Shown here piece after piece: positions 1-64,000 of a stretch of 64,000 nt of DNA. The notes below the pieces were generated by a model. That model did not search any database and was not told where the DNA came from. It saw nothing but the letters and a program-made list of their open reading frames with translations. The DNA comes from Exiguobacterium sp. 9-2 (GTDB lineage: Bacteria; Bacillota; Bacilli; Exiguobacteriales; Exiguobacteriaceae). The stretch's first letter is position 1, and every line of letters starts with the position of its first letter. Made by a program: the position numbers and the translations under genes. The stretch is taken from positions 336,001 to 400,000 of the forward strand of contig NZ_CP142850.1 in NCBI RefSeq assembly GCF_036287235.1. The letters run 5' to 3'.

Positions 1-465
1 GTTTTAACGACGGATACAACATATGTTTTTGAGTGTTGCTTCTTGCAAAACCCATTGACGATTGGGCTCATCAAATACGATTTACCGGAAGAGACGCTAC
101 GAGCGTATATTAATCGCTTAGTGACAATCATCGCACCGTTACAACCCGTTCTCGTCTATGTTGATCAACCGGATGTAGAACGAAGCTTCCGCAAAGCGTT
201 ACAAGAGCGTCCTACAGAATGGGCTGACGGATTCGTATCCTATTACACCGAGCAAGCATATGGTGTAAATCGCTCGTTATCAGGAGTAGAAGGGACGATT
301 GCAATTTTACAGGCACGACAAATGTTGGAGCGTCAATTGTTAAAAACGCTTCCTTTTAGAGTAGAGGTATTCGGAAATGAAGATTTTTCAATAGATGTGA
401 GACAAAAATGGTTAAAGCAGTTGATTCAGTCAACTGTGCGTTCGACTTCTTTAAGCGAGAGCTAA
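1..465 (+). CDS. C-terminal part of an unrecognised protein (5' truncated)
   Basis: The reading frame is open from base 1, so the gene begins outside the window; the internal TTG at 43 is not a credible start because frame-consistent coding (with an ECCFLQNP stretch) precedes it. About 154 residues are visible, soluble and mixed alpha/beta, with no membrane segment or signal peptide. The tone is that of P-loop kinase-like hypothetical proteins of Bacillales, but the P-loop itself would lie upstream and cannot be checked, so no function is assigned. It ends at a TAA just before a bidirectional terminator shared with the convergent gene downstream. Confidence 0.7.
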   Translation, partial: VLTTDTTYVFECCFLQNPLTIGLIKYDLPEETLRAYINRLVTIIAPLQPVLVYVDQPDVERSFRKALQERPTEWADGFVSYYTEQAYGVNRSLSGVEGTIAILQARQMLERQLLKTLPFRVEVFGNEDFSIDVRQKWLKQLIQSTVRSTSLSES

Positions 466-470
466 TTAAA

Positions 471-502
471 AGGCGATTCTAAGTCAAAGAATCGCCTTTT
501 TA
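471..502. terminator. bidirectional intrinsic terminator
   Basis: A 10-bp perfect stem (471-480 with 488-497) and a 7-nt loop are followed by a T-run, with an A-run on the other side. It separates the truncated first gene from the convergent gene at 500-1135. Confidence 0.9.
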
Positions 503-1135
503 TAGTGAGAATGTCTGATCAATAGTGTTTTTATCATGGTTCAATATCCAATGCTTATAATCATTGTAGAGATCACGGATAGCGTCAGGTGTTTCGCCAA
601 TCAGGTCACAGCCTTGGTCATCATAGATGTGAAACAGACTCTTTCGTCTCGGATTAAAGAAAAAGGTACGATGGATAAAAGAAGGGCGAGCCATGACATC
701 ATGACTGCAAATATCACGGATCAAAGCTGGATAATGAATCTCTTGCCGCGTACAGGTCAAAGATAATGTGTATGTAGCATAGGGATGCTCTTCATCATGT
801 TGTGGTGTACGATCGCACCGCAGGCGATAGCGGAAGGAAGGGGACTTCAAGTACTTCACAAATCCACTATGCACGACCGGTTTCCAACCGCTTGTTCTTT
901 TGTAGGGACTGACCTGCACGATCCATGTGATAAGATCAGATGGAGCATGAATGGCTTCGAATAAGGTTAGGGCTTTTCGATAGGCGGACTCTAGATAATT
1001 CGGATCATCTAGACCAACGTTTTTAAGCAATGTTGAATCGCCTAGCTCAAAGCGGATTCCGTTCGCATTGTGATAAAATAAGTTCGGATATAAGACGAGC
1101 TGGGGAAAGATCGTATACAGCTCTTGTTGATTCAA
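500..1135 (-). CDS. DUF3885-like protein
   Basis: A 211-residue soluble protein without signal or membrane segments. The C-terminal third (FHIYDDQGCDLIG ... LYNDYKHWILNHDK) has the look of DUF3885, a family of unknown function in Firmicutes. The start is the TTG at 1135: a strong GGGAGGGG lies 6 nt before it and no ATG is placed as well. It is transcribed alone, between the terminator of the VOC gene upstream and the bidirectional terminator at 471-502. Function unknown; the family call comes from motif memory only. Confidence 0.75.
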   Translation of the reverse strand: MNQQELYTIFPQLVLYPNLFYHNANGIRFELGDSTLLKNVGLDDPNYLESAYRKALTLFEAIHAPSDLITWIVQVSPYKRTSGWKPVVHSGFVKYLKSPSFRYRLRCDRTPQHDEEHPYATYTLSLTCTRQEIHYPALIRDICSHDVMARPSFIHRTFFFNPRRKSLFHIYDDQGCDLIGETPDAIRDLYNDYKHWILNHDKNTIDQTFSL

Positions 1136-1181
1136 TAGGAACCCCTCCCTTCAATTTATAATGCGCTACACTTGTTTCTTG

Positions 1182-1225
1182 AATGAATAATGATCCGGCT
1201 TCTAAAAGCCGGATCATTATTCATT
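1182..1225. terminator. terminator of the VOC-family gene
   Basis: A 19-bp perfect stem (1182-1200 with 1207-1225) with a 6-nt loop. The stop codon of the minus-strand gene lies inside the stem. It isolates the VOC gene from the downstream minus-strand DUF3885-like gene. Confidence 0.85.
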
Positions 1226-1646
1226 AGCCCATACTCGTTTCATGATTAACCTGCCATTGTACGCCAAACGCATCTTCGACAATACCATAGGCTTCACTCC
1301 AAAACGTCTTTTGAATCGGCATGATGATCTTGCCGCCTTCAGCGAGCCGTGCGAACGTTTCGTGCAAAAGCTTCACATCAGCTAAGTGGAGGGCTAACGT
1401 GATGTTTTGTCCGAACGTCACAGGGTTTTGTGGCATCGCGTCTGAGAACATGAGACGTGTGCCATGAACGATGAGTTGTGCGTGTAAAATCAGTGTCTGG
1501 TGCTCCGGTGGATACGGTTGACCATCCGGTCCAGGACCTGGTCCGAACTCCATGATTTCCGGCATTTCTTCCTGGAACACCTCTGTGTAGAACGTCAACG
1601 CTTCACGGGTATTTCCATTAAAGACAAGATACGGATTAATCGGCAT
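1224..1646 (-). CDS. VOC (glyoxalase/PhnB-like) superfamily protein
   Basis: A 140-residue cytoplasmic protein. It starts PYLVFNGNTREALTFYTEVF, the standard opening of PhnB/YjdN-type VOC proteins (wrongly named 3-demethylubiquinone methyltransferase in many annotations). Two beta-alpha-beta-beta-beta units are recognisable, the second ending EDAFGVQWQVNHE. Family members are metal-dependent or metal-free small-molecule binding proteins, so the substrate cannot be inferred. ATG at 1646 with AAAGGAG upstream. It is divergent from the LacI gene, and the intergenic region holds a cre-like site and the lacI promoter. Confidence 0.85.
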   Translation of the reverse strand: MPINPYLVFNGNTREALTFYTEVFQEEMPEIMEFGPGPGPDGQPYPPEHQTLILHAQLIVHGTRLMFSDAMPQNPVTFGQNITLALHLADVKLLHETFARLAEGGKIIMPIQKTFWSEAYGIVEDAFGVQWQVNHETSMG

Positions 1647-1742
1647 GGGAAAGCTCCTTTCAAAAGGGAGAATGTGTTTCTTTCAGTGTACCAAACATTC
1701 GTTCGTATAAAAAGAGTAGGTTGCTGATTTATTTAGTATAAA

Positions 1743-1756
1743 TGATAACGGTTTCA
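1743..1756. promoter_or_regulatory. candidate CcpA cre box
   Basis: The 14-mer TGATAACGGTTTCA fits the degenerate cre consensus TGWNANCGNTNWCA at every position. It lies 27 bp upstream of the lacI -35 box and between divergent genes, so it could act on either. Sequence match only. Confidence 0.4.
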
Positions 1757-1783
1757 ATTTATCTGATTTTTATAAAAAATAGG

Positions 1784-1812
1784 TTGCAACTTCCAGAAAG
1801 ACTTCGTATACT
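1784..1812 (+). promoter_or_regulatory. SigA-type promoter of the LacI repressor gene
   Basis: TTGCAA (1784-1789), a 17-bp spacer and TATACT (1807-1812). The expected start point falls next to or within the operator palindrome at 1821-1834, which suggests autorepression. Confidence 0.75.
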
Positions 1813-1820
1813 AAATTTAT

Positions 1821-1834
1821 CGAAAGCGCTTTCG
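1821..1834. promoter_or_regulatory. LacI-family operator palindrome, copy 1
   Basis: Perfect 14-bp palindrome CGAAAGCGCTTTCG just downstream of the lacI -10 box. The identical sequence occurs at 2984-2997 and a one-base variant at 2951-2964, before the sugar-transport genes. The CG-centred form is typical of LacI/GalR operators. Confidence 0.8.
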
Positions 1835-1853
1835 GTGAAATGGAGTGAGTAGT

Positions 1854-2867
1854 ATGGGAACAATTTATGATTTAGCGAAGATGACTGGTTTTTCGATCAC
1901 GACGGTCTCGAAAGCCTTAAATAATTATTCAGATGTCAGTGAAAAGACGAAAGCGAAGATCGTCCAGGCGGCAGCTGAGATGGGATACTTGCCGAATGCA
2001 CATGCTCAATCGCTCTCGACAAAACGTTCGTGGACGATTGGTGTCATGTTTTCAGAAGCACATGGTGTCGGCATGATGCATCCGTTCTTTAATGCGATCA
2101 TTGAAAGCTTCCGGAAAGCAACGGAGCAACAAGGTTATGATCTGATTTTTGCATCACGAAATTTACGTAATCGGGACATGAGTTACTTGGAGCACTTTCG
2201 GCACCGAGCAGTTGATGGCATTGTCGTCATCTGTTCGGACCAGTTGGATCTGCACGTTCAAGAATTGATTCAAAGTACGATTCCGATCGTTGTCGTTGAT
2301 ATGTACAGTCCGGATTGTAGCGTCGTCTATTCCGACAATATTACGGGTGGGCGACTAGCCGTCGAGCATCTATATGAATTAGGTCATCGCCGGATTGCGC
2401 ATATCGCTGGCGATACGACGACGGATGCTGGTGCAGCAAGGATCGAAGGTTATAAACAAGCAATGACTCAGTTTGGTTTGCCGATTCCGGACGGCTATAT
2501 TGCAAACGGTGGGTTGTTTTCCGGAGAAGAAGGAAAACGGGCGATGCAAGAATTGCTGGTGCTACCGGATCGACCGACTGCTGTCTTTGCGGCAGGGGAC
2601 CAAATGGCAATCGGCGCTATTGAAGCGATTCATGAAGCTGGCTTACAGATTCCAACAGATATCTCACTCGTAGGCTACGATGATATCGAGATGGCGAAGT
2701 ATATCACACCGAAGCTGACGACTGTTCGGCAAGATACGGAAACAATTGGTCAGCAAGCGGCTTCAGTCTTGATCGAACAGATTGTCGATAAACAGCGGAT
2801 GACGACACAAGACGTCATTCCCGTCGAGTTGATCGTTCGTCATTCGACAGGTCCTGCACCTGAGTGA
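1854..2867 (+). CDS. LacI/GalR-family transcriptional repressor of the beta-glucoside operon
   Basis: A 337-residue regulator. Residues 1-25 form the LacI helix-turn-helix (TIYDLAKMTGFSITTVSKAL) followed by the hinge helix; the remainder is a periplasmic-binding-protein-like effector domain with the family hallmark VGYDDIEMAKYITPKLTTVRQD near the C-terminus. The ATG at 1854 is preferred over the GTG at 1845 because GGAG sits at the right distance and the HTH then begins as in the family. It is followed by its own terminator and by an ABC sugar transport/beta-glucosidase operon with the same operator sequences, so it is inferred to repress that operon and itself, probably relieved by a beta-glucoside or breakdown product. 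Confidence 0.92.
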   Translation: MGTIYDLAKMTGFSITTVSKALNNYSDVSEKTKAKIVQAAAEMGYLPNAHAQSLSTKRSWTIGVMFSEAHGVGMMHPFFNAIIESFRKATEQQGYDLIFASRNLRNRDMSYLEHFRHRAVDGIVVICSDQLDLHVQELIQSTIPIVVVDMYSPDCSVVYSDNITGGRLAVEHLYELGHRRIAHIAGDTTTDAGAARIEGYKQAMTQFGLPIPDGYIANGGLFSGEEGKRAMQELLVLPDRPTAVFAAGDQMAIGAIEAIHEAGLQIPTDISLVGYDDIEMAKYITPKLTTVRQDTETIGQQAASVLIEQIVDKQRMTTQDVIPVELIVRHSTGPAPE

Positions 2868-2876
2868 CGTGCGACG

Positions 2877-2940
2877 ATTTCGGAATCGCTCTCGCTGGTT
2901 GTCAGGGAGAAAACGCGAGAGCGATTCCGAAATTATTTTT
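2877..2940 (+). terminator. terminator of the LacI gene
   Basis: A 19-bp perfect stem (2877-2895 with 2915-2933) followed by TATTTTT. It makes lacI monocistronic and separates it from the transport operon. Confidence 0.9.
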
Positions 2941-2950
2941 ACGGCAGTTA

Positions 2951-2964
2951 CGAAAGGGCTTTCG
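2951..2964. promoter_or_regulatory. LacI-family operator, imperfect copy 2
   Basis: CGAAAGGGCTTTCG, one base off the palindrome at 1821 and 2984. It lies 20 bp before the perfect copy 3 (33 bp centre to centre, about three helical turns), which suggests cooperative binding at the transport operon promoter. Confidence 0.65.
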
Positions 2965-2973
2965 ATTATTTTC

Positions 2974-3003
2974 TTGTCATTTTCGAAAGCGCTTTCGGAT
3001 TAA
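2974..3003 (+). promoter_or_regulatory. probable promoter of the beta-glucoside transport operon
   Basis: TTGTCA (2974-2979) and a weak GATTAA (2998-3003) with an 18-bp spacer. Operator copy 3 fills the spacer, so repressor binding would block polymerase directly. The -10 is poor, so the exact start is uncertain. Confidence 0.5.
2984..2997. promoter_or_regulatory. LacI-family operator palindrome, copy 3
   Basis: Perfect CGAAAGCGCTTTCG, identical to the copy before lacI at 1821-1834, placed between the putative -35 and -10 elements of the transport operon. Confidence 0.8.
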
Positions 3004-3013
3004 ACGATTAAAT

Positions 3014-3027
3014 TGAAACCGCTTACT
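3014..3027. promoter_or_regulatory. candidate CcpA cre box
   Basis: TGAAACCGCTTACT matches the cre consensus at 13 of 14 positions. It lies near the expected transcription start of the binding-protein gene, a common site for carbon catabolite repression. Confidence 0.5.
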
Positions 3028-3056
3028 TAAAAACTATTAAAAAAGGATGGGATGAA

Positions 3057-4364
3057 ATGAAAAAGGCGTTCATTAGTGCAGTCACGATTGGTGCCATGAC
3101 AGCAACTGTCTTAGCGGGATGTACGGGAAGTGGCGAAGACACTACAAGTGGTGGCAAAGAGGTCTTAAAGATTTGGTCATTTACGGATGAATTAAAAAAG
3201 CCAATCAAAAAATTTGAAGAAAAGAATGGCGTCAAAGTCGAATTGACGATCGTGCCAATGGCCGACTATCCGACGAAGTTGAAACCAGCTCTTGAAAGTG
3301 GCGTCGGAGCACCAGATATCTTCACGGGTGAAATCGCCTTCTTGAAACAATGGGTCGACGCTGGCTACTGGGCAAATTTATCCGAAAAGCCGTTTAATGC
3401 AGATGACGTCGCAAAAGACTACATTCCGTATGTATTTGACATGGGGAAAGATAAAGAAGGAAACGTGCGTGCGCTCTCTTGGCAAACGACGCCAGGAGGC
3501 ATTTACTACAAACGAAGCATTGCGAAAAAAGTACTTGGAACAGACGACCCGAAAAAAATCGGCGGCATGATGAATTCAATGGATGGGGTGTTTGAAGTCG
3601 CCGATAAAATGAAGCAAAAAGGCTATAAAATGTTCCCAGATGAAGGATCGATTCGTTGGTTCGTGCAAGGCAATGATCCACAACCATGGGTCAACGACAA
3701 GCAGGAGCTCGTCTTGACCGATGCGCGAAAAGAATATATGGACTACGCAAAAGAACTCCGTACGAAACAATATACTGCCCTTGCACCGGAATGGTCACCA
3801 TCGTGGTACGCCGGCATGGATAAACCAGTCAAAGTCAAAGAGAATGGCAAAGAAATTCAGACAGAGGTCTTCTCGTATGTGTTACCGACTTGGGGACTGC
3901 ATAGCGTCTTGAAGGAAAACGTGAAAAAATCCGCAGGAGACTGGGCTGTCACGAGCGGACCGAGTCCTTACTTCTGGGGCGGAACATGGTTAGGCGTCTA
4001 CAAAGATTCGGAAAAACAAAAACTCGCGTATGATTTCGTCAAAATGATGACGCAGGACGAAGAATTCTTGACAGATTGGGCAAAGGAAACGGGTGACGTC
4101 TTAGCATTCAAGCCAGTCACGGATAAAATCAAGACTAACTTTAAAGAAGATTTCTTGGATGGACAGAACAACTACGAATTTTTCTTAAAGCAAGCAGACC
4201 AAATCAAACCAGGCATCGTTACGAAGTATGATCAACAACTTGACACGCTCTATGGAGCTGCCGTGACAGAGTATGTTCGCGGAAAAAAATCAAAGGACGA
4301 AGCTCTTACGGAATTCTATAAAAAAGTCAAAAACGCGTACCCTGATGTAAAAGTACCCGAATAA
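3057..4364 (+). CDS. ABC transporter sugar-binding lipoprotein (beta-glucoside module)
   Basis: A 435-residue extracellular solute-binding protein of family 1 (MalE-like). Lipoprotein signal peptide with lipobox LAGC; Cys22 would be lipidated, leaving a Ser/Gly/Thr-rich linker before the mature domain starts KIWSFTDELKKPIKKFEEK. It is the first gene of an operon with two permeases and a GH1 enzyme, so an oligomeric beta-glucoside such as cellobiose is the inferred ligand. Strong GGATGGG ribosome binding site. A stem-loop follows the stop codon, which usually allows the binding protein to be made in excess over the permeases. The operon lacks an ATPase gene. Confidence 0.92.
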   Translation: MKKAFISAVTIGAMTATVLAGCTGSGEDTTSGGKEVLKIWSFTDELKKPIKKFEEKNGVKVELTIVPMADYPTKLKPALESGVGAPDIFTGEIAFLKQWVDAGYWANLSEKPFNADDVAKDYIPYVFDMGKDKEGNVRALSWQTTPGGIYYKRSIAKKVLGTDDPKKIGGMMNSMDGVFEVADKMKQKGYKMFPDEGSIRWFVQGNDPQPWVNDKQELVLTDARKEYMDYAKELRTKQYTALAPEWSPSWYAGMDKPVKVKENGKEIQTEVFSYVLPTWGLHSVLKENVKKSAGDWAVTSGPSPYFWGGTWLGVYKDSEKQKLAYDFVKMMTQDEEFLTDWAKETGDVLAFKPVTDKIKTNFKEDFLDGQNNYEFFLKQADQIKPGIVTKYDQQLDTLYGAAVTEYVRGKKSKDEALTEFYKKVKNAYPDVKVPE

Positions 4365-4369
4365 CGAGC

Positions 4370-4398
4370 AGGTGGGGCGCATCCTGCCTCACCTTTTC
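4370..4398 (+). terminator. stem-loop between binding protein and permease genes
   Basis: A 9-bp stem with one G-U pair (4370-4378 with 4386-4394), a 7-nt loop and a short TTTTCTC tail. Too weak for a full stop; more likely partial termination or 3'-end protection. A similar element follows the second binding protein, at 45254. Confidence 0.6.
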
Positions 4399-4422
4399 TC
4401 ATGGAAGAAAGGAGCTTAACCT

Positions 4423-5319
4423 GTGAAAAAAATCGATCGCACTGGGTATCTCTTCATCGCACCGTTTTGGATCGTCTTCCTGATCTTCAGTATTTATCCG
4501 GTCGCCCTGACATTCTATTACAGCTTTACGAACTATACGGGGGCTGAAGGGGAACAAGTCGTTGGTCTTGCGAACTATACTCGGCTATTGAGTGACAGTT
4601 ACTTCATCGAAGCGTTCTTTAACACGATCAAGATTTGGGCTGTCAACTTTACCTTACAAATTGGCGGAGCATTGTTGCTTGCATTGCTGTTCTCCGACCT
4701 CCAATTGAAATTGAAGGGGCTCGCGTTCTTCCGAGCGACCTTTTATCTGCCGAACTTGATTACGATCAGCTCCGTGGCGTTACTGTTTGGAATCTTGCTC
4801 GACTGGCAACATGGCTCGCTCAACATGATGTTGATGAAGATCGGTATCATTTCAGAGCCAATCAACTGGTTAACACAACCTGTCACAGCACAAGTATCTG
4901 TTTCACTCATCCTGACATGGATGTGGCTCGGTCACTCGTTCATCGTCGTCATGGCAGGCGTGTCTGGCATCTCGAAAGATTATTTTGAAGCGGCCTTGAT
5001 TGACGGAGCGACCCGATGGCAAATTTTTTCTCGAATCACTTTGCCGCTGCTCAAGCCAATCTTATTGTATATCATGATCACCTCACTGATCGGTGGTTTG
5101 CAATTGTTCGACCTGCCGATGCTGATCACAGATGGAATCGGGGCGCCGGACGGGGCACTGAATACGATGGTGCTGTATCTCTATAACCAGGCATTCAAAT
5201 ACAACAACTATGGCTATGCTGCAGCTGTCGCTTATGGGTTGTTTGCCATCACTCTTGTTTTTTCAATCATCGTCTTCAAAGGGATGTTCCGAAAAGAACG
5301 TTCACCGAAAGGAGCCTGA
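4423..5319 (+). CDS. ABC sugar transporter permease, MalF-like
   Basis: A 298-residue membrane protein with six predicted helices and the binding-protein-dependent transport signature EAALIDGATRWQIF (EAA loop, about residues 189-202), which contacts the ATPase. GTG start at 4423 with GAAAGGAG upstream. It pairs with the MalG-like permease that starts 3 bases after its stop codon. Together with the lipoprotein they should import beta-glucosides across the cytoplasmic membrane. No nucleotide-binding subunit is encoded in the operon. Confidence 0.92.
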   Translation: MKKIDRTGYLFIAPFWIVFLIFSIYPVALTFYYSFTNYTGAEGEQVVGLANYTRLLSDSYFIEAFFNTIKIWAVNFTLQIGGALLLALLFSDLQLKLKGLAFFRATFYLPNLITISSVALLFGILLDWQHGSLNMMLMKIGIISEPINWLTQPVTAQVSVSLILTWMWLGHSFIVVMAGVSGISKDYFEAALIDGATRWQIFSRITLPLLKPILLYIMITSLIGGLQLFDLPMLITDGIGAPDGALNTMVLYLYNQAFKYNNYGYAAAVAYGLFAITLVFSIIVFKGMFRKERSPKGA

Positions 5320-5322
5320 CCG

Positions 5323-6246
5323 ATGGAACGAAATGCAGAAGCACGCCGGCTCGTGCCACAAACGGAAGAACAACCAGAACGCTCGGAGCATCCGCTTCGA
5401 TTGCCGCCGCCTCCAAAACGGAAAAAACCATGGCTTGGAAAAACGATCATTTACCTCGCATTGATTGCCTTGACGATTGCCTGCATCATTCCATTCTTGA
5501 TGATGATCGTCAACGCAACCCGGTCAAATGAAGAAGTCCTGTCCGGCTTTTCTTTGATCCCGGGCAACTCGCTTGCTGACAACTACGCGGCGTTGAGTTC
5601 GTACGTCAATATCTGGTCCGGCTTTAAAAACAGCTTGATCATTGCTGTACTCGTGACCGTCTTGTCGGGATACTTTTCCGCCTTGACCGCATTCGGTTTT
5701 GCATTCTATCAATTCAAAGGAAAAAATGTCTTGTTCGTGTTCATGCTGATCATGATGATGATTCCAGGACAGCTCGGATTGATCGGTTTTTATGAGCTCA
5801 GCAAAAACTTAGGATTGCTCGATAGCTTCATTCCGCTCATCGTACCGGCTATTGCTAGCCCGTTCACCGTGTTCTTCATCCGGCAGTACGTCCAGACGGT
5901 CCTCCATCCGAGTTTGATTGAAGCAGCACGTATCGATGGAGCAAGCGAATGGCGGATCTTCCATACGATCGCCTTACCGATGATGATGCCCGCGATTGCG
6001 ACGATGTCGATCTTCACCTTCATCGGTTCTTGGAATAACTACATCATGCCGCTCGTCTTACTCTTCTCGCCAGAAAAGTATACGCTCCCGGTCTTGATGG
6101 GATTCTTGAAAGGTTCACAAGTCGCAGAGAACTTAGGGTCACTGTATCTCGGCATCGCGATTTCCGTCGTGCCGATCATGATCGCTTTCTTGTTCCTCTC
6201 GAAGTATATCGTTAGCAGTATCTCGGCTGGTGCCGTCAAAGAATAA
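5323..6246 (+). CDS. ABC sugar transporter permease, MalG-like
   Basis: A 307-residue inner-membrane subunit. About 37 charged and proline-rich residues precede the first helix, longer than usual for MalG; six helices follow, with the EAA loop EAARIDGASEWRIF beginning at about Glu200 and a typical C-terminus (SSISAGAVKE). Start ATG at 5323 with GAAAGGAG overlapping the end of the upstream permease gene, consistent with translational coupling. Second membrane half of the beta-glucoside importer. Confidence 0.92.
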   Translation: MERNAEARRLVPQTEEQPERSEHPLRLPPPPKRKKPWLGKTIIYLALIALTIACIIPFLMMIVNATRSNEEVLSGFSLIPGNSLADNYAALSSYVNIWSGFKNSLIIAVLVTVLSGYFSALTAFGFAFYQFKGKNVLFVFMLIMMMIPGQLGLIGFYELSKNLGLLDSFIPLIVPAIASPFTVFFIRQYVQTVLHPSLIEAARIDGASEWRIFHTIALPMMMPAIATMSIFTFIGSWNNYIMPLVLLFSPEKYTLPVLMGFLKGSQVAENLGSLYLGIAISVVPIMIAFLFLSKYIVSSISAGAVKE

Positions 6247-6268
6247 TTCGTCAAAGGAGATGACATAC

Positions 6269-7615
6269 ATGAAATTTGCACCAAACTTTGTATTCGGAAC
6301 AGCCACATCGTCGTATCAAATCGAGGGCGCTTACAACGAAGACGGACGGACGCCTTCCATCTGGGATGCGTTTTGCGCAGAAGATGGCAAGGTCTTCAAC
6401 TGGCAAAACGGTAACGTCGCTTGTGATCATTACCATCGTTATGAAGAGGACATCGCCCATATTAAGAAGCTTGGCGTCGATACGTATCGCTTCTCGATTG
6501 CCTGGCCACGGATTTTTCCGCAAAAAGGAATTTATAATCCTGAAGGCATGGCGTTTTATAAGCAGCTTGCAACACGCTTGCGCGAAGAGGGCATTAAGCC
6601 GGCTGTCACACTGTATCATTGGGATTTGCCACTCTGGGCACACGAAGAAGGCGGCTGGGTCAACCGAGAATCGGTCGACTGGTTCCTTGATTTTGCACGG
6701 GCATGTTTTACGGAGCTTGACGAAGTCGTCGACTCTTGGATTACGCACAATGAGCCGTGGTGTGCTGGGTTCCTCAGCTATCACATCGGGGAACATGCAC
6801 CCGGTCATACTGATCTAAACGAAGCCGTTCATGCGGTGCATCATTTGCTCTTATCTCACGGAAAAGCAGTCGAAATGCTGAAGGAAGAGATGAAATCGAC
6901 GACACCGATCGGCATTACACTCAATCTGGCGCCTAAATATGCAAAGACAGATTCGGTCAATGATCGGTTAGCGATGAATAATGCAGACGGCTATGCGAAT
7001 CGTTGGTTCCTTGATCCGGTCTTTAAGGGGCATTATCCGGTCGACATGATGAATCTTTTCTCAAAATATGTCCATTCGTTTGCTTTCATCCAGGAAGGGG
7101 ACATGGAAACGATTGCTGTACCGTGTGACTTCCTCGGGATTAATTTCTATAGCCGCAACCTCGTCGAATTCAGCGCAGCAAATGATTTTCTACAAAAAGC
7201 TGCGTATTCTGACTACGACAGAACCGCGATGGGATGGGACATTGCACCGAACGCATTCAAGGACTTAATTCGCCGATTGCGGGCGGAATATACAGATTTA
7301 CCGATCTATATTACAGAAAACGGAGCCGCATTTGACGATGAGCTGATTGAAGGACGGGTCGCCGACCAAAACCGAATCGATTATGTTGCGCAACACTTGC
7401 AAGCAATCTCGGATTTGAATGAAGAAGGCATGAATATTGATGGCTACTACTTATGGTCGCTTCTTGACAACTTCGAGTGGAGCTTCGGTTACGAAAAACG
7501 CTTCGGAATCCTGTATGTCGATTTCGAGACACAGGAACGAATTTGGAAGGACAGTGCTCATTGGTATGCGAACGTGATCAAGCAACATAAAGCTACGCTT
7601 CCCCAAAGCGTATAA
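6269..7615 (+). CDS. GH1 beta-glucosidase
   Basis: A 448-residue cytoplasmic glycoside hydrolase of family 1. It begins FAPNFVFGTATSSYQIEGA, the usual GH1 opening, with acid/base Glu162 in the HNEP motif and nucleophile Glu350 in YITENG; the WSLLDNFEWSFGY block near the end is also canonical. It retains the beta anomer and would split imported, non-phosphorylated beta-glucosides to glucose. The ATG at 6269 is preferred to 6230 or 6260 because AAAGGAG lies 9 nt before it and upstream residues are not family-like. Last gene of the LacI-controlled operon; the structured repeat at 7618 starts within 3 bases of its stop. Confidence 0.95.
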   Translation: MKFAPNFVFGTATSSYQIEGAYNEDGRTPSIWDAFCAEDGKVFNWQNGNVACDHYHRYEEDIAHIKKLGVDTYRFSIAWPRIFPQKGIYNPEGMAFYKQLATRLREEGIKPAVTLYHWDLPLWAHEEGGWVNRESVDWFLDFARACFTELDEVVDSWITHNEPWCAGFLSYHIGEHAPGHTDLNEAVHAVHHLLLSHGKAVEMLKEEMKSTTPIGITLNLAPKYAKTDSVNDRLAMNNADGYANRWFLDPVFKGHYPVDMMNLFSKYVHSFAFIQEGDMETIAVPCDFLGINFYSRNLVEFSAANDFLQKAAYSDYDRTAMGWDIAPNAFKDLIRRLRAEYTDLPIYITENGAAFDDELIEGRVADQNRIDYVAQHLQAISDLNEEGMNIDGYYLWSLLDNFEWSFGYEKRFGILYVDFETQERIWKDSAHWYANVIKQHKATLPQSV

Positions 7616-7617
7616 GG

Positions 7618-7867
7618 AAAAGAGGCTGACTCAAAAAAAGAATGACGCGTCTTTTCACGCCCTTTCCTCAGGCGAGACACAAGCCAGTTTTCCTGCTTCA
7701 TTCAAGCAGGAAATCGGGTCTTGTTTGTCTCTGACAGCGCATAATGCGCTTTTTCCTGTAGGAGTGGCGTGTGACGCGTCATTCTTTTTGTTAAAAGATA
7801 AGGGTGGCAGATCATCATTCTGCCACCCTTATCTTTGTAGAGACTGACTTTTGAGTCAGCCCCTTTT
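7618..7867. repeat. nested multi-arm inverted-repeat element (possible structured RNA, terminator complex or MITE-like element)
   Basis: About 250 bp with layered dyad symmetry. Outer arms 7618-7636 and 7849-7867 pair at 18 of 19 positions. Inside, arm A (7635-7651 with 7773-7789, 17 bp perfect) encloses a hairpin 7689-7698/7704-7713 and a small one 7736-7741/7745-7750 followed by TTTTT. Arm B (7794-7810 with 7820-7836, 17 bp perfect, 9-nt loop) stands beside it. The outer right arm can alternatively fold locally (7844-7849 with 7854-7859). It probably ends the beta-glucosidase transcript, but is far larger than an ordinary terminator. No coding frame inside looks real. It could be a dispersed genomic repeat. 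Confidence 0.75.
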
Positions 7868-7996
7868 GCCCGGATTAAATAAAAAAATCAATAGAAATAG
7901 GGTGAAAAAATGTGTAAAAGAAAAAGGATTAAAACCCATCATATGGAATGTAAAGTGTAGAGGTGACATCTATTCGTTTTCAGGGGAGGAAACGTC
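7868..7996. other. AT-rich leader region of the 7997 gene
   Basis: About 130 bases between the structured repeat and the next gene. No convincing -35/-10 pair was found. The only notable item is the GGGGAGG ribosome binding site at 7982-7988. Confidence 0.5.
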
Positions 7997-8470
7997 ATGC
8001 GTCAGAGGGACTTACCGTATCGGTTCATCTTTATTTTAGGTTTACTTGTCATGATTGGAATTAACGGATGGTCCGCCATGCTCCATCCGGACGGAACGAT
8101 TAACGGATGGCAAAGCATTGCCTCCGTTGTCTGGCTTATTGGTTTAGTCGGGTCTCTATTCTATATCAAAGAAGATAAAGCACTTCGACTTATGGTCTGG
8201 TATATCCGGATTGGTCTCGTTGCGGCGTTATTCATCTACGGTGTTTCGTTACTTGAAGGCGCGTTTTCTGAGACGATTTGGTTTGATGGGCTTGCGAGTG
8301 TTCAGTTCATATTCTATTTCCTCTTCGTCATCCCATTGTTTGGATTAAATGCCTGGACGGATGTTCTGTTTGGTGAGTTTTCGTTATACATGAGTGTTCT
8401 GTACGGTATCGCCTTGATCACGCTTCACGTAAAAGTCTGGAATGATGCATCACGACATTTAAATTATTGA
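7997..8470 (+). CDS. small integral membrane protein, function unknown
   Basis: 157 residues with about four to five hydrophobic segments and short polar loops, no signal peptidase site and no motif that I recognise. ATG at 7997 with GGGGAGG 8 nt upstream. It is followed by its own terminator and then by the ECF sigma operon, so it is not cotranscribed with that operon. Short membrane proteins of this kind are often annotated only as hypothetical. Confidence 0.75.
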   Translation: MRQRDLPYRFIFILGLLVMIGINGWSAMLHPDGTINGWQSIASVVWLIGLVGSLFYIKEDKALRLMVWYIRIGLVAALFIYGVSLLEGAFSETIWFDGLASVQFIFYFLFVIPLFGLNAWTDVLFGEFSLYMSVLYGIALITLHVKVWNDASRHLNY

Positions 8471-8473
8471 TTC

Positions 8474-8502
8474 AAAAAGGTGACCTTGTGTCGCCTTTTT
8501 TT
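8474..8502 (+). terminator. terminator after the 7997 membrane-protein gene
   Basis: AAAAAGGTGAC and GTCGCCTTTTTTT pair with one G-U and a 5-nt loop, ending in a long T-run. Confidence 0.8.
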
Positions 8503-8508
8503 GTTGTG

Positions 8509-8540
8509 CGTCAACTTTTTTCTCGACTCGCCCGTCTTAA
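8509..8540 (+). promoter_or_regulatory. candidate ECF-type autoregulatory promoter
   Basis: GTCAACTTTTTT carries the AAC (8513-8515) typical of ECF -35 elements; 17 bp later CGTC (8533-8536) in CCGTCTTAA resembles ECF -10 elements. It lies just upstream of the ECF sigma gene, where autoregulation is the rule. Confidence 0.55.
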
Positions 8541-8583
8541 TGATGTATACACAGAACGATATCGAAAAAAGGAGCCGCGGCCT

Positions 8584-9102
8584 ATGACCTCTCGCCAAAT
8601 GAGAAAACGGGAACGAGCATTCGTCCGTTTTTTAAAGCAATACAAACCGAATCTCTACTGGTTAGCCTACAGTTATATGAAAAATGAACAGGATAGTCTG
8701 GATGTCATTCAGGACAGCATCCAAAAAGCGTTACAATCACTCGACCGACTCGAGGATGATGAACGGATGAAAGCCTGGTTCTATCAGATTTTGACACGAA
8801 CAGCGATCGATGCGATCCGGAAACGTCAGCATAGTATCAGTTACGACACGGAGCGACTGATCGAACTTGTCGCGACGAAAGAAGATACATACCCGGATTC
8901 CGATTTACGACAGGCGCTAGAGGAGCTGCCTGTCATGTACCGGGAAGTCGTTATCTTACACTATTTCGAAGACTTGATCTTAAAAGATGTCGCGACGATT
9001 TTAGAGCTGAACCTAAGTACGACCAAGTCTCGCCTCTATAAAGGGTTGACCTTACTGAAAATGAAATTGAATGGAGATGATCTAGATGTCAAACAAACTT
9101 GA
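8584..9102 (+). CDS. sigV: ECF-family RNA polymerase sigma factor, SigV-like
   Basis: 172 residues. Region 2 spans roughly residues 15-80 (LYWLAYSYMKNEQDSLDVIQD, then AWFYQILTRTAIDAIRKRQ) and region 4 about 115-165 (LPVMYREVVILHYFEDL, then ILELNLSTTKSRLYKGL). The ATG at 8584 has AAAGGAG 9 nt upstream, while the longer frame from 8467 runs through the preceding terminator and promoter. The next gene overlaps by 17 bases and encodes an RsiV-like anti-sigma factor, which argues for the SigV type. In Bacillus SigV answers cell-envelope attack by lysozyme; the same trigger here is inferred. Confidence 0.88.
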   Translation: MTSRQMRKRERAFVRFLKQYKPNLYWLAYSYMKNEQDSLDVIQDSIQKALQSLDRLEDDERMKAWFYQILTRTAIDAIRKRQHSISYDTERLIELVATKEDTYPDSDLRQALEELPVMYREVVILHYFEDLILKDVATILELNLSTTKSRLYKGLTLLKMKLNGDDLDVKQT

Positions 9103-9940
9103 TGATCTGAAACAGGCTTACCAACAACCACCGGTCCCAAAAGAACTCGATGAAATGATTGCCCGAGTCGAGCGTCGAACTCGTCCTTCGCGGACGAAGC
9201 AATCCGTGTTGATTACAGCGGCCGCCATCACGTTATTCATTGGCGGATTAAATAGTAATGCGTCGTTTGCGGACGCGATGGCGAAGGTGCCGGTCTTCGG
9301 TCAACTGACTGAGATCGTGACGATCGACTGGAAAGAGATGAAGACACAACAGTCGGCTGATATTAAAGCACCCCAAGTGACGTTACCGGACAAAGCGCTC
9401 GAGCAACAGCTGAATGAAAAGTATATCGCGGAAGGACAAGCGTTATATGAAAAGTTCAAACAAGAGACGCACGGACAAGAGGGAGTATTTGCGATCGATA
9501 GCCGATACGACATCAAGACGGATACGGACGACCTGTTGTCGATTGGTCGAATCGTCACGGAGACACGGGCAAGTGCATCGGAAAGCGTCCAGTACGATAC
9601 GATTGATAAGAAGCAACAGCTTGTCCTGACGTTACCATCCTTGTTCAAGAATGACAGATATATCACGACGATCAGTGATTATCTAAAAGAAGAAATGCGT
9701 CGGCAAATGAAGGCAGACGAAGGGAAAGTCTACTTTGTCGAAGGAACACCAGATGTACCGGAGAGCGAACAGTTCAAGCGCATTTCCGCGAAGCAAAATT
9801 TCTATATTACAACAGACCACAAATTAGTCCTGTCGTTTGATGAGTACAGCATCGCTCCAGGATATATGGGCATCGTTGAATTTAAGATCCCGACTTCAAT
9901 CTTAAAAGACGACCTCGTCAGCTCATCCTATATTCGTTGA
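9086..9940 (+). CDS. rsiV: RsiV-like membrane anti-sigma factor
   Basis: 284 residues: about 38 cytoplasmic residues, one membrane segment at about 40-57 (VLITAAAITLFIGGLN), then a large extracellular domain ending in a DUF3298-like module. This is the layout of RsiV, which holds SigV and is released by regulated proteolysis when lysozyme binds its outer domain. The gene overlaps sigV by 17 bases, so the two are translationally linked. A SANFADAMAKVPVFGQL-like stretch after the membrane segment resembles that of other Bacillales RsiV proteins. Ligand not provable from sequence. Confidence 0.82.
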   Translation: MSNKLDDLKQAYQQPPVPKELDEMIARVERRTRPSRTKQSVLITAAAITLFIGGLNSNASFADAMAKVPVFGQLTEIVTIDWKEMKTQQSADIKAPQVTLPDKALEQQLNEKYIAEGQALYEKFKQETHGQEGVFAIDSRYDIKTDTDDLLSIGRIVTETRASASESVQYDTIDKKQQLVLTLPSLFKNDRYITTISDYLKEEMRRQMKADEGKVYFVEGTPDVPESEQFKRISAKQNFYITTDHKLVLSFDEYSIAPGYMGIVEFKIPTSILKDDLVSSSYIR

Positions 9941-10005
9941 TTGTCAGATTTTAAAAATCATTGACGTAAAAATGAAAAAGGGAACAATTTCTAAAAATGA
10001 CCTCT

Positions 10006-10011
10006 TATAAT
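10006..10011 (+). promoter_or_regulatory. possible -10 box of the Excalibur gene
   Basis: Perfect TATAAT at 10006-10011, with only a weak AACAAT at the expected -35 position. Start point would be about 30 bases before the ATG at 10054. Confidence 0.4.
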
Positions 10012-10053
10012 CAAAAGACGAATCGTTGTTTTTTGAAAAAAGGAGGAATCCCT

Positions 10054-10350
10054 ATGAAAAAATGGAGTCGGCTCGTACTAGCGGGTGTCGTCAGTCTTGC
10101 CTTGATCCATGTTCCGGCAGCCAGTGAAGCGGCAACGAAAGCAAAAGCCTTTTCCAGTTGTGCAGAAATGCAAAAGACGTATAAAGGCGGTGTCGCGAAA
10201 AAAGCGGGTCTAAAGAATCGGACCGGGTATGACAAGAATGGAAAACCGATCTACAAAGCAACAAAGTACAAGGCATACGTGAGTCTTGCGACGTATAACT
10301 TAAACACGAAAAGAGACCGGGATAAAGACGGCATCGCGTGTGAACGTTAA
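10054..10350 (+). CDS. secreted Excalibur-domain (calcium-binding-like) protein
   Basis: 98 residues with a Sec signal peptide (about residues 1-27, cleavage after ASEAA) and a C-terminal Excalibur domain: SCAEMQKTYKGG at the start and DRDKDGIACER at the end. The DxDxDG motif resembles an EF-hand loop, and the two cysteines are in the conserved places. The domain is usually attached to extracellular nucleases or stands alone as here. The ATG at 10054 with AAAGGAGG is preferred over the upstream TTG/ATG frame start at 9997, which would destroy the signal peptide. Probable role at the cell surface; no enzymatic part is present. Confidence 0.85.
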   Translation: MKKWSRLVLAGVVSLALIHVPAASEAATKAKAFSSCAEMQKTYKGGVAKKAGLKNRTGYDKNGKPIYKATKYKAYVSLATYNLNTKRDRDKDGIACER

Positions 10351-10790
10351 GTCAGAAAACTCACGCCTAACTCAGTTCGACGAACAAAAACTCATATTAA
10401 GTAATAACGTATCCTGGTATGCGAAAAGTATATGTTTGATTGTGAAGTTGAAAAAAGAATTTATGTATATTGATTTAGAGCCTGAAAAGTAGACTTGAGA
10501 AAAGTACACTTCTCAGGTTTTTTTTATTTATAATAATTCAACTTATATGAAATATCATTTTAAATAAATCATTAATTTTTCTCAAAAAAGACGTGTGTCG
10601 ATTTTTACGATAGATTTTAAATGACTTTAGCTAACTTAAAAACGGAGCATTTTAAGTAATTATTTAAATTAAACAAATAATTTTCAGTTAATTTCAAAAA
10701 TGTAAGGTTTTAAAATAGGAGATTTAAAGGATTTTTTTTTCTATATATGTTAATTTTATGTTGTGTAAAATATTAGAAAAGGGTGATTTT
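10351..10790. other. AT-rich intergenic region at the edge of a low-GC island
   Basis: About 440 bases with no credible gene. It contains a stem-loop terminator at 10481-10525; beyond it the composition drops sharply, with long A/T runs to the start of the next gene. No transposase remnant, tRNA or obvious direct repeats marking an insertion were found. Confidence 0.6.
10481..10525 (+). terminator. intrinsic terminator upstream of the AT-rich island
   Basis: CCTGAAAAGT (10481-10490) pairs with ACTTCTCAGG (10508-10517) with one mismatch, and a shorter internal hairpin is also possible; an eight-T run follows. Confidence 0.75.
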
Positions 10791-11618
10791 ATGAAAAAAA
10801 AGATATTTACTTCTATTAGTACAACAATCTTAATGATGAATTTTGTAAATGTAAACGCTCAAGGATTAACAGAAAATTCAGATGATCATAATGTGAAAAC
10901 CTTGGAACTAGCAGAAGCACATTTAAGTGAGACTGGAGAAAACCTTAGTGATTTTATTAAAGAGAAGGAAACAAACATCAACACTGAAGATGTAAAACAT
11001 TTCTTTGAGAAACAAGAAGAAGTTTCTCCAGAATCATTACAAGCTTTACAAGATAAAGTCGAAAAAGAAACAACTTTGTTAAAAAAAATCGGGAAATCTG
11101 ATGAAGAAATAGCAGATTCACTAATTGAAAAAGAATACAATATTGATGAAAAAAAAGTAACTTTATACAAAAACGGAATGTACTCTATAGAAGAGTCAAA
11201 TCCTAGTTCTGAAGAAGAATCTAACGAGAATCCTGATATTCAATCATTTTCTAGCTTAGCTAAATCCTCTAAAAAAAGTGTTCCCGGATCAAATACAAAA
11301 TCTTATTATTCTATTGCAAATATAAAGTTATTTACAGTATCAGTTAGTGCTAAGTTTTACTATAATGGTGCAAAAGCATGGTATCGATCTGGATTAGACG
11401 GTTATAGTAAACGTGGTACTTTATCTGTATGGCAAGTAACTAATTTTAAAACAGCTAGAGAATCAGATGGAACTTCTTATGTAGCTACAGCTTCTGGTAA
11501 CTTTAGCTACGGTTTTTCTTATAAGGGAGTTGGGATTAATATTAAAGAAGTGTATATCAAGCATGAAGTTAGATGTACCAAAAATGGTAACATAAAAAAA
11601 GGATATGTATTTAGATAA
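10791..11618 (+). CDS. secreted protein of unknown function in low-GC island
   Basis: 275 residues with an N-terminal signal peptide (MKKKIFTSISTTILMMNF..., cleavage likely after VNAQG), a glutamate/lysine-rich helical middle (about 30-160) and a beta-rich C-terminal domain (about 175-275) with many Tyr, Ser and Gly. No catalytic motif is recognised. The ATG at 10791 has AAAGGGTGA upstream; the earlier ATG at 10758 lacks a site. Its base composition is much more AT-rich than all neighbours, which suggests recent transfer. It is followed 13 bases later by a 60-residue membrane protein, so the two probably form a unit such as an exported effector and its partner; that is speculation. Confidence 0.75.
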   Translation: MKKKIFTSISTTILMMNFVNVNAQGLTENSDDHNVKTLELAEAHLSETGENLSDFIKEKETNINTEDVKHFFEKQEEVSPESLQALQDKVEKETTLLKKIGKSDEEIADSLIEKEYNIDEKKVTLYKNGMYSIEESNPSSEEESNENPDIQSFSSLAKSSKKSVPGSNTKSYYSIANIKLFTVSVSAKFYYNGAKAWYRSGLDGYSKRGTLSVWQVTNFKTARESDGTSYVATASGNFSYGFSYKGVGINIKEVYIKHEVRCTKNGNIKKGYVFR

Positions 11619-11631
11619 GGAGTGACTAAAA

Positions 11632-11814
11632 ATGATGCGCAAATTAGACTATATAATTTTTTTCGTATTATTTCTTGTTTTGAATGCAATTAATTTTTTG
11701 GGAATACCTAGTTTAAAAGAAATAATGGCTATCATTGTCGTAGCTCTAATCGAAGCAGCTATAGCTGGAACGATTACGAATCTGTTCACCCGTATCTTTT
11801 TTAAGAAAAGTTGA
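11632..11814 (+). CDS. small two-helix membrane protein in low-GC island
   Basis: 60 residues: two hydrophobic segments (about 7-24 and 29-53) and a basic end RIFFKKS. Start ATG at 11632, with AAGGAGTG overlapping the stop codon of the secreted-protein gene upstream, so both are read from one transcript. Size and topology match many immunity-type or accessory membrane proteins, but no family is recognised. Shares the AT-rich composition of its partner. Confidence 0.65.
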   Translation: MMRKLDYIIFFVLFLVLNAINFLGIPSLKEIMAIIVVALIEAAIAGTITNLFTRIFFKKS

Positions 11815-11856
11815 GACGGATTGAAGTAGCATTTCAAATCAGATCGATACATAAAA

Positions 11857-11892
11857 AAAAATAACCTGACGCTGCGGCGTCAGGTTATTTTT
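11857..11892. terminator. bidirectional terminator
   Basis: A perfect 16-bp stem (11857-11872 with 11877-11892), 4-nt loop and flanking A/T runs, between the convergent small membrane protein and thioredoxin-like genes. Confidence 0.93.
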
Positions 11893-11894
11893 GC

Positions 11895-12218
11895 TTAGTT
11901 GAAGTTTTGCTTTAAGAATGCTGTAACTTCTTCTGGTGTTTTGGCATTTGCACTGTGCAAGTGCGCTAATTTTTCATTGTTTTTAAAGACGAGCAAGCTT
12001 GGGATTCCCATGACATCATGGTTCGATGCGATTTCAGGGAACTCATCCTTGTCGATCGTATGGATTGGTAAGTGGTCGAATTGTGACTCGACGTCCGGCA
12101 TGAAGTAATCCATCCGTTTGCAGTCTGGGCACCAGTCTGCTTCAAACTTAATGATGACCGGTGCATCACTTGAAATCAATTCCTTGAATGTTTCTTCACT
12201 CTTAATGAATTCTGCCAT
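11895..12218 (-). CDS. thioredoxin-fold protein with WCPDC motif
   Basis: 107 residues of the thioredoxin superfamily: IIKFEADWCPDCKRM carries the active CxxC in the form CPDC rather than the CGPC of classical thioredoxin, and the cis-proline loop reads GIPSLLVF. Similar to Bacillus YtpP-type proteins. Cytoplasmic, without signal peptide. Probably a thiol-disulfide reductase; the Pro-Asp pair would shift its redox potential. ATG at 12218 with GAGGAGGAG upstream. Monocistronic. Confidence 0.9.
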   Translation of the reverse strand: MAEFIKSEETFKELISSDAPVIIKFEADWCPDCKRMDYFMPDVESQFDHLPIHTIDKDEFPEIASNHDVMGIPSLLVFKNNEKLAHLHSANAKTPEEVTAFLKQNFN

Positions 12219-12385
12219 TGTGAGAACTCCTCCTCTTGGTGTTGTACCTTTAGTCTACCGATTCCCTTCAGAACTTGCACGAATTATGTTCGTCAAAGAG
12301 TCTGACAAGTCAAAAAAGTTGGTTTCTCTTTAAGATAAAGCTACCGATTTTTTTCAAAAGAGCCACATGAACCAATTAAATTCAG

Positions 12386-12401
12386 TTTGGTATAGGGAAA
12401 C
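12386..12401 (+). promoter_or_regulatory. MntR-box-like sequence upstream of the MneS-like gene
   Basis: TTTGGTATAGGGAAAC resembles the manganese-responsive MntR box of Bacillus as I remember it (TTTG, four bases, then AGGGAAAC). It lies about 70 bp before the likely -10, a place that fits activation by MntR, known for mneP/mneS in B. subtilis. Confidence 0.45.
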
Positions 12402-12470
12402 ATTATTGCGTATTTATTAATTACCTAGTTTGAAACAAAATGATTTCTCTAGACCCACTCGATTTCCGAC

Positions 12471-12479
12471 TGGTACGAT
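12471..12479 (+). promoter_or_regulatory. extended -10 promoter of the MneS-like gene
   Basis: TGGTACGAT has the TG-N extension before a TACGAT -10; no good -35 is present, which fits an activated promoter. The start point would be about 30 bases before the ATG. Confidence 0.45.
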
Positions 12480-12517
12480 GAGGTTTGCTAATCGCAGAGA
12501 AAGTGGGGGCGACGAGA

Positions 12518-13387
12518 ATGGAACAACAAAAATACGATAATCTAAAACGCGGCGAACGCGGTGCGATGATCAGTATTGCAGCCTATATCTTGTTATCATC
12601 TTTAAAATTAATCATTGGTTATACAGCAGATTCCGCCGCACTCCGGGCGGACGGTTTGAACAACGCGACGGACATCATCGCGTCGATTGCCGTCTTAATC
12701 GGCTTACGGATCTCACAACGTCCGGCAGATGACGATCACAAGTACGGACACTGGAAAAGTGAGACGATTGCCTCGCTCGTAGCTTCCTTCATCATGATGG
12801 CAGTCGGTCTCCAAGTCTTGATCGATACGATCTCGACGTTATTCGAAGGCAAGCAGGAATCGCCTGATGTTCTTGCAGCGTACGTCGGAATTGGTTCAGC
12901 TCTCGTGATGTACTTCGTCTATCGTTACAATAAGAAGTTATCCGAGGAGATTGAAAGCAAAGCCGTCATGGCGGCAGCGAAAGATAATCTATCCGATGCT
13001 TGGGTCAGTGTCGGGACGACAATCGGGATCGTCGGATCACAGTTCGGCATGCCCTGGCTTGATGTCGTGACAGCGATCATCGTCGGCTTCTTGATCTGTA
13101 AGACGGCGTGGGATATCTTCACGGAAGCGTCACACGAACTGACAGATGGCTTTGATGAGAAGAAACTGAAAATGTACGAAGATGTCATTTTCGATCTCGA
13201 AGGTGTCAAAGGCATCAAATCGATCAAAGGACGTAACTACGGCAACAATGAAGTCGTTGATGTCGTCATCCTCGTCAACTCCACCTTGAATATCCATCAA
13301 GCGCACGATATTGCGACACGTGTTGAGGATACGCTGACGGAAGAATACGGAGTTTATGATATCCATGTTCACGTCGAACCCGAATGA
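12518..13387 (+). CDS. mneS: cation diffusion facilitator, MneS (YeaB)-like manganese exporter
   Basis: 289 residues of the CDF family: six membrane helices in the first 210 residues and a cytoplasmic metal-binding C-terminal domain ending HVHVEPE. Metal-site residues are visible as ALRADGLNNATDI (Asp in helix 2), DHKYGHWKSETIA (first His block) and AAKDNLSDAWVSVG (helix 5). The run of similarity to B. subtilis MneS (YeaB), an Mn(II) exporter, is strong in memory, but CDF proteins also carry Zn, Fe or Co, so the metal is inferred. ATG at 12518 has GTGGGGGCGACGAGA upstream, a loose site. Alone between its promoter and a terminator. Confidence 0.85.
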   Translation: MEQQKYDNLKRGERGAMISIAAYILLSSLKLIIGYTADSAALRADGLNNATDIIASIAVLIGLRISQRPADDDHKYGHWKSETIASLVASFIMMAVGLQVLIDTISTLFEGKQESPDVLAAYVGIGSALVMYFVYRYNKKLSEEIESKAVMAAAKDNLSDAWVSVGTTIGIVGSQFGMPWLDVVTAIIVGFLICKTAWDIFTEASHELTDGFDEKKLKMYEDVIFDLEGVKGIKSIKGRNYGNNEVVDVVILVNSTLNIHQAHDIATRVEDTLTEEYGVYDIHVHVEPE

Positions 13388-13391
13388 ATTC

Positions 13392-13433
13392 AAAAACGTC
13401 TTTTCTACGCTGACTGTAGAAAAGACGTTTTTT
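13392..13433. terminator. bidirectional terminator
   Basis: A perfect 17-bp stem (13392-13408 with 13416-13432) with 7-nt loop between the convergent CDF and ASCH genes; the ASCH stop codon touches its edge. Confidence 0.92.
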
Positions 13434-13773
13434 ATGGCAATAACTCGATATGAAGAGCCAGTGTTCCGTACTGTTGCTCGGCTTCTGGTGAATAGATCGT
13501 ATACGTAGATGTTACGAGTTCATCGATCGACCAACCGACGCAGTCGATGGATTCCTGTGATACGTGTTCATACAGTGCTTGAAAATCTTGAAATGTCTCC
13601 CGTTTCGTCACCTGGACGAGTAGCGTCTCGTTCGTCTCCGTATGCGTGAACTGAATCTGATCACCGACTTGTACTTGTTGGCGTTTCAGATCATTGAGTC
13701 GAATTTCGACCGTTTTCAGCCGTTGTTCAATCGAACGAAACGGTACTTCATATAATCCCATCTCATGTCTCAT
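13432..13773 (-). CDS. ASCH-domain protein
   Basis: 113 residues. The start MGLYEVPFRSIEQRLKTVEIRLND, then VGDQIQFTHTETNETLLVQVTKRE, is the pattern of stand-alone ASCH domains (PUA-related fold, expected to bind RNA or modified nucleosides). ATG at 13773 with AAGGAG 9 nt upstream; the methionine four codons later is a less likely start. No operon partner. Cellular role unknown for most family members of this type. Confidence 0.85.
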   Translation of the reverse strand: MRHEMGLYEVPFRSIEQRLKTVEIRLNDLKRQQVQVGDQIQFTHTETNETLLVQVTKRETFQDFQALYEHVSQESIDCVGWSIDELVTSTYTIYSPEAEQQYGTLALHIELLP

Positions 13774-13847
13774 CTATCTCCACTCCTTCTCTACAAAAGC
13801 ATAGCAAAACTATGTGATTTTTCACATCGCCTTTTCGTTGACAACCA

Positions 13848-13878
13848 GGAATAATCAGCGTATTTTAATTCATATAAG
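13848..13878 (+). promoter_or_regulatory. promoter of the MarR/ABC exporter operon
   Basis: Consensus TTGACA (13848-13853) and either CATATA (13871, 17-bp spacer) or TATAAG (13873, 19-bp spacer). The operator-like palindrome at 13884 follows directly. Confidence 0.65.
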
Positions 13879-13883
13879 TAATT

Positions 13884-13897
13884 GTTCCTTTTGGAAC
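13884..13897. promoter_or_regulatory. probable MarR operator
   Basis: GTTCC-TTTT-GGAAC inverted repeat with a third GGAAC half-site at about 13908, located at the expected transcription start. MarR proteins usually bind such dyads and repress their own operon. Confidence 0.6.
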
Positions 13898-13928
13898 GAT
13901 TTGAAATGGAACAAGGAGGCGAAACAGG

Positions 13929-14414
13929 ATGGAGCAAACGGAAACGGTTCGTTCAACGGCGATGATGCAGTCGTTTTGGAATGTACAACGACATCTCGTT
14001 CGAGCAGCACACCAGACGGCGCAGGAAAACGGACTCAGTTTACCTCAATTTCATAGCTTGATGACGATTGCGCCACGTGGACCGATTTCGCAAAAAGCAC
14101 TCGCGACACATACGCATTTACCAAAGAGCACACTGAGTCAGTCGATTGAGGGCCTCGTTCAGTCCGGTTGGGTCATTCGGGAGACGAATCCTGAAAATCG
14201 ACGAGAAGTCGTCCTATCGCTTAGTGATCAAGGACAACAATTCGTGACGGAGATTCAAGAACAAGAGAAGGGAATGCAACGTCAACTCGAACAGGTCCTA
14301 AAGACGATTGATCAAGAGGTATTCGAACAGATGCTTGCGACGCATGCTCAGATTGCAGAAGGCATCGGACGTATCTTACAGCCAGAAATGAAAGGAGGAT
14401 GCTCGGATGATTAA
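13929..14414 (+). CDS. MarR-family regulator of the ABC exporter operon
   Basis: 161 residues. The winged-helix core lies around residues 45-110: LPQFHSLMTIAPRGPISQKALATHT (recognition region) then IRETNPENRREVVLSLSDQGQQ (wing). Flanking helices would form the dimer interface. The gene overlaps the next one by 8 bases, and both ABC genes follow without gap, so it should control its own operon by binding the dyad at 13884-13897. Likely a repressor released by the drug or lipid substrate that the exporter removes. ATG at 13929 with AAGGAGG upstream. Confidence 0.9.
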   Translation: MEQTETVRSTAMMQSFWNVQRHLVRAAHQTAQENGLSLPQFHSLMTIAPRGPISQKALATHTHLPKSTLSQSIEGLVQSGWVIRETNPENRREVVLSLSDQGQQFVTEIQEQEKGMQRQLEQVLKTIDQEVFEQMLATHAQIAEGIGRILQPEMKGGCSDD

Positions 14415-16131
14415 GTTACTCAAACGATTGACGGCGTATAAATGGGCAGTACTCGCGGTGCTCGTCTTGGTTTTCGCACAATCAATGTCTGATCTCTATT
14501 TGCCGACACTAATGGCGGACATCATCGATAAAGGCGTCGTTACCGGCGATACCGCGTATATCTGGAAAATTGGTGCCGTCATGCTCGGGATAACCGGTGT
14601 CGGGGCGTTAGCTGCCGTTGCCGCCAGTTATTATTCATCGAAGGCGTCGATGGGACTCGGACGGGATATCCGTCGCCAAGTCTTCAACCATGTTGAACGG
14701 TTCTCCCTGCAAGAGTTCGACCAAGTCGGAACGGCGTCATTGATCACGCGGACGACGAACGACATCACGCAAGTCCAACAAGTCGTCATCATGATGTTAC
14801 GGATGGTCGTCAGTGCACCGATCATGTTCATCGGTGGATTGATCATGGCCGTCTCAAAAGATGCCAAACTCTCACTCGTCATCGTCGCGGCGATGCCGGT
14901 CCTTGTGATTTCAATCCTGTTGATTTTGTGGAAAGGGGTTCCGTTGTTTGGGAAAGTTCAAAAGCGACTCGACCGTCTGAACCTCGTCTTGCGGGAGAAC
15001 TTGACCGGGATCCGTGTCATCCGTGCCTTTAACCGGGAACGTGATGAACAAGTGCGATTGACAAAAGCGAACGCGGATTTGACAGAAGTCTCGATCAAGG
15101 TCAATAAAATCATGGCGTTCTTGATGCCAGTGATGATGCTCGTCATGAACTTGACGGTCGTCGGTGTCATTTGGTTCGGGGGCATCCGGATCGATAATGG
15201 CGGCATGCAGATCGGGGATTTGATGGCGTTCATCCAGTACGTCATGCAAATCATGTTCGCTCTCGTCATGGCTTCAGTCATGTTCGTCATGATTCCGCGG
15301 GCAGCCGTCTCGGCGAAACGGATCAATGAAGTCCTCGAGATGACACCAACAATGACAGATGAGGGAACACAAACCGCTGACCGTGAAAAAGGAACGCTCG
15401 TCTTTGATCGTGTCACGTTCCGTTACCCAGGAGCTGAGACACCCGTTTTATCCGATATTAGTTTTACGGCACGACCAGGTGAAGTGACGGCTGTGATCGG
15501 TGGGACCGGTTCTGGTAAATCAACGCTCGTCAATTTGATTCCCCGTTTTTATGACGTAACAGAAGGGAGCATTCGCGTCAATGGCGTTAATAGCCAGGAC
15601 GTACCGCAAGAGGAACTGCGGTCGAAAATCGGCTTCGTTCCCCAAAAGGCGTTACTGTTCACAGGTACGATTGCCGAAAACATTCGTTTCGGGAAAGAGG
15701 ACGCGATAGATGAAGAGGTCGCGCATGCAGCGCACATCGCGCAAGCGACGGACTTTATCGAACGGATGCCGGATGGTTACAATGCGCGGATCGAACAAGG
15801 CGGATCGAACGTCTCTGGTGGGCAAAAACAACGGTTGTCGATTGCTCGGGCCCTCGTTCGTCGACCAGATCTATATGTCTTTGATGACAGTTTTTCAGCG
15901 CTCGACTTCAAGACCGATGCGGCTCTTCGGAAAGCGTTACGGGAAGAAACACGCGAAGCGACGGTCTTGATCGTTGCTCAACGTGTCAGTACCGTCATCG
16001 ATGCCGATCAAATCATCGTCCTTGATGAAGGGAAAGTCGCTGGAATCGGCACGCACGACGAGTTGTTTGCGAGCAACGCCGTCTATCAGGAAATCGTTAA
16101 GTCACAACTATCAGAGGAGGAAATCGCATGA
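14407..16131 (+). CDS. ABC multidrug-type exporter half, degenerate ATPase site subunit
   Basis: 574 residues: a six-helix exporter domain (about 15-310) and an ATPase domain (about 335-570) with Walker A GGTGSGKST at 365-373 and signature VSGGQ. The catalytic glutamate after Walker B is Asp494 (VFDDS), and the switch histidine is Gln525 (VAQR). Such changes mark the non-hydrolysing site of heterodimeric exporters like BmrCD or TM287/288. It is coupled to the MarR gene before it and to the second half-transporter after it (ATGA overlap). Function: export of drugs or lipids across the membrane. Confidence 0.92.
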   Translation: MIKLLKRLTAYKWAVLAVLVLVFAQSMSDLYLPTLMADIIDKGVVTGDTAYIWKIGAVMLGITGVGALAAVAASYYSSKASMGLGRDIRRQVFNHVERFSLQEFDQVGTASLITRTTNDITQVQQVVIMMLRMVVSAPIMFIGGLIMAVSKDAKLSLVIVAAMPVLVISILLILWKGVPLFGKVQKRLDRLNLVLRENLTGIRVIRAFNRERDEQVRLTKANADLTEVSIKVNKIMAFLMPVMMLVMNLTVVGVIWFGGIRIDNGGMQIGDLMAFIQYVMQIMFALVMASVMFVMIPRAAVSAKRINEVLEMTPTMTDEGTQTADREKGTLVFDRVTFRYPGAETPVLSDISFTARPGEVTAVIGGTGSGKSTLVNLIPRFYDVTEGSIRVNGVNSQDVPQEELRSKIGFVPQKALLFTGTIAENIRFGKEDAIDEEVAHAAHIAQATDFIERMPDGYNARIEQGGSNVSGGQKQRLSIARALVRRPDLYVFDDSFSALDFKTDAALRKALREETREATVLIVAQRVSTVIDADQIIVLDEGKVAGIGTHDELFASNAVYQEIVKSQLSEEEIA

Positions 16132-17984
16132 GTGAGAAGAAACGACCTGCCGGCGGTCCTCCGCCTGGTGGTCCCGGTGGCGGAAATATGATGATGCTTG
16201 GTGAAAAACCAAAGGATTTCAAAGCAACGTTCCGACGCCTGCTTCGGTATCTGCGTCCGCGTCGGACGGCACTGATCGGTGTCTTTTTAGCAGCGATCCT
16301 CAGTACAGTCTTCATGATTGCCGGTCCGAAAATCATGGGAACGGCGATCACGGAATTGTTTGAAGGTGCGTATGCGAAATTCCAAGGTGTACCAGGAGCA
16401 GAAATTGATTTCACGAAAATCGGACAGATCCTCTTGTGGCTCGCTGGACTTTATATCATCAGTAGTCTGTTCAATTACTTGCAACAGTATTTGATGTCGG
16501 GCATCGCTCAAAAAACAGTCTACGATTTACGTGAGGACGTCAATCATAAACTCGAACGCTTGCCATTAAAATACTATGATGGTCGTCCGAACGGGGAGAC
16601 ACTCAGCCGCGTGACGAACGACATCGATACGATCGGGAGTACGTTACAACAAAGTGTGACATCATTCATCACGTCGATCGTGACAATCGTCGGGATTTTA
16701 ATCATGATGCTGACGATTAGTCCATTGTTAACACTGATTTCACTTGTCTCGTTGCCGGTCTCGATTTTTGCGATTCGTCCGATTTTGAAACGATCCCAAA
16801 AATACTTTGCCGATCAACAACGGACACTCGGTCAGTTGAACGGACACGTCGAAGAGATGTATACCGGACACTCTGTCGTCAAGGCGTTCGGACATGAACG
16901 CAAAGCGGTCGAGCAGTTCGATGCCGTCAACGAGGAGTTGTATGAAGCAGGACGTAAAGCACAGTTCATCTCCGGGATCATCATGCCGATGATGATGTTC
17001 ATCGGGAATATCAGTTACGTTCTGATCAGTATCGTCGGCGGGATTCTCGTCACGCAACGGGCGATCTCGATCGGGGATATCCAAGCGTTCATCACCTATA
17101 CACGCCAGTTCACGCAACCAATCACACAAACGGCGAACATCGCGAACATCGTCCAATCGACGGTCGCAGCAGCGGAACGTGTCTTCGAATTACTGGACGA
17201 AGAAGAAGAGATCAAGGAAGTGACGACGCATCGTCTTGCGCAGGCTGAAGGAGCCGTTGCATTCGAACACGTTGATTTTGGTTACGGAAACGATCTCTTG
17301 ATCGAGGATATGAACATTGATGTCGCACCGGGACAAACCGTCGCGATCGTTGGACCGACGGGTGCCGGTAAGACGACGATGATCAATCTATTGATGCGCT
17401 TTTATGAATTAAACGGCGGGACGATTCGAATTGACGGTATCGATACCCGTGAGATGTCACGCGAAGACTTACGGACGACGTTCGGTATGGTCTTACAAGA
17501 TACGTGGCTCTTCAACGGTACGATCCGAGACAATCTTGCTTACGGTAAAAATGGAGCAACCGAAGAAGAGATTGTCGCGGCAGCGAAGACCGCACATGCT
17601 GATCATTTCATCCGGACATTGCCGGACGGGTATGATACCGTCTTGAATGAGGAAGCTTCGAACATCTCGCAAGGTCAGAAACAGTTGTTGACGATTGCTC
17701 GGGCAGTTCTTGCCGATCCTCCGATCATGATCCTTGATGAAGCGACTTCTAGTGTGGATACACGGACGGAGGTCTTCATCCAGCAAGCAATGCGACGGTT
17801 GATGGAAGGACGGACGAGTTTCGTCATTGCTCACCGTCTGTCGACGATCAAAGATGCTGATTTGATTCTCGTCATGAATCAAGGGCGTGTCATCGAACAA
17901 GGTACTCATAAGGAATTACTCGAGGCAGATGGATTTTATGCGGATCTGTACAATAGCCAATTCTCTGAAAAAGAAGTCGTATGA
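16128..17984 (+). CDS. ABC multidrug-type exporter half, catalytic subunit
   Basis: 618 residues: a Pro/Gly-rich N-terminus (GGPPPGGPGGG), six membrane helices, and an ATPase domain with Walker A GPTGAGKTT, intact catalytic Glu538 (ILDEA) and switch His569 (AHR). Its own signature is altered to SQGQ around Ser514-Gln515, so it would line the degenerate site formed with its partner's Walker A, while the partner's intact SGGQ completes the active one. Complementary changes in the two halves show that they form a heterodimer. Last gene of the MarR operon; a terminator follows at once. Confidence 0.92.
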   Translation: MSEKKRPAGGPPPGGPGGGNMMMLGEKPKDFKATFRRLLRYLRPRRTALIGVFLAAILSTVFMIAGPKIMGTAITELFEGAYAKFQGVPGAEIDFTKIGQILLWLAGLYIISSLFNYLQQYLMSGIAQKTVYDLREDVNHKLERLPLKYYDGRPNGETLSRVTNDIDTIGSTLQQSVTSFITSIVTIVGILIMMLTISPLLTLISLVSLPVSIFAIRPILKRSQKYFADQQRTLGQLNGHVEEMYTGHSVVKAFGHERKAVEQFDAVNEELYEAGRKAQFISGIIMPMMMFIGNISYVLISIVGGILVTQRAISIGDIQAFITYTRQFTQPITQTANIANIVQSTVAAAERVFELLDEEEEIKEVTTHRLAQAEGAVAFEHVDFGYGNDLLIEDMNIDVAPGQTVAIVGPTGAGKTTMINLLMRFYELNGGTIRIDGIDTREMSREDLRTTFGMVLQDTWLFNGTIRDNLAYGKNGATEEEIVAAAKTAHADHFIRTLPDGYDTVLNEEASNISQGQKQLLTIARAVLADPPIMILDEATSSVDTRTEVFIQQAMRRLMEGRTSFVIAHRLSTIKDADLILVMNQGRVIEQGTHKELLEADGFYADLYNSQFSEKEVV

Positions 17985-17990
17985 TATAAG

Positions 17991-18026
17991 GCAGTGTCGT
18001 CATGTAGACGATGCTGCTTTTTTTTA
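17991..18026 (+). terminator. terminator of the MarR/ABC exporter operon
   Basis: An 11-bp stem with G-U pairs (17991-18001 with 18007-18017) followed by nine T residues. Confidence 0.85.
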
Positions 18027-18120
18027 GAAACGATTATTGTAAATGTGTATTTTCACATACCGTAGTTATCCAATTTCTTGTAGGAAAAACAAGAAACGCC
18101 ACATTCTGGTACAGGTAAGG

Positions 18121-18146
18121 GTTTAACAAATCCTTTAGCTGGGGAA
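18121..18146 (+). promoter_or_regulatory. SigB-like promoter before the TM-repeat channel gene
   Basis: GTTTAA (18121-18126), 14-bp spacer, GGGGAA (18141-18146), close to the SigB pattern GTTTAA-N12-15-GGGTAT. It lies about 55 bases before the start codon. Confidence 0.5.
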
Positions 18147-18201
18147 ATTAAAGAAGTGTTAGAAATATATAATTTTATCTTAGGTGAAGGAGTGTGAAAA
18201 G

Positions 18202-20025
18202 ATGAATAACATTTGGAACGGAACGTCGTTGAACTTGAACGGCATTCTCGGATCACTTGGCAACTTGCTTGGAGCGATCATCGTCTTTTTAATTGGATGG
18301 CTCATTGCTAAGCTGATTGCGAACGGGATTCAAAAAGCGTTAGAGAAATCTGGAGTCGTCAACAAGTTATCGCCTCAAAAAGAAGGAGCGCCACCAAAGA
18401 AGAAAAAGTGGACACCTGAAAAAATTATCGGGACTGTCGTCTTTTGGGTTCTCATGGTCTTCGTCCTGATCTTGGTCTTCAATATCCTTAATCTGAACAT
18501 CATTGCGGGACCACTTGCGGATACGATGAGTACATTGCTCGCGGCAATCCCAAATATCCTAAAAGCAGCCCTCATCCTCCTCTTGGCATATGTCATCGCG
18601 GTCGTTCTCCGCATGATCATCGTCAAAGCAGGTACGAAGCTGATGGCGAACGACAAAGTACGTTCGAACAAGATGCTTCAAGGTCAGACAGATCTTTCAG
18701 CTTATCCAAAAATCGCAGGGGAGATCGTCTTCTACCTCGTCTTGCTTCTGTTCCTACCAGGTGTACTTGGTGCGTTGAACATTGAGAGTGTCTCACAACC
18801 GTTTAGCCAATTGTTATCGTCATTCCTTGGATTCATTCCACGCTTGATTGCTGCGGCAGCCATCTTCTTCGTTGGCTTCCTCGTAGCGAAAATCGTCCGC
18901 GATATCGTGACGAATTTCCTTCATGCTGTTGGAACGGATAAATTTGCATCTCGCTTCAATCTTGGGTCAAATGATCAAAAAGATTCGAAATCACTGTCGT
19001 CGATTCTTGGAACAGTCGTCTTCATCTTGATTCTGATTCCAATCACGATTTCAGCACTTGATCAATTAAATATTAAAGGAATTACAGGACCAGCGATCAA
19101 CATGTTGAACGATGTCCTCGGTATGATTCCGAACATCATCGTCGGTGTCGTTCTGATTCTTGTCGGTCTTTATGTCGGACGTTTCATCAAGAAATTCGTT
19201 ACAGATCTCTTGTCACGTCTTGGATTCAACAACCTAACACGTCACTTGAAAATCGGGACGTGGGATGCGAACCAAGCGTCTACATCACCAGCTTCCATCG
19301 TTGGTGCACTCGTTGAGATCGTCATCGTCGTTCTCTTCGTCGTCGAAGCCTTCAACTTGATTGGTCTTGATTTCATGGTCGACCTCGGTCGTGCCGTCCT
19401 TGCTTTCTTGCCAAGCGTCTTGACAGCGATCATCATTCTCGCGATCGGTATCATCGTCAGCAACCTTGTCAAACGTACGATGGACAGCCTGTTCGGTAAC
19501 TCTGAACTGAAAGTCCTCTCAATCGTTGCGAAGTATGCGATTCTTGCACTTGCTGTCTTCATGGCACTTGATCAATTGGGTGTTGCGGATACAATCGTCA
19601 ACTCAGCCTTCATCTTGATCCTTGGAGCACTTGCGCTTGCTTTCGGTCTTGCCTTTGGTCTCGGTGGACGTGATAATGCATCGCGTTACCTCGATCGTTT
19701 GCAAAAGAAAGCAGAGAACACGGAAGTCGACACATCGAATCTTCCAAGTAAGTCTGCATCGACTTCTTCTTCACCAAGCTTGAAAGATGCAGCAAAAGGT
19801 GCTGCGTCACAAGCAGCGGATGATGTCACACCAGATCGTGCACCACGTTCAGCGCGTTCATCTTCAACAGATGAAACGACACATGGTACACCAAAAGGTG
19901 CGTTGCCAGAAAATGATTTAGCACAACAAGATGATTATCCGATTGACCCAAATGATCATAAAGGGCCAAACCTCGATCATCCTAACAATCGTCCAAACCT
20001 CGATCACCCTAATGATCGTCCGTAA
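18202..20025 (+). CDS. mechanosensitive-channel-like membrane protein with conserved TM-helix repeats
   Basis: 607 residues. Glycine/alanine-rich membrane helices come in repeated units of the form 'LLAAIPNILKAALILLLAY', 'FLGFIPRLIAAAAIFFVGF', 'VLGMIPNIIVGVVLILVGL', 'VLAFLPSVLTAIIILAIGI': at least four related copies spaced about 100-120 residues, as in the conserved-TM-helix proteins linked to MscS. The last helix ends ALAFGLAFGLGGRDNA, recalling the MscS pore exit. A hydrophilic tail of about 110 residues is rich in Ser/Asp/Pro and closes with two PNLDHPN-type repeats. ATG at 18202 chosen for the GAAGGAG 9 nt before. The SigB-like promoter fits an osmotic-stress role. Confidence 0.82.
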   Translation: MNNIWNGTSLNLNGILGSLGNLLGAIIVFLIGWLIAKLIANGIQKALEKSGVVNKLSPQKEGAPPKKKKWTPEKIIGTVVFWVLMVFVLILVFNILNLNIIAGPLADTMSTLLAAIPNILKAALILLLAYVIAVVLRMIIVKAGTKLMANDKVRSNKMLQGQTDLSAYPKIAGEIVFYLVLLLFLPGVLGALNIESVSQPFSQLLSSFLGFIPRLIAAAAIFFVGFLVAKIVRDIVTNFLHAVGTDKFASRFNLGSNDQKDSKSLSSILGTVVFILILIPITISALDQLNIKGITGPAINMLNDVLGMIPNIIVGVVLILVGLYVGRFIKKFVTDLLSRLGFNNLTRHLKIGTWDANQASTSPASIVGALVEIVIVVLFVVEAFNLIGLDFMVDLGRAVLAFLPSVLTAIIILAIGIIVSNLVKRTMDSLFGNSELKVLSIVAKYAILALAVFMALDQLGVADTIVNSAFILILGALALAFGLAFGLGGRDNASRYLDRLQKKAENTEVDTSNLPSKSASTSSSPSLKDAAKGAASQAADDVTPDRAPRSARSSSTDETTHGTPKGALPENDLAQQDDYPIDPNDHKGPNLDHPNNRPNLDHPNDRP

Positions 20026-20032
20026 TGAGAGT

Positions 20033-20070
20033 ACGCCCTTTCCTCTAACTTTAGGGGAAAGGGCGTTTTT
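20033..20070 (+). terminator. terminator of the TM-repeat channel gene
   Basis: ACGCCCTTTCC (20033-20043) pairs with GGAAAGGGCGT (20056-20066), followed by TTTTT. Confidence 0.9.
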
Positions 20071-20094
20071 GCGTTGATGCATCAAAGCGTTGTC

Positions 20095-20136
20095 GTATTT
20101 TCACAAAAGTGGTTTGACCACTTTGTGAAAAAATAC
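20095..20136. repeat. long imperfect hairpin in the leader before the amino-acid permease
   Basis: Arms of about 19 bases (20095-20113 and 20117-20136) pair with small bulges around a 3-nt loop. No T-run follows, and a separate terminator already precedes it. Role unknown; the expected promoter of the permease (TATGAT at 20172) is downstream, so the hairpin would not be in that mRNA. Confidence 0.55.
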
Positions 20137-20148
20137 AGAAAAAAAGAC

Positions 20149-20177
20149 TTATCGAACCTGACATCGTTTGTTATGAT
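20149..20177 (+). promoter_or_regulatory. possible promoter of the amino-acid permease gene
   Basis: TATGAT (20172-20177) with a weak TTATCG 17 bp upstream. Confidence 0.4.
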
Positions 20178-20241
20178 TAGAAAGTCAATTACCTCAATGA
20201 TTTGAATATTCAGAAAAAAGAGAAAGTTCGGAGGATGAAAC

Positions 20242-21627
20242 ATGAGTTTGCTTCGCAAGAAAGATGTCAGTGTAATGATGGATATGAAACAACATTCCAA
20301 ACTGGCACGTCATTTATCAGGGTTTGACCTTATTTTACTTGGAATCGGTGCCATCATCGGAACCGGAATTTTCGTTCTAACAGGAACGGGTGCTCTTTAT
20401 GCTGGACCAGCTTTACCGATCTCATTCATTATTTCTGCAGTCGTCTGTGCACTCGCAGCCCTTTGTTATGCTGAATTCTCGTCGATGATTCCTGTTTCAG
20501 GTAGTGTATATACGTATACATACGCAACGATCGGGGAACTTGTCGCCTGGATCATCGGGTGGTGTTTGATCTTAGAATATGGACTCGCTTCAAGTGCCGT
20601 TGCAACTGGCTGGTCAGGGTATTTCCAGTCGCTCTTAGCAGGTTTCGGCGTCCATTTACCGACGGCTTTAACAGCTGCGCCAGGAGCTGTACCGGGAAGC
20701 GAGACATTCTTTAACTTACCGGCATTCTTGATTTTAATGGTCATCACGCTCTTGCTTTCACTTGGCATTAAAGAAACAAAACGCGTCAACAATGTCATGG
20801 TACTCGTCAAAGTTGCCGTCGTTGTTCTTTTCATCGTCGTCGGGATTTGGTATGTCGAACCAGGCAACTATAAACCATTTGCTCCGTTTGGTATGAGTGG
20901 GATCCTACAAGCTTCGGCGATTGCCTTCTTTGCGTACCTTGGGTTCGATGCGGTTACATCAGCGGCAGAAGAAGTCAAAAACCCAGGACGTAACTTACCA
21001 ATCGGAATCTTGGGATCGCTTGCGATCGTTACCGTTCTATACGTCGTCGTTTCGGCTATCATGGTCGGAATCGTTCCATTCAAACAGTTCGAGGGTGTCG
21101 ATAGTCCCGTATCGCTTGCGTTAAAAGTCGCAGGTCAAGACTGGGTTGCTGGATTTGTTGACTTGGGTGCCATCGTTGGTATGACGACGGTCATCCTTGT
21201 TATGACATTTGGTCTTATTCGTCTCTTGTTCGCGATGAGCCGTGACGGACTTTTACCGAAAGTCTTCTCGGATGTTAATGAAAAATCACACACACCGGTC
21301 AAAGCGACATGGATTCTCGGAACAATCGCTGGTTTGATTGCTGGATTCGTGCCACTCGGTACACTTGCTGAATTGATCAACATCGGGACACTGGCAGCAT
21401 TCGCGCTCATCTCAATCGCAGTCATCATTCTGCGCCGGACGCGTCCTGATTTGAAGCGTGCCTTTAAAGTTCCGTTCGTACCAGTCTTACCGATTCTATC
21501 AGTCCTCGCTTGTATCATGTTGATGGTCAACTTACAGAAATTCACATGGATTGCCTTCTTCGTTTGGACAGCAATCGGACTGCTTGTTTACTTTGGTTAC
21601 GGACGTAGCCGTTCTAAAATTCAATAA
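20242..21627 (+). CDS. APC-family amino-acid permease (CAT/YfnA-like)
   Basis: 461 residues with twelve or more membrane helices. The first helix shows the APC substrate-binding break GIGAIIGTGIFVLTG, and FAYLGFDAVTSAAEEVKNPGRNLP in helix 6 is the hallmark of the cationic amino-acid transporter branch. Bacillus relatives include YfnA and the branch with GkApcT; substrates range from branched-chain or cationic amino acids to methylthioribose, so none is assigned. Start ATG at 20242 with TCGGAGG upstream. Monocistronic between two terminators. Confidence 0.9.
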   Translation: MSLLRKKDVSVMMDMKQHSKLARHLSGFDLILLGIGAIIGTGIFVLTGTGALYAGPALPISFIISAVVCALAALCYAEFSSMIPVSGSVYTYTYATIGELVAWIIGWCLILEYGLASSAVATGWSGYFQSLLAGFGVHLPTALTAAPGAVPGSETFFNLPAFLILMVITLLLSLGIKETKRVNNVMVLVKVAVVVLFIVVGIWYVEPGNYKPFAPFGMSGILQASAIAFFAYLGFDAVTSAAEEVKNPGRNLPIGILGSLAIVTVLYVVVSAIMVGIVPFKQFEGVDSPVSLALKVAGQDWVAGFVDLGAIVGMTTVILVMTFGLIRLLFAMSRDGLLPKVFSDVNEKSHTPVKATWILGTIAGLIAGFVPLGTLAELINIGTLAAFALISIAVIILRRTRPDLKRAFKVPFVPVLPILSVLACIMLMVNLQKFTWIAFFVWTAIGLLVYFGYGRSRSKIQ

Positions 21628-21633
21628 GTAGGG

Positions 21634-21658
21634 CACCCTTGGCGACAAGGGTGTTTTT
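21634..21658 (+). terminator. terminator of the amino-acid permease gene
   Basis: CACCCTTG-GCGA-CAAGGGTG hairpin followed by TTTTT. Confidence 0.9.
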
Positions 21659-21717
21659 GTGTGCAGGAAATCGCAAGAAAGATAGCGAAACTGCTCAGTG
21701 GAAAAGGAGGTTTTTCG

Positions 21718-22497
21718 ATGATTCATATTCAACGCGCGCCTGACTTAAAAACAGCATATCAAACGATGCAGGATGGATTTCAAGATTATCTGATTCCGCT
21801 GCACTTATCAGAAGCAGAGTTTCAGAAGCGAATTCTCGAGCGAGACGGAAACCAGTTGGAACATTCGTTTATTGCCTACCATGGAGAAAAACCGGTTGGT
21901 CTTTGGCTGAACGGTTGGAAGGAAATCGATGGTCAACGCATCATGCGATGTGGAGGGCTGGGCATTTCACCGCAGTATCGACGACTTGGCATTGCAAAAG
22001 CCTTGTACCAAGCGCAACTGAGCCACGCTAAGGAAATCGGAATGGATGAACTGATGCTTGAAGTCATTCAAGGGAACGATCCGGCGATTCGATTGTATCA
22101 ATCGCTTCACTACAAGATTGTTGGAGAAATTGGATATTTTCATTTAACCGATGAACATCAAAAATCCGCTTTGCCAGCGATCGAAGAAACAGAGTTCTTA
22201 AAACAGTATCGTGGACAAGGAGAATACATCTGGCAACAAGATCCTCATGTCATGCAACGCTTGCAGGCGAATTATTATCAACTCGAGGAAAGTGTCGTCG
22301 CTGTAGCGGAGGCTGCTTTATTGTCGGTCGTCGGTCCAACAGAACATAAAGCAAGGCATGCGACAGAAGTCGTCCGCCATTTACCGGGAACGACCTATCA
22401 TTATCAATCGACAGATGTACAAGTGTGGGAAGCATTACGTTCTGAAGGATGGATACAACGGGATTTGAAGCAATACATCATGCGTCAGTCACTATAA
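21718..22497 (+). CDS. GNAT-family N-acetyltransferase
   Basis: 259 residues. The N-terminal half is a GNAT domain: GGLGISPQYRRLGIAKALYQAQL carries the acetyl-CoA binding Q/RxxGxA pattern (about residues 79-101), followed by LEVIQGNDPAIRLYQSLHYKIVG. The C-terminal 110 residues look like a second, degenerate domain. The acceptor is unknown. ATG at 21718 with AAAAGGAGG is chosen over the frame start at 21661, which lies inside the leader. Convergent with the Nudix gene, with a shared terminator. Confidence 0.87.
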   Translation: MIHIQRAPDLKTAYQTMQDGFQDYLIPLHLSEAEFQKRILERDGNQLEHSFIAYHGEKPVGLWLNGWKEIDGQRIMRCGGLGISPQYRRLGIAKALYQAQLSHAKEIGMDELMLEVIQGNDPAIRLYQSLHYKIVGEIGYFHLTDEHQKSALPAIEETEFLKQYRGQGEYIWQQDPHVMQRLQANYYQLEESVVAVAEAALLSVVGPTEHKARHATEVVRHLPGTTYHYQSTDVQVWEALRSEGWIQRDLKQYIMRQSL

Positions 22498-22498
22498 G

Positions 22499-22530
22499 AA
22501 AAACGCCGCTATCCTTCAGCGGCGTTTTTT
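22499..22530. terminator. bidirectional terminator
   Basis: AAAACGCCGCT and AGCGGCGTTTT pair around a 7-nt loop with A and T runs outside; it overlaps the end of the convergent Nudix gene. Confidence 0.9.
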
Positions 22531-22962
22531 GTAGTCTTCAATCATTCGAGCGTGAGAACCGACCAAGTGATCGGGTAAGTCGTCTAGCGAAACGAACTGA
22601 AGTTTGATGCTTTCGTCACTTTGCTTTAACGTTCCGATCGGATGTTCACCGATATAGGCGAGAGTGACGCTTTGAAAGACGTCTCCGTTCGCTAAAATCG
22701 TCACGTATTGCGGACCGGAGTAGACATCGAGTAACGTCAATCGTTCGACTTCCAGTCCAGTCTCTTCGAGGAGTTCCCGACGAGCGGTCTCTTCCGGTGA
22801 TTCCGCCCATTCCATTAATCCACCTGGCAAACCGAAGCGAGCTTGTGCTTCGTTCCGTTGTTCCAGCAGAATGTGTTCATGTTGCACGACGAGGACAACG
22901 GAACCGACGAGAATGACCGGATCGTGACCGATTTTTCGACGTAACTGTTCGACATAATTCAT
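22516..22962 (-). CDS. Nudix hydrolase
   Basis: 148 residues with a complete Nudix box, from GLMEWAESPEETARRELLEE to TGL (G-x5-E-x7-REUxEExGU), preceded by the usual RFGLPGG. It should cleave a nucleoside diphosphate linked to another group, with Mg ions; substrate unknown. The ATG at 22962 overlaps the stop codon of the nitric-oxide-synthase gene (ATGA), and AAGGAG stands 7 nt before it inside that gene. Translational coupling suggests a shared purpose, perhaps cleaning oxidised or nitrosated nucleotides, which is speculative. Confidence 0.9.
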   Translation of the reverse strand: MNYVEQLRRKIGHDPVILVGSVVLVVQHEHILLEQRNEAQARFGLPGGLMEWAESPEETARRELLEETGLEVERLTLLDVYSGPQYVTILANGDVFQSVTLAYIGEHPIGTLKQSDESIKLQFVSLDDLPDHLVGSHARMIEDYKKRR

Positions 22963-24053
22963 TTCAATACTCCTTGTTGAAACGGACAACCCGTCACAGG
23001 CGCTGTCTGTGTTGGTTTTGGAAAGAAGTTCGGTCGTTTGATTTCTGGGTCGTAATCTTTATGGAACATATGCGTCGTTGCACCACTCATCGGTGGTACG
23101 AGCCAGGACCATTCCCCGGTGACATCGCGACCGCATGCCGCTTCATTTTTTTCGAAACGAGCGAACTGTTTCGCAGCGGTATGGTGATCGACGATCGTAA
23201 CACCAGCGCGTTCAAAAGATTCGAGTACGGCGACGTTCAGTTCGACGAGCGCTCGGTCTTTCCAGAGTGAACGTTCACGCGATGTGTTCAGACCGAGTTG
23301 CGTCGCGACGAGCGGCAACAGATCGTAACGATCCGTATCGGCGAGGTTACGAGCGCCGATTTCTGTTCCCATATACCAACCGTTGAACGGGGCACACGGA
23401 TAAACAATACCGCCAATCTCAAGCTGCATATCAGCAATCATCGGTACGGCATACCAGCGGACTTCGCGACCATCAAACAGGTCATAGTCAGGATGTGTGA
23501 TGCTGACTTCGAGCACGAGCTCGTCTGGAATCGGATGCAGACTACGTTGTCCATCGAGTTCAATCAAGAGAGGAAGGATGTCAAACGGTGTTTTTGCCCC
23601 TGTCCAGCCAAGTGCTTCACATTGTCGTGTCAGTTGGACAGAAGCCGGATCGCCGATGATTCCTGTTGCAGTCTCATAACCAGCGTAGCGAATCAGTTGG
23701 TGATTATGCAGCCGCACACGTGTCGGATGAAAAATCGTGATCGTCGAGCGAATTCGTCCTTCATTCGTCGCGAACTGGATATGCTCAAATAACGCGTCGC
23801 GGACCGCTTCGACGGTCAACGCATCCCGCGCGTCAAAGACATGAAGTTGCTCCCAAAAGAGGCGTCCCACACATCGGTTACTGTTGCGCCAAGCGAGCTT
23901 AGCACCGAACGCGAGCTCGGAAGCCGTCTGTTCATATGTTCCTGTCATTTGAATCGAACGGATGACTTCTTGCTGACGTCCGGACATTTCGGGGTATTGC
24001 TCTATATAAGAAGTAAAGAAGCGTTCTGCTTCGGATTGAATGAATGGGTCCAC
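22959..24053 (-). CDS. nos: bacterial nitric oxide synthase oxygenase
   Basis: 364 residues, the same size as B. subtilis NOS (oxygenase domain only, no reductase). The haem-thiolate cysteine is Cys61 in AWRNSNRCVGR; the arginine-binding glutamate lies in FNGWYMGTEIGARNL. It converts L-arginine to NO and citrulline using electrons from a flavodoxin or other reductase encoded elsewhere. The GTG at 24053 (AAAGGAT 9 nt upstream) is chosen over the ATG at 24131, because the homologous proteins begin just before the VDPFIQSEAERFF helix. Forms a two-gene operon with the Nudix gene. NO protects Gram-positives from oxidative stress and antibiotics. Confidence 0.94.
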   Translation of the reverse strand: MDPFIQSEAERFFTSYIEQYPEMSGRQQEVIRSIQMTGTYEQTASELAFGAKLAWRNSNRCVGRLFWEQLHVFDARDALTVEAVRDALFEHIQFATNEGRIRSTITIFHPTRVRLHNHQLIRYAGYETATGIIGDPASVQLTRQCEALGWTGAKTPFDILPLLIELDGQRSLHPIPDELVLEVSITHPDYDLFDGREVRWYAVPMIADMQLEIGGIVYPCAPFNGWYMGTEIGARNLADTDRYDLLPLVATQLGLNTSRERSLWKDRALVELNVAVLESFERAGVTIVDHHTAAKQFARFEKNEAACGRDVTGEWSWLVPPMSGATTHMFHKDYDPEIKRPNFFPKPTQTAPVTGCPFQQGVLK

Positions 24054-24178
24054 GAATCGAAATCCTTTCTGAAAAACAAGCACGATACAATCTCTGTTCC
24101 TAGTGTACCCCGCGAAGAAACGAAGCGCCAAACTTGAATGATGTATAAGGTTGTTATAAGTTCAAAAGACTCCCAAAA

Positions 24179-24205
24179 GTTTAAAGAAGTTATGAAATGG
24201 GGGAT
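24179..24205 (+). promoter_or_regulatory. SigB-like promoter before the YihY-family gene
   Basis: GTTTAA (24179-24184), 15-bp spacer, GGGGAT (24200-24205), one base off the SigB -10 GGGTAT. About 35 bases before the ATG. Confidence 0.5.
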
Positions 24206-24240
24206 AGTGTAGAGAATGAGTTGAAAGTGAGGAAATTTGT

Positions 24241-25098
24241 ATGTCTTTAATCAAACCTGTATTTGCCCGTTTTTTTGGTGAAGCCTTTTTTGATAAATCG
24301 GCTCAGCTCGCCTATTATCTGATGTTGTCCTTATTCCCATTCTTATTATTTGTGGTTGGGATCGTCTCGTTCTTACCGTTTACGTCGGAAAACGTGCTGG
24401 ATTTGATTCGACCATTTGCTCCAGCAGAAACGTACGACTTGATTCAGCGGAACGTCGTCGGAATCTTTGATCAAGGCGGCTTTAAGCTTGCCTCGATCAG
24501 TTTCATCGCCGCTTTTTGGCTTGCTTCGATGTCGGTCCAGTCACTTGTCCGCTCGCTAAATGATGCGCTCGAAGTGACACGGAAAGCACCGTTTTGGCGC
24601 GGGCTGTTGCAAGACTTCGCCTTTACAATCGGGATGATGATCATCTTACCGATTTCATTGATTGTTCCGATTTCAGAGAAACTAACACGACGTTTCATCA
24701 ATCATTTTTCAATCGTTGCTGATTTCGTAACGAACTACTCATGGATTTGGTTCTTATTCCGCTGGGGACTCGGGACATTGTTCTTACTTGTCTTTTTCAT
24801 TTTATTATATCGGATCTTACCGAGTGTCCATTTGACGGTTCGTCAGGTACTTCCCGGGGCAATTTTCGCGACGATTGCTTGGCAAGTCGTTTCGGAATTC
24901 TTCTCTTACTACGCTGAATTTGGGAGTTACGACCGTCTTTACGGTCAGCTTGCCGGAATCATCGTCTTGATGACATGGTTCTATTTATCGGCTGTTGTTT
25001 TGATGTTAGGGGGACTGATGAATGCGGAACGCATGCGTCAGAAAAAAGAAGCAAAAATCATGAAGCCGCAAAAAATCAAAGAAGAAAGCGTGCGTTAA
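24241..25098 (+). CDS. YihY/BrkB-family inner membrane protein
   Basis: 285 residues with about six membrane helices. Family marks: SAQLAYYLMLSLFPFLLFVVG near the N-terminus (the conserved AxxxYxxxSLFP), and GSYDRLYGQLAGIIVLMTWFYLSAVVLMLGGLMNAE close to the end. Once labelled ribonuclease BN in error; the real function is unsettled (possibly lipid or virulence-factor transport). ATG at 24241 with GTGAGGAAA upstream. The SigB-like promoter suggests stress induction. Monocistronic with a strong terminator. Confidence 0.88.
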   Translation: MSLIKPVFARFFGEAFFDKSAQLAYYLMLSLFPFLLFVVGIVSFLPFTSENVLDLIRPFAPAETYDLIQRNVVGIFDQGGFKLASISFIAAFWLASMSVQSLVRSLNDALEVTRKAPFWRGLLQDFAFTIGMMIILPISLIVPISEKLTRRFINHFSIVADFVTNYSWIWFLFRWGLGTLFLLVFFILLYRILPSVHLTVRQVLPGAIFATIAWQVVSEFFSYYAEFGSYDRLYGQLAGIIVLMTWFYLSAVVLMLGGLMNAERMRQKKEAKIMKPQKIKEESVR

Positions 25099-25113
25099 TC
25101 ATTTTGAACACAC

Positions 25114-25145
25114 AAAAGCAGCTGACGATGTGTCAGCTGCTTTTT
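25114..25145 (+). terminator. terminator of the YihY-family gene
   Basis: AAAAGCAGCTGAC and GTCAGCTGCTTTTT pair around GATGT. Confidence 0.93.
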
Positions 25146-25189
25146 ATTAAAAACATATATATTAGTAGGATCATAGAAGAGATAAATGA

Positions 25190-25210
25190 ATGTGCTTCAT
25201 TTAAGCACAT
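25190..25210. repeat. small hairpin in the msrAB leader
   Basis: ATGTGCTT-CATTT-AAGCACAT, 8-bp perfect stem, in the 160-base region before msrAB. No function evident; may be a binding site for a dimeric regulator. Confidence 0.4.
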
Positions 25211-25304
25211 GCTACGACAAGCCAGCAACAGCGCGGTACAGTTAAATAAAATAACATCCAATAAACGTCACGTAACGTAAGCTAAATAAAGGAGGCGAAG
25301 GGAG

Positions 25305-26405
25305 ATGAAGAAACGAATGTGGACAGTTTTATCCGTCATTGGTCTCATCGTCGTCATGGTCGGGGGATACTTCGTGTTCCAGCAACAGCAGGCAAAATCA
25401 AGTGGTAGTAAGAAATTGAGTTATCAACCGGAAGAGACGGCAATCTTAGCTGGAGGATGCTTCTGGTGTATGGAGCCACCGTTTGAGGAGTTAAAAGGAG
25501 TTAAATCGGTCATTTCCGGTTACACGGGCGGTGATGTCGAAAATCCGACATACAATCAAGTATCGGCGGAGACGACAGGGCATCGGGAAGCGGTGTTAAT
25601 CACGTTTGACCCAAACGTCATCTCATATAAACAATTACTCGATGTCTACTGGCGTCAGATTGACCCGACAGATGCAAACGGTCAGTTCGTCGACCAAGGG
25701 GAATCGTACACGACAGCGATTTTCTACACGAATGAAACACAAAAAGAAATTGCAACGCAATCGAAACAGGATTTAGAGAAACAAAAGGTTTTTGATGAAA
25801 AAATCGTCACACCATTGATTGCAGCAGGTCCTTTTTACGAAGCGGAGGCATACCATCAGGATTATTATTTAACGAATGAGAAAAAATATAAGTTTTATCG
25901 GGCAGCTTCTGGACGCGATGACTTTATCAATCGCTACTGGAACGATCAACCAAAACTTAACCTTCCAACGTATCCAAAATTATCAGACGCGGAAATTAAA
26001 AAGAAACTAACCGCAATCCAGTACGAGGTGACACAAGAAGATGGGACAGAGCCGGCATTTGATAATCCGTATCATGACTTAAAGGCAGACGGGATCTACG
26101 TCGATCTCATTTCTGGTGAACCACTGTTTTCATCAAACGATAAATATGACTCGAAGACAGGATGGCCAAGCTTTACGAAACCACTTGAGCCGGGGAATAT
26201 CATTGAGAAAAGTGATTTCTCAATCGGCATGAAACGGATGGAAGTCCGGAGTCGACATGGGAATGCACACCTCGGACACGTCTTCTCGGATGGTCCGAAA
26301 CCGACCGGACTTCGGTATTGTATGAACTCGGCTGCTTTACGTTTCATTCCGAAAGAGGAATTGAAACAAGAAGGATACAGCGAATATGTAGCAGATTTTA
26401 AATAA
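25305..26405 (+). CDS. msrAB: membrane-anchored fused methionine sulfoxide reductase MsrA-MsrB
   Basis: 366 residues. One N-terminal membrane segment (about 7-26) anchors the enzyme facing outward. The MsrA domain (about 45-210) has its nucleophile in GGCFWC; the MsrB domain (about 230-360) has GWPSF and the active cysteine in [12 protein letters not shown]. The usual zinc CxxC pairs of MsrB are absent. MsrA repairs the S and MsrB the R form of methionine sulfoxide, so the fusion handles both on exported proteins. No electron-donor (CcdA-like) gene is adjacent. ATG at 25305 with AAAGGAGG. Confidence 0.93.
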
Positions 26406-26410
26406 TCATT

Positions 26411-26446
26411 AAAGGCATTCAATGCGTGTGAGCATTGAGTGCCTTT
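26411..26446 (+). terminator. terminator of msrAB
   Basis: A 15-bp stem with one G-U (26411-26425 with 26432-26446) and a CCTTTC tail. Confidence 0.8.
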
Positions 26447-26467
26447 CCTTTCAAAATTGTAAGATAC

Positions 26468-26511
26468 ATCCATAAAATAAATATCCATTTTATCCATATC
26501 CTGTTTATAAT
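26468..26511 (+). promoter_or_regulatory. promoter region of the subtilase gene with ATCCAT repeats
   Basis: Perfect -10 TATAAT at 26506-26511, with no good -35. Instead, three direct ATCCAT copies (26468, 26483, 26492) cover the -35 area. This layout suggests an activator or repressor binding in tandem. Confidence 0.5.
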
Positions 26512-26548
26512 CAAGGTAAAGTACGTCCATTTTGAAGGAGGAACATCT

Positions 26549-29449
26549 GTGAAGAAACTGATGATTTGGGTCATGCTGAGCTGTCTGATTTTGACGCTTG
26601 GAGTAGGACCTACGACAGCAAAGGCGGAGACTACCCTTGCTAAAGCAACGCTTTTGAAAGCAGGTCAAGAGACGACGCTTGAAACAGGAACGGAAGAAAA
26701 AAATACATATTGGTACCGCGTCAATCATGAAGCGGGTGTAGAAAAAACTGCCTCTCACTTCGAGTTATCAATCGATACGGATCAACCTGTTCAAGTAACA
26801 GCTTATCCGAGCGAAGCGATGGCTGCAGAAGACGATACGTTTGATCGTTACCGGACAGAAGCAGAGCCAAATGAAAAAACACCGACAAAACTAGCTGTTT
26901 CATACGCATGGGATGGACCGTATTATGTCAAAGTAGAATATTACCCGAACATCGAAGAAGGGAAGACGACAAAAGCAGCGCACGCTAAACTAACGTATAA
27001 CAACGTCAAATTGCCGGTTGAGTATGAACCGATCAATGATATCAGCTGTATGGCAGAAGAAGCGCTCAAACAAACAAAAGAAGAAAAACCGATGCTTGCG
27101 CTCATGCACTCGATTCAAAAACAAGTATTGAGCCAATCGGATGCTGGACGCGCTTTGACATCGCTTTACTACAAAGCATCGCCTTATGTCGTCAAAACAC
27201 TTTTATTTAACAAAGATAAGCGTCAACAAGCATACGAAGATTTAAAAACATTGAAACCAGCGATGGAAGCACTCGTGCGTGGAACTTCATACACGTTGAC
27301 GAAAGCTGATCAACAAGCTGTCGATCGTCTTTACAAATTATCACGTGAAGCGTCACCTACTGTGATTGCTGAAGAGATTGATGGATATGCAAATAAAATG
27401 GATATCTCGAAATTAAGTGGTAGTTCGTTAAGCGAAACATTCCAGTCAATGGGTATGAGTATCCAATCAAAAGAAACAACACGTTACATCGTCAAATTAA
27501 AACCAGGTAAGATGAACCGTTCGATGAAGATTGCGGGTGTTCAAGCAAATGATGTAGAACGTTTATCCCTTGGCAATGCAGGAGACTTCGTCATCGTGAC
27601 GGAAGATCCAACTGTTAAAGGTCAATCAGCGGCAGCATTAAAACAATCACTCAATCGTTCGTCAGCCGTTGAGTACGTTGAGAAAGTTCAGACGTACCGT
27701 GCGACAAGTGATATCAACTTCGACTACCAGTGGGCCGTCAATAAAAAGACTGCTTTTGAGCAATTTGATAACGTTGGGATCGGCTTTGAAGCATTCCAAC
27801 AACGTTTTGGAACAAAAAAATTAGCTCCTGTTAAGATTGCAGTCATCGATACAGGTGTTGATTATCGTTTGAAGGACTTACAAGGCAAAGTTGATATCGC
27901 AAATGAAAAGAACTACGTTTCCGTCAACGGTGACGGGAATGCAATTGATGACAACGGTCACGGGACACACGTGGCAGGCGTCATCGCAGCAACGATGAAC
28001 AACGATTATGGTATCCAGGGAATCCATCAATCGGCACAAATCCTGCCGGTTAAAGTCTTGAATGCGAACGGTGAAGGGGAAACAGACGCCATCGCACTCG
28101 GGATTAAATATGCAGTTGATCATGATGCAAAAGTCATCAATATGAGTCTTGGTGGCGGTGAGAGCCGGACGATGGCTTATATGATGAAATATGCAGCAGA
28201 TCATGGTGTTACGGTCGTAGCTGCTTCAGGAAATGACTACGACATGATGGTCGGTTACCCAGCGAACTCGGAATACGCGATTTCTGTCGGAGCGACGAAC
28301 CCTCTCGGAATGGTCGCGGATTATTCAAACTATGGTGTTGGACTTGATGTCGTAGCGCCAGGATCAAAAGTGGCTAGTTTGATTCCAGACGGTAACACGG
28401 TGTACATGGATGGAACAAGTATGGCTTCGCCACATGTTGCCGCAGTAGCGGGTATCTTGAAATCACTAAATTCGAAACTGACACCAGCGCAAATCGAACA
28501 AATCTTGCGTAAGAGTGCAGAACCGCTTGCGTTTGAAAATCCGAATGACTGGTATGAATTTGAAGATGAGGACGAAGATGGTGAGAAAATCGAGCCTGAG
28601 TTCCCAGCTTATGTCAGTCCAGTCGCTGGCTACGGGAAAGTTAGTATTCCACGTGCGATCTCCCAGTTGAACTTGAACGGGAACGTCAATGATGTCTACG
28701 ATAACCAACTAGTTGTTTCTGGAACAGTCAAGACAGGGACGAAAGTTGAAGTGTGGGCAGCTGTCGTAACAAAAGATAAGAATGGCAAAGAAACAACAAC
28801 GAATAAAAAGTTAGCTGCAACAACAGCACAAGCAGGAAAATACAGCGTCAAGATTCCGCGTCAAAACCAAAAAACAGTTCTGACGGTTCGCTATGCGAAT
28901 GGATTAGACGTCACATCGGAACGGACAGAAGTCCTTCCTGGAAAAGCACCAAAAGCACCAAAAGTGAAACCGGTTCTTGCCGGTGCGACAAAAATGACAG
29001 GTACAGCTCTTGCGGGCGGTACGATTACAGTCAAAGATGCGAAACGAAAGAAAATTGCAACAGCGAAAGTCGATGCAAAAGGTAAGTTCAGCGCGAAATT
29101 GCCAAAGCAAGTTGGTGGTTCAAGCTTGATCGTTACGGTGACGGATATTGCAAAACGAACAAGTAAACCGACGATCGTAAAAGTCTTACCAGCGCCAACT
29201 GCACCAAAAGTGAAATCAGTCTATGCCGGTCAAACGAAAGTAACCGGAACAGCTGAAAAGAAACTGAGCGTCTACGTAAAAGATGCGAAGAAAAAAGTCA
29301 TCGGAAAAGGAACGGTTTCTTCTAAAGGAAACTATTCCGTCAAAATTCCAAAGCAAAAAGCAAAAGCGAAACTGTCGGTTTACGTTAAGAATACACGCGG
29401 ACAAGTGAGTCCTGTAACGTCTGTGACAGTGAAAAAAGCGAAAAAATAA
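26549..29449 (+). CDS. secreted S8 subtilisin-like serine protease with C-terminal repeats
   Basis: 966 residues. Signal peptide about 1-26 (TTAKAE cleavage). An N-terminal beta domain (about 30-150) resembles PPC-type domains, then a helical/propeptide region, then the S8 catalytic domain with Asp434 (VIDTGVD), His471 (GHGTHVAG) and Ser624 (GTSMASPHVA). An acidic insert of Glu/Asp (EFEDEDEDGEKIEPE) follows. The tail holds three related beta domains of about 85 residues (bacterial Ig-like, Lys-rich: KVKPVLAGATKMTGTA and KVKSVYAGQTKVTGTA). No sortase motif, so probably bound to the wall by charge. GTG start at 26549 with GAAGGAGG. Confidence 0.92.
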   Translation: MKKLMIWVMLSCLILTLGVGPTTAKAETTLAKATLLKAGQETTLETGTEEKNTYWYRVNHEAGVEKTASHFELSIDTDQPVQVTAYPSEAMAAEDDTFDRYRTEAEPNEKTPTKLAVSYAWDGPYYVKVEYYPNIEEGKTTKAAHAKLTYNNVKLPVEYEPINDISCMAEEALKQTKEEKPMLALMHSIQKQVLSQSDAGRALTSLYYKASPYVVKTLLFNKDKRQQAYEDLKTLKPAMEALVRGTSYTLTKADQQAVDRLYKLSREASPTVIAEEIDGYANKMDISKLSGSSLSETFQSMGMSIQSKETTRYIVKLKPGKMNRSMKIAGVQANDVERLSLGNAGDFVIVTEDPTVKGQSAAALKQSLNRSSAVEYVEKVQTYRATSDINFDYQWAVNKKTAFEQFDNVGIGFEAFQQRFGTKKLAPVKIAVIDTGVDYRLKDLQGKVDIANEKNYVSVNGDGNAIDDNGHGTHVAGVIAATMNNDYGIQGIHQSAQILPVKVLNANGEGETDAIALGIKYAVDHDAKVINMSLGGGESRTMAYMMKYAADHGVTVVAASGNDYDMMVGYPANSEYAISVGATNPLGMVADYSNYGVGLDVVAPGSKVASLIPDGNTVYMDGTSMASPHVAAVAGILKSLNSKLTPAQIEQILRKSAEPLAFENPNDWYEFEDEDEDGEKIEPEFPAYVSPVAGYGKVSIPRAISQLNLNGNVNDVYDNQLVVSGTVKTGTKVEVWAAVVTKDKNGKETTTNKKLAATTAQAGKYSVKIPRQNQKTVLTVRYANGLDVTSERTEVLPGKAPKAPKVKPVLAGATKMTGTALAGGTITVKDAKRKKIATAKVDAKGKFSAKLPKQVGGSSLIVTVTDIAKRTSKPTIVKVLPAPTAPKVKSVYAGQTKVTGTAEKKLSVYVKDAKKKVIGKGTVSSKGNYSVKIPKQKAKAKLSVYVKNTRGQVSPVTSVTVKKAKK

Positions 29450-29456
29450 GAGTATG

Positions 29457-29500
29457 AAAAGACCTTTTTTCGGGTACATTCCGAGAAAAGGTCTTTTTTT
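29457..29500 (+). terminator. terminator of the subtilase gene
   Basis: AAAAGACC and GGTCTTTTTTT pair around an inner stem with small bulges, ending in seven T. Confidence 0.88.
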
Positions 29501-29594
29501 GTACATCTTAGCTGTTGCTTCGAAAGCGTTTCTATTATATTAAAAGAAACAAATGAAAAAGCATCATTCAATGAATGATGAGGAGGATACATTC

Positions 29595-32165
29595 ATGATG
29601 AATTGGATTCGGCGACGAATCGGTCGGCAGTTGCTGACGGTTTTTTATGCGGTACTGATCGTAGTATCGATTACTTCGTTCTTTGTCTATGACTACATGG
29701 AAGGGCGAATTGAAACGTCTAAACAAAATTTAGAAACGATCAGTGAACAAAATCGCCGAGCCAACGATTTATGGGACAATTGGCAAACGGTTCAGTTCGG
29801 TTTACGAGGGTTTGTCATCTTTGGAGACCAGGATCGGTTTGACGAGGTTCAAGCACTTCGAACAGATATTAAAAGTGAGACCGATTGGTTCATGCGAAAC
29901 GCAAAAACGGATGAAGAAGAAGAATTCGCGGCACAAATGACGAATTTATATGAACTGTACTATGACGCCTTATTTCCGCTGACCCAGTCTTACGTCAATG
30001 AAAAAAAGGCGAATCGAATCAACGAGGATTTTTTACAAGGGGACAGTCTATTTTCCTTACCAATCGCGAAACGTCTCGTAGAACAAGGACGATTAAAGCC
30101 AACCGCAGACGGTTCAATCGATATTACACCAGATATTGAAAAAGCATCTGCAGCGCTTGACGAATACCGGACGAATTTAAGTCAACAGCAAGAAACCGCT
30201 GTCGGGGAATTGCGGAGTGAAGTTGCAAAATCACAATGGATTTGGATCTCAAGTATCGTTGTGCTCGTCGCATTCATTCTCTTATTCGTTCACCCGTTCC
30301 TTCGCCGGATGACGCGGCAGTTGTTACGATTAGTAGACGATAATCAAAAACTTGCTCGCAAGGAACCGATTGAAATCGATAAGACGACAGAAAAACGTCC
30401 AGACGAAATCGGATTATTACGTGCTTCCTTTAATCGGATGGTCGTGACGACGAATGCTCATACGGATGCGATGCAAGGTAAAAATGAAGAATTGCAAGCG
30501 CAAAGTGAGGAATTGCTCGCGCAACAAGAAGAGTTACAGGCGCAACAAGAGGAACTCGAAGAAGCGTATCAAACGACGAAAAAGAATGAGGAAAAGTTGC
30601 GATTACGTAGTGAACTAACAGAGGCACTTGCCGTTCGCGAAACTGTCGAATCGTATCCAGCAATCGTTCAAAAGATGATCGATATCACTTCTTCAGAGTA
30701 CGGTGCTCTATTGCTTTATGAAGAAGGGCAGTTTATGGGTGCAACCACAAACGGCATGACGATGGACTATTTAAAAGATCTCCTGAAAGATGAGATGTCC
30801 GTCATCAATCGATCTGTTCGCAAGATGGAATTCGTTCAATCGGAGAAGCGCGTTACACGTGAAAAAGAGCATCCGTATTCCTTTAGTACGCATGAGGTGA
30901 CGATTCCGGTTCAAGATCCAGAAACGCATGAATTGATTGCTGCCATCTATCTCGTTCGCTACAAATCTGCTTATAAAGGACAACAGCTGACGGATATTCG
31001 CGAGTTTGCGCAACAAATGACGCTTTCACTTCTACGGACGCGTTCTTATGAAGGGATGCGTCAGGAAAAAGAAAAGACAGAGCAAGTGTTGGACTCAATT
31101 CGAGAAGCGATCATTTATCTCGAGGATGGAAATGGGGAGTTATACGTCAACCGTCCATTGTTTGACTTGATTCCAGAACTTCAAACGGAATTCACAGTAG
31201 ATCGGACGTTACCTTCGAGTGAGTACGTCATTGATGTGATGCGTCAGTTGGTGGATGATGTTGAAGCCTTTAATACGTATCTGGATTTAATTCGTTCCGG
31301 TAAGATTTCACCGGACAAAGTCCGATTTGATGTTCGAAACAATACGGCGCATCTAGAAGTCTACGCGGAACGCATTGATGTCGTCGGGGGATGGAAGGGA
31401 ATCATTCTCGTCTTACGGGATATTACCCGGGAAACAGAAGCCGATCGTCTAAAAACAGAACTTGTCTCGACTGTGTCACATGAATTGCGAACGCCGCTCT
31501 CATCGATTTACGGTTTTACAGAGTTGATGCTAAATCGAAAGATCGATGACTCAAAACAGCAGAAGTATCTAGCGACGATCCATAATGAGACAGAACGATT
31601 ATCGAACCTCGTCACGGACTTCTTAGACGTTCAACGGATGCAGTCGGGTGGACAGTTGTACCAAATGGCACATCTTGATTTGCTCAGCCTAACTGAACAA
31701 GTGATGTCCCTGTATGACGCTTCAAGTGAACGACACGATCTTCATTTGCAATTGCTCAGTCCGGACCGTCCGTTCATCTTAGGAGATGAGGACCGAATCA
31801 AACAGCTGATGAGCAACTTGATCAACAATGCAATCAAGTATTCTCCGGATGGCGGACGTGTGGATGTCTGGATCGATACGAAAGACGATCAAGCCATCAT
31901 TGAAGTGAAGGATGAAGGAATTGGGATTCCACGCCACGCATTTACTCATTTATTTGATAAATTCTATCGTGTCGATAATTCCGATACACGTCGAATCGGT
32001 GGAACGGGACTCGGCTTATCAATTTGTAAGGAAATCGTCAAAGAACATGAAGGCGTCATCCACGTCGAATCTGAAGTCGGAAAAGGCAGTCGCTTCATCA
32101 TCGTCTTACCGCTCAGTTTAAGTGAATCGATCGATTCGACAGAAGAGAATCGACGTTCTAGTTAA
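29595..32165 (+). CDS. orphan sensor histidine kinase (CHASE3-HAMP-coil-GAF-HisKA-HATPase)
   Basis: 856 residues. TM1 at about 12-33, an extracellular CHASE3-like helical domain (LRGFVIFGDQDRFDE), TM2 at about 212-232, HAMP, then a coiled coil of near-exact repeats around residues 295-325 (EELQAQSEELLAQQEELQAQ), a GAF domain, a short PAS-like part, HisKA with His629 (STVSHELRTPLSS) and a HATPase domain (IGIP, GTGLGLSICKEIV). No response regulator gene is near, so the partner is elsewhere. ATG at 29595 with AGGAGG 8 nt upstream. Signal unknown. Confidence 0.92.
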   Translation: MMNWIRRRIGRQLLTVFYAVLIVVSITSFFVYDYMEGRIETSKQNLETISEQNRRANDLWDNWQTVQFGLRGFVIFGDQDRFDEVQALRTDIKSETDWFMRNAKTDEEEEFAAQMTNLYELYYDALFPLTQSYVNEKKANRINEDFLQGDSLFSLPIAKRLVEQGRLKPTADGSIDITPDIEKASAALDEYRTNLSQQQETAVGELRSEVAKSQWIWISSIVVLVAFILLFVHPFLRRMTRQLLRLVDDNQKLARKEPIEIDKTTEKRPDEIGLLRASFNRMVVTTNAHTDAMQGKNEELQAQSEELLAQQEELQAQQEELEEAYQTTKKNEEKLRLRSELTEALAVRETVESYPAIVQKMIDITSSEYGALLLYEEGQFMGATTNGMTMDYLKDLLKDEMSVINRSVRKMEFVQSEKRVTREKEHPYSFSTHEVTIPVQDPETHELIAAIYLVRYKSAYKGQQLTDIREFAQQMTLSLLRTRSYEGMRQEKEKTEQVLDSIREAIIYLEDGNGELYVNRPLFDLIPELQTEFTVDRTLPSSEYVIDVMRQLVDDVEAFNTYLDLIRSGKISPDKVRFDVRNNTAHLEVYAERIDVVGGWKGIILVLRDITRETEADRLKTELVSTVSHELRTPLSSIYGFTELMLNRKIDDSKQQKYLATIHNETERLSNLVTDFLDVQRMQSGGQLYQMAHLDLLSLTEQVMSLYDASSERHDLHLQLLSPDRPFILGDEDRIKQLMSNLINNAIKYSPDGGRVDVWIDTKDDQAIIEVKDEGIGIPRHAFTHLFDKFYRVDNSDTRRIGGTGLGLSICKEIVKEHEGVIHVESEVGKGSRFIIVLPLSLSESIDSTEENRRSS

Positions 32166-32188
32166 AGAAAACATGATGTATTTCTGTT

Positions 32189-32227
32189 AAACCGTGTTCA
32201 AACCGCTTAGGTGTGAACACGGTTTTT
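32189..32227 (+). terminator. terminator of the histidine kinase gene
   Basis: AAACCGTGTTCA pairs with TGAACACGGTTT, with TTTT after. Confidence 0.9.
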
Positions 32228-32363
32228 GCTTACGTTTAAAAAGAGTAATCTTGTCAAAAATATTTTTAATAAAATAAAAAAAGAGTGAATAAACAGTAAT
32301 CGTGAACCGATATACCTATAGGACAAACGAACTATGGTTAAAAAAGGAAAGGGGGGATTCGTT

Positions 32364-33902
32364 ATGTATCAGAAATGGTTGGGAGTCGTCATCGGTTGGT
32401 TACTCTTTCATATCGGCTGGGTGACGTGCGTTGGAACGGATACATTTATCGGACAAGTCGTCAACAGTCTGTTCACGATCGGTGGTGTGATGATCTCCCT
32501 CTATTTGATTTGGCAGACACAACGACGTCAGACAAGACGCCCTTTTACCTATCGTTTATTTCTTCTTTTATTGTTCGCTAATGCCATGCTTGGATTAGGC
32601 GAATGTGGACAGCTTCTATATTTTCTACAAGGACGAACGCGAACGGAACCGTTTGACTGGATCGACTTGATCTTCAGTCTTCAAATCTTGATTTATTTGA
32701 TCGCTTTTGGCTATTTTCTTCGCAATCGACGACGCGAGGTCAACTTGCGTGTTTTTTTATTCGATGAGTTCATCATTCTAGTCGTTGCAGGGTCGCTCTC
32801 ATGGCACTACTTAGTGACGCCGTATTTAGAAGCGAATGCCTTGCTGACGATCGAAACGATTTTATGGCTCCGTTATCCGATCGGCGATTTATTATTACTC
32901 GGTGGAATGATTGTCTTGTTTTTTGGTTTGATGAAGCGTGGCAATGGTGGCTCGTTGTTATTAATTTTACTCGCTTTTCATTTTCAGTTAATTGCCGACC
33001 TTCTATACGTCGTGCTAGAACGATTTGATTACCTCATCCCTTCGAGTTGGCTCGATCCGTTATGGTTAGCGACTGTCATGATCGTCGGATTAGCAGCTTA
33101 TCGTTTTGATGCTGAGGAATCATTCGTCAGCTTTGATGTCGCTCGGAAATGGATCGATGTCTTGCGTTTGATTACGCCATACGTATTCTTGTTAATTCTA
33201 TTCGTGACGATGGCACGGCAAACAATCAGTTGGAATGGTTTGACGATTGGTCTGATGATTGCGATTCCGTTATTAATTTCCCGTCAAATTCGGATCGTCG
33301 TTGATAATCAAAGATTGCGTGAAAACCTTGAGGCGAAGGTAGAGGAACGAACGGAAGCACTAGCATCTGCCATGGAAGAGATGCGGCACATGGCGTATCA
33401 CGATGCTTTAACAGGGTTACCGAATCGGTATCTGTTTGCACGATTGTTTCAAGATGCCTTGTACCGAGCGGAAGCGAGTGAAGGACAAGTCGGATTATTC
33501 TTTATCGATATCGATCACTTCAAAGAGATTAATGATACGTACGGACATCGTGTCGGAGATCAGCTCATCATCGACGTCACGGCACGCTTACAAAAGAAAC
33601 TACCGCCTAATACGGTCATTTCGAGACAGGGTGGGGATGAATTCATCGTCTTATTATTTGACGTTGAACAAGAATCAGAAGTCGTGCAGTGTGGAGAACA
33701 CCTGGTTTCCTTGTTTCGACAGCCGTTTCATCATGGCATCATTCCACTTCCTGTGACGGCAAGTATTGGGGGCGCGATTTATCCTACACATGCAGCCTCT
33801 CGATCGGACTTGATCGAGCAGGCAGATCTTGCAATGTACGAAGCAAAACGTCGGGGGAAAAATCAATTTTGTATGCATGATTCGACGGTAACGAAGGTAT
33901 AA
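32364..33902 (+). CDS. membrane diguanylate cyclase (GGDEF)
   Basis: 512 residues. Eight to nine membrane helices fill residues 1-310, then a short coiled coil (LRENLEAKVEERTEALASAM) and a GGDEF domain with the active motif intact at 423-427. It would make cyclic di-GMP from two GTP. The RxxD inhibitory site normally five residues before GGDEF is not visible, so product feedback may be missing. No EAL domain is attached. ATG at 32364 with a GGGGGG-rich site. Stands alone downstream of the kinase terminator. Confidence 0.92.
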   Translation: MYQKWLGVVIGWLLFHIGWVTCVGTDTFIGQVVNSLFTIGGVMISLYLIWQTQRRQTRRPFTYRLFLLLLFANAMLGLGECGQLLYFLQGRTRTEPFDWIDLIFSLQILIYLIAFGYFLRNRRREVNLRVFLFDEFIILVVAGSLSWHYLVTPYLEANALLTIETILWLRYPIGDLLLLGGMIVLFFGLMKRGNGGSLLLILLAFHFQLIADLLYVVLERFDYLIPSSWLDPLWLATVMIVGLAAYRFDAEESFVSFDVARKWIDVLRLITPYVFLLILFVTMARQTISWNGLTIGLMIAIPLLISRQIRIVVDNQRLRENLEAKVEERTEALASAMEEMRHMAYHDALTGLPNRYLFARLFQDALYRAEASEGQVGLFFIDIDHFKEINDTYGHRVGDQLIIDVTARLQKKLPPNTVISRQGGDEFIVLLFDVEQESEVVQCGEHLVSLFRQPFHHGIIPLPVTASIGGAIYPTHAASRSDLIEQADLAMYEAKRRGKNQFCMHDSTVTKV

Positions 33903-33917
33903 ATGAAATCATATACT

Positions 33918-33970
33918 AAAACACGCTCGTATACTGATCCAAACGGACCAGTCATACGAACGTGTTTTTT
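33918..33970. terminator. bidirectional terminator
   Basis: Long stem with small mismatches: AAAACACG...TCGTAT on one side, ATACGA...CGTGTTTTTT on the other. It lies between the convergent GGDEF and EF-G-binding-protein genes. Confidence 0.85.
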
Positions 33971-33978
33971 GATGCATA

Positions 33979-34617
33979 TCATTTCTTTTGCGAACGGGCT
34001 AAGAACGTTTCAATAACGTCCGGCTTGGTCACTGCTTGATTACAAGCATCACTATCGATACACATATAATGACCAATCGTTTGATGCTGTTCAGTCGAAC
34101 GGCGTGTCGTGACAGTTACGAGTGTAATATCACTATACGTATGACAAATCGCACAAATCCCTTTTTGAATCGATGGTAGATAGGTACCTTCTACGCCAAT
34201 CCATTCACCATTCAAGGGATAGACGAAATATTTTTTCCGATTTCCGGTATCGTTCCAGCTTAAAAACGTCGTGTGTGTCCACTCAAAGGAGTGAAGTGGC
34301 GGAACGTGTAGCTTTTTCGTTTTTTTAAAGAGCTGTCGGATTCGTGATTCAGAGATGGTCGGAAATGGTTGGACGAACGGCTCCACACGTGTCAAATACA
34401 TGAGAAGATCCTGTTCGGATTCAGCGTCACGAATGTTCGTCAACAAGATTTCCTGTTCCGGTGTAAGTACTGGCAATAGATCAAATATCTTTTCAGCGGC
34501 ACTGTACCGAACAGCATCACGAACATCGGGGTCATGAACGGCTGCGAATTGATGTTGCAGCAGCTCGACTTGATTCCGAATGAAATTGTATTGATGGGGT
34601 AGTAAAAATGCGTCCAT
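33979..34617 (-). CDS. FusB/FusC-family EF-G-binding protein
   Basis: 212 residues, the length of FusB (213). The start (FLLPHQYNFIRNQVELLQ) and middle (IRQLFKKTKKLHVPPL, then FLSWNDTGNRKKYFVYPLNGEWIGVEG) follow the FusB pattern. The C-terminal zinc finger has Cys155-x2-Cys158 and Cys186-x5-Cys192. FusB frees EF-G stalled on the ribosome by fusidic acid; chromosomal relatives in Bacillales may simply aid EF-G recycling. ATG at 34617 with AAAGGAGG 7 nt upstream. No mobile-element signs surround it, so it is likely native. Confidence 0.9.
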   Translation of the reverse strand: MDAFLLPHQYNFIRNQVELLQHQFAAVHDPDVRDAVRYSAAEKIFDLLPVLTPEQEILLTNIRDAESEQDLLMYLTRVEPFVQPFPTISESRIRQLFKKTKKLHVPPLHSFEWTHTTFLSWNDTGNRKKYFVYPLNGEWIGVEGTYLPSIQKGICAICHTYSDITLVTVTTRRSTEQHQTIGHYMCIDSDACNQAVTKPDVIETFLARSQKK

Positions 34618-34740
34618 TCTCGTTCCTCCTTTTCCTTTCATCGTACCGGAATTTGGCAACAGAACAAAGCGACATTTTAGTTTTTCGGACTCCTACAGCG
34701 GGAATTAAATAACAGACTGAACGAGGAGGTGAAAAGGGAC

Positions 34741-35475
34741 GTGCAGTATTTAACATTTTTACGCTTGATGAATGTAGGAGCATTCCTCTTTGCAATGCTA
34801 GCACGCGTCGTTTGGCAACAGCCGATGACCATTCTTAAGTTACCTCTTGTTCCTGCACCATTCTTTGACGCCATTGCCGGTGTTGTGTTTACGACATTAT
34901 TGATTTGGTGTATTCGACCGGTACGTGCCTTCCCTGCGGATCGAGAACTGATTGAAGATATCGGAGGGTGGCTTGCATTATCACTCGTGACGCTTGGAAT
35001 CAGTAGTATGAGTGGCCCCCCTTGGGAACTCGTCTCGACGACGATTTCTTTCATCAGCCTTTGCTTAGTCTATATGAAAATTCAACACCATCCCCGGCGT
35101 TCGCCGTGGATGCGCTCTCCAGTTTCAGTGTTGCTTGCCTGGATCAGTACGATGCTATTGATTTTACCATTTCGGATCTTATCGGATTTTCAGTTCACTT
35201 CTCTATTCAGTCTTTCCGAACGCCAATGGAGCACGAGTGCGCTCGCACTAGCTGTTATCGGTGGACTCCTGTTCATCGCAATCCATTCAGATTGGGTATT
35301 TGGTCTCGCACTCATCTGGTATTTAGCTGGGCTATTGTTTAACGAACGTCTCGTTCTCTTGCAACAGATCGTAGCGGGAATTGGCATAATGTGTGTTTTA
35401 CTCCTATGTTATTACGTCTTTCAGAAACGTCAACGTCTTTTTCGACAGCATTCACCTAAGTCTTCTTCGTCCTAG
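34741..35475 (+). CDS. multi-pass membrane protein, function unknown
   Basis: 244 residues with seven or eight hydrophobic helices and a short basic tail (QKRQRLFRQHSPKS). No recognised motif. GTG at 34741 is the likely start: GAGGAGGT lies 10 nt before it, while the GTG at 34729 overlaps that site. Divergent from the EF-G-binding-protein gene, with only about 120 bases between them. The next promoter begins at its stop codon. Confidence 0.65.
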   Translation: MQYLTFLRLMNVGAFLFAMLARVVWQQPMTILKLPLVPAPFFDAIAGVVFTTLLIWCIRPVRAFPADRELIEDIGGWLALSLVTLGISSMSGPPWELVSTTISFISLCLVYMKIQHHPRRSPWMRSPVSVLLAWISTMLLILPFRILSDFQFTSLFSLSERQWSTSALALAVIGGLLFIAIHSDWVFGLALIWYLAGLLFNERLVLLQQIVAGIGIMCVLLLCYYVFQKRQRLFRQHSPKSSSS

Positions 35476-35501
35476 TTATGTTTTAGGTGAATTTGGGGTA
35501 T
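35475..35501 (+). promoter_or_regulatory. SigB-like promoter before the YflT/Usp stress pair
   Basis: Perfect SigB -10 GGGTAT (35496-35501); GTTATG 15 bp upstream is a partial -35. The gene it precedes belongs to a family that is SigB-controlled in B. subtilis. Confidence 0.5.
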
Positions 35502-35539
35502 ATCCCATATAGCTGTTATAAAAGGGGGAGGCGTGCATC

Positions 35540-35989
35540 ATGGGGAAAAAACAATGGATTGGTGTCTATCAGAATGAAACGGATTTAATTCGTAAGATCG
35601 AGGATTTACATTTTGCAGGTTATCTAGAAGAGGATCTATATATCGTGTTGCAAGACAAGACTGATATGGCGATGTTACGTGGGCAATCGGCGGCGCAACT
35701 CGTCTCTGGAAAACGGACGCTGTTTGAGCGGTTTACAGGCAAACCAGCTTCGGCTGAGGAAATTCAAACTGCTTTTACGGAACTCGGATTGCCGGAGGCA
35801 GATATTCGGCAACACGTCTTACGTGTCCAGCAAGGCGATTATGTCCTGTTGGCAGACGAAGCAGGGGCTTCTCGTCCTGCGCCGGAACCAAAAAGTATTC
35901 TGGAAACAGAGCCAGAGGGAATCGAAGCGGAACGAAAACTTGATCACGAAAACCGTGCCCTTGAAAATGAAAATGATCGGATGTTGTAA
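35540..35989 (+). CDS. YflT-like general stress protein (GSP17M type)
   Basis: 149 residues. The N-terminal about 115 residues (WIGVYQNETDLIRKIEDLHFAGYLEEDLYIV ... QQGDYVLLADE) match the heat-induced stress protein YflT domain, known as a SigB-dependent general stress protein in Bacillus. The tail is charged and disordered. Soluble, molecular role unknown. ATG at 35540 with a strong GGGGGAGG. A universal stress protein gene follows 28 bases on, probably in one transcript. Confidence 0.85.
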   Translation: MGKKQWIGVYQNETDLIRKIEDLHFAGYLEEDLYIVLQDKTDMAMLRGQSAAQLVSGKRTLFERFTGKPASAEEIQTAFTELGLPEADIRQHVLRVQQGDYVLLADEAGASRPAPEPKSILETEPEGIEAERKLDHENRALENENDRML

Positions 35990-36017
35990 GAGAGTCGTGC
36001 GGAAAGGATGAATCTTG

Positions 36018-36467
36018 ATGGAGAGCCAATATCATACGATTTTGGTAGCAGTCGACGGATCAGAGACAGCAGATTTAGCATTTGAGAAGGCAGTGAAATT
36101 TGCCAAACTTGATCATGCTAAACTCGTCATCGCCCATGTCATCGATATTCAGACGTTTGCTAACGTACGTGCCAATAAACGTTTCATTGATCAAAACGTT
36201 ACCGAATATGCACAAGAATTGCTCGATCGTTACGAAAAGCGGGCACGAGAAGCAGGTGTCGAGACAGTTGAGCTGATCATCGAAAATGGCTCTCCGAAAA
36301 CACTGATTCCAAAGGTCATCGCACCACGCGTTGGTGCGGGTCTGATCGTCTGCGGAGCAGTCGGGATGAATGCGATGGAACGAATCATGATTGGGAGTGT
36401 TTCTGAAAACATTTCCCGTTATGCAAAATGCGATATCTATATCGTCCGTCCGAAAACCTTGAAGTGA
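36018..36467 (+). CDS. universal stress protein (UspA family)
   Basis: 149 residues. Usp fold: ILVAVDGSETADLAFEKAV at the start and the C-terminal nucleotide motif G-x2-G-x9-GSVSENISRYAKCDIYIVRP (GAVGMNAMERIMIGSVSENI), which indicates an ATP-binding type. Start ATG at 36018 rather than the TTG three bases before, with AAAGGA 10 nt upstream. Cotranscribed with the YflT-like gene; both would belong to the general stress response. Confidence 0.92.
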   Translation: MESQYHTILVAVDGSETADLAFEKAVKFAKLDHAKLVIAHVIDIQTFANVRANKRFIDQNVTEYAQELLDRYEKRAREAGVETVELIIENGSPKTLIPKVIAPRVGAGLIVCGAVGMNAMERIMIGSVSENISRYAKCDIYIVRPKTLK

Positions 36468-36510
36468 CATAAAACAGCACACATCGGCTGATGTGTGCTG
36501 TTTTATGTCA
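36465..36510. terminator. bidirectional terminator with 21-bp perfect stem
   Basis: 36465-36485 pairs with 36490-36510 around GGCT. Both neighbouring stop codons (usp TGA and the TCA complement of the small membrane gene) lie inside the stem. Confidence 0.92.
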
Positions 36511-36699
36511 CGTTAGAAAGTAATAGAAAATGCCTAATAAAATCAGAATGATCGGGAGAAAAATGAAATACATCCAAGACATATTTTTTGCCGAAGTCTT
36601 GTGATCGTACTGCTCTTCTGCTGGTTGCTTAGCAATCCGCAACGTAAAGATGAGTCCGACGAGACAAATGACTAATGCGATCCAAAATAAAGTCAACAT
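36508..36699 (-). CDS. small two-helix membrane protein
   Basis: 63 residues: helices at about 3-21 and 42-62, joined by a charged loop (RIAKQPAEEQYDHKTSAKNM). The start is taken as the ATG at 36699 (GAGGAG 7 nt upstream); the ATG at 36705 sits on top of the site. Unknown function; found alone between the Usp terminator and the MarR promoter. Confidence 0.7.
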   Translation of the reverse strand: MLTLFWIALVICLVGLIFTLRIAKQPAEEQYDHKTSAKNMSWMYFIFLPIILILLGIFYYFLT

Positions 36700-36773
36700 A
36701 AGCATGCTCCTCTCTTCTTTTATCATACAGAAAATGGTCATGTTCTGCAGTGGTGAGTTGTGACAGTTTAAAG

Positions 36774-36803
36774 TTGACAACGTACTAGTTGAGGGGCTAA
36801 ACT
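36774..36803 (+). promoter_or_regulatory. promoter of the MarR/MMPL operon
   Basis: Consensus TTGACA (36774-36779), 18-bp spacer, TAAACT (36798-36803). The -10 lies in the left arm of the operator dyad. Confidence 0.65.
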
Positions 36804-36819
36804 AACTTCATAAGTTTAG
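36797..36819. promoter_or_regulatory. probable MarR operator
   Basis: CTAAACT and AGTTTAG arms with 9 bases between, plus a third TAAACTA half-site at about 36823. It overlaps the -10, giving a simple autorepression design. Confidence 0.6.
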
Positions 36820-36833
36820 GGGGTAAACTAAAA

Positions 36834-37277
36834 ATGAAAGATAATTTACGTGAAGCAGTCCTCCTGTTCGAAGAAGTCATGATCCATGGAACTGAACGTG
36901 TGCTGAAGTCAGTCGAAGCGCCTGTTTGGCAAATGTATTCACCGGAACAACTCCATGTGTTGAAGCTCGTTGGAAAATACGGACCAATCTCATCGGGGCG
37001 TCTCGCGGCAGTACAGGGCGTACATAAAAGCGCCATTTCCAATCGGCTGAAAAAGTTGACGGAAAAAGGACTTGTCATCGTCGAACGCCGAGAAGATGAT
37101 CACCGAACGAAGTACATCTCGTTGACCGAAGCAGGACGATTGGTTGCGACAGAGGCGGAGCAAGAAATCTATACGTATCTCGAAAGTTTGATTGAAGGAA
37201 AGGTCGAGGAAGAAGAAATCATCCAGTTCATCGAAACCTTTAAGAAAATCAAAGAGATTCTGCAGTTGAACGTCTAA
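36834..37277 (+). CDS. MarR-family regulator of the MMPL transporter
   Basis: 147 residues with a winged-helix core: SPEQLHVLKLVGKYGPISSGRLAAVQGVHKSAISNRLKKLTEKG and wing VERREDDHRTKYISLT. Arrangement with an MMPL transporter 31 bases downstream matches B. subtilis ydgG-ydgH. The dyad at 36797-36819 over the promoter suggests autorepression. ATG at 36834 with GGGGGT upstream. Confidence 0.9.
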   Translation: MKDNLREAVLLFEEVMIHGTERVLKSVEAPVWQMYSPEQLHVLKLVGKYGPISSGRLAAVQGVHKSAISNRLKKLTEKGLVIVERREDDHRTKYISLTEAGRLVATEAEQEIYTYLESLIEGKVEEEEIIQFIETFKKIKEILQLNV

Positions 37278-37308
37278 AGACAGAATAGAAGGAAGAGGAG
37301 AATCAGAC

Positions 37309-39975
37309 ATGCGACAAATCGTCAAATGGCGCTGGGCAATTCTTGCATTATTGCTCATCGTCACAGTAGGTTTACTATTTACGGCACCAAACTTGGCAAA
37401 ACAAGCAGAGGACGCAGGGGCGATTCAGCTTGCGAATAACGCTGACTCACAGCGGGCAGCAGATATTTTAGAAAAAGCGGGAGCAAGTGAAGAAACGATC
37501 TCTCTTGTTATTCCGCTCAAAGACAAAGTCAGCGATGCTGATCGAAAGTCGATTGGGAAAATCGTTAAAGATTTAGAAGCACTCGATCGTCCGGTCACGG
37601 ATGTGCTGAATCCGTTTGAAAACAAAGAGACGGAAGGACAGCTCGTCTCAAAAGATCAAAAGACAGTCCTTGTTCCAATCACGGTCGACGGTTCGCAAGA
37701 AGAAATCGTCAAACTGGCAAAACAAATTCGGACAGATCTCTTGCCAAAGGATCAAACGATTTATCTAACGGGTGAAGCGTTAATCAACGATGACGTCAAT
37801 ACAAGCTCACAAGAAGGGTTGAAGCGGACGGAACTGATTACCGTCGGGTTGATTTTCGGACTACTTCTGCTCGTCTTCCGTTCCATCGTCACACCGTTCG
37901 TACCACTTGTGGCAGTGGGCTTTACGTACCTGATCAGCCAATCACTCGTCGCCTTTTTCGTCGACTGGTTCGGATTCCCGGTATCGAACTATACGCAAAT
38001 CTTCCTCGTTGCCATCCTGTTTGGGATTGGGACGGATTACTGTATCTTGCTACTGAGCCGGTATAAGGAAGAATTGACGGCAGGACACGATGTCGAGACA
38101 GCGATCGTCAACACGTATAAGACAGCAGGGCGTACGTTACTAATCAGTGGTCTTGCTGTTCTTGTCGGTTTCTCAGCGATTGGGTTTGCGGACTTCCCAA
38201 TCTTCAAATCATCGGTCGCTGTTGCGGTTGGGATTGCCGTCCTCTTACTCGTCTTATTTACACTTGTCCCCTTCTTCATGGCGACACTCAAAGAAAAATT
38301 ATTCTGGCCGTCAAAGAAGGCAGCGAGTCACCAAGATAGCAAACTGTGGTCACATTATGGTGGATTATCGATCCGTCGTCCTTTACTTGCGATGATCATC
38401 GTTGCGATCGTCACGGTCCCGACACTCTTTACGTACGATGATGACCTCTCGTTTAATACCGTCGATGAGATTGGTGCGAAGTATGATACGGTCAAAGGAC
38501 TGAATGCGATCTCGGATGGATTTGGAGCAGGTGAGTCGCTCCCGGTCAATGTCATTCTTAAGAGCGACAAAGATTTGATTACAGAAAAGACAGTTCCTTA
38601 TGCGGAACAGTTGAGTCGTGAGCTCGTGAAAATCGACGGGGTCAAATCGGTTCGTTCGATTTCTCGTCCGACAGGCGAAATCATTAATGACTTCTACGTC
38701 GATCGTCAATTAAAACAAGTTGCTTCCGGCATGAAGAAAGCAACCGCTGGTCTTACGGACGTTCAGTCTGGTCTGACGACAGTTGAAGACAATCTCAACG
38801 GTATTACAGGACAACTACCGGCAGGAGACTCGGCTTCAGCAGGAGCAAGTCAGTTGCAACAAGCAGCAGACGGACTTGGACAGATCAACCAACAGTTGAC
38901 GCTCGTCGGTCAAGGTCTGCAATCGACTCAAAATATCCCGCAAACCATTGGGACATTAAATGCCTTGTCTGGTCAATTGAGCCAAGTTCAATCTGGCATC
39001 AGTCAAGCAGCAAGTGGAATAGCCTCACAAGGAGCACAAGCCGGTCAACTTGGAAGTGGGCTGACACAACTTGCGGATGGTGTTGGTCAAGCAAACACAG
39101 GGCTTGCGAAAATTAGTAATGGTCTAGATGACATCTCGAATTTGTTAACCGAGATGGGACAAGCGACATCGATCCGTGGGACAGGTGTGTTCGTGCCAAA
39201 AGATACGTTATCGGACAAGGCCTTTAAACCAGCAATTGACCGTTACGCGATTGATCAGCAAACCGGATTGAAGTTTGAAGTCATCCTCGAAGATGATCCG
39301 TATTCACCAGAAGCGATTCAAACCGTCGCTGCAATCAAAAAGACGACAGCGAATACGATTAAAGGGACACCGTTTGAAGACAGCACTGTCGCATATGGCG
39401 GGATTTCAAGCGTCAACAGTGACTTGAATGATACGTCGAAAGCCGATTTCAAACGAACAGTGACCGTCATGTTGATCAGTCTCTTTGTGATTTTAGCGAT
39501 CATGTTCCGTTCGTTGATCATGCCATTGTTCATGATTGGTTCGTTATTGCTGACGTATTATACGTCGATGTCGATCGCTGAGCTGATCTTCGTCAACGGT
39601 CTCGGATATGACGGCATCAGTTGGGCTGTTCCGTTCTTCGGATTCGTCATGTTGATTGCCCTTGGTATCGATTATTCGATCTTCCTACTCGATCGTTTCC
39701 GCGAAGAGACGATCAAGGGACTCGATACGAAGGAAGCGATGTTCCTGTCGATGAAAAAGATGGGATCTGTCATCATCACGGCAGCGATCATTCTTGCAGG
39801 AACCTTCGGAGCGATGATGCCGTCTGGTGTCTTGAGTCTCGTTCAAATCGCGACGATCGTCATCACAGGTCTACTTTTGTATGGATTAATCGTCTTACCA
39901 CTCTTGATTCCAGCGATTACAGTTTCGTTTGGTAAAGGGGTCTGGTGGCCGTTTCGATCAAATGCCAAAAAATAA
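37309..39975 (+). CDS. MMPL/RND-family exporter (YdgH-like)
   Basis: 888 residues: two halves, each with one helix, a large outer loop and five more helices (first block about 170-355, second about 700-880). The fourth-helix region shows IGTDYCILLLSRYKEE and the matching LGIDYSIFLLDRFREE, the GxDYxxFLxxR motif of MMPL proteins, with the Asp-Tyr pairs for proton transfer. The second outer loop has a long Gln/Gly/Leu-rich coiled part (LQQAADGLGQINQQL). Proton-driven export of lipids, drugs or siderophores. ATG at 37309 with GAAGAGGAG. Follows its MarR regulator. Confidence 0.92.
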   Translation: MRQIVKWRWAILALLLIVTVGLLFTAPNLAKQAEDAGAIQLANNADSQRAADILEKAGASEETISLVIPLKDKVSDADRKSIGKIVKDLEALDRPVTDVLNPFENKETEGQLVSKDQKTVLVPITVDGSQEEIVKLAKQIRTDLLPKDQTIYLTGEALINDDVNTSSQEGLKRTELITVGLIFGLLLLVFRSIVTPFVPLVAVGFTYLISQSLVAFFVDWFGFPVSNYTQIFLVAILFGIGTDYCILLLSRYKEELTAGHDVETAIVNTYKTAGRTLLISGLAVLVGFSAIGFADFPIFKSSVAVAVGIAVLLLVLFTLVPFFMATLKEKLFWPSKKAASHQDSKLWSHYGGLSIRRPLLAMIIVAIVTVPTLFTYDDDLSFNTVDEIGAKYDTVKGLNAISDGFGAGESLPVNVILKSDKDLITEKTVPYAEQLSRELVKIDGVKSVRSISRPTGEIINDFYVDRQLKQVASGMKKATAGLTDVQSGLTTVEDNLNGITGQLPAGDSASAGASQLQQAADGLGQINQQLTLVGQGLQSTQNIPQTIGTLNALSGQLSQVQSGISQAASGIASQGAQAGQLGSGLTQLADGVGQANTGLAKISNGLDDISNLLTEMGQATSIRGTGVFVPKDTLSDKAFKPAIDRYAIDQQTGLKFEVILEDDPYSPEAIQTVAAIKKTTANTIKGTPFEDSTVAYGGISSVNSDLNDTSKADFKRTVTVMLISLFVILAIMFRSLIMPLFMIGSLLLTYYTSMSIAELIFVNGLGYDGISWAVPFFGFVMLIALGIDYSIFLLDRFREETIKGLDTKEAMFLSMKKMGSVIITAAIILAGTFGAMMPSGVLSLVQIATIVITGLLLYGLIVLPLLIPAITVSFGKGVWWPFRSNAKK

Positions 39976-39984
39976 GAACTAATC

Positions 39985-40020
39985 AAACCGGATTCGTCTT
40001 CTAGATGAATCCGGTTTTTT
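39985..40020 (+). terminator. terminator of the MarR/MMPL operon
   Basis: AAACCGGATTC pairs with GAATCCGGTTT, followed by TTT. Confidence 0.92.
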
Positions 40021-40059
40021 CATGACGTATACTAAGAGCAGAGTATAAGGAGGTAGAAC

Positions 40060-40908
40060 ATGCAATACTTCAAACAACTGACTTCACGGATTTGGTATCA
40101 GACACCGGTCAGCGAGACGGATCGCCCGATTCTCGCCGTCGTGCGTGGGGAGAAGCATCAATTGATGATTGACGCGGGAAACTCGTCAGCCCATGCCGCT
40201 TTGTTTTTAGAAGAAATGAAAAAACACAATCTTGGATCACCTGACTTATTGGCCCTGACCCACTGGCACTGGGATCATATTTTTGGGATGAAACATCTCC
40301 GTCTGCCATCGATGGCAACACAGCAAACAATCACCCGCATGAAAGAGATGCAACCATACGCTTGGACGGATGCAGCGTTACAAGAACGAATGGATCAAGG
40401 AATCGAGATTCCGTTTTGTGCGGATGCGATCAAGCTCGAGTTTGGTACGACACGCGACATCGAAGTCGTCTTACCGACGATTGGCTTTACTGGACAATTG
40501 GAAATTGACTTAGGTGGCGTGCAGTGCCAACTGATTGAAGTCGAAAATGATCATTCTCCTGGTAGCCTACTCGTCTACATTCCGGAAGAACGCGTCGTGT
40601 TCTTAGGAGACGCGATGTATGCGGATATCTTTTCATCGAAGTGGAATTATACGGTCGAACGGACGACGCGCTTATTAGCGGCAATCGATCGTTTAGAAGC
40701 CGATTATTATGTCTGGTCGCATGGAGAAGCGATGCCGAAGTCTGAATTTGAAGAAGAGGTCAACATGTTGCGTCGAGCCATTCGTGTAACGGAAGCGACC
40801 GGAGGACGACTGAAGGATATGCGGACTTTATATGCAGAAGAGACAGGACGATCGTTGACGGAAGACGAAACCGAAACATTGATCTATTTTGCAAATGGAG
40901 TGAAATGA
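40060..40908 (+). CDS. metallo-beta-lactamase-fold hydrolase
   Basis: 282 residues with the zinc motif THWHWDHIFG (HxHxDH) at about 66-74, FLGDAMYADIF with a metal-bridging Asp, and a late WSHGE histidine. Such small MBL proteins hydrolyse thioesters, lactones or phosphodiesters; the substrate here is unknown. No signal peptide. ATG at 40060 with AAGGAGG. A 42-residue membrane peptide gene follows after 77 bases. Confidence 0.88.
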   Translation: MQYFKQLTSRIWYQTPVSETDRPILAVVRGEKHQLMIDAGNSSAHAALFLEEMKKHNLGSPDLLALTHWHWDHIFGMKHLRLPSMATQQTITRMKEMQPYAWTDAALQERMDQGIEIPFCADAIKLEFGTTRDIEVVLPTIGFTGQLEIDLGGVQCQLIEVENDHSPGSLLVYIPEERVVFLGDAMYADIFSSKWNYTVERTTRLLAAIDRLEADYYVWSHGEAMPKSEFEEEVNMLRRAIRVTEATGGRLKDMRTLYAEETGRSLTEDETETLIYFANGVK

Positions 40909-40985
40909 CAGATCGTAACAAGGGATAAAACGGAGGACGTCGAAATAAAAAAGTACTACGAGCTTGTTAAAGGGAGCGGTACTAT

Positions 40986-41114
40986 ATGACAAAGCCAAAA
41001 TTCGAACGGGATGAAACCATCGATCGCGTTTTTTTTGGAAAAGCGGGCATCTTTTCATTTTTGGTTATCGTGGGAGGCATTCTATATCTACTATATGATC
41101 TGTACGTACAATGA
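40986..41114 (+). CDS. 42-residue single-span membrane peptide
   Basis: ATG at 40986, preceded by TTAAAGGGAGCGG, a fair ribosome binding site; stop TGA at 41112. Sequence begins MTKPKFERDETIDRVFF and then has one hydrophobic helix (IFSFLVIVGGILYLLYDLYV). A strong terminator starts at the stop codon, which supports this being a true gene. Short enough to be missed by usual length limits. Unknown function. Confidence 0.65.
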   Translation: MTKPKFERDETIDRVFFGKAGIFSFLVIVGGILYLLYDLYVQ

Positions 41115-41140
41115 TCGGAACGCATGCGTTCCGATTTTTT
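41114..41140 (+). terminator. terminator of the 42-residue peptide gene
   Basis: ATCGGAACG-CATG-CGTTCCGAT followed by TTTTT. Confidence 0.9.
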
Positions 41141-41221
41141 GAATTCAGGGGAGTGCACGAAAACCAGATATTGGGTAATAACTTGCGTGAGACTGTTAGT
41201 GAAAGTGAGAGGAGATGTCGG

Positions 41222-41926
41222 ATGAAACGAATTCAAATTGCGGATTTTGATCGACGCATGCCATCGATTGAATTGGTCGAAAAGGATGATCACTATGAAG
41301 CGATGCTTGTACCGAGTTATGACCATACGTATCCTTCGACACAAATCCGGACGATCCGCTTAGCGGATATCTCCGTCAATCTGTTTGTCACCCCGGAAGA
41401 AACACTACTTGTTTCTGCGCTTTTTCATAAACCGGTTCAAGTGACGGATATCGTTTCCTGGATGCAGTTGTATACGATTAGTTTTGCCCAGTCGGATGAG
41501 ACTGGTTATTTCGTCGAACAAGCGGATGAAATTTTAGAAGTCGTCTTGTATCAGAAACATCCGATCGTCATCGCGACACGTGGTCAAGATCGATTGTATT
41601 ACGATACGACGGGAGCAATCGAGGTCCGGCGGGCGACGAATGAATCGGTCGGCGAGCGTCCCTTGCTTTATTTGAACGGGGAAGCCTGGTATGGTGTCCC
41701 GCGCTTGTCGTTCAATCGAATGAAGGATGAGCTGCACGTCAATGGAACGTTTTTATATGCGGACTATATGGACGCACACCATGGAAAAATCGGTTTCTTT
41801 CGCGAGAATGATCCCTCTCTACCAATCGTTTTGCTCGTCGGTCAGGCAATCGTTGAGATCGAACTGACCGAGAATCCGGATGGTTCACGCGTCCTGATTT
41901 TAGAACAACCATATGACGAAGCATGA
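41222..41926 (+). CDS. hypothetical protein, 234 residues
   Basis: A soluble, beta-rich, acidic protein with no signal, membrane segment or recognised motif (PSYDHTYPSTQIRTIRL near the start, RVLILEQPYDEA at the end). The ATG at 41222 with GAGAGGAG is preferred to the frame opening at 41111, which would lie in the terminator before it. It is single, between two terminators. Codon use looks native. No function proposed. Confidence 0.7.
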   Translation: MKRIQIADFDRRMPSIELVEKDDHYEAMLVPSYDHTYPSTQIRTIRLADISVNLFVTPEETLLVSALFHKPVQVTDIVSWMQLYTISFAQSDETGYFVEQADEILEVVLYQKHPIVIATRGQDRLYYDTTGAIEVRRATNESVGERPLLYLNGEAWYGVPRLSFNRMKDELHVNGTFLYADYMDAHHGKIGFFRENDPSLPIVLLVGQAIVEIELTENPDGSRVLILEQPYDEA

Positions 41927-41934
41927 AAGTGCAC

Positions 41935-41963
41935 AAAAACCGTTCAGCAGATGAACGGTTTTT
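41935..41963 (+). terminator. terminator of the 41222 gene
   Basis: CCGTTCA-GCAGA-TGAACGG with A and T runs. It excludes the long upstream frame as a start for the ROK gene. Confidence 0.92.
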
Positions 41964-42036
41964 AAGTGAGACCGTGAAATCCCTTACAAAATATGCGAAG
42001 ATAGTAAAGAGACAGACCAAAGGGGTTGATGGGGAC

Positions 42037-43197
42037 ATGGCGAAAGAAACACCGCGTAATTCTAAATGGATGCGTTCCTATAATCGGGCACTCGTCTTGC
42101 GACTGATTCGGATGCATCAACCGATTTCGCGGGTTGAGTTAGCACAACGGACGAACTTAACGAAGCCGACGGTATCGAACATCGTCAGTGAATTGATTGC
42201 AGAACAACTCGTGACGGAGCGAGAGCTTGGGATATCAAATGGGGGACGAAAACCGATCATGCTCGAACTCGTCGCAACAGAGCAATACGTCATCGGCATC
42301 GATGCGACAAGTCACCAATTCATCGGAGTCGTCGCGGATTTAAGTGGTAATACGATTCATGAGTCCGAAGCCGTGGGACGTTTTGAGACGAATGAAGAAT
42401 TGATTGAAGCGATTGGTCGATTATGCGAGACCTTGATTGCACAGACACAAGGACGGGGAACGATTCACGGTATCGGGATCTCCGTCCACGGGATGGTCAA
42501 TCCGGAGACAGGTGTCATCTTGTTTGCACCACGTTTCCACCTGCATGACGTTGAGTTGAAGGTACAACTTGAAGCACGCTTTGACTATCCTGTCTTCATC
42601 GAAAACGATGTTCGAGCACTCGCTTCGTTTGAGCTATTATTCGGTGAAGGTGTTGGGGTCGAACAATTCTTTTATCTCTATGCCGGGGAAGGCATCGGGG
42701 GTGCTTATGTGCTCGATGGACAGCTTGTCGACGGACAACATCATATTACGGGAGAGGTCGGACATATGCGTCTTGATCTCGATGGACCGATTTGTTCGTG
42801 TGGGAACAGAGGATGCCTAGAAGCATTAGCAGGCGAAAAAGCATTGTTACGGGATTATGCTGTCGTGGATCCGCAAGTCATGACGATTGCTGATTTGCGC
42901 AAACGGTTAAACGAACGCGATGAACAAGCAGTTCGTACATATGAACGGGCGGGGGAATATATCGGAATCGGTGTCTTGAATACGATTCATCTCCTGAATC
43001 CACGCCGGATTTTACTTGGGGGACCGATGTTTGAGCTCGCACCCACGATCGTTGATCAAATCAAGGAACGGGTCGAGCACACGGCGTTGACCGCTGCTTC
43101 ACGTGAAACCGATGTCAAGATGGTTCCGTGGGGTGAAAAACAAGGAGCACTCAGTGCGGCTGCCCTTGCGACAAATAGTTTATTTCAAACGATTTAA
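42037..43197 (+). CDS. ROK-family transcriptional regulator (XylR/NagC type)
   Basis: 386 residues: an N-terminal helix-turn-helix (about 20-65: RLIRMHQPISRVELAQRTNLTKPTVSNIV) and a ROK sugar-binding domain with the zinc motif CSCGNRGCLEA (Cys253, Cys255, Cys260). These repressors bind a sugar rather than phosphorylate it. The gene stands just before the galactoside operon, whose promoter carries a 25-bp TTAG...CTAA dyad like XylR operators, so it is inferred to repress that operon. ATG at 42037; AAAGGGG lies 11 nt upstream. Confidence 0.9.
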   Translation: MAKETPRNSKWMRSYNRALVLRLIRMHQPISRVELAQRTNLTKPTVSNIVSELIAEQLVTERELGISNGGRKPIMLELVATEQYVIGIDATSHQFIGVVADLSGNTIHESEAVGRFETNEELIEAIGRLCETLIAQTQGRGTIHGIGISVHGMVNPETGVILFAPRFHLHDVELKVQLEARFDYPVFIENDVRALASFELLFGEGVGVEQFFYLYAGEGIGGAYVLDGQLVDGQHHITGEVGHMRLDLDGPICSCGNRGCLEALAGEKALLRDYAVVDPQVMTIADLRKRLNERDEQAVRTYERAGEYIGIGVLNTIHLLNPRRILLGGPMFELAPTIVDQIKERVEHTALTAASRETDVKMVPWGEKQGALSAAALATNSLFQTI

Positions 43198-43199
43198 TG

Positions 43200-43248
43200 A
43201 ACCGATTCCGTGTCTTGCAAACTAGCAAGACACGGAATCGGTTTTGTT
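43200..43248 (+). terminator. terminator of the ROK regulator gene
   Basis: A perfect 19-bp stem (43200-43218 with 43225-43243), 6-nt loop, TTGTT tail. Confidence 0.92.
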
Positions 43249-43266
43249 ATTCAACAAATAATTTAT

Positions 43267-43280
43267 TGAAACCGTTTACA
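43267..43280. promoter_or_regulatory. CcpA cre box of the galactoside operon
   Basis: TGAAACCGTTTACA fits the cre consensus at all positions and overlaps the -35 hexamer, so CcpA binding would exclude RNA polymerase. Confidence 0.75.
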
Positions 43281-43304
43281 AGTTAAAAACCAATGTGCTA
43301 TAGT
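43276..43304 (+). promoter_or_regulatory. promoter of the galactoside operon
   Basis: TTACAA (43276-43281), 17-bp spacer, TATAGT (43299-43304). Flanked by the cre box on the left and the ROK-type dyad on the right. Confidence 0.75.
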
Positions 43305-43314
43305 CGATATAAAG

Positions 43315-43339
43315 TTAGATAATAAATTTAATTTACTAA
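43315..43339. promoter_or_regulatory. candidate ROK (XylR-like) operator
   Basis: A 25-bp imperfect dyad beginning TTAGATAAT and ending ATTTACTAA; both half-sites read TTAG then A/T-rich inward, the same length and edges as the B. subtilis xyl operator. It covers the expected transcription start. Confidence 0.6.
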
Positions 43340-43419
43340 GTTCATGGTCAACTAAGTGGAGGTGGATGCAGGTTAGCAGGGGCTAATCAAGCTGAAGCAG
43401 GAAAGGGAGGCATCGCGCA

Positions 43420-43902
43420 ATGGAACCACACGATCCATGGGTTTCGTACCGTGAAGCTTTCGGGCGTTACGGAGCAATCCGCGGTTTTTATTTTCATCGG
43501 TCAACGCAACAGATGACAGAACAGGGTCCAGGCGATGTCCCGACAGACGAGCAGGATATCGTGCTCGTCCGACCACGACGTGACGGTGTGTTTCAATTCC
43601 GGATGTCATCGGTACAAGGGGTCCTGACGATCCGTTCATCCGAGCTACACATTCGAAAAAATGAGAGCGGATACATTGAATTACGCGCACTCATGCAACA
43701 CATGCGCTCTGCCGGTTGTTTGACGCTGGGTGGAGAGTTATATCTCTTCGTCCGACCGGACGTCGATACGCTGGCATACCGTCTTCGATTGATCGCCCGT
43801 GTATTGATTCAGCTACAGGGAATGCCGATTCAGACGAAGGTGATCGAAGAATGGTGCCGACAGGCACTAATCGAAGGGGAACACGCTAGACGATACGCTT
43901 GA
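43420..43902 (+). CDS. unknown protein leading the galactoside operon
   Basis: 160 residues, soluble, with no signal peptide or membrane helix and no domain that I recognise. Notable parts are WVSYREAFGRYGAIRGFYF at the start, a central beta-rich stretch (GVLTIRSSELHIRKNESG) and a helical C-terminus (LIARVLIQLQGMPIQTKVIEEW). It is the first cistron after the cre/ROK-controlled promoter, 29 bases before the sugar-binding protein gene, so it is coexpressed with galactoside uptake. ATG at 43420 with AAAGGGAGG. Regulatory or accessory role possible, not shown. Confidence 0.72.
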   Translation: MEPHDPWVSYREAFGRYGAIRGFYFHRSTQQMTEQGPGDVPTDEQDIVLVRPRRDGVFQFRMSSVQGVLTIRSSELHIRKNESGYIELRALMQHMRSAGCLTLGGELYLFVRPDVDTLAYRLRLIARVLIQLQGMPIQTKVIEEWCRQALIEGEHARRYA

Positions 43903-43931
43903 CTACTTACACATAAAAGGGGAGCTCTTAC

Positions 43932-45242
43932 ATGAAATTCAAAAAAACGAAACTCGTTGCTGCAGCATCAGTCCTAACATTATCCGCATTCCTCGCCGCT
44001 TGTGGTGGCGAAGACGAGCAACAAACGAAAACAAAAGACGGTAAGACGATCGTCACATGGTGGGGCTGGGCACCGCAACCAGAAGCGGGGAAAACTGTCG
44101 TTGATGCTTTCAATAAATCACAAGATAAATACGTCGTTCAATTCAAACGATACAGTGAAGACTACGAAAAACAATTACAGGTCGCGATGCTGTCAGGTAA
44201 AGGTCCAGACATCATCGGTCTGAAAGAACCGATGATTCAGCAGTACAAGGATCGCGTCGTACCGGTCGATTCGTACATGGATAAAGCAGCAGGTAAAGGC
44301 TGGAAAGATAAGTTCGTCGAGCTTGGAATCGAACAAACAACGATTGACGGCAAACAATATGCAGTTCCAATTGGTTTCACAGGTCAAGCGTACTTGATGT
44401 ACAACAAGACGATGCTTGATAAATACGGTGTGACACCACCGAAGAACTACAAAGAAACAGTCAGCGCAGTCAAGAAGATTAAAGACTCAGGCGATAAAGT
44501 CATCCCACTCATGCTCGGAGCAAAAGATGCATGGATTGACATCGATGTCTACAACGTCCTCAGCCACCAGGTCGCACCAGGTTACATTCAAAAAGTCCTC
44601 TCGGGTCAAGCAAAATGGACAGACGACGAAATGGTTAAAACAGCACAAGTCTGGCAAGATCTCTTCAAAGATAAAGTTTTCCAAGAAGGAGCGCTTGGTC
44701 TAGCGACATACAATGACGGGATGAACCAATTCTTTGATAAAAAAGCAGCGATGTGGGTCATCGGTTCATGGGAAGCACACTCGATGACAACAGCTGAGAA
44801 AAAAGACAAATGGAAAATCAAAGATGAACTCGGATTCGTTCCACTCCCGAACTTAGTAGGTGGAACAGAGCAACCGGTCATCGCATCGATCGATATGGCA
44901 CTTGGTGTCAATAAAGAGTCGAAACAACAAGAAGGTGCAGCAGAGTTCATCGCCTTCATGAGTCAAGGAAAAGGACAAGAAGTCTACATGGGTGAGTTTG
45001 AAATGGCACCTGGTATCAAGGATGTCAAAGTCGATTCAGACGCTGCCTTCACATCTGAAGGCGAAAAAGAATCGTACAAGATGTTAAACGACACATTAGC
45101 AAAAGCGGTTGCTAGCCGTGGTATCCGAGATACGAAATTAAACGATATCCTCGGTAAGGAACTTCAAAACATCGCGACAGGACAAGATCCGAAAGAATCA
45201 TTACAACGCGTTCAAGACGCAGCGGATCAATCAGCGAAATAA
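43932..45242 (+). CDS. ABC transporter sugar-binding lipoprotein (galactoside module)
   Basis: 436 residues of the family-1 extracellular solute-binding proteins. Lipobox LAAC with Cys24, then a charged linker and mature domain from KTIVTWWGWAPQPE. Given the GH42 and GH36 enzymes in the operon, likely ligands are alpha- or beta-galactosides such as raffinose-type sugars or galactobiose. ATG at 43932 with AAGGGGAG. A stem-loop after the stop probably raises its level over the permeases. Only distantly like the other binding protein at 3057. Confidence 0.92.
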   Translation: MKFKKTKLVAAASVLTLSAFLAACGGEDEQQTKTKDGKTIVTWWGWAPQPEAGKTVVDAFNKSQDKYVVQFKRYSEDYEKQLQVAMLSGKGPDIIGLKEPMIQQYKDRVVPVDSYMDKAAGKGWKDKFVELGIEQTTIDGKQYAVPIGFTGQAYLMYNKTMLDKYGVTPPKNYKETVSAVKKIKDSGDKVIPLMLGAKDAWIDIDVYNVLSHQVAPGYIQKVLSGQAKWTDDEMVKTAQVWQDLFKDKVFQEGALGLATYNDGMNQFFDKKAAMWVIGSWEAHSMTTAEKKDKWKIKDELGFVPLPNLVGGTEQPVIASIDMALGVNKESKQQEGAAEFIAFMSQGKGQEVYMGEFEMAPGIKDVKVDSDAAFTSEGEKESYKMLNDTLAKAVASRGIRDTKLNDILGKELQNIATGQDPKESLQRVQDAADQSAK

Positions 45243-45253
45243 GACTCGACAGT

Positions 45254-45290
45254 GAAGTGGTACGCCTGCGTGCCACTTCCTGATTTTTGG
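45254..45290 (+). terminator. stem-loop between binding protein and permease genes
   Basis: A 12-bp stem with one G-U pair (45254-45265 with 45268-45279) and CTGATTTTT after it; the 2-nt gap means some inner pairs open as loop. Likely partial termination or mRNA protection. Confidence 0.65.
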
Positions 45291-45314
45291 ACTTGAGGAA
45301 AGTGGGGAATCGAT

Positions 45315-46277
45315 ATGCAGACAGAGCGACAGGAATTGCCGATTAAACCAAAAGCAGAACCGCTCCAGCCGGTGGCGACACGCCCGCCCGCACCGAAGAA
45401 GAAAAAGAACATGAAGCGAAACATGGTCGGATGGGCCTTCGTTGCTCCGATCGTCTTGTTCGTCGTCAGCTTCATCTATTATGGGATTTTCTATAATGCC
45501 TATAACTCATTCTTCTCGTGGGACGGGATTTCGTTTGACAAAGTATTCGTCGGACTCGACAACTATGCTGAGATGTTCCAAGATCCGGACTTCTATCTCT
45601 CGCTGAAGAACACATTCATCTTCACGATTTTGACCGTTTCGATTCAAGCTGGTATCGGTCTCGTCTTGGCGTACTTCCTGCATACACCGGGACCATTGCG
45701 GACGGCGATGAAGTCGGTCTTCTTCTTCCCGGTCGTCTTGAGTCCTGTCGTACTCGGTGCGGCATTCTCACAAATTTATGATTTCCAGTTTGGTTACATC
45801 AATGAGTTCCTCCGTGCGATTGGTCTCGGTAGCCTCGAGCAGAACTGGCTTGGTGATCCGGACATCGCGCTTTATTCCGTCATTGCGATCAACATCTTCC
45901 AGTGGACGGGTTCTTCGATGGTCATGTACTACATGGCAATGTTGACGATTGAGAAGGAAATCTTCGAAGCAGCAAAAATCGATGGAGCTGGATTCTTCCG
46001 GACACTGTGGAGCATCGTCTTCCCGAACTTGAAAGGAACGACGTTCACTCTGTCGATTCTCGGAGTTATCGGTGGTCTGAAGACGTTTGACTTAGTCTGG
46101 ATCACGACAGCTGGTGGACCAGGATCGTCGACGGAGTTCATTTCGACATACCTATTCCGAAAATCGATGTTGCAACAGGAAGTTGGTTTCTCGAGTGCTG
46201 TTGCCATCATCCTACTGACGATCGCCTTGCTGATCACGTACTTCCAATTGCGTGTACAAAAGAAAATGGATAACTAA
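45315..46277 (+). CDS. ABC sugar transporter permease, MalF-like
   Basis: 320 residues. About 36 N-terminal residues are Pro/Lys-rich and cytoplasmic; six helices follow, with the EAA loop reading EAAKIDGAGFFRTLWSIVFP (from about residue 216). A TTAGGPGSSTEF stretch near the end is typical for MalF/LacF types. ATG at 45315 with GGAAAGTGGGG upstream. Works with the next gene as the membrane channel of the galactoside importer. Confidence 0.92.
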   Translation: MQTERQELPIKPKAEPLQPVATRPPAPKKKKNMKRNMVGWAFVAPIVLFVVSFIYYGIFYNAYNSFFSWDGISFDKVFVGLDNYAEMFQDPDFYLSLKNTFIFTILTVSIQAGIGLVLAYFLHTPGPLRTAMKSVFFFPVVLSPVVLGAAFSQIYDFQFGYINEFLRAIGLGSLEQNWLGDPDIALYSVIAINIFQWTGSSMVMYYMAMLTIEKEIFEAAKIDGAGFFRTLWSIVFPNLKGTTFTLSILGVIGGLKTFDLVWITTAGGPGSSTEFISTYLFRKSMLQQEVGFSSAVAIILLTIALLITYFQLRVQKKMDN

Positions 46278-46290
46278 GGAGGAACGACCC

Positions 46291-47076
46291 ATGGATGTAG
46301 AATCTAAAAAAAGCCGCTGGATGATTAACCTCGTATTGGCGCTTGCGTCAATCGTCTGGTTATTCCCAATTTTCGTCATGTTCAAAGAGAGTCTTCGCGT
46401 CAATGGATTCGATAACTATATTGCGACATTGCAAAACCCGAACTTCCCGACATTCGTCTTCAACAGTTTCTTTGTCGCTTTCTTCATGATCATCATCTCG
46501 ATCACGATTTTGGCGTTCGCAGCGTTCGCTTTCTCGAAGCTTGAGTTTGCTGGAAAACGTCTTTTGTTCAACATGGTCCTTGCTGGACTCATGTTACCGG
46601 TCGCTTCGATGATCGTACCCTTGTTCTTCACGCTTCGTTCATTTGACGGGCTGAACAACCACTGGGGACTGATCGGAGCGGAAGTTGCCTTCTTCTTACC
46701 ATTCGGTCTGATGCTTATCAAAGGATACTTTGATGAATTGCCAAACGAATTGATGGAAGCAGCGTATATCGATGGTGCGACGATTCTTGAAGTCTTCTTC
46801 AAAGTCATGCTACCGCTCGCAAAACCAGCGCTCGCAACAGCTTTAATCTATGCGTTCCTTAACTCATGGAACGAGTACTTGATGGTTCTTACGTTCATGA
46901 CCGACCCTGCTTATCAGACAGTCACGATGGCACCAAGTTTCTTCAAGGATGCGCTTGGCGGGGACCCAGGGAAAATCTACGCTTCACTTGTTTTGATCAG
47001 TTTACCGACGATGATCTTCTATATCTTCTTCCAACGTTTCTTCCAAAAAGGGATGACGGCGGGTGCAGTAAAATAA
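46291..47076 (+). CDS. ABC sugar transporter permease, MalG-like
   Basis: 261 residues, six helices, EAA loop EAAYIDGATILEVFFKVMLP (from about residue 157) and C-terminal FFQKGMTAGAVK, the standard end of this family. The ATG at 46291 has AAGGAGG 8 nt upstream; the frame opening at 46252 overlaps the previous gene and is rejected. No ATPase gene follows; the next gene is the GH42 enzyme. Confidence 0.92.
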   Translation: MDVESKKSRWMINLVLALASIVWLFPIFVMFKESLRVNGFDNYIATLQNPNFPTFVFNSFFVAFFMIIISITILAFAAFAFSKLEFAGKRLLFNMVLAGLMLPVASMIVPLFFTLRSFDGLNNHWGLIGAEVAFFLPFGLMLIKGYFDELPNELMEAAYIDGATILEVFFKVMLPLAKPALATALIYAFLNSWNEYLMVLTFMTDPAYQTVTMAPSFFKDALGGDPGKIYASLVLISLPTMIFYIFFQRFFQKGMTAGAVK

Positions 47077-47101
47077 TTGTTTTTGCGTAAGGGGGAGCAC
47101 A

Positions 47102-49096
47102 ATGTATTTAGGAGTCGATTATTATCCAGAACAAACACCACGAGCACTATGGGAGGAAGACTTCCGACTGATGAAGGAACTTGGTGTCAACGTCGTTCGT
47201 CTCGCAGAATTCGCTTGGTCGATGATGGAGCCGGAAGAAGGCGTCTATGACTTTAGCTTTTGGGATGACGTCATCGAACGTTTGAGTGCGGAAGGATTCG
47301 ATATCGTACTCGGGACACCAACCGCGACACCACCTGCGTGGTTGTGTACGAAGTATCCAGAAATCTTACCGGTCGATGAGAACGGTGTGACGATCAGCTT
47401 TGGTGCTCGTCGCCATTATACGGTCCACAGCGAAACGTACCAACGACTATCCGTCAAGATCACGGAAGAGATGGCGAAACGATACGGTCAACATCCTCGT
47501 GTTATCGGGTGGCAAACGGATAATGAATATGGGCATGAGAAATCGGATCGTTCTTACGGTGCTGTCGACCGCGCTGCTTTTCAGCGCTGGTTAAAGAACC
47601 GTTACGGAACGCTTGATGCTTTGAACGAAGCATGGGGAACCGTCTTCTGGAGTCAGACGTACACGGCGTGGGATCAAATCCCGGTACCGCGTAAAGTCTA
47701 TCAGGAACATAACCCATCCCTGCTCGTCGACTTCGATCGTTTTTGTGCCGACGGCTATACGTACTACAACAAATTACAAGTCGATGTCTTACGTCGCTAC
47801 ATCCCAGAGAACGTCTTCATCACGCACAACCTCGTCTACAGTGACATGGCGGTCAATCAACAGCAAATGGCGCAAGATCTCGATTACGTCGCGTTCGATA
47901 ACTACCCGGTCTGGGGTGGACTACCGGAGCCGAACCGGTTCGAGAAGATGGCAAGCGATCATGATCTTTGCCGCTCTTCGAAGCAAGGAAAAGGCTTCTG
48001 GGTCATGGAACAGTTGAGTGGCGCACAAGGCTGGAGTAAAATCGGTTACTTGCCACGACCAGGGCATATTCGTCTCTGGACGTATCAAGCAGTCGCGCGG
48101 GGAGCAGAAGCGATCGTCTACTTCCGATTCCGGGCTGCTCATTTTGGAACAGAGGAGTTCTGTCACGGCATCATCGATCATGATGGAAAACCGAAACGGA
48201 AATTCGAAGAAGTCAAACAGATCATGACGGAACTGAATACGTATGGCGATGAGATTAACGCGAGCCGTTACGACGCGAAGGTTGGTGTCTATTTCGATCA
48301 AGAAAACGTCTGGGCGTGGACGCATCAGCCGCACAGTGATGCGTTTGATTTTCGGACGGAGTTCGTCCGCTTCTATGGCGGAGCGGTTCGTCAACAAGTC
48401 GCAACCGACATCGTCTTCCCAGGTGATGATTTATCTCGTTATAAACTGATCATCGTTCCACTCTATTTCTTGACGAATCCTACGTTCGATGACGCCTTGA
48501 TTGCGTACATGGAACAAGGCGGTCACGTCATCTTCACGTACCGGACAGGTGTCAAAGATGCACAAAATCATGTCGTACCGACGACGTTACCGGGTAAATT
48601 CGCACCGTATGCGGGTATTGAAATCGACGAATATGAGTCACTTCAATCCGTTCAGCAACATCAGGTGGCAGGTATCGGCGAGATGTCAGGACAATCCTCA
48701 ACAGCGCGCCTCTGGTGTGACTTGATCACACCAACGACAGCAGAGACGCTTGCTGTCTATGAAGATACGTTCTACGAGGGTGTAGCGGCTGTGACGCGCA
48801 ATGCCTATAAAGGAATGATTACCTACATCGGCTCATCGATTGATGATGCGATGATTGATACAATTTACCGTCAAGCGTTCACAGAGGCTGGCATCGAGAT
48901 GATCGATGCTCCGGATCAAGTTGAAATCATTCGTCGTCACGGCGAACAACGCGATTTCCTCTTCTTGATGAATCATGACACGAAAGAAGCACGGGACGTC
49001 ACGCTCGACGGAACATACCAAGCATTGACAAAGGAAAAGACATATCGTGGAACGGTCCGACTCGCACCACTCGAGACACTGATTCTGACGACGTAA
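47102..49096 (+). CDS. GH42 beta-galactosidase
   Basis: 664 residues, normal for GH42. It opens YLGVDYYPEQTPRALWEEDFRLMKELGVNVVRLAEFAWS, a hallmark of the family. Acid/base Glu142 in WQTDNEYG and nucleophile Glu303 in WVMEQLSG. The barrel is followed by a trimerisation domain (about 390-590) and a small beta domain. Cytoplasmic (no signal), so it acts on imported beta-galactosides. ATG at 47102 with AAGGGGGAG. Next gene, the GH36 enzyme, is 14 bases downstream. Confidence 0.95.
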   Translation: MYLGVDYYPEQTPRALWEEDFRLMKELGVNVVRLAEFAWSMMEPEEGVYDFSFWDDVIERLSAEGFDIVLGTPTATPPAWLCTKYPEILPVDENGVTISFGARRHYTVHSETYQRLSVKITEEMAKRYGQHPRVIGWQTDNEYGHEKSDRSYGAVDRAAFQRWLKNRYGTLDALNEAWGTVFWSQTYTAWDQIPVPRKVYQEHNPSLLVDFDRFCADGYTYYNKLQVDVLRRYIPENVFITHNLVYSDMAVNQQQMAQDLDYVAFDNYPVWGGLPEPNRFEKMASDHDLCRSSKQGKGFWVMEQLSGAQGWSKIGYLPRPGHIRLWTYQAVARGAEAIVYFRFRAAHFGTEEFCHGIIDHDGKPKRKFEEVKQIMTELNTYGDEINASRYDAKVGVYFDQENVWAWTHQPHSDAFDFRTEFVRFYGGAVRQQVATDIVFPGDDLSRYKLIIVPLYFLTNPTFDDALIAYMEQGGHVIFTYRTGVKDAQNHVVPTTLPGKFAPYAGIEIDEYESLQSVQQHQVAGIGEMSGQSSTARLWCDLITPTTAETLAVYEDTFYEGVAAVTRNAYKGMITYIGSSIDDAMIDTIYRQAFTEAGIEMIDAPDQVEIIRRHGEQRDFLFLMNHDTKEARDVTLDGTYQALTKEKTYRGTVRLAPLETLILTT

Positions 49097-49110
49097 GGAG
49101 GAAGAGAACC

Positions 49111-51234
49111 ATGGCAATCTTTGAAGTAGCAGGACGTCGTTTCGTCGTCGAGGGGAAACGGGTCGCTCACGTCGTGACAGTCGGTGCGAACGGGAAGCTG
49201 ATTCACACCTATTTCGGTGCCAAGTTACCGTACCGGGATGATTATGAAGCATTACCGAGTCCGGTCGTCGCACACAGTTCGTTTGAATCACCAGACGGCG
49301 TCGCGACGTATGATTTCGTACCATTCGGCGAGATGTTGTACACGGAGCCAACTTTGAAATCGGAACGAGAGGACGGACAACGGATTCACCAGTTCCAGTT
49401 TGAACGCTCCGAGCAGACAGAAACGAAACTGACATTGTGGCTTTTTGATTCCTTGCAGGAGATGCGTGTCGGAGTGCAATATGAACTGTTTGAAGATTAC
49501 GATATCATCGGTCGTTCGATTGTCGTCGAAAATACAGGACGATTACCTGTTCGTTTAACAGCAGCCCAGTCCTTTGCGATGGGACGTTGGCATCAACCGA
49601 ATTTAAAACTGCATCACTTCGCTGGGATGTGGACAGGTGAGTTCAAGAAACAAATCACACCGGTGACACCAGGACGCCAGACGATTGAAAGTCGGCGCGG
49701 GGTGACGAGTCATCAAGCGAATCCTTGGTTCGCACTCGAGCAGGATGCGACAGAAGACGGCGGTGAAGTCGTTTACGGACATTTTGCCTATTCGGGTAAC
49801 TGGGCGATTCACGTCGAACAAGATGCGTTTGGTTTCGTTCAGCTATCGGGTGGCATGAATCCGTTTGATTTCAGTTGGAAACTATCACATCAACAACAGT
49901 TGACGACACCGACGTTCTACATCGGGTATGCGGACGGTTTCGCAGATATGAGCGCCCATGCGCATGCGTTCCAACGTGATGTCATCATGCCGCGTGCGAC
50001 TGATCGTCCAGTTCTCTATAATTCATGGGAAGCGACCTATTTCGATGTGACGGAATCTGGTCAACGTGAACTCGTCGATCTTGCAGCAGGAATCGGCTGT
50101 GAACTGTTTGTCGTCGATGACGGTTGGTTCGGTGAACGCCATTCCGATCAAGCGGGACTCGGGGACTGGCAAGTCAATCGGGAAAAGTTTCCGAATGGTC
50201 TAGAGCCTTTGATCTCATATGTGAAACAACAAGGGTTACAGTTCGGGCTATGGGTCGAACCGGAGATGGTCAATCCGGATTCTGATCTATACCGGGCGCA
50301 TCCGGATTGGATTTATCATGCACGGGATGCGGTTCGGACGACGTCACGGAATCAATACGTCTTAAATCTAGGATTACCAGAAGTTGAGCAATTCATTCTC
50401 GAGATGATGGATGACTTGCTGACGCATCACGCGATCGACTACATCAAATGGGACATGAACCGTGCCTTCTCGGAACCGGGTGTTCCAAAAGACCAGACGG
50501 ATCGCCAACAGGAATTATGGAAACGTCACGTCGATGCATTGTACCGGATCTTTGATGAATTGCGTCGCTTGCATCCGACGGTCGACTTCGAAGCCTGTGC
50601 CGGTGGTGGCGGACGAATTGATCTCGGGATCCTCGCACGGACGGAGCAAGTCTGGACAAGTGATAACACGGATCCACTCGATCGCTTACAAATTCAGCAT
50701 GACTTCTCTTACGCTTATAACGCGAAGATGATGAGCTGCTGGGTAACGGACGGACCGAACTGGTTAAATGGACGCAACGTGCCACTTGCGACACGCTTCG
50801 TCTCCTCGATGCAAGGAACGCTCGGGATCGGTGGTAACTTAAGCGAGTGGTCGACGGATGAGTTAGCGGAAGCAAAAGGCTGGATCGAGACCTATCAAGC
50901 GATTCGTCCGACAATCCAACGCGGCATCCAGTACCGTCTTTCATCCTTCACACAACAGACACCAAGCGTCATGCAGTATACATCGGAAGAAGAAACAGTC
51001 TTGCTCGCGATCGCGCCACTTCGGCAATACGGAATACATCAGTATCACTTCAAGCTAAAAGGACTCGACCCAACAATGCGCTACCAAGTCGAGGACCGGA
51101 CGTTAAGCGGTGCCTACTTGATGCAACAAGGCTTGACGTTCTCATACACGACGGATTATGAAGCCCGCTGTCTGCGGATTCAGCCGGTCCATCGTGCGCT
51201 CTCACTACTCGAATCAAAGGAGACGATCGTATGA
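49111..51234 (+). CDS. GH36 alpha-galactosidase
   Basis: 707 residues, cytoplasmic. Nucleophile Asp448 in YIKWDMNR and acid/base Asp518 in WTSDNTDPLDR; the substrate loop CAGGGGRIDLG lies between them, as in group-I GH36 enzymes of bacilli. It releases alpha-linked galactose from melibiose or raffinose-type sugars. ATG at 49111 with AAGGAGG. It overlaps galK by four bases (ATGA), so galactose release and phosphorylation are translationally linked. Confidence 0.95.
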   Translation: MAIFEVAGRRFVVEGKRVAHVVTVGANGKLIHTYFGAKLPYRDDYEALPSPVVAHSSFESPDGVATYDFVPFGEMLYTEPTLKSEREDGQRIHQFQFERSEQTETKLTLWLFDSLQEMRVGVQYELFEDYDIIGRSIVVENTGRLPVRLTAAQSFAMGRWHQPNLKLHHFAGMWTGEFKKQITPVTPGRQTIESRRGVTSHQANPWFALEQDATEDGGEVVYGHFAYSGNWAIHVEQDAFGFVQLSGGMNPFDFSWKLSHQQQLTTPTFYIGYADGFADMSAHAHAFQRDVIMPRATDRPVLYNSWEATYFDVTESGQRELVDLAAGIGCELFVVDDGWFGERHSDQAGLGDWQVNREKFPNGLEPLISYVKQQGLQFGLWVEPEMVNPDSDLYRAHPDWIYHARDAVRTTSRNQYVLNLGLPEVEQFILEMMDDLLTHHAIDYIKWDMNRAFSEPGVPKDQTDRQQELWKRHVDALYRIFDELRRLHPTVDFEACAGGGGRIDLGILARTEQVWTSDNTDPLDRLQIQHDFSYAYNAKMMSCWVTDGPNWLNGRNVPLATRFVSSMQGTLGIGGNLSEWSTDELAEAKGWIETYQAIRPTIQRGIQYRLSSFTQQTPSVMQYTSEEETVLLAIAPLRQYGIHQYHFKLKGLDPTMRYQVEDRTLSGAYLMQQGLTFSYTTDYEARCLRIQPVHRALSLLESKETIV

Positions 51235-52403
51235 CAGACCAGACGTTAGAAGCACAATTTGAACAGCGGTTTGGCTCACCGTCGACGCATCGCTTTTTTG
51301 CCCCAGGTCGGATCAATTTAATCGGTGAGCATACGGATTACAATGGCGGTCACGTCTTTCCATGTGCGTTGACGTTCGGTACGCATGCGATCGCGCGAAA
51401 ACGAGACGATCAACGTTTCCGCTTCTACTCGCTGAATTTTGAGCAGGACGGCATCATCGAAGTCGCACTCGAAGAACTGGCGTATGACGCGAAGCACGGT
51501 TGGGCGAACTATGCGAAGGGTATGATTACAGTCTTACAGGAAGCAGGGTACCGAATCGATTCAGGATGTGACATCCTGATTCAAGGTGACATCCCGAACG
51601 GAGCCGGTCTTTCGTCATCCGCTTCACTTGAACTCGTCATCGGAGTCTTGCTCGATCGATTGTATGGATTAGACATTCCACTTCTTGATCTCGTTCGGTT
51701 TGGTCAACAGGTCGAAAACCGTTATATCGGCGTCAATAGTGGTATCATGGATCAATTTGCGATCGGTATGGGGAAAGCGGGAGCGGGATTGTTGCTCGAT
51801 TGTGAAACGCTCGACTATACGTATGCTCCACTCGATTTGACGGGATATACGATCATCATCATGAATACGAACAAACGCCGTGAACTGGCAGATTCGAAAT
51901 ATAATGAACGTCGGGCGGAATGTGAGGCAGCACTCGCTTATCTCAATCAGTTCACATCACGGGAAACGCTTGGAAAATGGACGACGTCAGAATTCACGAA
52001 AGTCGCATGGGAAGACGAAATCTTGATGCGTCGTGCCCGACACGCGATTTCAGAAAATGAACGAACACTTCAAGCACTAGCGGCACTCGAAGCGGGAGAA
52101 CTGAAGACGTTCGGTCAGTTGATGAATGCTTCACACGTCTCGTTACGGGAAGATTATGAAGTGACAGGGATTGAACTCGATACACTCGTCGAAGCCGCTT
52201 GGGAGCAACCGGGCGTGCTCGGTGCACGGATGACAGGTGCTGGTTTTGGTGGCTGTGCGATTGCGATCGTTGAAGACGAGGCAGTCGACGCGTTCAAACA
52301 AGCTGTCGGCGAACAATATGAAGCAAGGATCGGTTACCCAGCGACGTTCTATACAGCGACGGTCGGTGACGGAGCACGTGAAATCGAACGGGAGGTCATC
52401 TAA
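51231..52403 (+). CDS. galK: galactokinase
   Basis: 390 residues of the GHMP family: the galactokinase signature PGRINLIGEHTDYNGG at about 25-40, the ATP loop GDIPNGAGLSSSAS at about 120-133, and the third motif GARMTGAGFGGCAIAIV near 332. It phosphorylates galactose at C1 using ATP, the first step of the Leloir pathway. ATG at 51231 overlaps the alpha-galactosidase stop; galE starts on the base after its own stop codon. Confidence 0.96.
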   Translation: MTDQTLEAQFEQRFGSPSTHRFFAPGRINLIGEHTDYNGGHVFPCALTFGTHAIARKRDDQRFRFYSLNFEQDGIIEVALEELAYDAKHGWANYAKGMITVLQEAGYRIDSGCDILIQGDIPNGAGLSSSASLELVIGVLLDRLYGLDIPLLDLVRFGQQVENRYIGVNSGIMDQFAIGMGKAGAGLLLDCETLDYTYAPLDLTGYTIIIMNTNKRRELADSKYNERRAECEAALAYLNQFTSRETLGKWTTSEFTKVAWEDEILMRRARHAISENERTLQALAALEAGELKTFGQLMNASHVSLREDYEVTGIELDTLVEAAWEQPGVLGARMTGAGFGGCAIAIVEDEAVDAFKQAVGEQYEARIGYPATFYTATVGDGAREIEREVI

Positions 52404-53402
52404 ATGGCAACTTTAGTCGTAGGTGGAGCTGGTTATATCGGCTCCCATGCTGTCTATCAATTGATTGATGCCGGAAAGGATGTCGTCGTCATCGACCATC
52501 TGCAGTCCGGTCACCGTGAAGCGGTTCATCCGCGGGCACGTCTATATGAAGGAGACATACGCGATCGTGCTTTTCTCGATCGCGTCTTTACGGAAGAGAC
52601 GATTGAGCAGGTCATCCATTTCGCTGCTTTTTCACTCGTTGGCGAGTCGATGACGGAACCATTACGCTACTTTGATAACAACGTTTACGGGACACAAGTG
52701 TTGCTCGAAGCGATGATTGCCCATGACATTAAACAGATCGTCTTTTCTTCGACGGCAGCCACATACGGTGAACAGGAGCAGATGCCGATTCTCGAAACAG
52801 CAGAAACGCGTCCGACGAATGCCTATGGTGAGACGAAGTTGATGATGGAGAAGATGATGCGATGGTCTGAACAAGCATATGGCTTACGTTATGTCGCATT
52901 ACGTTACTTCAACGTTGCCGGTGCGCGCGTAACAGGAGAAATCGGGGAAGATCATACGCCGGAAACCCATCTAATCCCGCTCGTCCTCGAAGTTGCCAAC
53001 CGACAACGGTCAGAAATTTCGATCTATGGCGATGATTATCCAACGCCTGACGGTACCTGTATTCGTGATTACATCCATGTCGAGGACTTGATCGACGCCC
53101 ATATGCGAGCACTTGATTATTTGGCTGATGGAAACGAGAGTACGGTCTTTAACCTCGGTTCAAGCCAAGGGTTTTCAGTTCGGGAAATCATTGAAGCAGC
53201 CCGTCGCGTGACGGGACATCCGATTCCAGAACGGATCATTGAACGTCGTGCAGGGGATCCGAGTATCTTAATCGCCGGATCTGCCAAAGCAAAAGAAGTT
53301 CTCGGCTGGACACCACAACGTACCGACATCGAAACGATCATCCGTGATGCTTGGAATTGGCATGCGCACAATCCAGAAGGGTACCGGACGAGCGTTCGTT
53401 AA
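52404..53402 (+). CDS. galE: UDP-glucose 4-epimerase
   Basis: 332 residues of the short-chain dehydrogenase fold. NAD-binding GGAGYIGSH at residues 7-15, the Ser/Tyr-x3-Lys catalytic set in SSTAATYG and NAYGETKLMME, and the late GTCIRDYIHVEDL motif. It interconverts UDP-galactose and UDP-glucose. ATG at 52404 is directly next to the galK stop; GGGAGG inside galK serves as the ribosome site. Confidence 0.96.
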   Translation: MATLVVGGAGYIGSHAVYQLIDAGKDVVVIDHLQSGHREAVHPRARLYEGDIRDRAFLDRVFTEETIEQVIHFAAFSLVGESMTEPLRYFDNNVYGTQVLLEAMIAHDIKQIVFSSTAATYGEQEQMPILETAETRPTNAYGETKLMMEKMMRWSEQAYGLRYVALRYFNVAGARVTGEIGEDHTPETHLIPLVLEVANRQRSEISIYGDDYPTPDGTCIRDYIHVEDLIDAHMRALDYLADGNESTVFNLGSSQGFSVREIIEAARRVTGHPIPERIIERRAGDPSILIAGSAKAKEVLGWTPQRTDIETIIRDAWNWHAHNPEGYRTSVR

Positions 53403-53432
53403 TAGAGAGACAGAATGAGGAGAGTGACGGCG

Positions 53433-54929
53433 ATGAATGAACTCATCCAACAGTTAGTAGCGCAAGCGATCCAGAAACGCTTGATTGAACCGGAAGATGC
53501 GATCTACGCCCGGAACCGGATTCTAGCACGAGTCGGTCAAGATGACTTTGAAGAAATGACCGACGTACCATCTCGCCCGATTCCCGATATATTGGATGAC
53601 ATGATTGAAGTGTTGATCACGAATGGACAGTTACCGGCACGTCTTGAAGACAAAGAGCAGTTCGCAGCAGATGTGATGGACATCTTCGTTGCCCGTCCAT
53701 CTGACGTGACGGCGGCATTCCGCCGTCTATACGCTGAATCACCGGTAGCGGCAACAGATTACTTCTATCAACTGAGCCAAGCGAGTAACTACATCCAAAC
53801 GAAACGGATCGCTAAAAATAAACGGTATCAAGCAGAGACGGCTTACGGGACGATCGATGTCACGATCAACTTATCGAAGCCGGAAAAAGATCCACGTGAA
53901 ATCGCGGCAGCTCGGACGGAAGCACCGACGACGTCGAACTATCCGACCTGTCTGTTGTGCGTCGAAAACGTCGGCTACGCGGGCCGTGCGAATCACCCAG
54001 CCCGTGCGAATCACCGAATCGTTCCGCTAACACTGCTGGAAGAACCGTGGGCATTACAATACTCACCGTACGTCTATTACAACGAACATAGCATCATCCT
54101 GTCGCAGGAACATCGTGACATGGTCATCAATCGGGATGCCTTTGCACGTCTGATTGCCTTCGTTGAGCAGTTTCCACATTACTTCGCTGGTTCGAACGCT
54201 GACCTGCCGATTGTTGGTGGATCGATCCTGACGCATGATCATTATCAGGGCGGACGCTATACGTTTGCGATGGACCGAGCAAAAACTTTAACATCCTTTA
54301 CGTTCCCGGATCAGCCGACAGTCACTGGGGAGACATTACACTGGCCACTGAGTGTGTTGCGTCTGAAGAGTAAAGATGCGTCGGCATTACTCAATGCTGC
54401 GACGACCGTCTATGAGACATGGTTGACGTACACGGATGAGAGTCAAGAGATTCGTTCACATACTGGTGAGACGCGACACAATACAGTGACGCCGATCGCC
54501 CGTCAACGTGATGGACAATTCGAGCTCGATCTCGTCTTACGGAACAACCGGACGTCAGCAGAACATCCGGACGGTATTTTCCATACGCATGCCGATATTC
54601 ACCACATCAAGCGAGAAAATATCGGTTTGATCGAAGTGATGGGACTAGCAGTCTTACCGGCACGCCTGCTTCAAGAGTTGCAACAGGTCGAACAGTTCAT
54701 CACAGGTGAAGTCGACGAAGTAGCTGTCGCTCATGCTGACTGGGCGCAAGAACTAAAACAAGCGTATGTCGGACAACATGTCACGACATACGTCGAGCAA
54801 GCGGTCGCTGCGAAATTCGTACGTGGTCTCGAAGACTGTGGCGTCTTTAAACAGACAGAGGAAGGTCAGGCGGCGTTCGGGCGATTCGTTCAACTCGTGA
54901 CGCGCCAACCAGTGGAGGAACAACGATGA
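53433..54929 (+). CDS. galT: UDP-glucose--hexose-1-phosphate uridylyltransferase, class II
   Basis: 498 residues, the long Firmicutes type (class II), unlike the about 350-residue E. coli GalT. Markers: YPTCLLCVENVGYAGR, and GSILTHDHYQGGR in the active-site region with its conserved histidines. It swaps UMP from UDP-glucose to galactose-1-phosphate. ATG at 53433 is taken (AGGAG 10 nt upstream); the ATG at 53415 is possible but adds six unconserved residues. It overlaps galM by four bases. Confidence 0.94.
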   Translation: MNELIQQLVAQAIQKRLIEPEDAIYARNRILARVGQDDFEEMTDVPSRPIPDILDDMIEVLITNGQLPARLEDKEQFAADVMDIFVARPSDVTAAFRRLYAESPVAATDYFYQLSQASNYIQTKRIAKNKRYQAETAYGTIDVTINLSKPEKDPREIAAARTEAPTTSNYPTCLLCVENVGYAGRANHPARANHRIVPLTLLEEPWALQYSPYVYYNEHSIILSQEHRDMVINRDAFARLIAFVEQFPHYFAGSNADLPIVGGSILTHDHYQGGRYTFAMDRAKTLTSFTFPDQPTVTGETLHWPLSVLRLKSKDASALLNAATTVYETWLTYTDESQEIRSHTGETRHNTVTPIARQRDGQFELDLVLRNNRTSAEHPDGIFHTHADIHHIKRENIGLIEVMGLAVLPARLLQELQQVEQFITGEVDEVAVAHADWAQELKQAYVGQHVTTYVEQAVAAKFVRGLEDCGVFKQTEEGQAAFGRFVQLVTRQPVEEQR

Positions 54930-55930
54930 CACGACTACTTGAGAAAGAGTTGATTCGACATACATTACGTCAGGAAGGCATCGAAGTGACACTCTGGAAC
55001 TATGGCGGCATTATTCAGGACATCCGGACGATTGATCGGGATGGTCATTTGGAAAGCGTCGTCTTAGGTCTAGAGACGGTGAAAGACTATCAACAACACT
55101 CGCCGTACTTCGGGGCAATCGTCGGACGCGTTGCTGGTCGAATCGGACAGGCACGTTTCGAAGTAGAGGGAAAAGTCTATCCGCTCGTCGCAAATGACGG
55201 GGCGAATCATCTGCATGGTGGAATTCACGGATTTGATCAAGCGTGGTTTGATGTCATCGAAGCGACGGATACATTATTCCATTTGCGCTTAAAAAGTCCA
55301 AACGGAGAAGAAGGTTATCCGGGAACAGTTACACTTGATGTGTTTTATCGACTAAAAGATACGACATTGACACTTGAGATGTCGGCGGTGACGGATCAGA
55401 CGACACCACTCAATCTGACGAATCATACGTATTTCAATCTATCTGGAAATGCAAAGCGAGATGTGTTAGATCATGTCTTGACGTTACCAAGCGACTGCTA
55501 CTTACCGGTCCAGCCAGACGGCTTACCGACAGGGGAACAACGGGATGTCTCCGGAACCCCGTTTGATTTCCGGAACGGTCAGTCGATTCGTGACGGGATT
55601 ACGCTTGAGCATCCCGAGACGATTGCTGTTGGAAACGGCTACGATCATCCCTTCGTGTTGCGGGATGACACACTTCGACTTGAAGATCCGGTGTCCGGTC
55701 GTTTCGTCGACGTGACAACGAATCAGCCGGCGGTCGTGCTCTATACCGGAACGCAACTACTGACCGATTATACGGTTCATGGTGTTCCTGCTCGACCATC
55801 ACTTGGTTTATGCCTTGAAGTACAAGTGCATCCGAATGCAGTCCATGAACCCGATTTTCCATCGATCTTGTTATCACCTGGTGAGACCTACCACTGGAAA
55901 ACAGCTTATCATTTTAGTGTAGTATCTTGA
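54926..55930 (+). CDS. galM: aldose 1-epimerase (galactose mutarotase)
   Basis: 334 residues of the galactose mutarotase superfamily. The catalytic histidines lie in NHLHGG (about residues 93-98) and in NLTNHTYFNLSG, and the glutamate in LGLCLEVQVHPNA. It converts beta- to alpha-galactose, the form galactokinase accepts, which matters when a beta-galactosidase supplies the sugar. ATGA overlap with galT; last gene of the operon, with a strong terminator after it. Confidence 0.95.
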   Translation: MTRLLEKELIRHTLRQEGIEVTLWNYGGIIQDIRTIDRDGHLESVVLGLETVKDYQQHSPYFGAIVGRVAGRIGQARFEVEGKVYPLVANDGANHLHGGIHGFDQAWFDVIEATDTLFHLRLKSPNGEEGYPGTVTLDVFYRLKDTTLTLEMSAVTDQTTPLNLTNHTYFNLSGNAKRDVLDHVLTLPSDCYLPVQPDGLPTGEQRDVSGTPFDFRNGQSIRDGITLEHPETIAVGNGYDHPFVLRDDTLRLEDPVSGRFVDVTTNQPAVVLYTGTQLLTDYTVHGVPARPSLGLCLEVQVHPNAVHEPDFPSILLSPGETYHWKTAYHFSVVS

Positions 55931-55980
55931 AATAAGCCCCGCTTCCCGTGTCCAATTGGACAGGGAAGCGGGGCTTATTT
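55930..55980. terminator. terminator of the galactoside operon, bidirectional
   Basis: An 18-bp stem (55930-55947 with 55963-55980) with extra pairing TGTCC/GGACA inside; A and T runs on both sides. Next gene is convergent. Confidence 0.93.
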
Positions 55981-56010
55981 GTGGTAGAACAGGGAAGGAA
56001 AAGTTTCAAT

Positions 56011-56517
56011 TCACAGACGTTGCTCGAGCGCGAGTAGCGTCCGCTTCATATTCAGTCCGCCATGATAGCCGAGCAAATCGCCTTTTTTGCCGATAATCCG
56101 GTGACACGGGATCGCAAGCAGTAATCGATTTTTGCCGATTGCCGTGCCAATCGCGCGAGTCGCGTTCGGTCGGAAAAGACGTTCCGCGATATCGGAGTAG
56201 GTGGCGGTTTGACCGTACGGTACCGCACGTAGAGCATGCCAGACTTCAAGTTGAAACGGAGTACCGACTGGTGCGATTGGAAAGGAGAGTGTCGTCGACT
56301 GCTGATTCAAGTAGGCCAGCAGTTGCTCCGTATATGGAGCAAGCGCGGTATCAGAAGCAATTCGTTCCGCCCGAGGCAAGTGTTTCCGCGACCAGTCGTC
56401 GAATAAATCCTCCGGTTCATCCCAAGCACCGACATAACAGAGACCATCCGCTGTAGCGGCGACCGGAAACGTATGGGTGTTCCATTGCATGCGAGTGAAG
56501 TACAGTTCCATGACCAT
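56011..56517 (-). CDS. ogt: methylated-DNA--protein-cysteine methyltransferase
   Basis: 168 residues. The alkyl acceptor cysteine is in IPCHRIIG, preceded by TPFQLEVWHALRAVPYGQTATYSDIA and the Asn/Arg block RPNATRAIGTAIGKN, all standard for the DNA-binding domain of O6-alkylguanine transferases. It repairs O6-methylguanine by a one-use transfer. Start ATG at 56517 (M-V-M-E...) or 56511; the AAAGGA site fits both. Downstream of the keto-acid operon, probably separated by the stem-loop at 56554. Confidence 0.93.
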   Translation of the reverse strand: MVMELYFTRMQWNTHTFPVAATADGLCYVGAWDEPEDLFDDWSRKHLPRAERIASDTALAPYTEQLLAYLNQQSTTLSFPIAPVGTPFQLEVWHALRAVPYGQTATYSDIAERLFRPNATRAIGTAIGKNRLLLAIPCHRIIGKKGDLLGYHGGLNMKRTLLALEQRL

Positions 56518-56553
56518 ATTTTCCTTTCTACACGAAATGAAGTGACGCATCCC

Positions 56554-56586
56554 AAAGAGGTGCTTTTTGCGCAGAGGCACCTCTTT
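56554..56586 (-). terminator. stem-loop ending the branched-chain keto-acid operon
   Basis: AAAGAGGTGC and GCACCTCTTT pair around 13 bases; on the minus strand the T-run is short (CTCTTTGGG), so read-through into ogt is possible. Confidence 0.6.
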
Positions 56587-56589
56587 TGA

Positions 56590-57987
56590 TTACGCGCGCG
56601 AACCGACCTGTTGCCGCGGTGGAAGGTGGATCGATTGACCGAATAAGGATTCCATCGATTCCGTCAAGGCTTCGACCCTACTCGGATGTGCCATGACAGG
56701 GAAGAGGAGATCTTCTCGTTTCGCTGTCAGTTCCAGTGCTTGGGTGAATTGACCGACGAGACGATGAGCATCGTCTCCTATCATATGAATACCAAGGATC
56801 AGTGATGTCTGTTCGTCAGCGATGACCTTGACGAACCCACTGCCACCTTCAATCGTCGTCGTTCCGTTTGCATTTAGTGGGAACTGTCCACTCTGAACAG
56901 TATGTCCGGCTTCACGGGCTTCCTGTTCCGTCATCCCGACCGAAGCAATCGGAGGAAACGTTCGCAGAACGGTAGGATAATACGGTGTCGTCGGATCGAC
57001 GTCTTGACCGGACAAGTGAGCTGCTGTCCGCTTCGCTTCGTGAATCGCACGAGTGGCGAACTGTGGACCCGGTGTGACATCACCGATCGCGTAAATATGC
57101 GGTTGATTCGTTTGTCCGTATGCGTCGACGGTGATCGTCCCGTCTTCTGCAAGCGTCACACCGATCCGTTCGAGACCGAGCGTCAAACTGTTCGGAATCC
57201 GGGAAAGGGATTGGAACAGATAGGTGCCCTGATAGGTGACTTCTTCACCGTTTTTCATGACCGTGACGGTCGCGTCCATTGAAGCATCGATCCGTGTCAC
57301 GACATCCGGCACGAGACGGATTTTTTGTTTTTTGAATGTCCGCTTCAGTTCCTTTTCAAGGCTTGGCTCGAGTGATAAGCGATCCGCAAACAACGTCACC
57401 TCTGTACCGAGCGCATGGAAACAGGCTGCGGCTTCAAGTGCTAATGTGTCGGAGCCAATGATCAATAAACTGTCTGGTAACTGCTCGAGTTGATAAAGCT
57501 GTTCGGCATTCAGTCGGCACGATTCCTCGTGCTGGATGCTGTGACTACCGGTCGCGATGATGACATCTTGGAATCGATACGTATCGAACTGATGTCCCGA
57601 CTCAACACCGATCCGGTCTTCTGACAGAAAGGAAGCTGCACCAGAAATATGCTCGATTTGATTCGCCTGACAGAGGGCGACGACACCTTGACGTAATTGC
57701 TGCACGACACGATTGCGGTAAGCATTCAGTTTACTGAAGTCATGGACAGTAGGGGTGGTGAATCCAAGGTCTTCAAGATGAGGCAAGCGTAACATTTCTT
57801 CTGCCGCATGCGCATAAACCTTGGACGGGATACAGCCTCGGTTCAAACAAAGTCCACCGAGTTCAGCTTGTTCAATCAGTGTCACCTTACGACCGCCTTG
57901 CGCAGCACGGATCGCTGCCGTGTAACCTGCGGGACCCCCACCGATGATCAGGAGATCCCGTTCTTGTGTAAGTTCGCCAACAACCAT
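56590..57987 (-). CDS. lpdV: dihydrolipoyl dehydrogenase (E3) of the branched-chain complex
   Basis: 465 residues. FAD-binding LLIIGGGPAGYTAAIRAAQ, the redox pair in GGLCLNRGCIPSK, an NAD-binding Rossmann segment, and the dimer-domain VMAHPSRVEALTES with the catalytic His (HPS in place of the usual HPT). It reoxidises the lipoyl arm of E2 with NAD. The start at 57987 (ATG, then VVGELTQERD) directly follows the E2 stop by one base. Operon context makes it the E3 of the branched-chain 2-oxo acid dehydrogenase rather than of the pyruvate complex. Confidence 0.94.
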   Translation of the reverse strand: MVVGELTQERDLLIIGGGPAGYTAAIRAAQGGRKVTLIEQAELGGLCLNRGCIPSKVYAHAAEEMLRLPHLEDLGFTTPTVHDFSKLNAYRNRVVQQLRQGVVALCQANQIEHISGAASFLSEDRIGVESGHQFDTYRFQDVIIATGSHSIQHEESCRLNAEQLYQLEQLPDSLLIIGSDTLALEAAACFHALGTEVTLFADRLSLEPSLEKELKRTFKKQKIRLVPDVVTRIDASMDATVTVMKNGEEVTYQGTYLFQSLSRIPNSLTLGLERIGVTLAEDGTITVDAYGQTNQPHIYAIGDVTPGPQFATRAIHEAKRTAAHLSGQDVDPTTPYYPTVLRTFPPIASVGMTEQEAREAGHTVQSGQFPLNANGTTTIEGGSGFVKVIADEQTSLILGIHMIGDDAHRLVGQFTQALELTAKREDLLFPVMAHPSRVEALTESMESLFGQSIHLPPRQQVGSRA

Positions 57988-57988
57988 G

Positions 57989-59209
57989 TTAGATCAACTC
58001 CAAAAGTAGGGTAGTCGGATGTTCAATCAGTGAAACGAATCGATTTGTAAAGGCAACGGCCGTTGCCCCGTCTGCGACGCGATGATCGAACGACATCGAC
58101 AAATTCATCATCGAGCGGACGACGATTTGATCGTCTTCATCGACACAGGCTCGTTTTTTCGTCTTGTGGAAGGCAATCAATGCCGTTTCCGGATAGTTGA
58201 TGATTGGCGTAGCCCCCGTACTGCCCAGTGGACCAACATTGCTCATCGTAAAGGTACTTGGCTTTAAGTCCGCTGCACGTAAGGCACCGTTTTGAGCACG
58301 TTGTTGCAACGAAATCAGTTGATCATGCAATTCCGTCAGTGAGAGCCGATCGGCATGACGGATGACTGGCACCATTAACCCGTCTGGTGTCTCGGTTGCC
58401 ATGCCAAAGTGGAAATCCTGCTCTAATCGAATACATTCATTCGCTTCATCGAGTTTGGCATGGAAGACGGGATAGTCTTTTAAGGCAACGATCAAGGCTT
58501 TGATGAAGAAAGCATTGATGTTGATATTTCGTCCAGCGGTTTTCCATTCTGCGCGCAGGGCGAGCAAGCGCGTCATGTCAACTTCTTCAAAGTGGGTGAC
58601 GTGCGGAATCGTGTACAGCGACTGGGTCATCTTTTTCGCGATTTGCTTACGAATGCCGCGGAACGGAATCGTTTCCGGTGGCGTTTGTTGTTGCGTGACC
58701 TCCTCTTCGACGACGGATGGAACCGTCTCCTGTGGAGCAACTGCAGCATTGACGAAGCGAAGGACATCGTCCTCTGAAACTCGACCTGATGGATCCGAAG
58801 CCGTCACAGCTTCGATATCAATCCCGTGGTCACGAGCAAGTTTTCGTGTATAAGGTGTCGCTAGGACACGTTTTGATGGAGATGCTTGAGCAGGTGGGGC
58901 CGCGACAGCGACAGGCGCTGGTTCAGATACGCGCGACACTTCAGGTTTTACCGCGACCGGCACTTCAGAAGCGTTACTTGCTTCGATGTGCAACAACGTC
59001 GTACCGACTTGCACCGTCTGACCGACCGGAATGATGATCTCCTTGACGATTCCGGAGACAGGAGCCGGTAGTTCAGCGACCATCTTATCGGTCGCAACCT
59101 CAACGACCGGTTGATCGGTCGTGACGTGGTCTCCGACTTGAACGAGATAATGCGCGATTTCACCTTCCGTCATACCTTCCCCGACATCATGTAACTTGAC
59201 TTCGATCAT
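57989..59209 (-). CDS. bkdB: branched-chain 2-oxo acid dehydrogenase E2 (lipoyl acyltransferase)
   Basis: 406 residues: a lipoyl domain (1-78) with the modified lysine in VATDKMVAEL, an Ala/Pro/Val-rich linker, a subunit-binding domain (about 107-145: ATPYTRKLARDHGIDIEAV), a second linker and the catalytic domain ending SMSFDHRVADGA. It moves the acyl group from E1 to CoA. The ATG at 59209 with AAGGAG 9 nt upstream removes the 36 unconserved residues of the longer frame. The complex makes isobutyryl-, isovaleryl- and 2-methylbutyryl-CoA, primers for branched fatty acids. Confidence 0.94.
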   Translation of the reverse strand: MIEVKLHDVGEGMTEGEIAHYLVQVGDHVTTDQPVVEVATDKMVAELPAPVSGIVKEIIIPVGQTVQVGTTLLHIEASNASEVPVAVKPEVSRVSEPAPVAVAAPPAQASPSKRVLATPYTRKLARDHGIDIEAVTASDPSGRVSEDDVLRFVNAAVAPQETVPSVVEEEVTQQQTPPETIPFRGIRKQIAKKMTQSLYTIPHVTHFEEVDMTRLLALRAEWKTAGRNININAFFIKALIVALKDYPVFHAKLDEANECIRLEQDFHFGMATETPDGLMVPVIRHADRLSLTELHDQLISLQQRAQNGALRAADLKPSTFTMSNVGPLGSTGATPIINYPETALIAFHKTKKRACVDEDDQIVVRSMMNLSMSFDHRVADGATAVAFTNRFVSLIEHPTTLLLELI

Positions 59210-59222
59210 GGGACTCAGCTCC

Positions 59223-60221
59223 TTAAAACTCGACCGTACGCTGAATCGTCGCAAGGACTCGTTCCGGCGTCGGAATGTAATGGTCTTCGAGGGCGAACAG
59301 TGGAACCGGAACATCAAAACCTGTCACACGGGCAATTGGTGCCCGTAAATAAAGAAACGCCGTATCGTTGATCAACGTGACGAGATCATTCCCGAGACCA
59401 CCCATCGCTGCGGCTTCATGCACGATGACGGCACGACCGGTCTTTTGAACGGAAGCAGCGATTGTGTCCCGGTCAAGCGGATAGAGCGTCCGTAAGTCGA
59501 GGACTTCGCAAGAAATACCGCGTTCCTGTGCAGCCATCGCTGCCTTGTGAGCCACTTGGACCATTGCCCCCCAAGCGATCAACGTCACGTCCGTCCCTTC
59601 ACTGACGCAGCGCGCTTTTCCGATCTCGACGGTATAGGACTCGCTCGGTACGACTTCCTTGAATGAACGGTAACTACGCATCGACTCGAGGAACAACACG
59701 GGATCTGGATCTTCAATCGCAGCAATCAATAACCCTTTTGCGTCGTACGGTGTCGCCGGACAGACGACCTTGAGACCGGGCATTGATGTAAAGAGCGCCT
59801 CCGTACTATCGGAATGGATTTCCGGTGCCCGGATGCCAGCACCATAAGGCGCACGAATGACCATCGGCACACTATAGCGTCCCATCGTTCGCATCCGGAT
59901 ACGAGAGACATGGGTCATGATTTGTTCATAGGCAGGGTAGATGAAGCCGAGAAATTGAATCTCGACGATCGGTTTAAAGCCATTGATGGCAAGACCGATC
60001 GATGTACCGACGATGCCGGCTTCACTGAGCGGTGTATCAACGATCCGGTCTTCACCGAACTCTTCTTGTAAGCCGTCCGTCGCTCGGAAGACGCCACCGT
60101 TTTTTCCGACATCTTCTCCAAGAACGAGTGTCGTCTCATCCTCCGACAATTTTGTCCGCAGGGCATCCGTGACAGCTTGAACGAGTGTCATCTCTGTTTG
60201 ACGATTGATTGGTGTTGCCAT
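59223..60221 (-). CDS. bkdAB: branched-chain 2-oxo acid dehydrogenase E1 beta
   Basis: 332 residues, with the transketolase-like pyrimidine domain (LGEDVGKNGGVFRATDGLQ, DTPLSEAGIVGTSIGLA) and a C-terminal domain (EVLDLRTLYPLD). The RAPYGAGIRAPEIHSDS motif is close to the pyruvate type but the context is branched-chain. With E1 alpha it decarboxylates 2-oxo acids on thiamine diphosphate. ATG at 60221, one base after the E1 alpha stop, with GGGGGAAATGAG upstream. Confidence 0.93.
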   Translation of the reverse strand: MATPINRQTEMTLVQAVTDALRTKLSEDETTLVLGEDVGKNGGVFRATDGLQEEFGEDRIVDTPLSEAGIVGTSIGLAINGFKPIVEIQFLGFIYPAYEQIMTHVSRIRMRTMGRYSVPMVIRAPYGAGIRAPEIHSDSTEALFTSMPGLKVVCPATPYDAKGLLIAAIEDPDPVLFLESMRSYRSFKEVVPSESYTVEIGKARCVSEGTDVTLIAWGAMVQVAHKAAMAAQERGISCEVLDLRTLYPLDRDTIAASVQKTGRAVIVHEAAAMGGLGNDLVTLINDTAFLYLRAPIARVTGFDVPVPLFALEDHYIPTPERVLATIQRTVEF

Positions 60222-60222
60222 C

Positions 60223-61272
60223 TCATTTCCCCCTTGCTAGCAAATACGCTTCTTTTTGTTGCTGCACATCAACCGGTAAAGTCGCGTACGTATGATCGAA
60301 CAAGTCATTGATGTCTGGCGCCTTGAATTGCTCCATCGCAGCTACTGCCGCTTCGACTTCTGTTTGATGCCGTTCCTGCAGCTGTTGCATCCATGTTTCG
60401 TCAAAATAGCCTTGGTGTTTTAAGAAGTGTTCGAGTCGATCGAGCGGATCAACTCGGTCGCGCGAGCGTGCTTGATCCCGGTATTTTGTTGGATCATCTG
60501 CTGTCGTATGGGCACCAAATCGCCACGTGACGGCTTCGATCAATGTTGGTCCACCACCAGAACGGGCACGTTCAACGGCTGCTTGCATCGTAAAATAGAC
60601 GGCAAAGGCATCATTTCCATCAATCCGAACACTCGGCATCCCATAGGCAATCGCTTTTTGCGCGATCGTCTCAGAATGCATCTGTTTTTCGATCGGAACA
60701 GAGATCGCGAACTGATTGTTTTGGTTAAACAGGATGACTGGTGCTTGGAAGACGCTTGCAAAGTTCATTCCTTCATGGAAATCCCCTTCAGACGTCGCTC
60801 CGTCACCAAAGTAGGCGACCGCGACATTCGTCGTGCCTTTTCGTTTTTCCGCCCATGCGGCACCGACGGCATGCGGAATTTGCGTTGCAATCGGCACAGC
60901 AGGAGGAAAGATGTGTTTCTCAGACGGGACGCAGCCTTCAACACGACCGTTCCAGTAGAGGAGTGTCCGCACCATGTCGGCACCGAACGTCAACGTTGCG
61001 CCGTGATCCCGGTACGTCGGGAACAACCAGTCTTGATCGGACAACGCGAGTGCACTACCGACTTGCGCTGCCTCTTGTCCTTCGAACGGTGCATAAGTGC
61101 CGAGGCGCCCTTGGCGTTGTAAGTTGATCGCCTTCCGGTCGAACGTCCGGATCCGGTGCATCTGTTCATATAGGGTGAGGGCAAGCTCTTTTGTCAGATC
61201 GTGTTCTTTTGAGGCATCGATGATACGACCTTCTTCATCGATAATGCGTTGAATCGGAAAATGTTGCTCCAT
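60223..61272 (-). CDS. bkdAA: branched-chain 2-oxo acid dehydrogenase E1 alpha
   Basis: 349 residues. Thiamine-diphosphate motif GDGATSEGDFHEGMNFASVFQAPVILFNQNNQ and the phosphorylation-loop-like region RFGAHTTADDPTKYR, typical of branched-chain E1 alpha. Start ATG at 61272 with GAAGGAGG; the longer frame (to 61446) runs back into the dehydrogenase gene and is rejected. Overall operon order: thioesterase, leucine dehydrogenase, E1 alpha, E1 beta, E2, E3. Confidence 0.94.
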   Translation of the reverse strand: MEQHFPIQRIIDEEGRIIDASKEHDLTKELALTLYEQMHRIRTFDRKAINLQRQGRLGTYAPFEGQEAAQVGSALALSDQDWLFPTYRDHGATLTFGADMVRTLLYWNGRVEGCVPSEKHIFPPAVPIATQIPHAVGAAWAEKRKGTTNVAVAYFGDGATSEGDFHEGMNFASVFQAPVILFNQNNQFAISVPIEKQMHSETIAQKAIAYGMPSVRIDGNDAFAVYFTMQAAVERARSGGGPTLIEAVTWRFGAHTTADDPTKYRDQARSRDRVDPLDRLEHFLKHQGYFDETWMQQLQERHQTEVEAAVAAMEQFKAPDINDLFDHTYATLPVDVQQQKEAYLLARGK

Positions 61273-61285
61273 GTCAGTCCCTCCT

Positions 61286-62428
61286 TCAGTGGTTACGGAT
61301 ATCCCATTTTGGTTTTGTCGTGTTCGTGAAGATGTTGTTGTGTTTCGCCCGAATCTGCATCCGTTTTTCACACATCCGGTTCGCCGCTTCGACCGTCGTG
61401 ATGTTTTCTGCTTGCGACTCTTTGAAGACTTCGAGAACTGCGTCATAGATGTGACGCGTTTTTAGGAGAACCCGTTCGTGATTTGCTCCATACAGTTCGT
61501 CTGCCACTTGGATCAGCCCACCACCATTGACGATATAGTCTGGGGCATATAAGATGCCACGATCCATCAAGACGTGAGCAAGTTGTTCTTCCGCGAGTTG
61601 GTTGTTCGCCGAACCACAGATGGCTTTGCACGGTAAGAGCGCGATGTTTTGAGCGTGAATGACACCACCGTATGCACACGGGACAAAAATATCAGCATCC
61701 GTCAGATGAATTTCATGAGGCGAGACGACGCGAACCGTGCCAGGCGCCATTTCTGCTTGGGTTACGATTGCTGCTAGTGCCGCTTCATTGACGTCAGAGA
61801 CATAAATCGTCGCCCCGGCGAGCAACAGTTGTTCGGCGACCTTAAAGCCGACTTTTCCGAGTCCTTGGATCGCGTAGGTTGCCCGACTTAATTCATCTGA
61901 ACCGAATAACGTCTCGATCGTCGCCCGCAGTCCATAGACGACACCTTCAGCCGTTGGAATCGATGAATCACCACTACCACCAAATGCTTCCGGAATGCCG
62001 ACGATCCGTGATGTTTCTCGGCTAGCATGAACGAAATCATCCATCGTCGTGCCCATGTCCGTTCCCGTGTAGAACCGACCACCGAGCGAATCGACGAAGC
62101 GACCGAAGGCACGGAAAAGCTCTGGTGATTTATCCGTCGCTGGATTACCGATGATGACGGCTTTACCACCACCAAAATCAACATCAGCGGCAGCGCATTT
62201 ATACGTCATACCGCGCGACAAACGCAGCACATCGTCAAGTGCTTCATCAACAGAAGCATAAGGCGCCATACGGCATCCACCGAGAGCAGGACCGAGCGTC
62301 GTATCATGAATGGCGATGATGGCTTGTAACCCCGAGACAGGGTCGTTGCAAAAGACGACTTGTTCGTGACCAGCGATTTTTTCCATGATCGAGAGCGTTG
62401 GATTCGTAGATGGGTTTAACATGTTCAT
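61286..62428 (-). CDS. bcd: leucine (branched-chain amino acid) dehydrogenase
   Basis: 380 residues of the Glu/Leu/Phe/Val dehydrogenase family. GPALGGCRM and the catalytic lysine region [22 protein letters not shown] are typical of leucine dehydrogenases, followed by the NAD-binding fold ([21 protein letters not shown]). It oxidatively deaminates leucine, valine and isoleucine to 2-oxo acids, the substrates of the complex encoded next. ATG at 62428 with GAGGAGG 9 nt upstream. A cre-like site lies 27 bases before it. Confidence 0.94.
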
Positions 62429-62454
62429 AGTAGAGTCCTCCTCTATCAAATATA

Positions 62455-62468
62455 AGTAAGCGCTTTCA
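62455..62468. promoter_or_regulatory. candidate CcpA cre box inside the branched-chain operon
   Basis: On the minus strand TGAAAGCGCTTACT, 13 of 14 to the cre consensus, ending like the candidate at 3014. It overlaps the stop codon of the thioesterase gene, so CcpA could block transcription into bcd as a roadblock. Confidence 0.5.
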
Positions 62469-62867
62469 TTTTGTCGGAACATTATTTTGTAATTTTTCTT
62501 GAATCCGGCTTTTTTCTAAAATGAATTGTGTGACTTCCCCTGTACCGATGATCGTTTGTCCGTCTCGGACTTCAATGCTCGCGTCAACGCGACGTGAGGT
62601 CATCGACGTTACTGTCGCGGTTATGATCAATCGTGCTCCTTCCGCTGCCATACCAAGATGCTTCAGTGAAACTGCACCCCCAACACCTTCTTCACCAGCT
62701 TCTAGGTAAGGAAAGATTAGTTGACGTGCTGCCCATTCCATGTGATAAACCATCGAAACGGTGGAGTATGCTGGATGAACGAGCTGACCTTCGAATCGTG
62801 CAAACATATCTTCCGAGACGACCGCTTGAATCTCTGCTGTATCCCCGACAGCTAACCCTAGTTTCAT
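62466..62867 (-). CDS. FlK-like hotdog-fold acyl-CoA thioesterase
   Basis: 133 residues of the hotdog fold, similar to the fluoroacetyl-CoA thioesterase (FlK) branch: [40 protein letters not shown], then [36 protein letters not shown], then [10 protein letters not shown]. It probably releases free branched-chain acids from their CoA esters, or protects CoA pools. It is first in the bkd operon; divergent from the phenylacetate-CoA ligase gene, so an aryl-CoA substrate cannot be excluded. ATG at 62867 with GAAAGGGGA upstream. Confidence 0.82.
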
Positions 62868-62924
62868 CGTGATCCCCTTTCACAACACAGCATCTTTATT
62901 CAACCAAGTGGTCTTACCAAAAAT

Positions 62925-62933
62925 AGTATAACA
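62925..62933 (-). promoter_or_regulatory. extended -10 promoter of the thioesterase/bkd operon
   Basis: On the minus strand TGTTATACT: TG-N-TATACT, without a good -35 at the right distance. About 58 bases before the ATG. Confidence 0.5.
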
Positions 62934-63198
62934 CTTGTCACACGATATTTTATCAACCCGTTACAAAATGAGCAAATCATTTCAAAAATATTTTCCAAAA
63001 AAAGACTATATATCATGAAATCTCTTGTTTAATGTTGATTATTTTATCGATAAGGTGCGTTGAAGTGATAAAGTGAGAATCGTTTGGGAGCATTTAACAA
63101 AACAAGATTGACAACATTGTGAACGTATCGTACGTTAAACATATAACTAAAAACAAACGACCGTTTTATTATTGTATACATGATGAGGAGGTGCAGAT
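62934..63198. other. divergent intergenic region between the bkd and paaK units
   Basis: Most of a 331-base gap. It holds the paaK promoter and dyad at 63108-63136; the middle part (about 62960-63060) is AT-rich with no clear signal. No gene was seen here. Confidence 0.5.
63108..63136 (+). promoter_or_regulatory. paaK promoter with overlapping dyad operator
   Basis: TTGACA (63108-63113) and TACGTT (63131-63136) with a 17-bp spacer. A perfect dyad AACGTA-TCG-TACGTT (63122-63136) covers the -10, fitting a TetR-type or similar repressor. Confidence 0.55.
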
Positions 63199-64000
63199 AT
63201 GTACGATCAACATCACGAAACGATGGATGCTCAAACGCGGGAGCAGCTACAGATGGAGCGATTACGTCAAACGATGGAACACATCACGCGCGTCCCGTTC
63301 TATCAAGAACGTCTGCAGACCTTACAGATGACGGCGAACGATTTTCAAACGATCGAGGATCTACGAAAGTTTCCCTTCACACGTAAACAAGATTTACGCG
63401 ATCATTATCCGTTCGGACTATTTGCCGTCGAACGAGAACAGGTCACCCGGATTCATGCCTCGTCTGGAACGAGCGGTAAACCGACCGTCGTCGGATATAC
63501 GCAAGAAGATTTAGATGACTGGGCCGGTGCCGTGGCACGCAGTTTAGTCTTAGCCGGTGGATCACCAGCTGATTTGCTGCACAATGCGTATGGTTACGGA
63601 TTGTTCACAGGTGGTCTCGGGCTTCATGCAGGAGCAGAAAAACTAGGCATGACGATCTTACCGATTTCCGGTGGCAACACGGATCGCCAAATCACATTGA
63701 TCGAGGATTTCCGACCGGACGGAATCTGTGGGACGCCTTCGTATATTTTACGCTTGGCAGAACGCATGATTGAACGTGGTATCGATCCACGGAAAACAAG
63801 TATGCGTTATGGCATCTTTGGGGCCGAGCCCTGGTCTGAGGAGATGCGGCAGACACTCGAACAGACCTTTGACCTGCAGGCACTCGATATCTATGGACTC
63901 AGCGAAATCATGGGACCGGGTGTCGCAATGGAGTGTCAAGAGCAAGCAGGTCTGCATATCATGGATGACTTATTCATTACGGAAGTCGTCGATCCCGTTA
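63199..64000 (+). CDS. paaK: phenylacetate-CoA ligase, 3' truncated by window edge
   Basis: 267 codons are visible, still open at the edge; the family is about 440 long. AMP-binding motif SSGTSGKPTVVGYT at about residues 77-90; before it LQTMEHITRVPFYQERL-like start, then NAYGYGLFTGGLGLHAGAEKLG, GICGTPSYILRLAE and YGLSEIMGPGVAMEC, all standard for PaaK. It activates phenylacetate to its CoA thioester with ATP. ATG at 63199 with GAGGAGGTG 6 nt upstream. Other paa genes, if any, lie to the right. Confidence 0.93.
   Translation, partial: MYDQHHETMDAQTREQLQMERLRQTMEHITRVPFYQERLQTLQMTANDFQTIEDLRKFPFTRKQDLRDHYPFGLFAVEREQVTRIHASSGTSGKPTVVGYTQEDLDDWAGAVARSLVLAGGSPADLLHNAYGYGLFTGGLGLHAGAEKLGMTILPISGGNTDRQITLIEDFRPDGICGTPSYILRLAERMIERGIDPRKTSMRYGIFGAEPWSEEMRQTLEQTFDLQALDIYGLSEIMGPGVAMECQEQAGLHIMDDLFITEVVDPV

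Follow-up and report, generated by a model that had tools for sequence, protein, structure and literature searches.

A probable IS1182-related miniature element in the place of terminator stem-loops in Exiguobacterium

IS1272 and TnSha1, two elements of the IS1182 family, are reported to insert at hairpins, many of which are terminators, and to substitute themselves for the whole hairpin or a part of it; no target duplication results, and TnSha1 can insert in either orientation in one terminator (available text of PMC4923244 and PMC5678879). Families of stem-loop repeats, such as Bcr1, Bhal-1, Efa-1 and Sta-1, have also been described in Bacilli (available text of PMC2267715). In pneumococci, BOX, RUP and SPRITE are presented as MITE-like intergenic repeats, and SPRITE is called terminator-like (available text of PMC10969869).

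Here we characterize a 250-bp block behind a GH1 beta-glucosidase gene in a 64,000-nucleotide stretch of Exiguobacterium sp. 9-2. The whole stretch is referred to as the window and its genome as G000; other genomes have G-numbers, and loci or copies have L-numbers. Comparison of genomes revealed dispersal of the block, polymorphism of its sites, terminal inverted repeats, a location just past the 3' ends of genes, replacement of hairpins and conservation of an internal core. The block is thus very probably a copy of a non-autonomous, MITE-like element related to IS1182 that was inserted by replacing a terminator stem-loop. The terminator site of the beta-glucosidase gene is occupied by this element.

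Structure, dispersal and gene context of the element

The predicted fold of the block reaches -138.2 kcal/mol, compared with -70.7 ± 4.6 kcal/mol for 200 shuffled sequences, none of which folded as well (z -14.7); the z-score was -15.5 for the minus strand folded as RNA and -17.1 for the element folded as DNA. The features proposed by the initial annotation are present (Table 1): this fold has a multibranch junction enclosed by the outer stem, the outer right arm has a competing local fold, and there are two small hairpins. Of the three long helices, which the initial annotation gave as 19, 17 and 17 bp, the first two have these lengths and the third has arms of 18 nt. The element has no coding capacity for a transposase, the largest ORF wholly inside it being 40 aa. 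The adjoining 157-aa protein (window 7997-8470) is without a Pfam or NCBIfam match and has only three confirmed relatives in the genome collection, all from Exiguobacterium.

Table 1. Positions in the window of the element, its parts and the preceding gene
Feature	Position	Strand	Details
Upstream host gene, GH1 beta-glucosidase	6230..7615	+	TIGR03356 594.3 bits (cut-off 478.5); PF00232
Outer arms	7618-7636 / 7849-7867		19 nt; 95% complementary
Putative left base of old host terminator stem (AAAA)	7618..7621	.	Element-free G011 shares flank (GGAAAA) up to here
Left terminal inverted repeat	7622..7636	.	GAGGCTGACTCAAAA; recurs at copy ends; pairs with 7849-7863
Inner stem, left arm	7635..7651	+	Closes core; 17 nt, 100% complementary to 7773-7789
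Conserved branched core module, model R1	7656..7772	+	136.9 bits; window copy itself in the model's alignment
Variable hairpin inside core	7684..7718	+	15-nt arms, 87%
GCGC hairpin inside core	7736..7750	+	Second small hairpin; found in window genus
Inner stem, right arm	7773..7789	+	Pairs with 7635-7651
Right hairpin	7794..7836 (arms 7794-7811/7819-7836)	+	18-nt arms, 100%
Local hairpin in right terminal repeat	7839..7864 (7839-7849/7854-7864)	+	11-nt arms, 82%; competes with outer stem
Right terminal inverted repeat	7849..7863	.	TTTTGAGTCAGCCCC; recurs at copy ends
Putative right base of old host terminator stem (TTTT)	7864..7867	.	Element-free G011 shares flank TTTTGCCCGG from here

The genome search suggested by the initial annotation gave matches to the block in all 19 Exiguobacterium genomes, the window's included, and the uniqueness of the block is refuted. 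The 11-69 matches per genome are aligned pieces and not copies. Because the best matches in the genus genomes start and stop at window positions 7618 and 7867 (query 19 and 268), the borders drawn at the outset approximate those of the repeat itself. Within the 3.06-Mb genome of the window, a DNA search recovered three more nearly complete copies at 92-94% identity, along with several that are shorter or split. The element has two main forms: one comprises all 250 bp, and the other, whose match ends near query position 188, lacks the right hairpin. Searches of plasmid and phage collections with the element gave no match.

The location of the copies relative to genes was examined at 56 de-duplicated sites with a mechanical ORF of at least 100 aa on both sides (a 57th site, with an ORF on one side only, was left out). 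Of these, 36 lie between tail-to-tail genes, 20 between tandem genes and none between head-to-head genes; across the 92 gene 3' ends concerned, the distance to the element has a median of 8.5 nt. The background of neighbouring ORF pairs in the window is 6 tail-to-tail, 41 tandem and 5 head-to-head of 52. This count takes in five apparent stand-alone cores (L010, L013, L016, L017 and L046; four tail-to-tail, one tandem). Restriction to the 52 sites with a recognisable end (at most three mismatches), which L017 passes probably by chance, gives 32 tail-to-tail, 20 tandem and again no head-to-head site. A riboswitch or 5' leader of a host gene was rejected on the same figures, given that no site is head-to-head, that the 36 tail-to-tail sites have no adjacent gene start and that the copies lie so close to gene 3' ends.

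IS1182-type relatives and the branched core

Because hairpin replacement is reported for IS1272 and TnSha1, PF05598 (DUF772) transposases were sought in the genus and found in 10 of its 19 genomes; the window genome has no PF05598 match. An insertion sequence (IS) of G006, which is a different species, encodes a transposase that matches NF033551 at 390.6 bits (cut-off 270) and therefore belongs to the IS1182 family. Its ends, GAGGGTGACTCA/TGAGTCACCCTC, are one base from the 12-base end of the element, GAGGCTGACTCA, and its GAGGGTGACTCA resembles the left terminal repeat GAGGCTGACTCAAAA of the window copy. In Firmicutes, GGGCTGTCTCAAAAG is a common sequence at the ends of IS1182-type elements, and Bacillaceae frequently contain repeats similar to GTTGATTGGAGCGGAA. 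In the direction of its transposase gene, the G006 IS begins with the left end and continues with the core module, the transposase gene, a hairpin and the right end (at L173, core 559-682 and transposase 852-2435, followed by the hairpin), and the window element has the same order minus the gene; by eye, the position of its right hairpin in this layout is that of the hairpin after the transposase gene. No intact parent IS with exactly the ends GAGGCTGACTCA was found among the genomes searched.

The 38 PF05598 loci of the genus that were scanned for the core include 10 repeat fetches and represent 28 distinct places. Fourteen core matches were obtained at nine of these places, each before the transposase gene and on the transposase strand. 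Three kinds of IS carry the core in the genus, those of G006 (five places), of G004/G018 (three) and of G016 L133/L175 (one); the matches of the latter two are weak when taken alone (E 0.003-0.02), but motif and place are shared. The L168 transposase (G004) belongs to the IS1182 family (470.7 bits), the L175 transposase fragment scores 269.1 bits, just below the cut-off of 270, and the L168 leader folds better than its shuffles (z -6.4). The transposases of core-bearing IS with different ends are about 22-27% identical to that of G006 over the aligned parts. No core was found at the other 19 places, which belong to G002, G005, G007, G008, G011 and G015, to one IS of G004 and to the GGCTGGGACA kind of G016. 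In G016, which has 19 IS1182-type genes with open frames of 535-538 aa, the eight compared IS copies with ends GAGGCTGGGACATAA/TTATGTCCCAGCCTC (L160-L165, L178 and L179; at least 99% identical within each comparison) lie within stems whose outer bases vary between copies yet pair.

Beyond the genus, four of 10 IS1182-type loci from the sister genus and other families have the core before the gene and on the same strand (three in G022 and one, weak at E 0.068, in G298), and six gave no core match. In the sister-genus genome G022, L200 and L218 match the IS L275 at 90% over their left 203-208 bp, which include the core, and at 78-79% over their right 68-70 bp, but they have no gene; these miniature elements are plainly internally deleted IS copies that kept the core. 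The L275 transposase is split over two reading frames (1268-1885 and 1953-2810), by decay or frameshifting, with 239.4 bits for the C-terminal frame (NF033551 cut-off 270) and no match for the N-terminal one; at L280, too, only a short open frame of 195 aa coincides with the match. IS copies of G004 and G022 adjoin terminator-like hairpins. Two hairpin copies flank each of seven printed elements of G022, G035 and G290 (L275, L280, L200 and L218; L199 and L217; L228), with no replacement, and the terminator-like hairpin itself looks like a duplicated target in the IS1182-type elements and MITEs of these genomes. Judged by eye, the G035 and G290 elements also contain, close to their right end, what resembles another core in inverted orientation; the model did not report it at E 0.001.

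The covariance model of the core has 12 to at least 130 matches per genome in all 19 genus genomes. G008 (at least 99) and G015 (at least 130) stand apart from the rest of the genus (12-47), and their figures may be too low since up to 150 candidates per genome were scored. The model also matches 17 of 19 genomes of the sister genus, which is of the same family, and at least 40 of 398 genomes of the class, a lower bound owing to stricter filters and the few candidates scored per genome; nine of these 40 come from eight genera in other families. Several other-family genomes have many copies, up to 49 at E ≤0.01. Distant cores have in common the motif CTTTCC..GGC...GAGCC...GGGTCTC...CC..AGGAGTC, and the GCGC hairpin is not present in five aligned core matches from the sister genus and other families. 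Outside the window's family, core copies are often framed by GTTGATT.../...AATCAAC (L245, L254 and L235 of G303; L236 and L244 of G382; L241 and L250 of G393), and those of G303 are arranged in tandem with a spacing of about 215 bp. Rfam 15 gave no match at gathering score in the whole window and none over the cores in eight other loci. By E-value, the best sub-gathering match over the element is CsrC (E 0.00018; 21.9 of the 61 bits needed), which covers only the right hairpin; weaker matches are mostly microRNA or sRNA families on simple hairpins or elsewhere in the loci, and an RNase P match in L238 and a tsr24 match in L234 lie outside the cores.

The covariation analysis suggested at the outset revealed compensatory changes in both the arms and the core. 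Among 67 of the 77 copies, aligned with stand-alone ones included, double changes occur in nine of 16 pairs of the inner stem and in nine of 10 pairs of the variable hairpin. In the core, both partners have changed in 25 of 38 pairs among 25 diverse sequences (9.4 ± 2.1 in shuffles) and in 12 of 38 pairs among 18 element copies alone (2.6 ± 1.3 in shuffles); neither value was reached in 500 shuffles. The changes among gene-less copies indicate that the core structure is maintained inside elements without a transposase gene.

Several roles of the core can be considered. The most likely one, which we hold with about even confidence, is that of a cis-acting structure of the mobile unit, retained since copies lacking the core do not propagate. 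Ranked second, and tentative, is regulation of the transposase gene by the core as a leader RNA, with the core simply carried along. More broadly, the core could act as RNA either as such a leader or as a small RNA produced from many copies, which we regard as possible but the less probable case. The strong covariation, the leader position and the transposase strand fit an RNA, as do two nearly fixed pairs that are G-U or U-G on that strand in 21 and 23 of 25 sequences in alignment A3 and in 35 and 38 of 38 in A4, which was fitted to the core model; these two pairs speak for RNA on the transposase strand. The overall excess of G-U over A-C cells on this strand (71 versus 26 in A3, 93 versus 18 in A4) is nearly all due to them. 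When they are left out, G-U and A-C occur 27 and 26 times in A3 and 20 and 18 times in A4, and helices P2-P4 of the 67 copies show the opposite direction, with 26 G-U against 51 A-C. Because there is no G-U excess outside the two fixed pairs and the core is kept in elements without the gene, a cis-acting structure is favoured over a leader RNA, and the structured-RNA alternative offered by the initial annotation is a less probable reading of the core.

It is also conceivable, if rather unlikely, that the core, as a repeated or mobile structured element in its own right, became nested into IS1182-type elements and their MITEs instead of belonging to them from the start. The window genome contains stand-alone cores closed by other stems (L010, L013, L016 and L017), other-family copies often have the outer GTTGATT/AATCAAC flanks, and most IS1182-type places of the genus (19 of 28) have no core match. 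Against nesting, the core occupies the same leader place and strand in IS whose ends differ and whose transposases have diverged to about 22-27% identity, and sister-genus IS and MITEs share it along with the left end.

A more far-reaching interpretation, which we consider improbable as it stands, is that the core is a Bacilli-wide structured part of some IS1182 elements and that the transposase uses this structure, as an extruded DNA hairpin or as RNA, to match hairpin targets. If so, terminators would be chosen by structure and not by sequence, and many intergenic core repeats of Bacilli would be by-products.

Occupied, empty and inverted sites

Window positions 6900-8700 were used as the query for comparing the site among genomes. 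In G011, which is of the same species, the flanks are 97-98% identical and enclose no element; in its place is a plain hairpin, AAAAAGGCAAGGAC-GACTCATT-GTCCTTGCCTTTTT. In G016, where the flanks are again 97-98% identical, the element is inverted, so that both orientations are found at this site (+ in G000). The inverted copy is identical to the window copy at 245 of 250 positions, as is another G016 copy at 246 of 250; it may stem from a second insertion or from inversion of a single one. The initial annotation had suggested, as one of two possibilities, a MITE-like element that may have landed in a terminator, the two halves of which became the outer arms. This is close to our results, with the refinement that the arms are mainly the terminal inverted repeats of the element plus the base of the old terminator stem; the old hairpin has lost its upper part, which was not divided between the arms, and only the base (AAAA/TTTT) is common to the element-free genome at the window site.

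At another location, G001 and G003 have the element before the same downstream gene as in the window, behind a different upstream gene. The corresponding place in G002 and G010 is taken by a plain hairpin, whose base (ACAAG/CTTGT) is kept in G001; in G003, the right side alone is recognisable. Six further G000 copies were compared with G011 and G016. In G011, four of the sites are filled and two (L002 and L004) are empty, the L004 site being the hairpin AGCGGTTGTTCTC/GAGAGCAACCGCT. In G016, two are filled, one is shortened, one (L008) is empty, one holds other DNA and one has no match; L008 is a shortened copy, and G016 has a long hairpin at the same site. At the L002 site, all that G011 has is a short hairpin identical to the end of the element itself; this resembles the product of a later collapse of the element between short repeats, with an ancestral hairpin as another possible reading. 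In G016, the L002 site (L299, about 1640-3010) holds a two-ORF IS, probably IS3-like, within another paired stem. An unrelated hairpin was thus replaced in four of five element-free comparisons (the window site, G001/G003 versus G002/G010, L004 versus G011 and L008 versus G016), and no target duplication was seen at the compared element-free and occupied sites.

The pairing of the flanks was tested in 40 of the 77 copies, 28 without recognised ends or flanks and nine duplicates having been dropped. With G-T allowed, the innermost variable base of one flank can pair with that of the other in 34 of 40 copies, compared with 22.0 ± 2.6 after shuffling and a maximum of 30 in 2000 shuffles. Beyond flank positions 3 and 5, complementarity was not above that of shuffles (189 of 320 for positions 3-10 together, compared with 183 ± 6.5); the abundance of A in the left flanks and of T in the right ones makes the test nearly blind in this outer part.

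We propose that an IS1182-type transposase acting in trans would recognise the ends of the element and that its target would be a terminator hairpin, whose stem-loop would be exchanged for the element with at most the base of the hairpin kept. The element ends may themselves fold as a terminator-like hairpin in either direction, in which case the genes would stay insulated and an insertion would cost little. A terminator scan of 7550-7950 found four terminator-like sites, three of them within the element, compared with 0.2 in shuffles. The end hairpin of the element (7839..7864) was not among the sites flagged by this simple scan, and the terminator role of the ends is therefore a putative one.

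Spread of the copies by homologous exchange between similar terminators in place of transposition is very unlikely. The terminator-like ends could provide homology, and an inversion between the arms could account for the reversed orientation at the window site in G016, but the replaced hairpins at four sites are unrelated to the element ends and a hairpin the same as the end was found at L002 only. A repeat of the REP/REPIN type, mobilised by a REP-associated (Y1) transposase, is even less plausible: the many short palindromic intergenic copies, with the high core counts of G008 and G015, would suit such a repeat, but the core is absent from all 17 Y1 loci at E up to 1, and six of the 14 genomes searched, the window genome included, have no Y1 match. 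Least credible of all is a compound terminator peculiar to the window site and nothing more; despite the start of the element 3 nt past the upstream ORF and the terminator-like sites within it, this is refuted as the sole explanation by matches in every genus genome and by element-free alleles with other hairpins.

Comparison with known systems

The insertion mode and MITEs as such are already known kinds. A literature search, mainly of abstracts, returned no IS1182-derived MITE of Exiguobacterium and no such core, and texts that name IS1182 together with miniature inverted-repeat do exist. Neither IS1182 nor Exiguobacterium is mentioned in the available text of the MITE review (PMC10969869); the word 'mite' is absent from the main text of the IS1272 and TnSha1 reports (PMC4923244, PMC5678879), and no such module is mentioned in the text available from them. 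Within the literature searched, a genus-wide family of IS1182-related, terminator-swapping MITEs and a branched module common to several IS1182-type IS and to many repeats of Bacilli did not appear. These results link the intergenic structured repeats of Bacilli, the replacement of hairpins by IS1182 elements, a mode of transposition that has been little studied, and the turnover of bacterial terminators. If our reading is right, a very small transposon has replaced many terminators of one genus with no apparent damage to the genes, and the exchange is readable from aligned genomes. The conserved core offers a handle on how hairpins of arbitrary sequence are recognised by a transposase; should the core prove necessary, a transposition system would have gained a new component, and otherwise the core is a strikingly conserved passenger.

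Among described repeats, Bcr1, Bhal-1, Efa-1 and Sta-1 resemble the element in being short, mostly intergenic and structured, with tens of copies per genome (available text of PMC2267715), and families of the Bhal-1 or Efa-1 type might include relatives, likened here by name, size and copy number alone. The pneumococcal BOX, RUP and SPRITE belong to another genus and are likened by their published description only. Closer in build are the IS1182-type IS of G006 (L173), G004 (L168) and G022 (L275), which have the core in the leader and differ in that the transposase gene is kept; L173 also matches the element in the order of parts and has nearly the same ends. As far as the available reports describe them, IS1272 and TnSha1 share with the element the hairpin target, the loss of part or all of the stem-loop and the lack of duplication, and TnSha1 also the occurrence in either orientation. 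They are autonomous or composite elements of staphylococci, whereas the element described here is a gene-less, 250-bp unit of Exiguobacterium with a conserved branched module.
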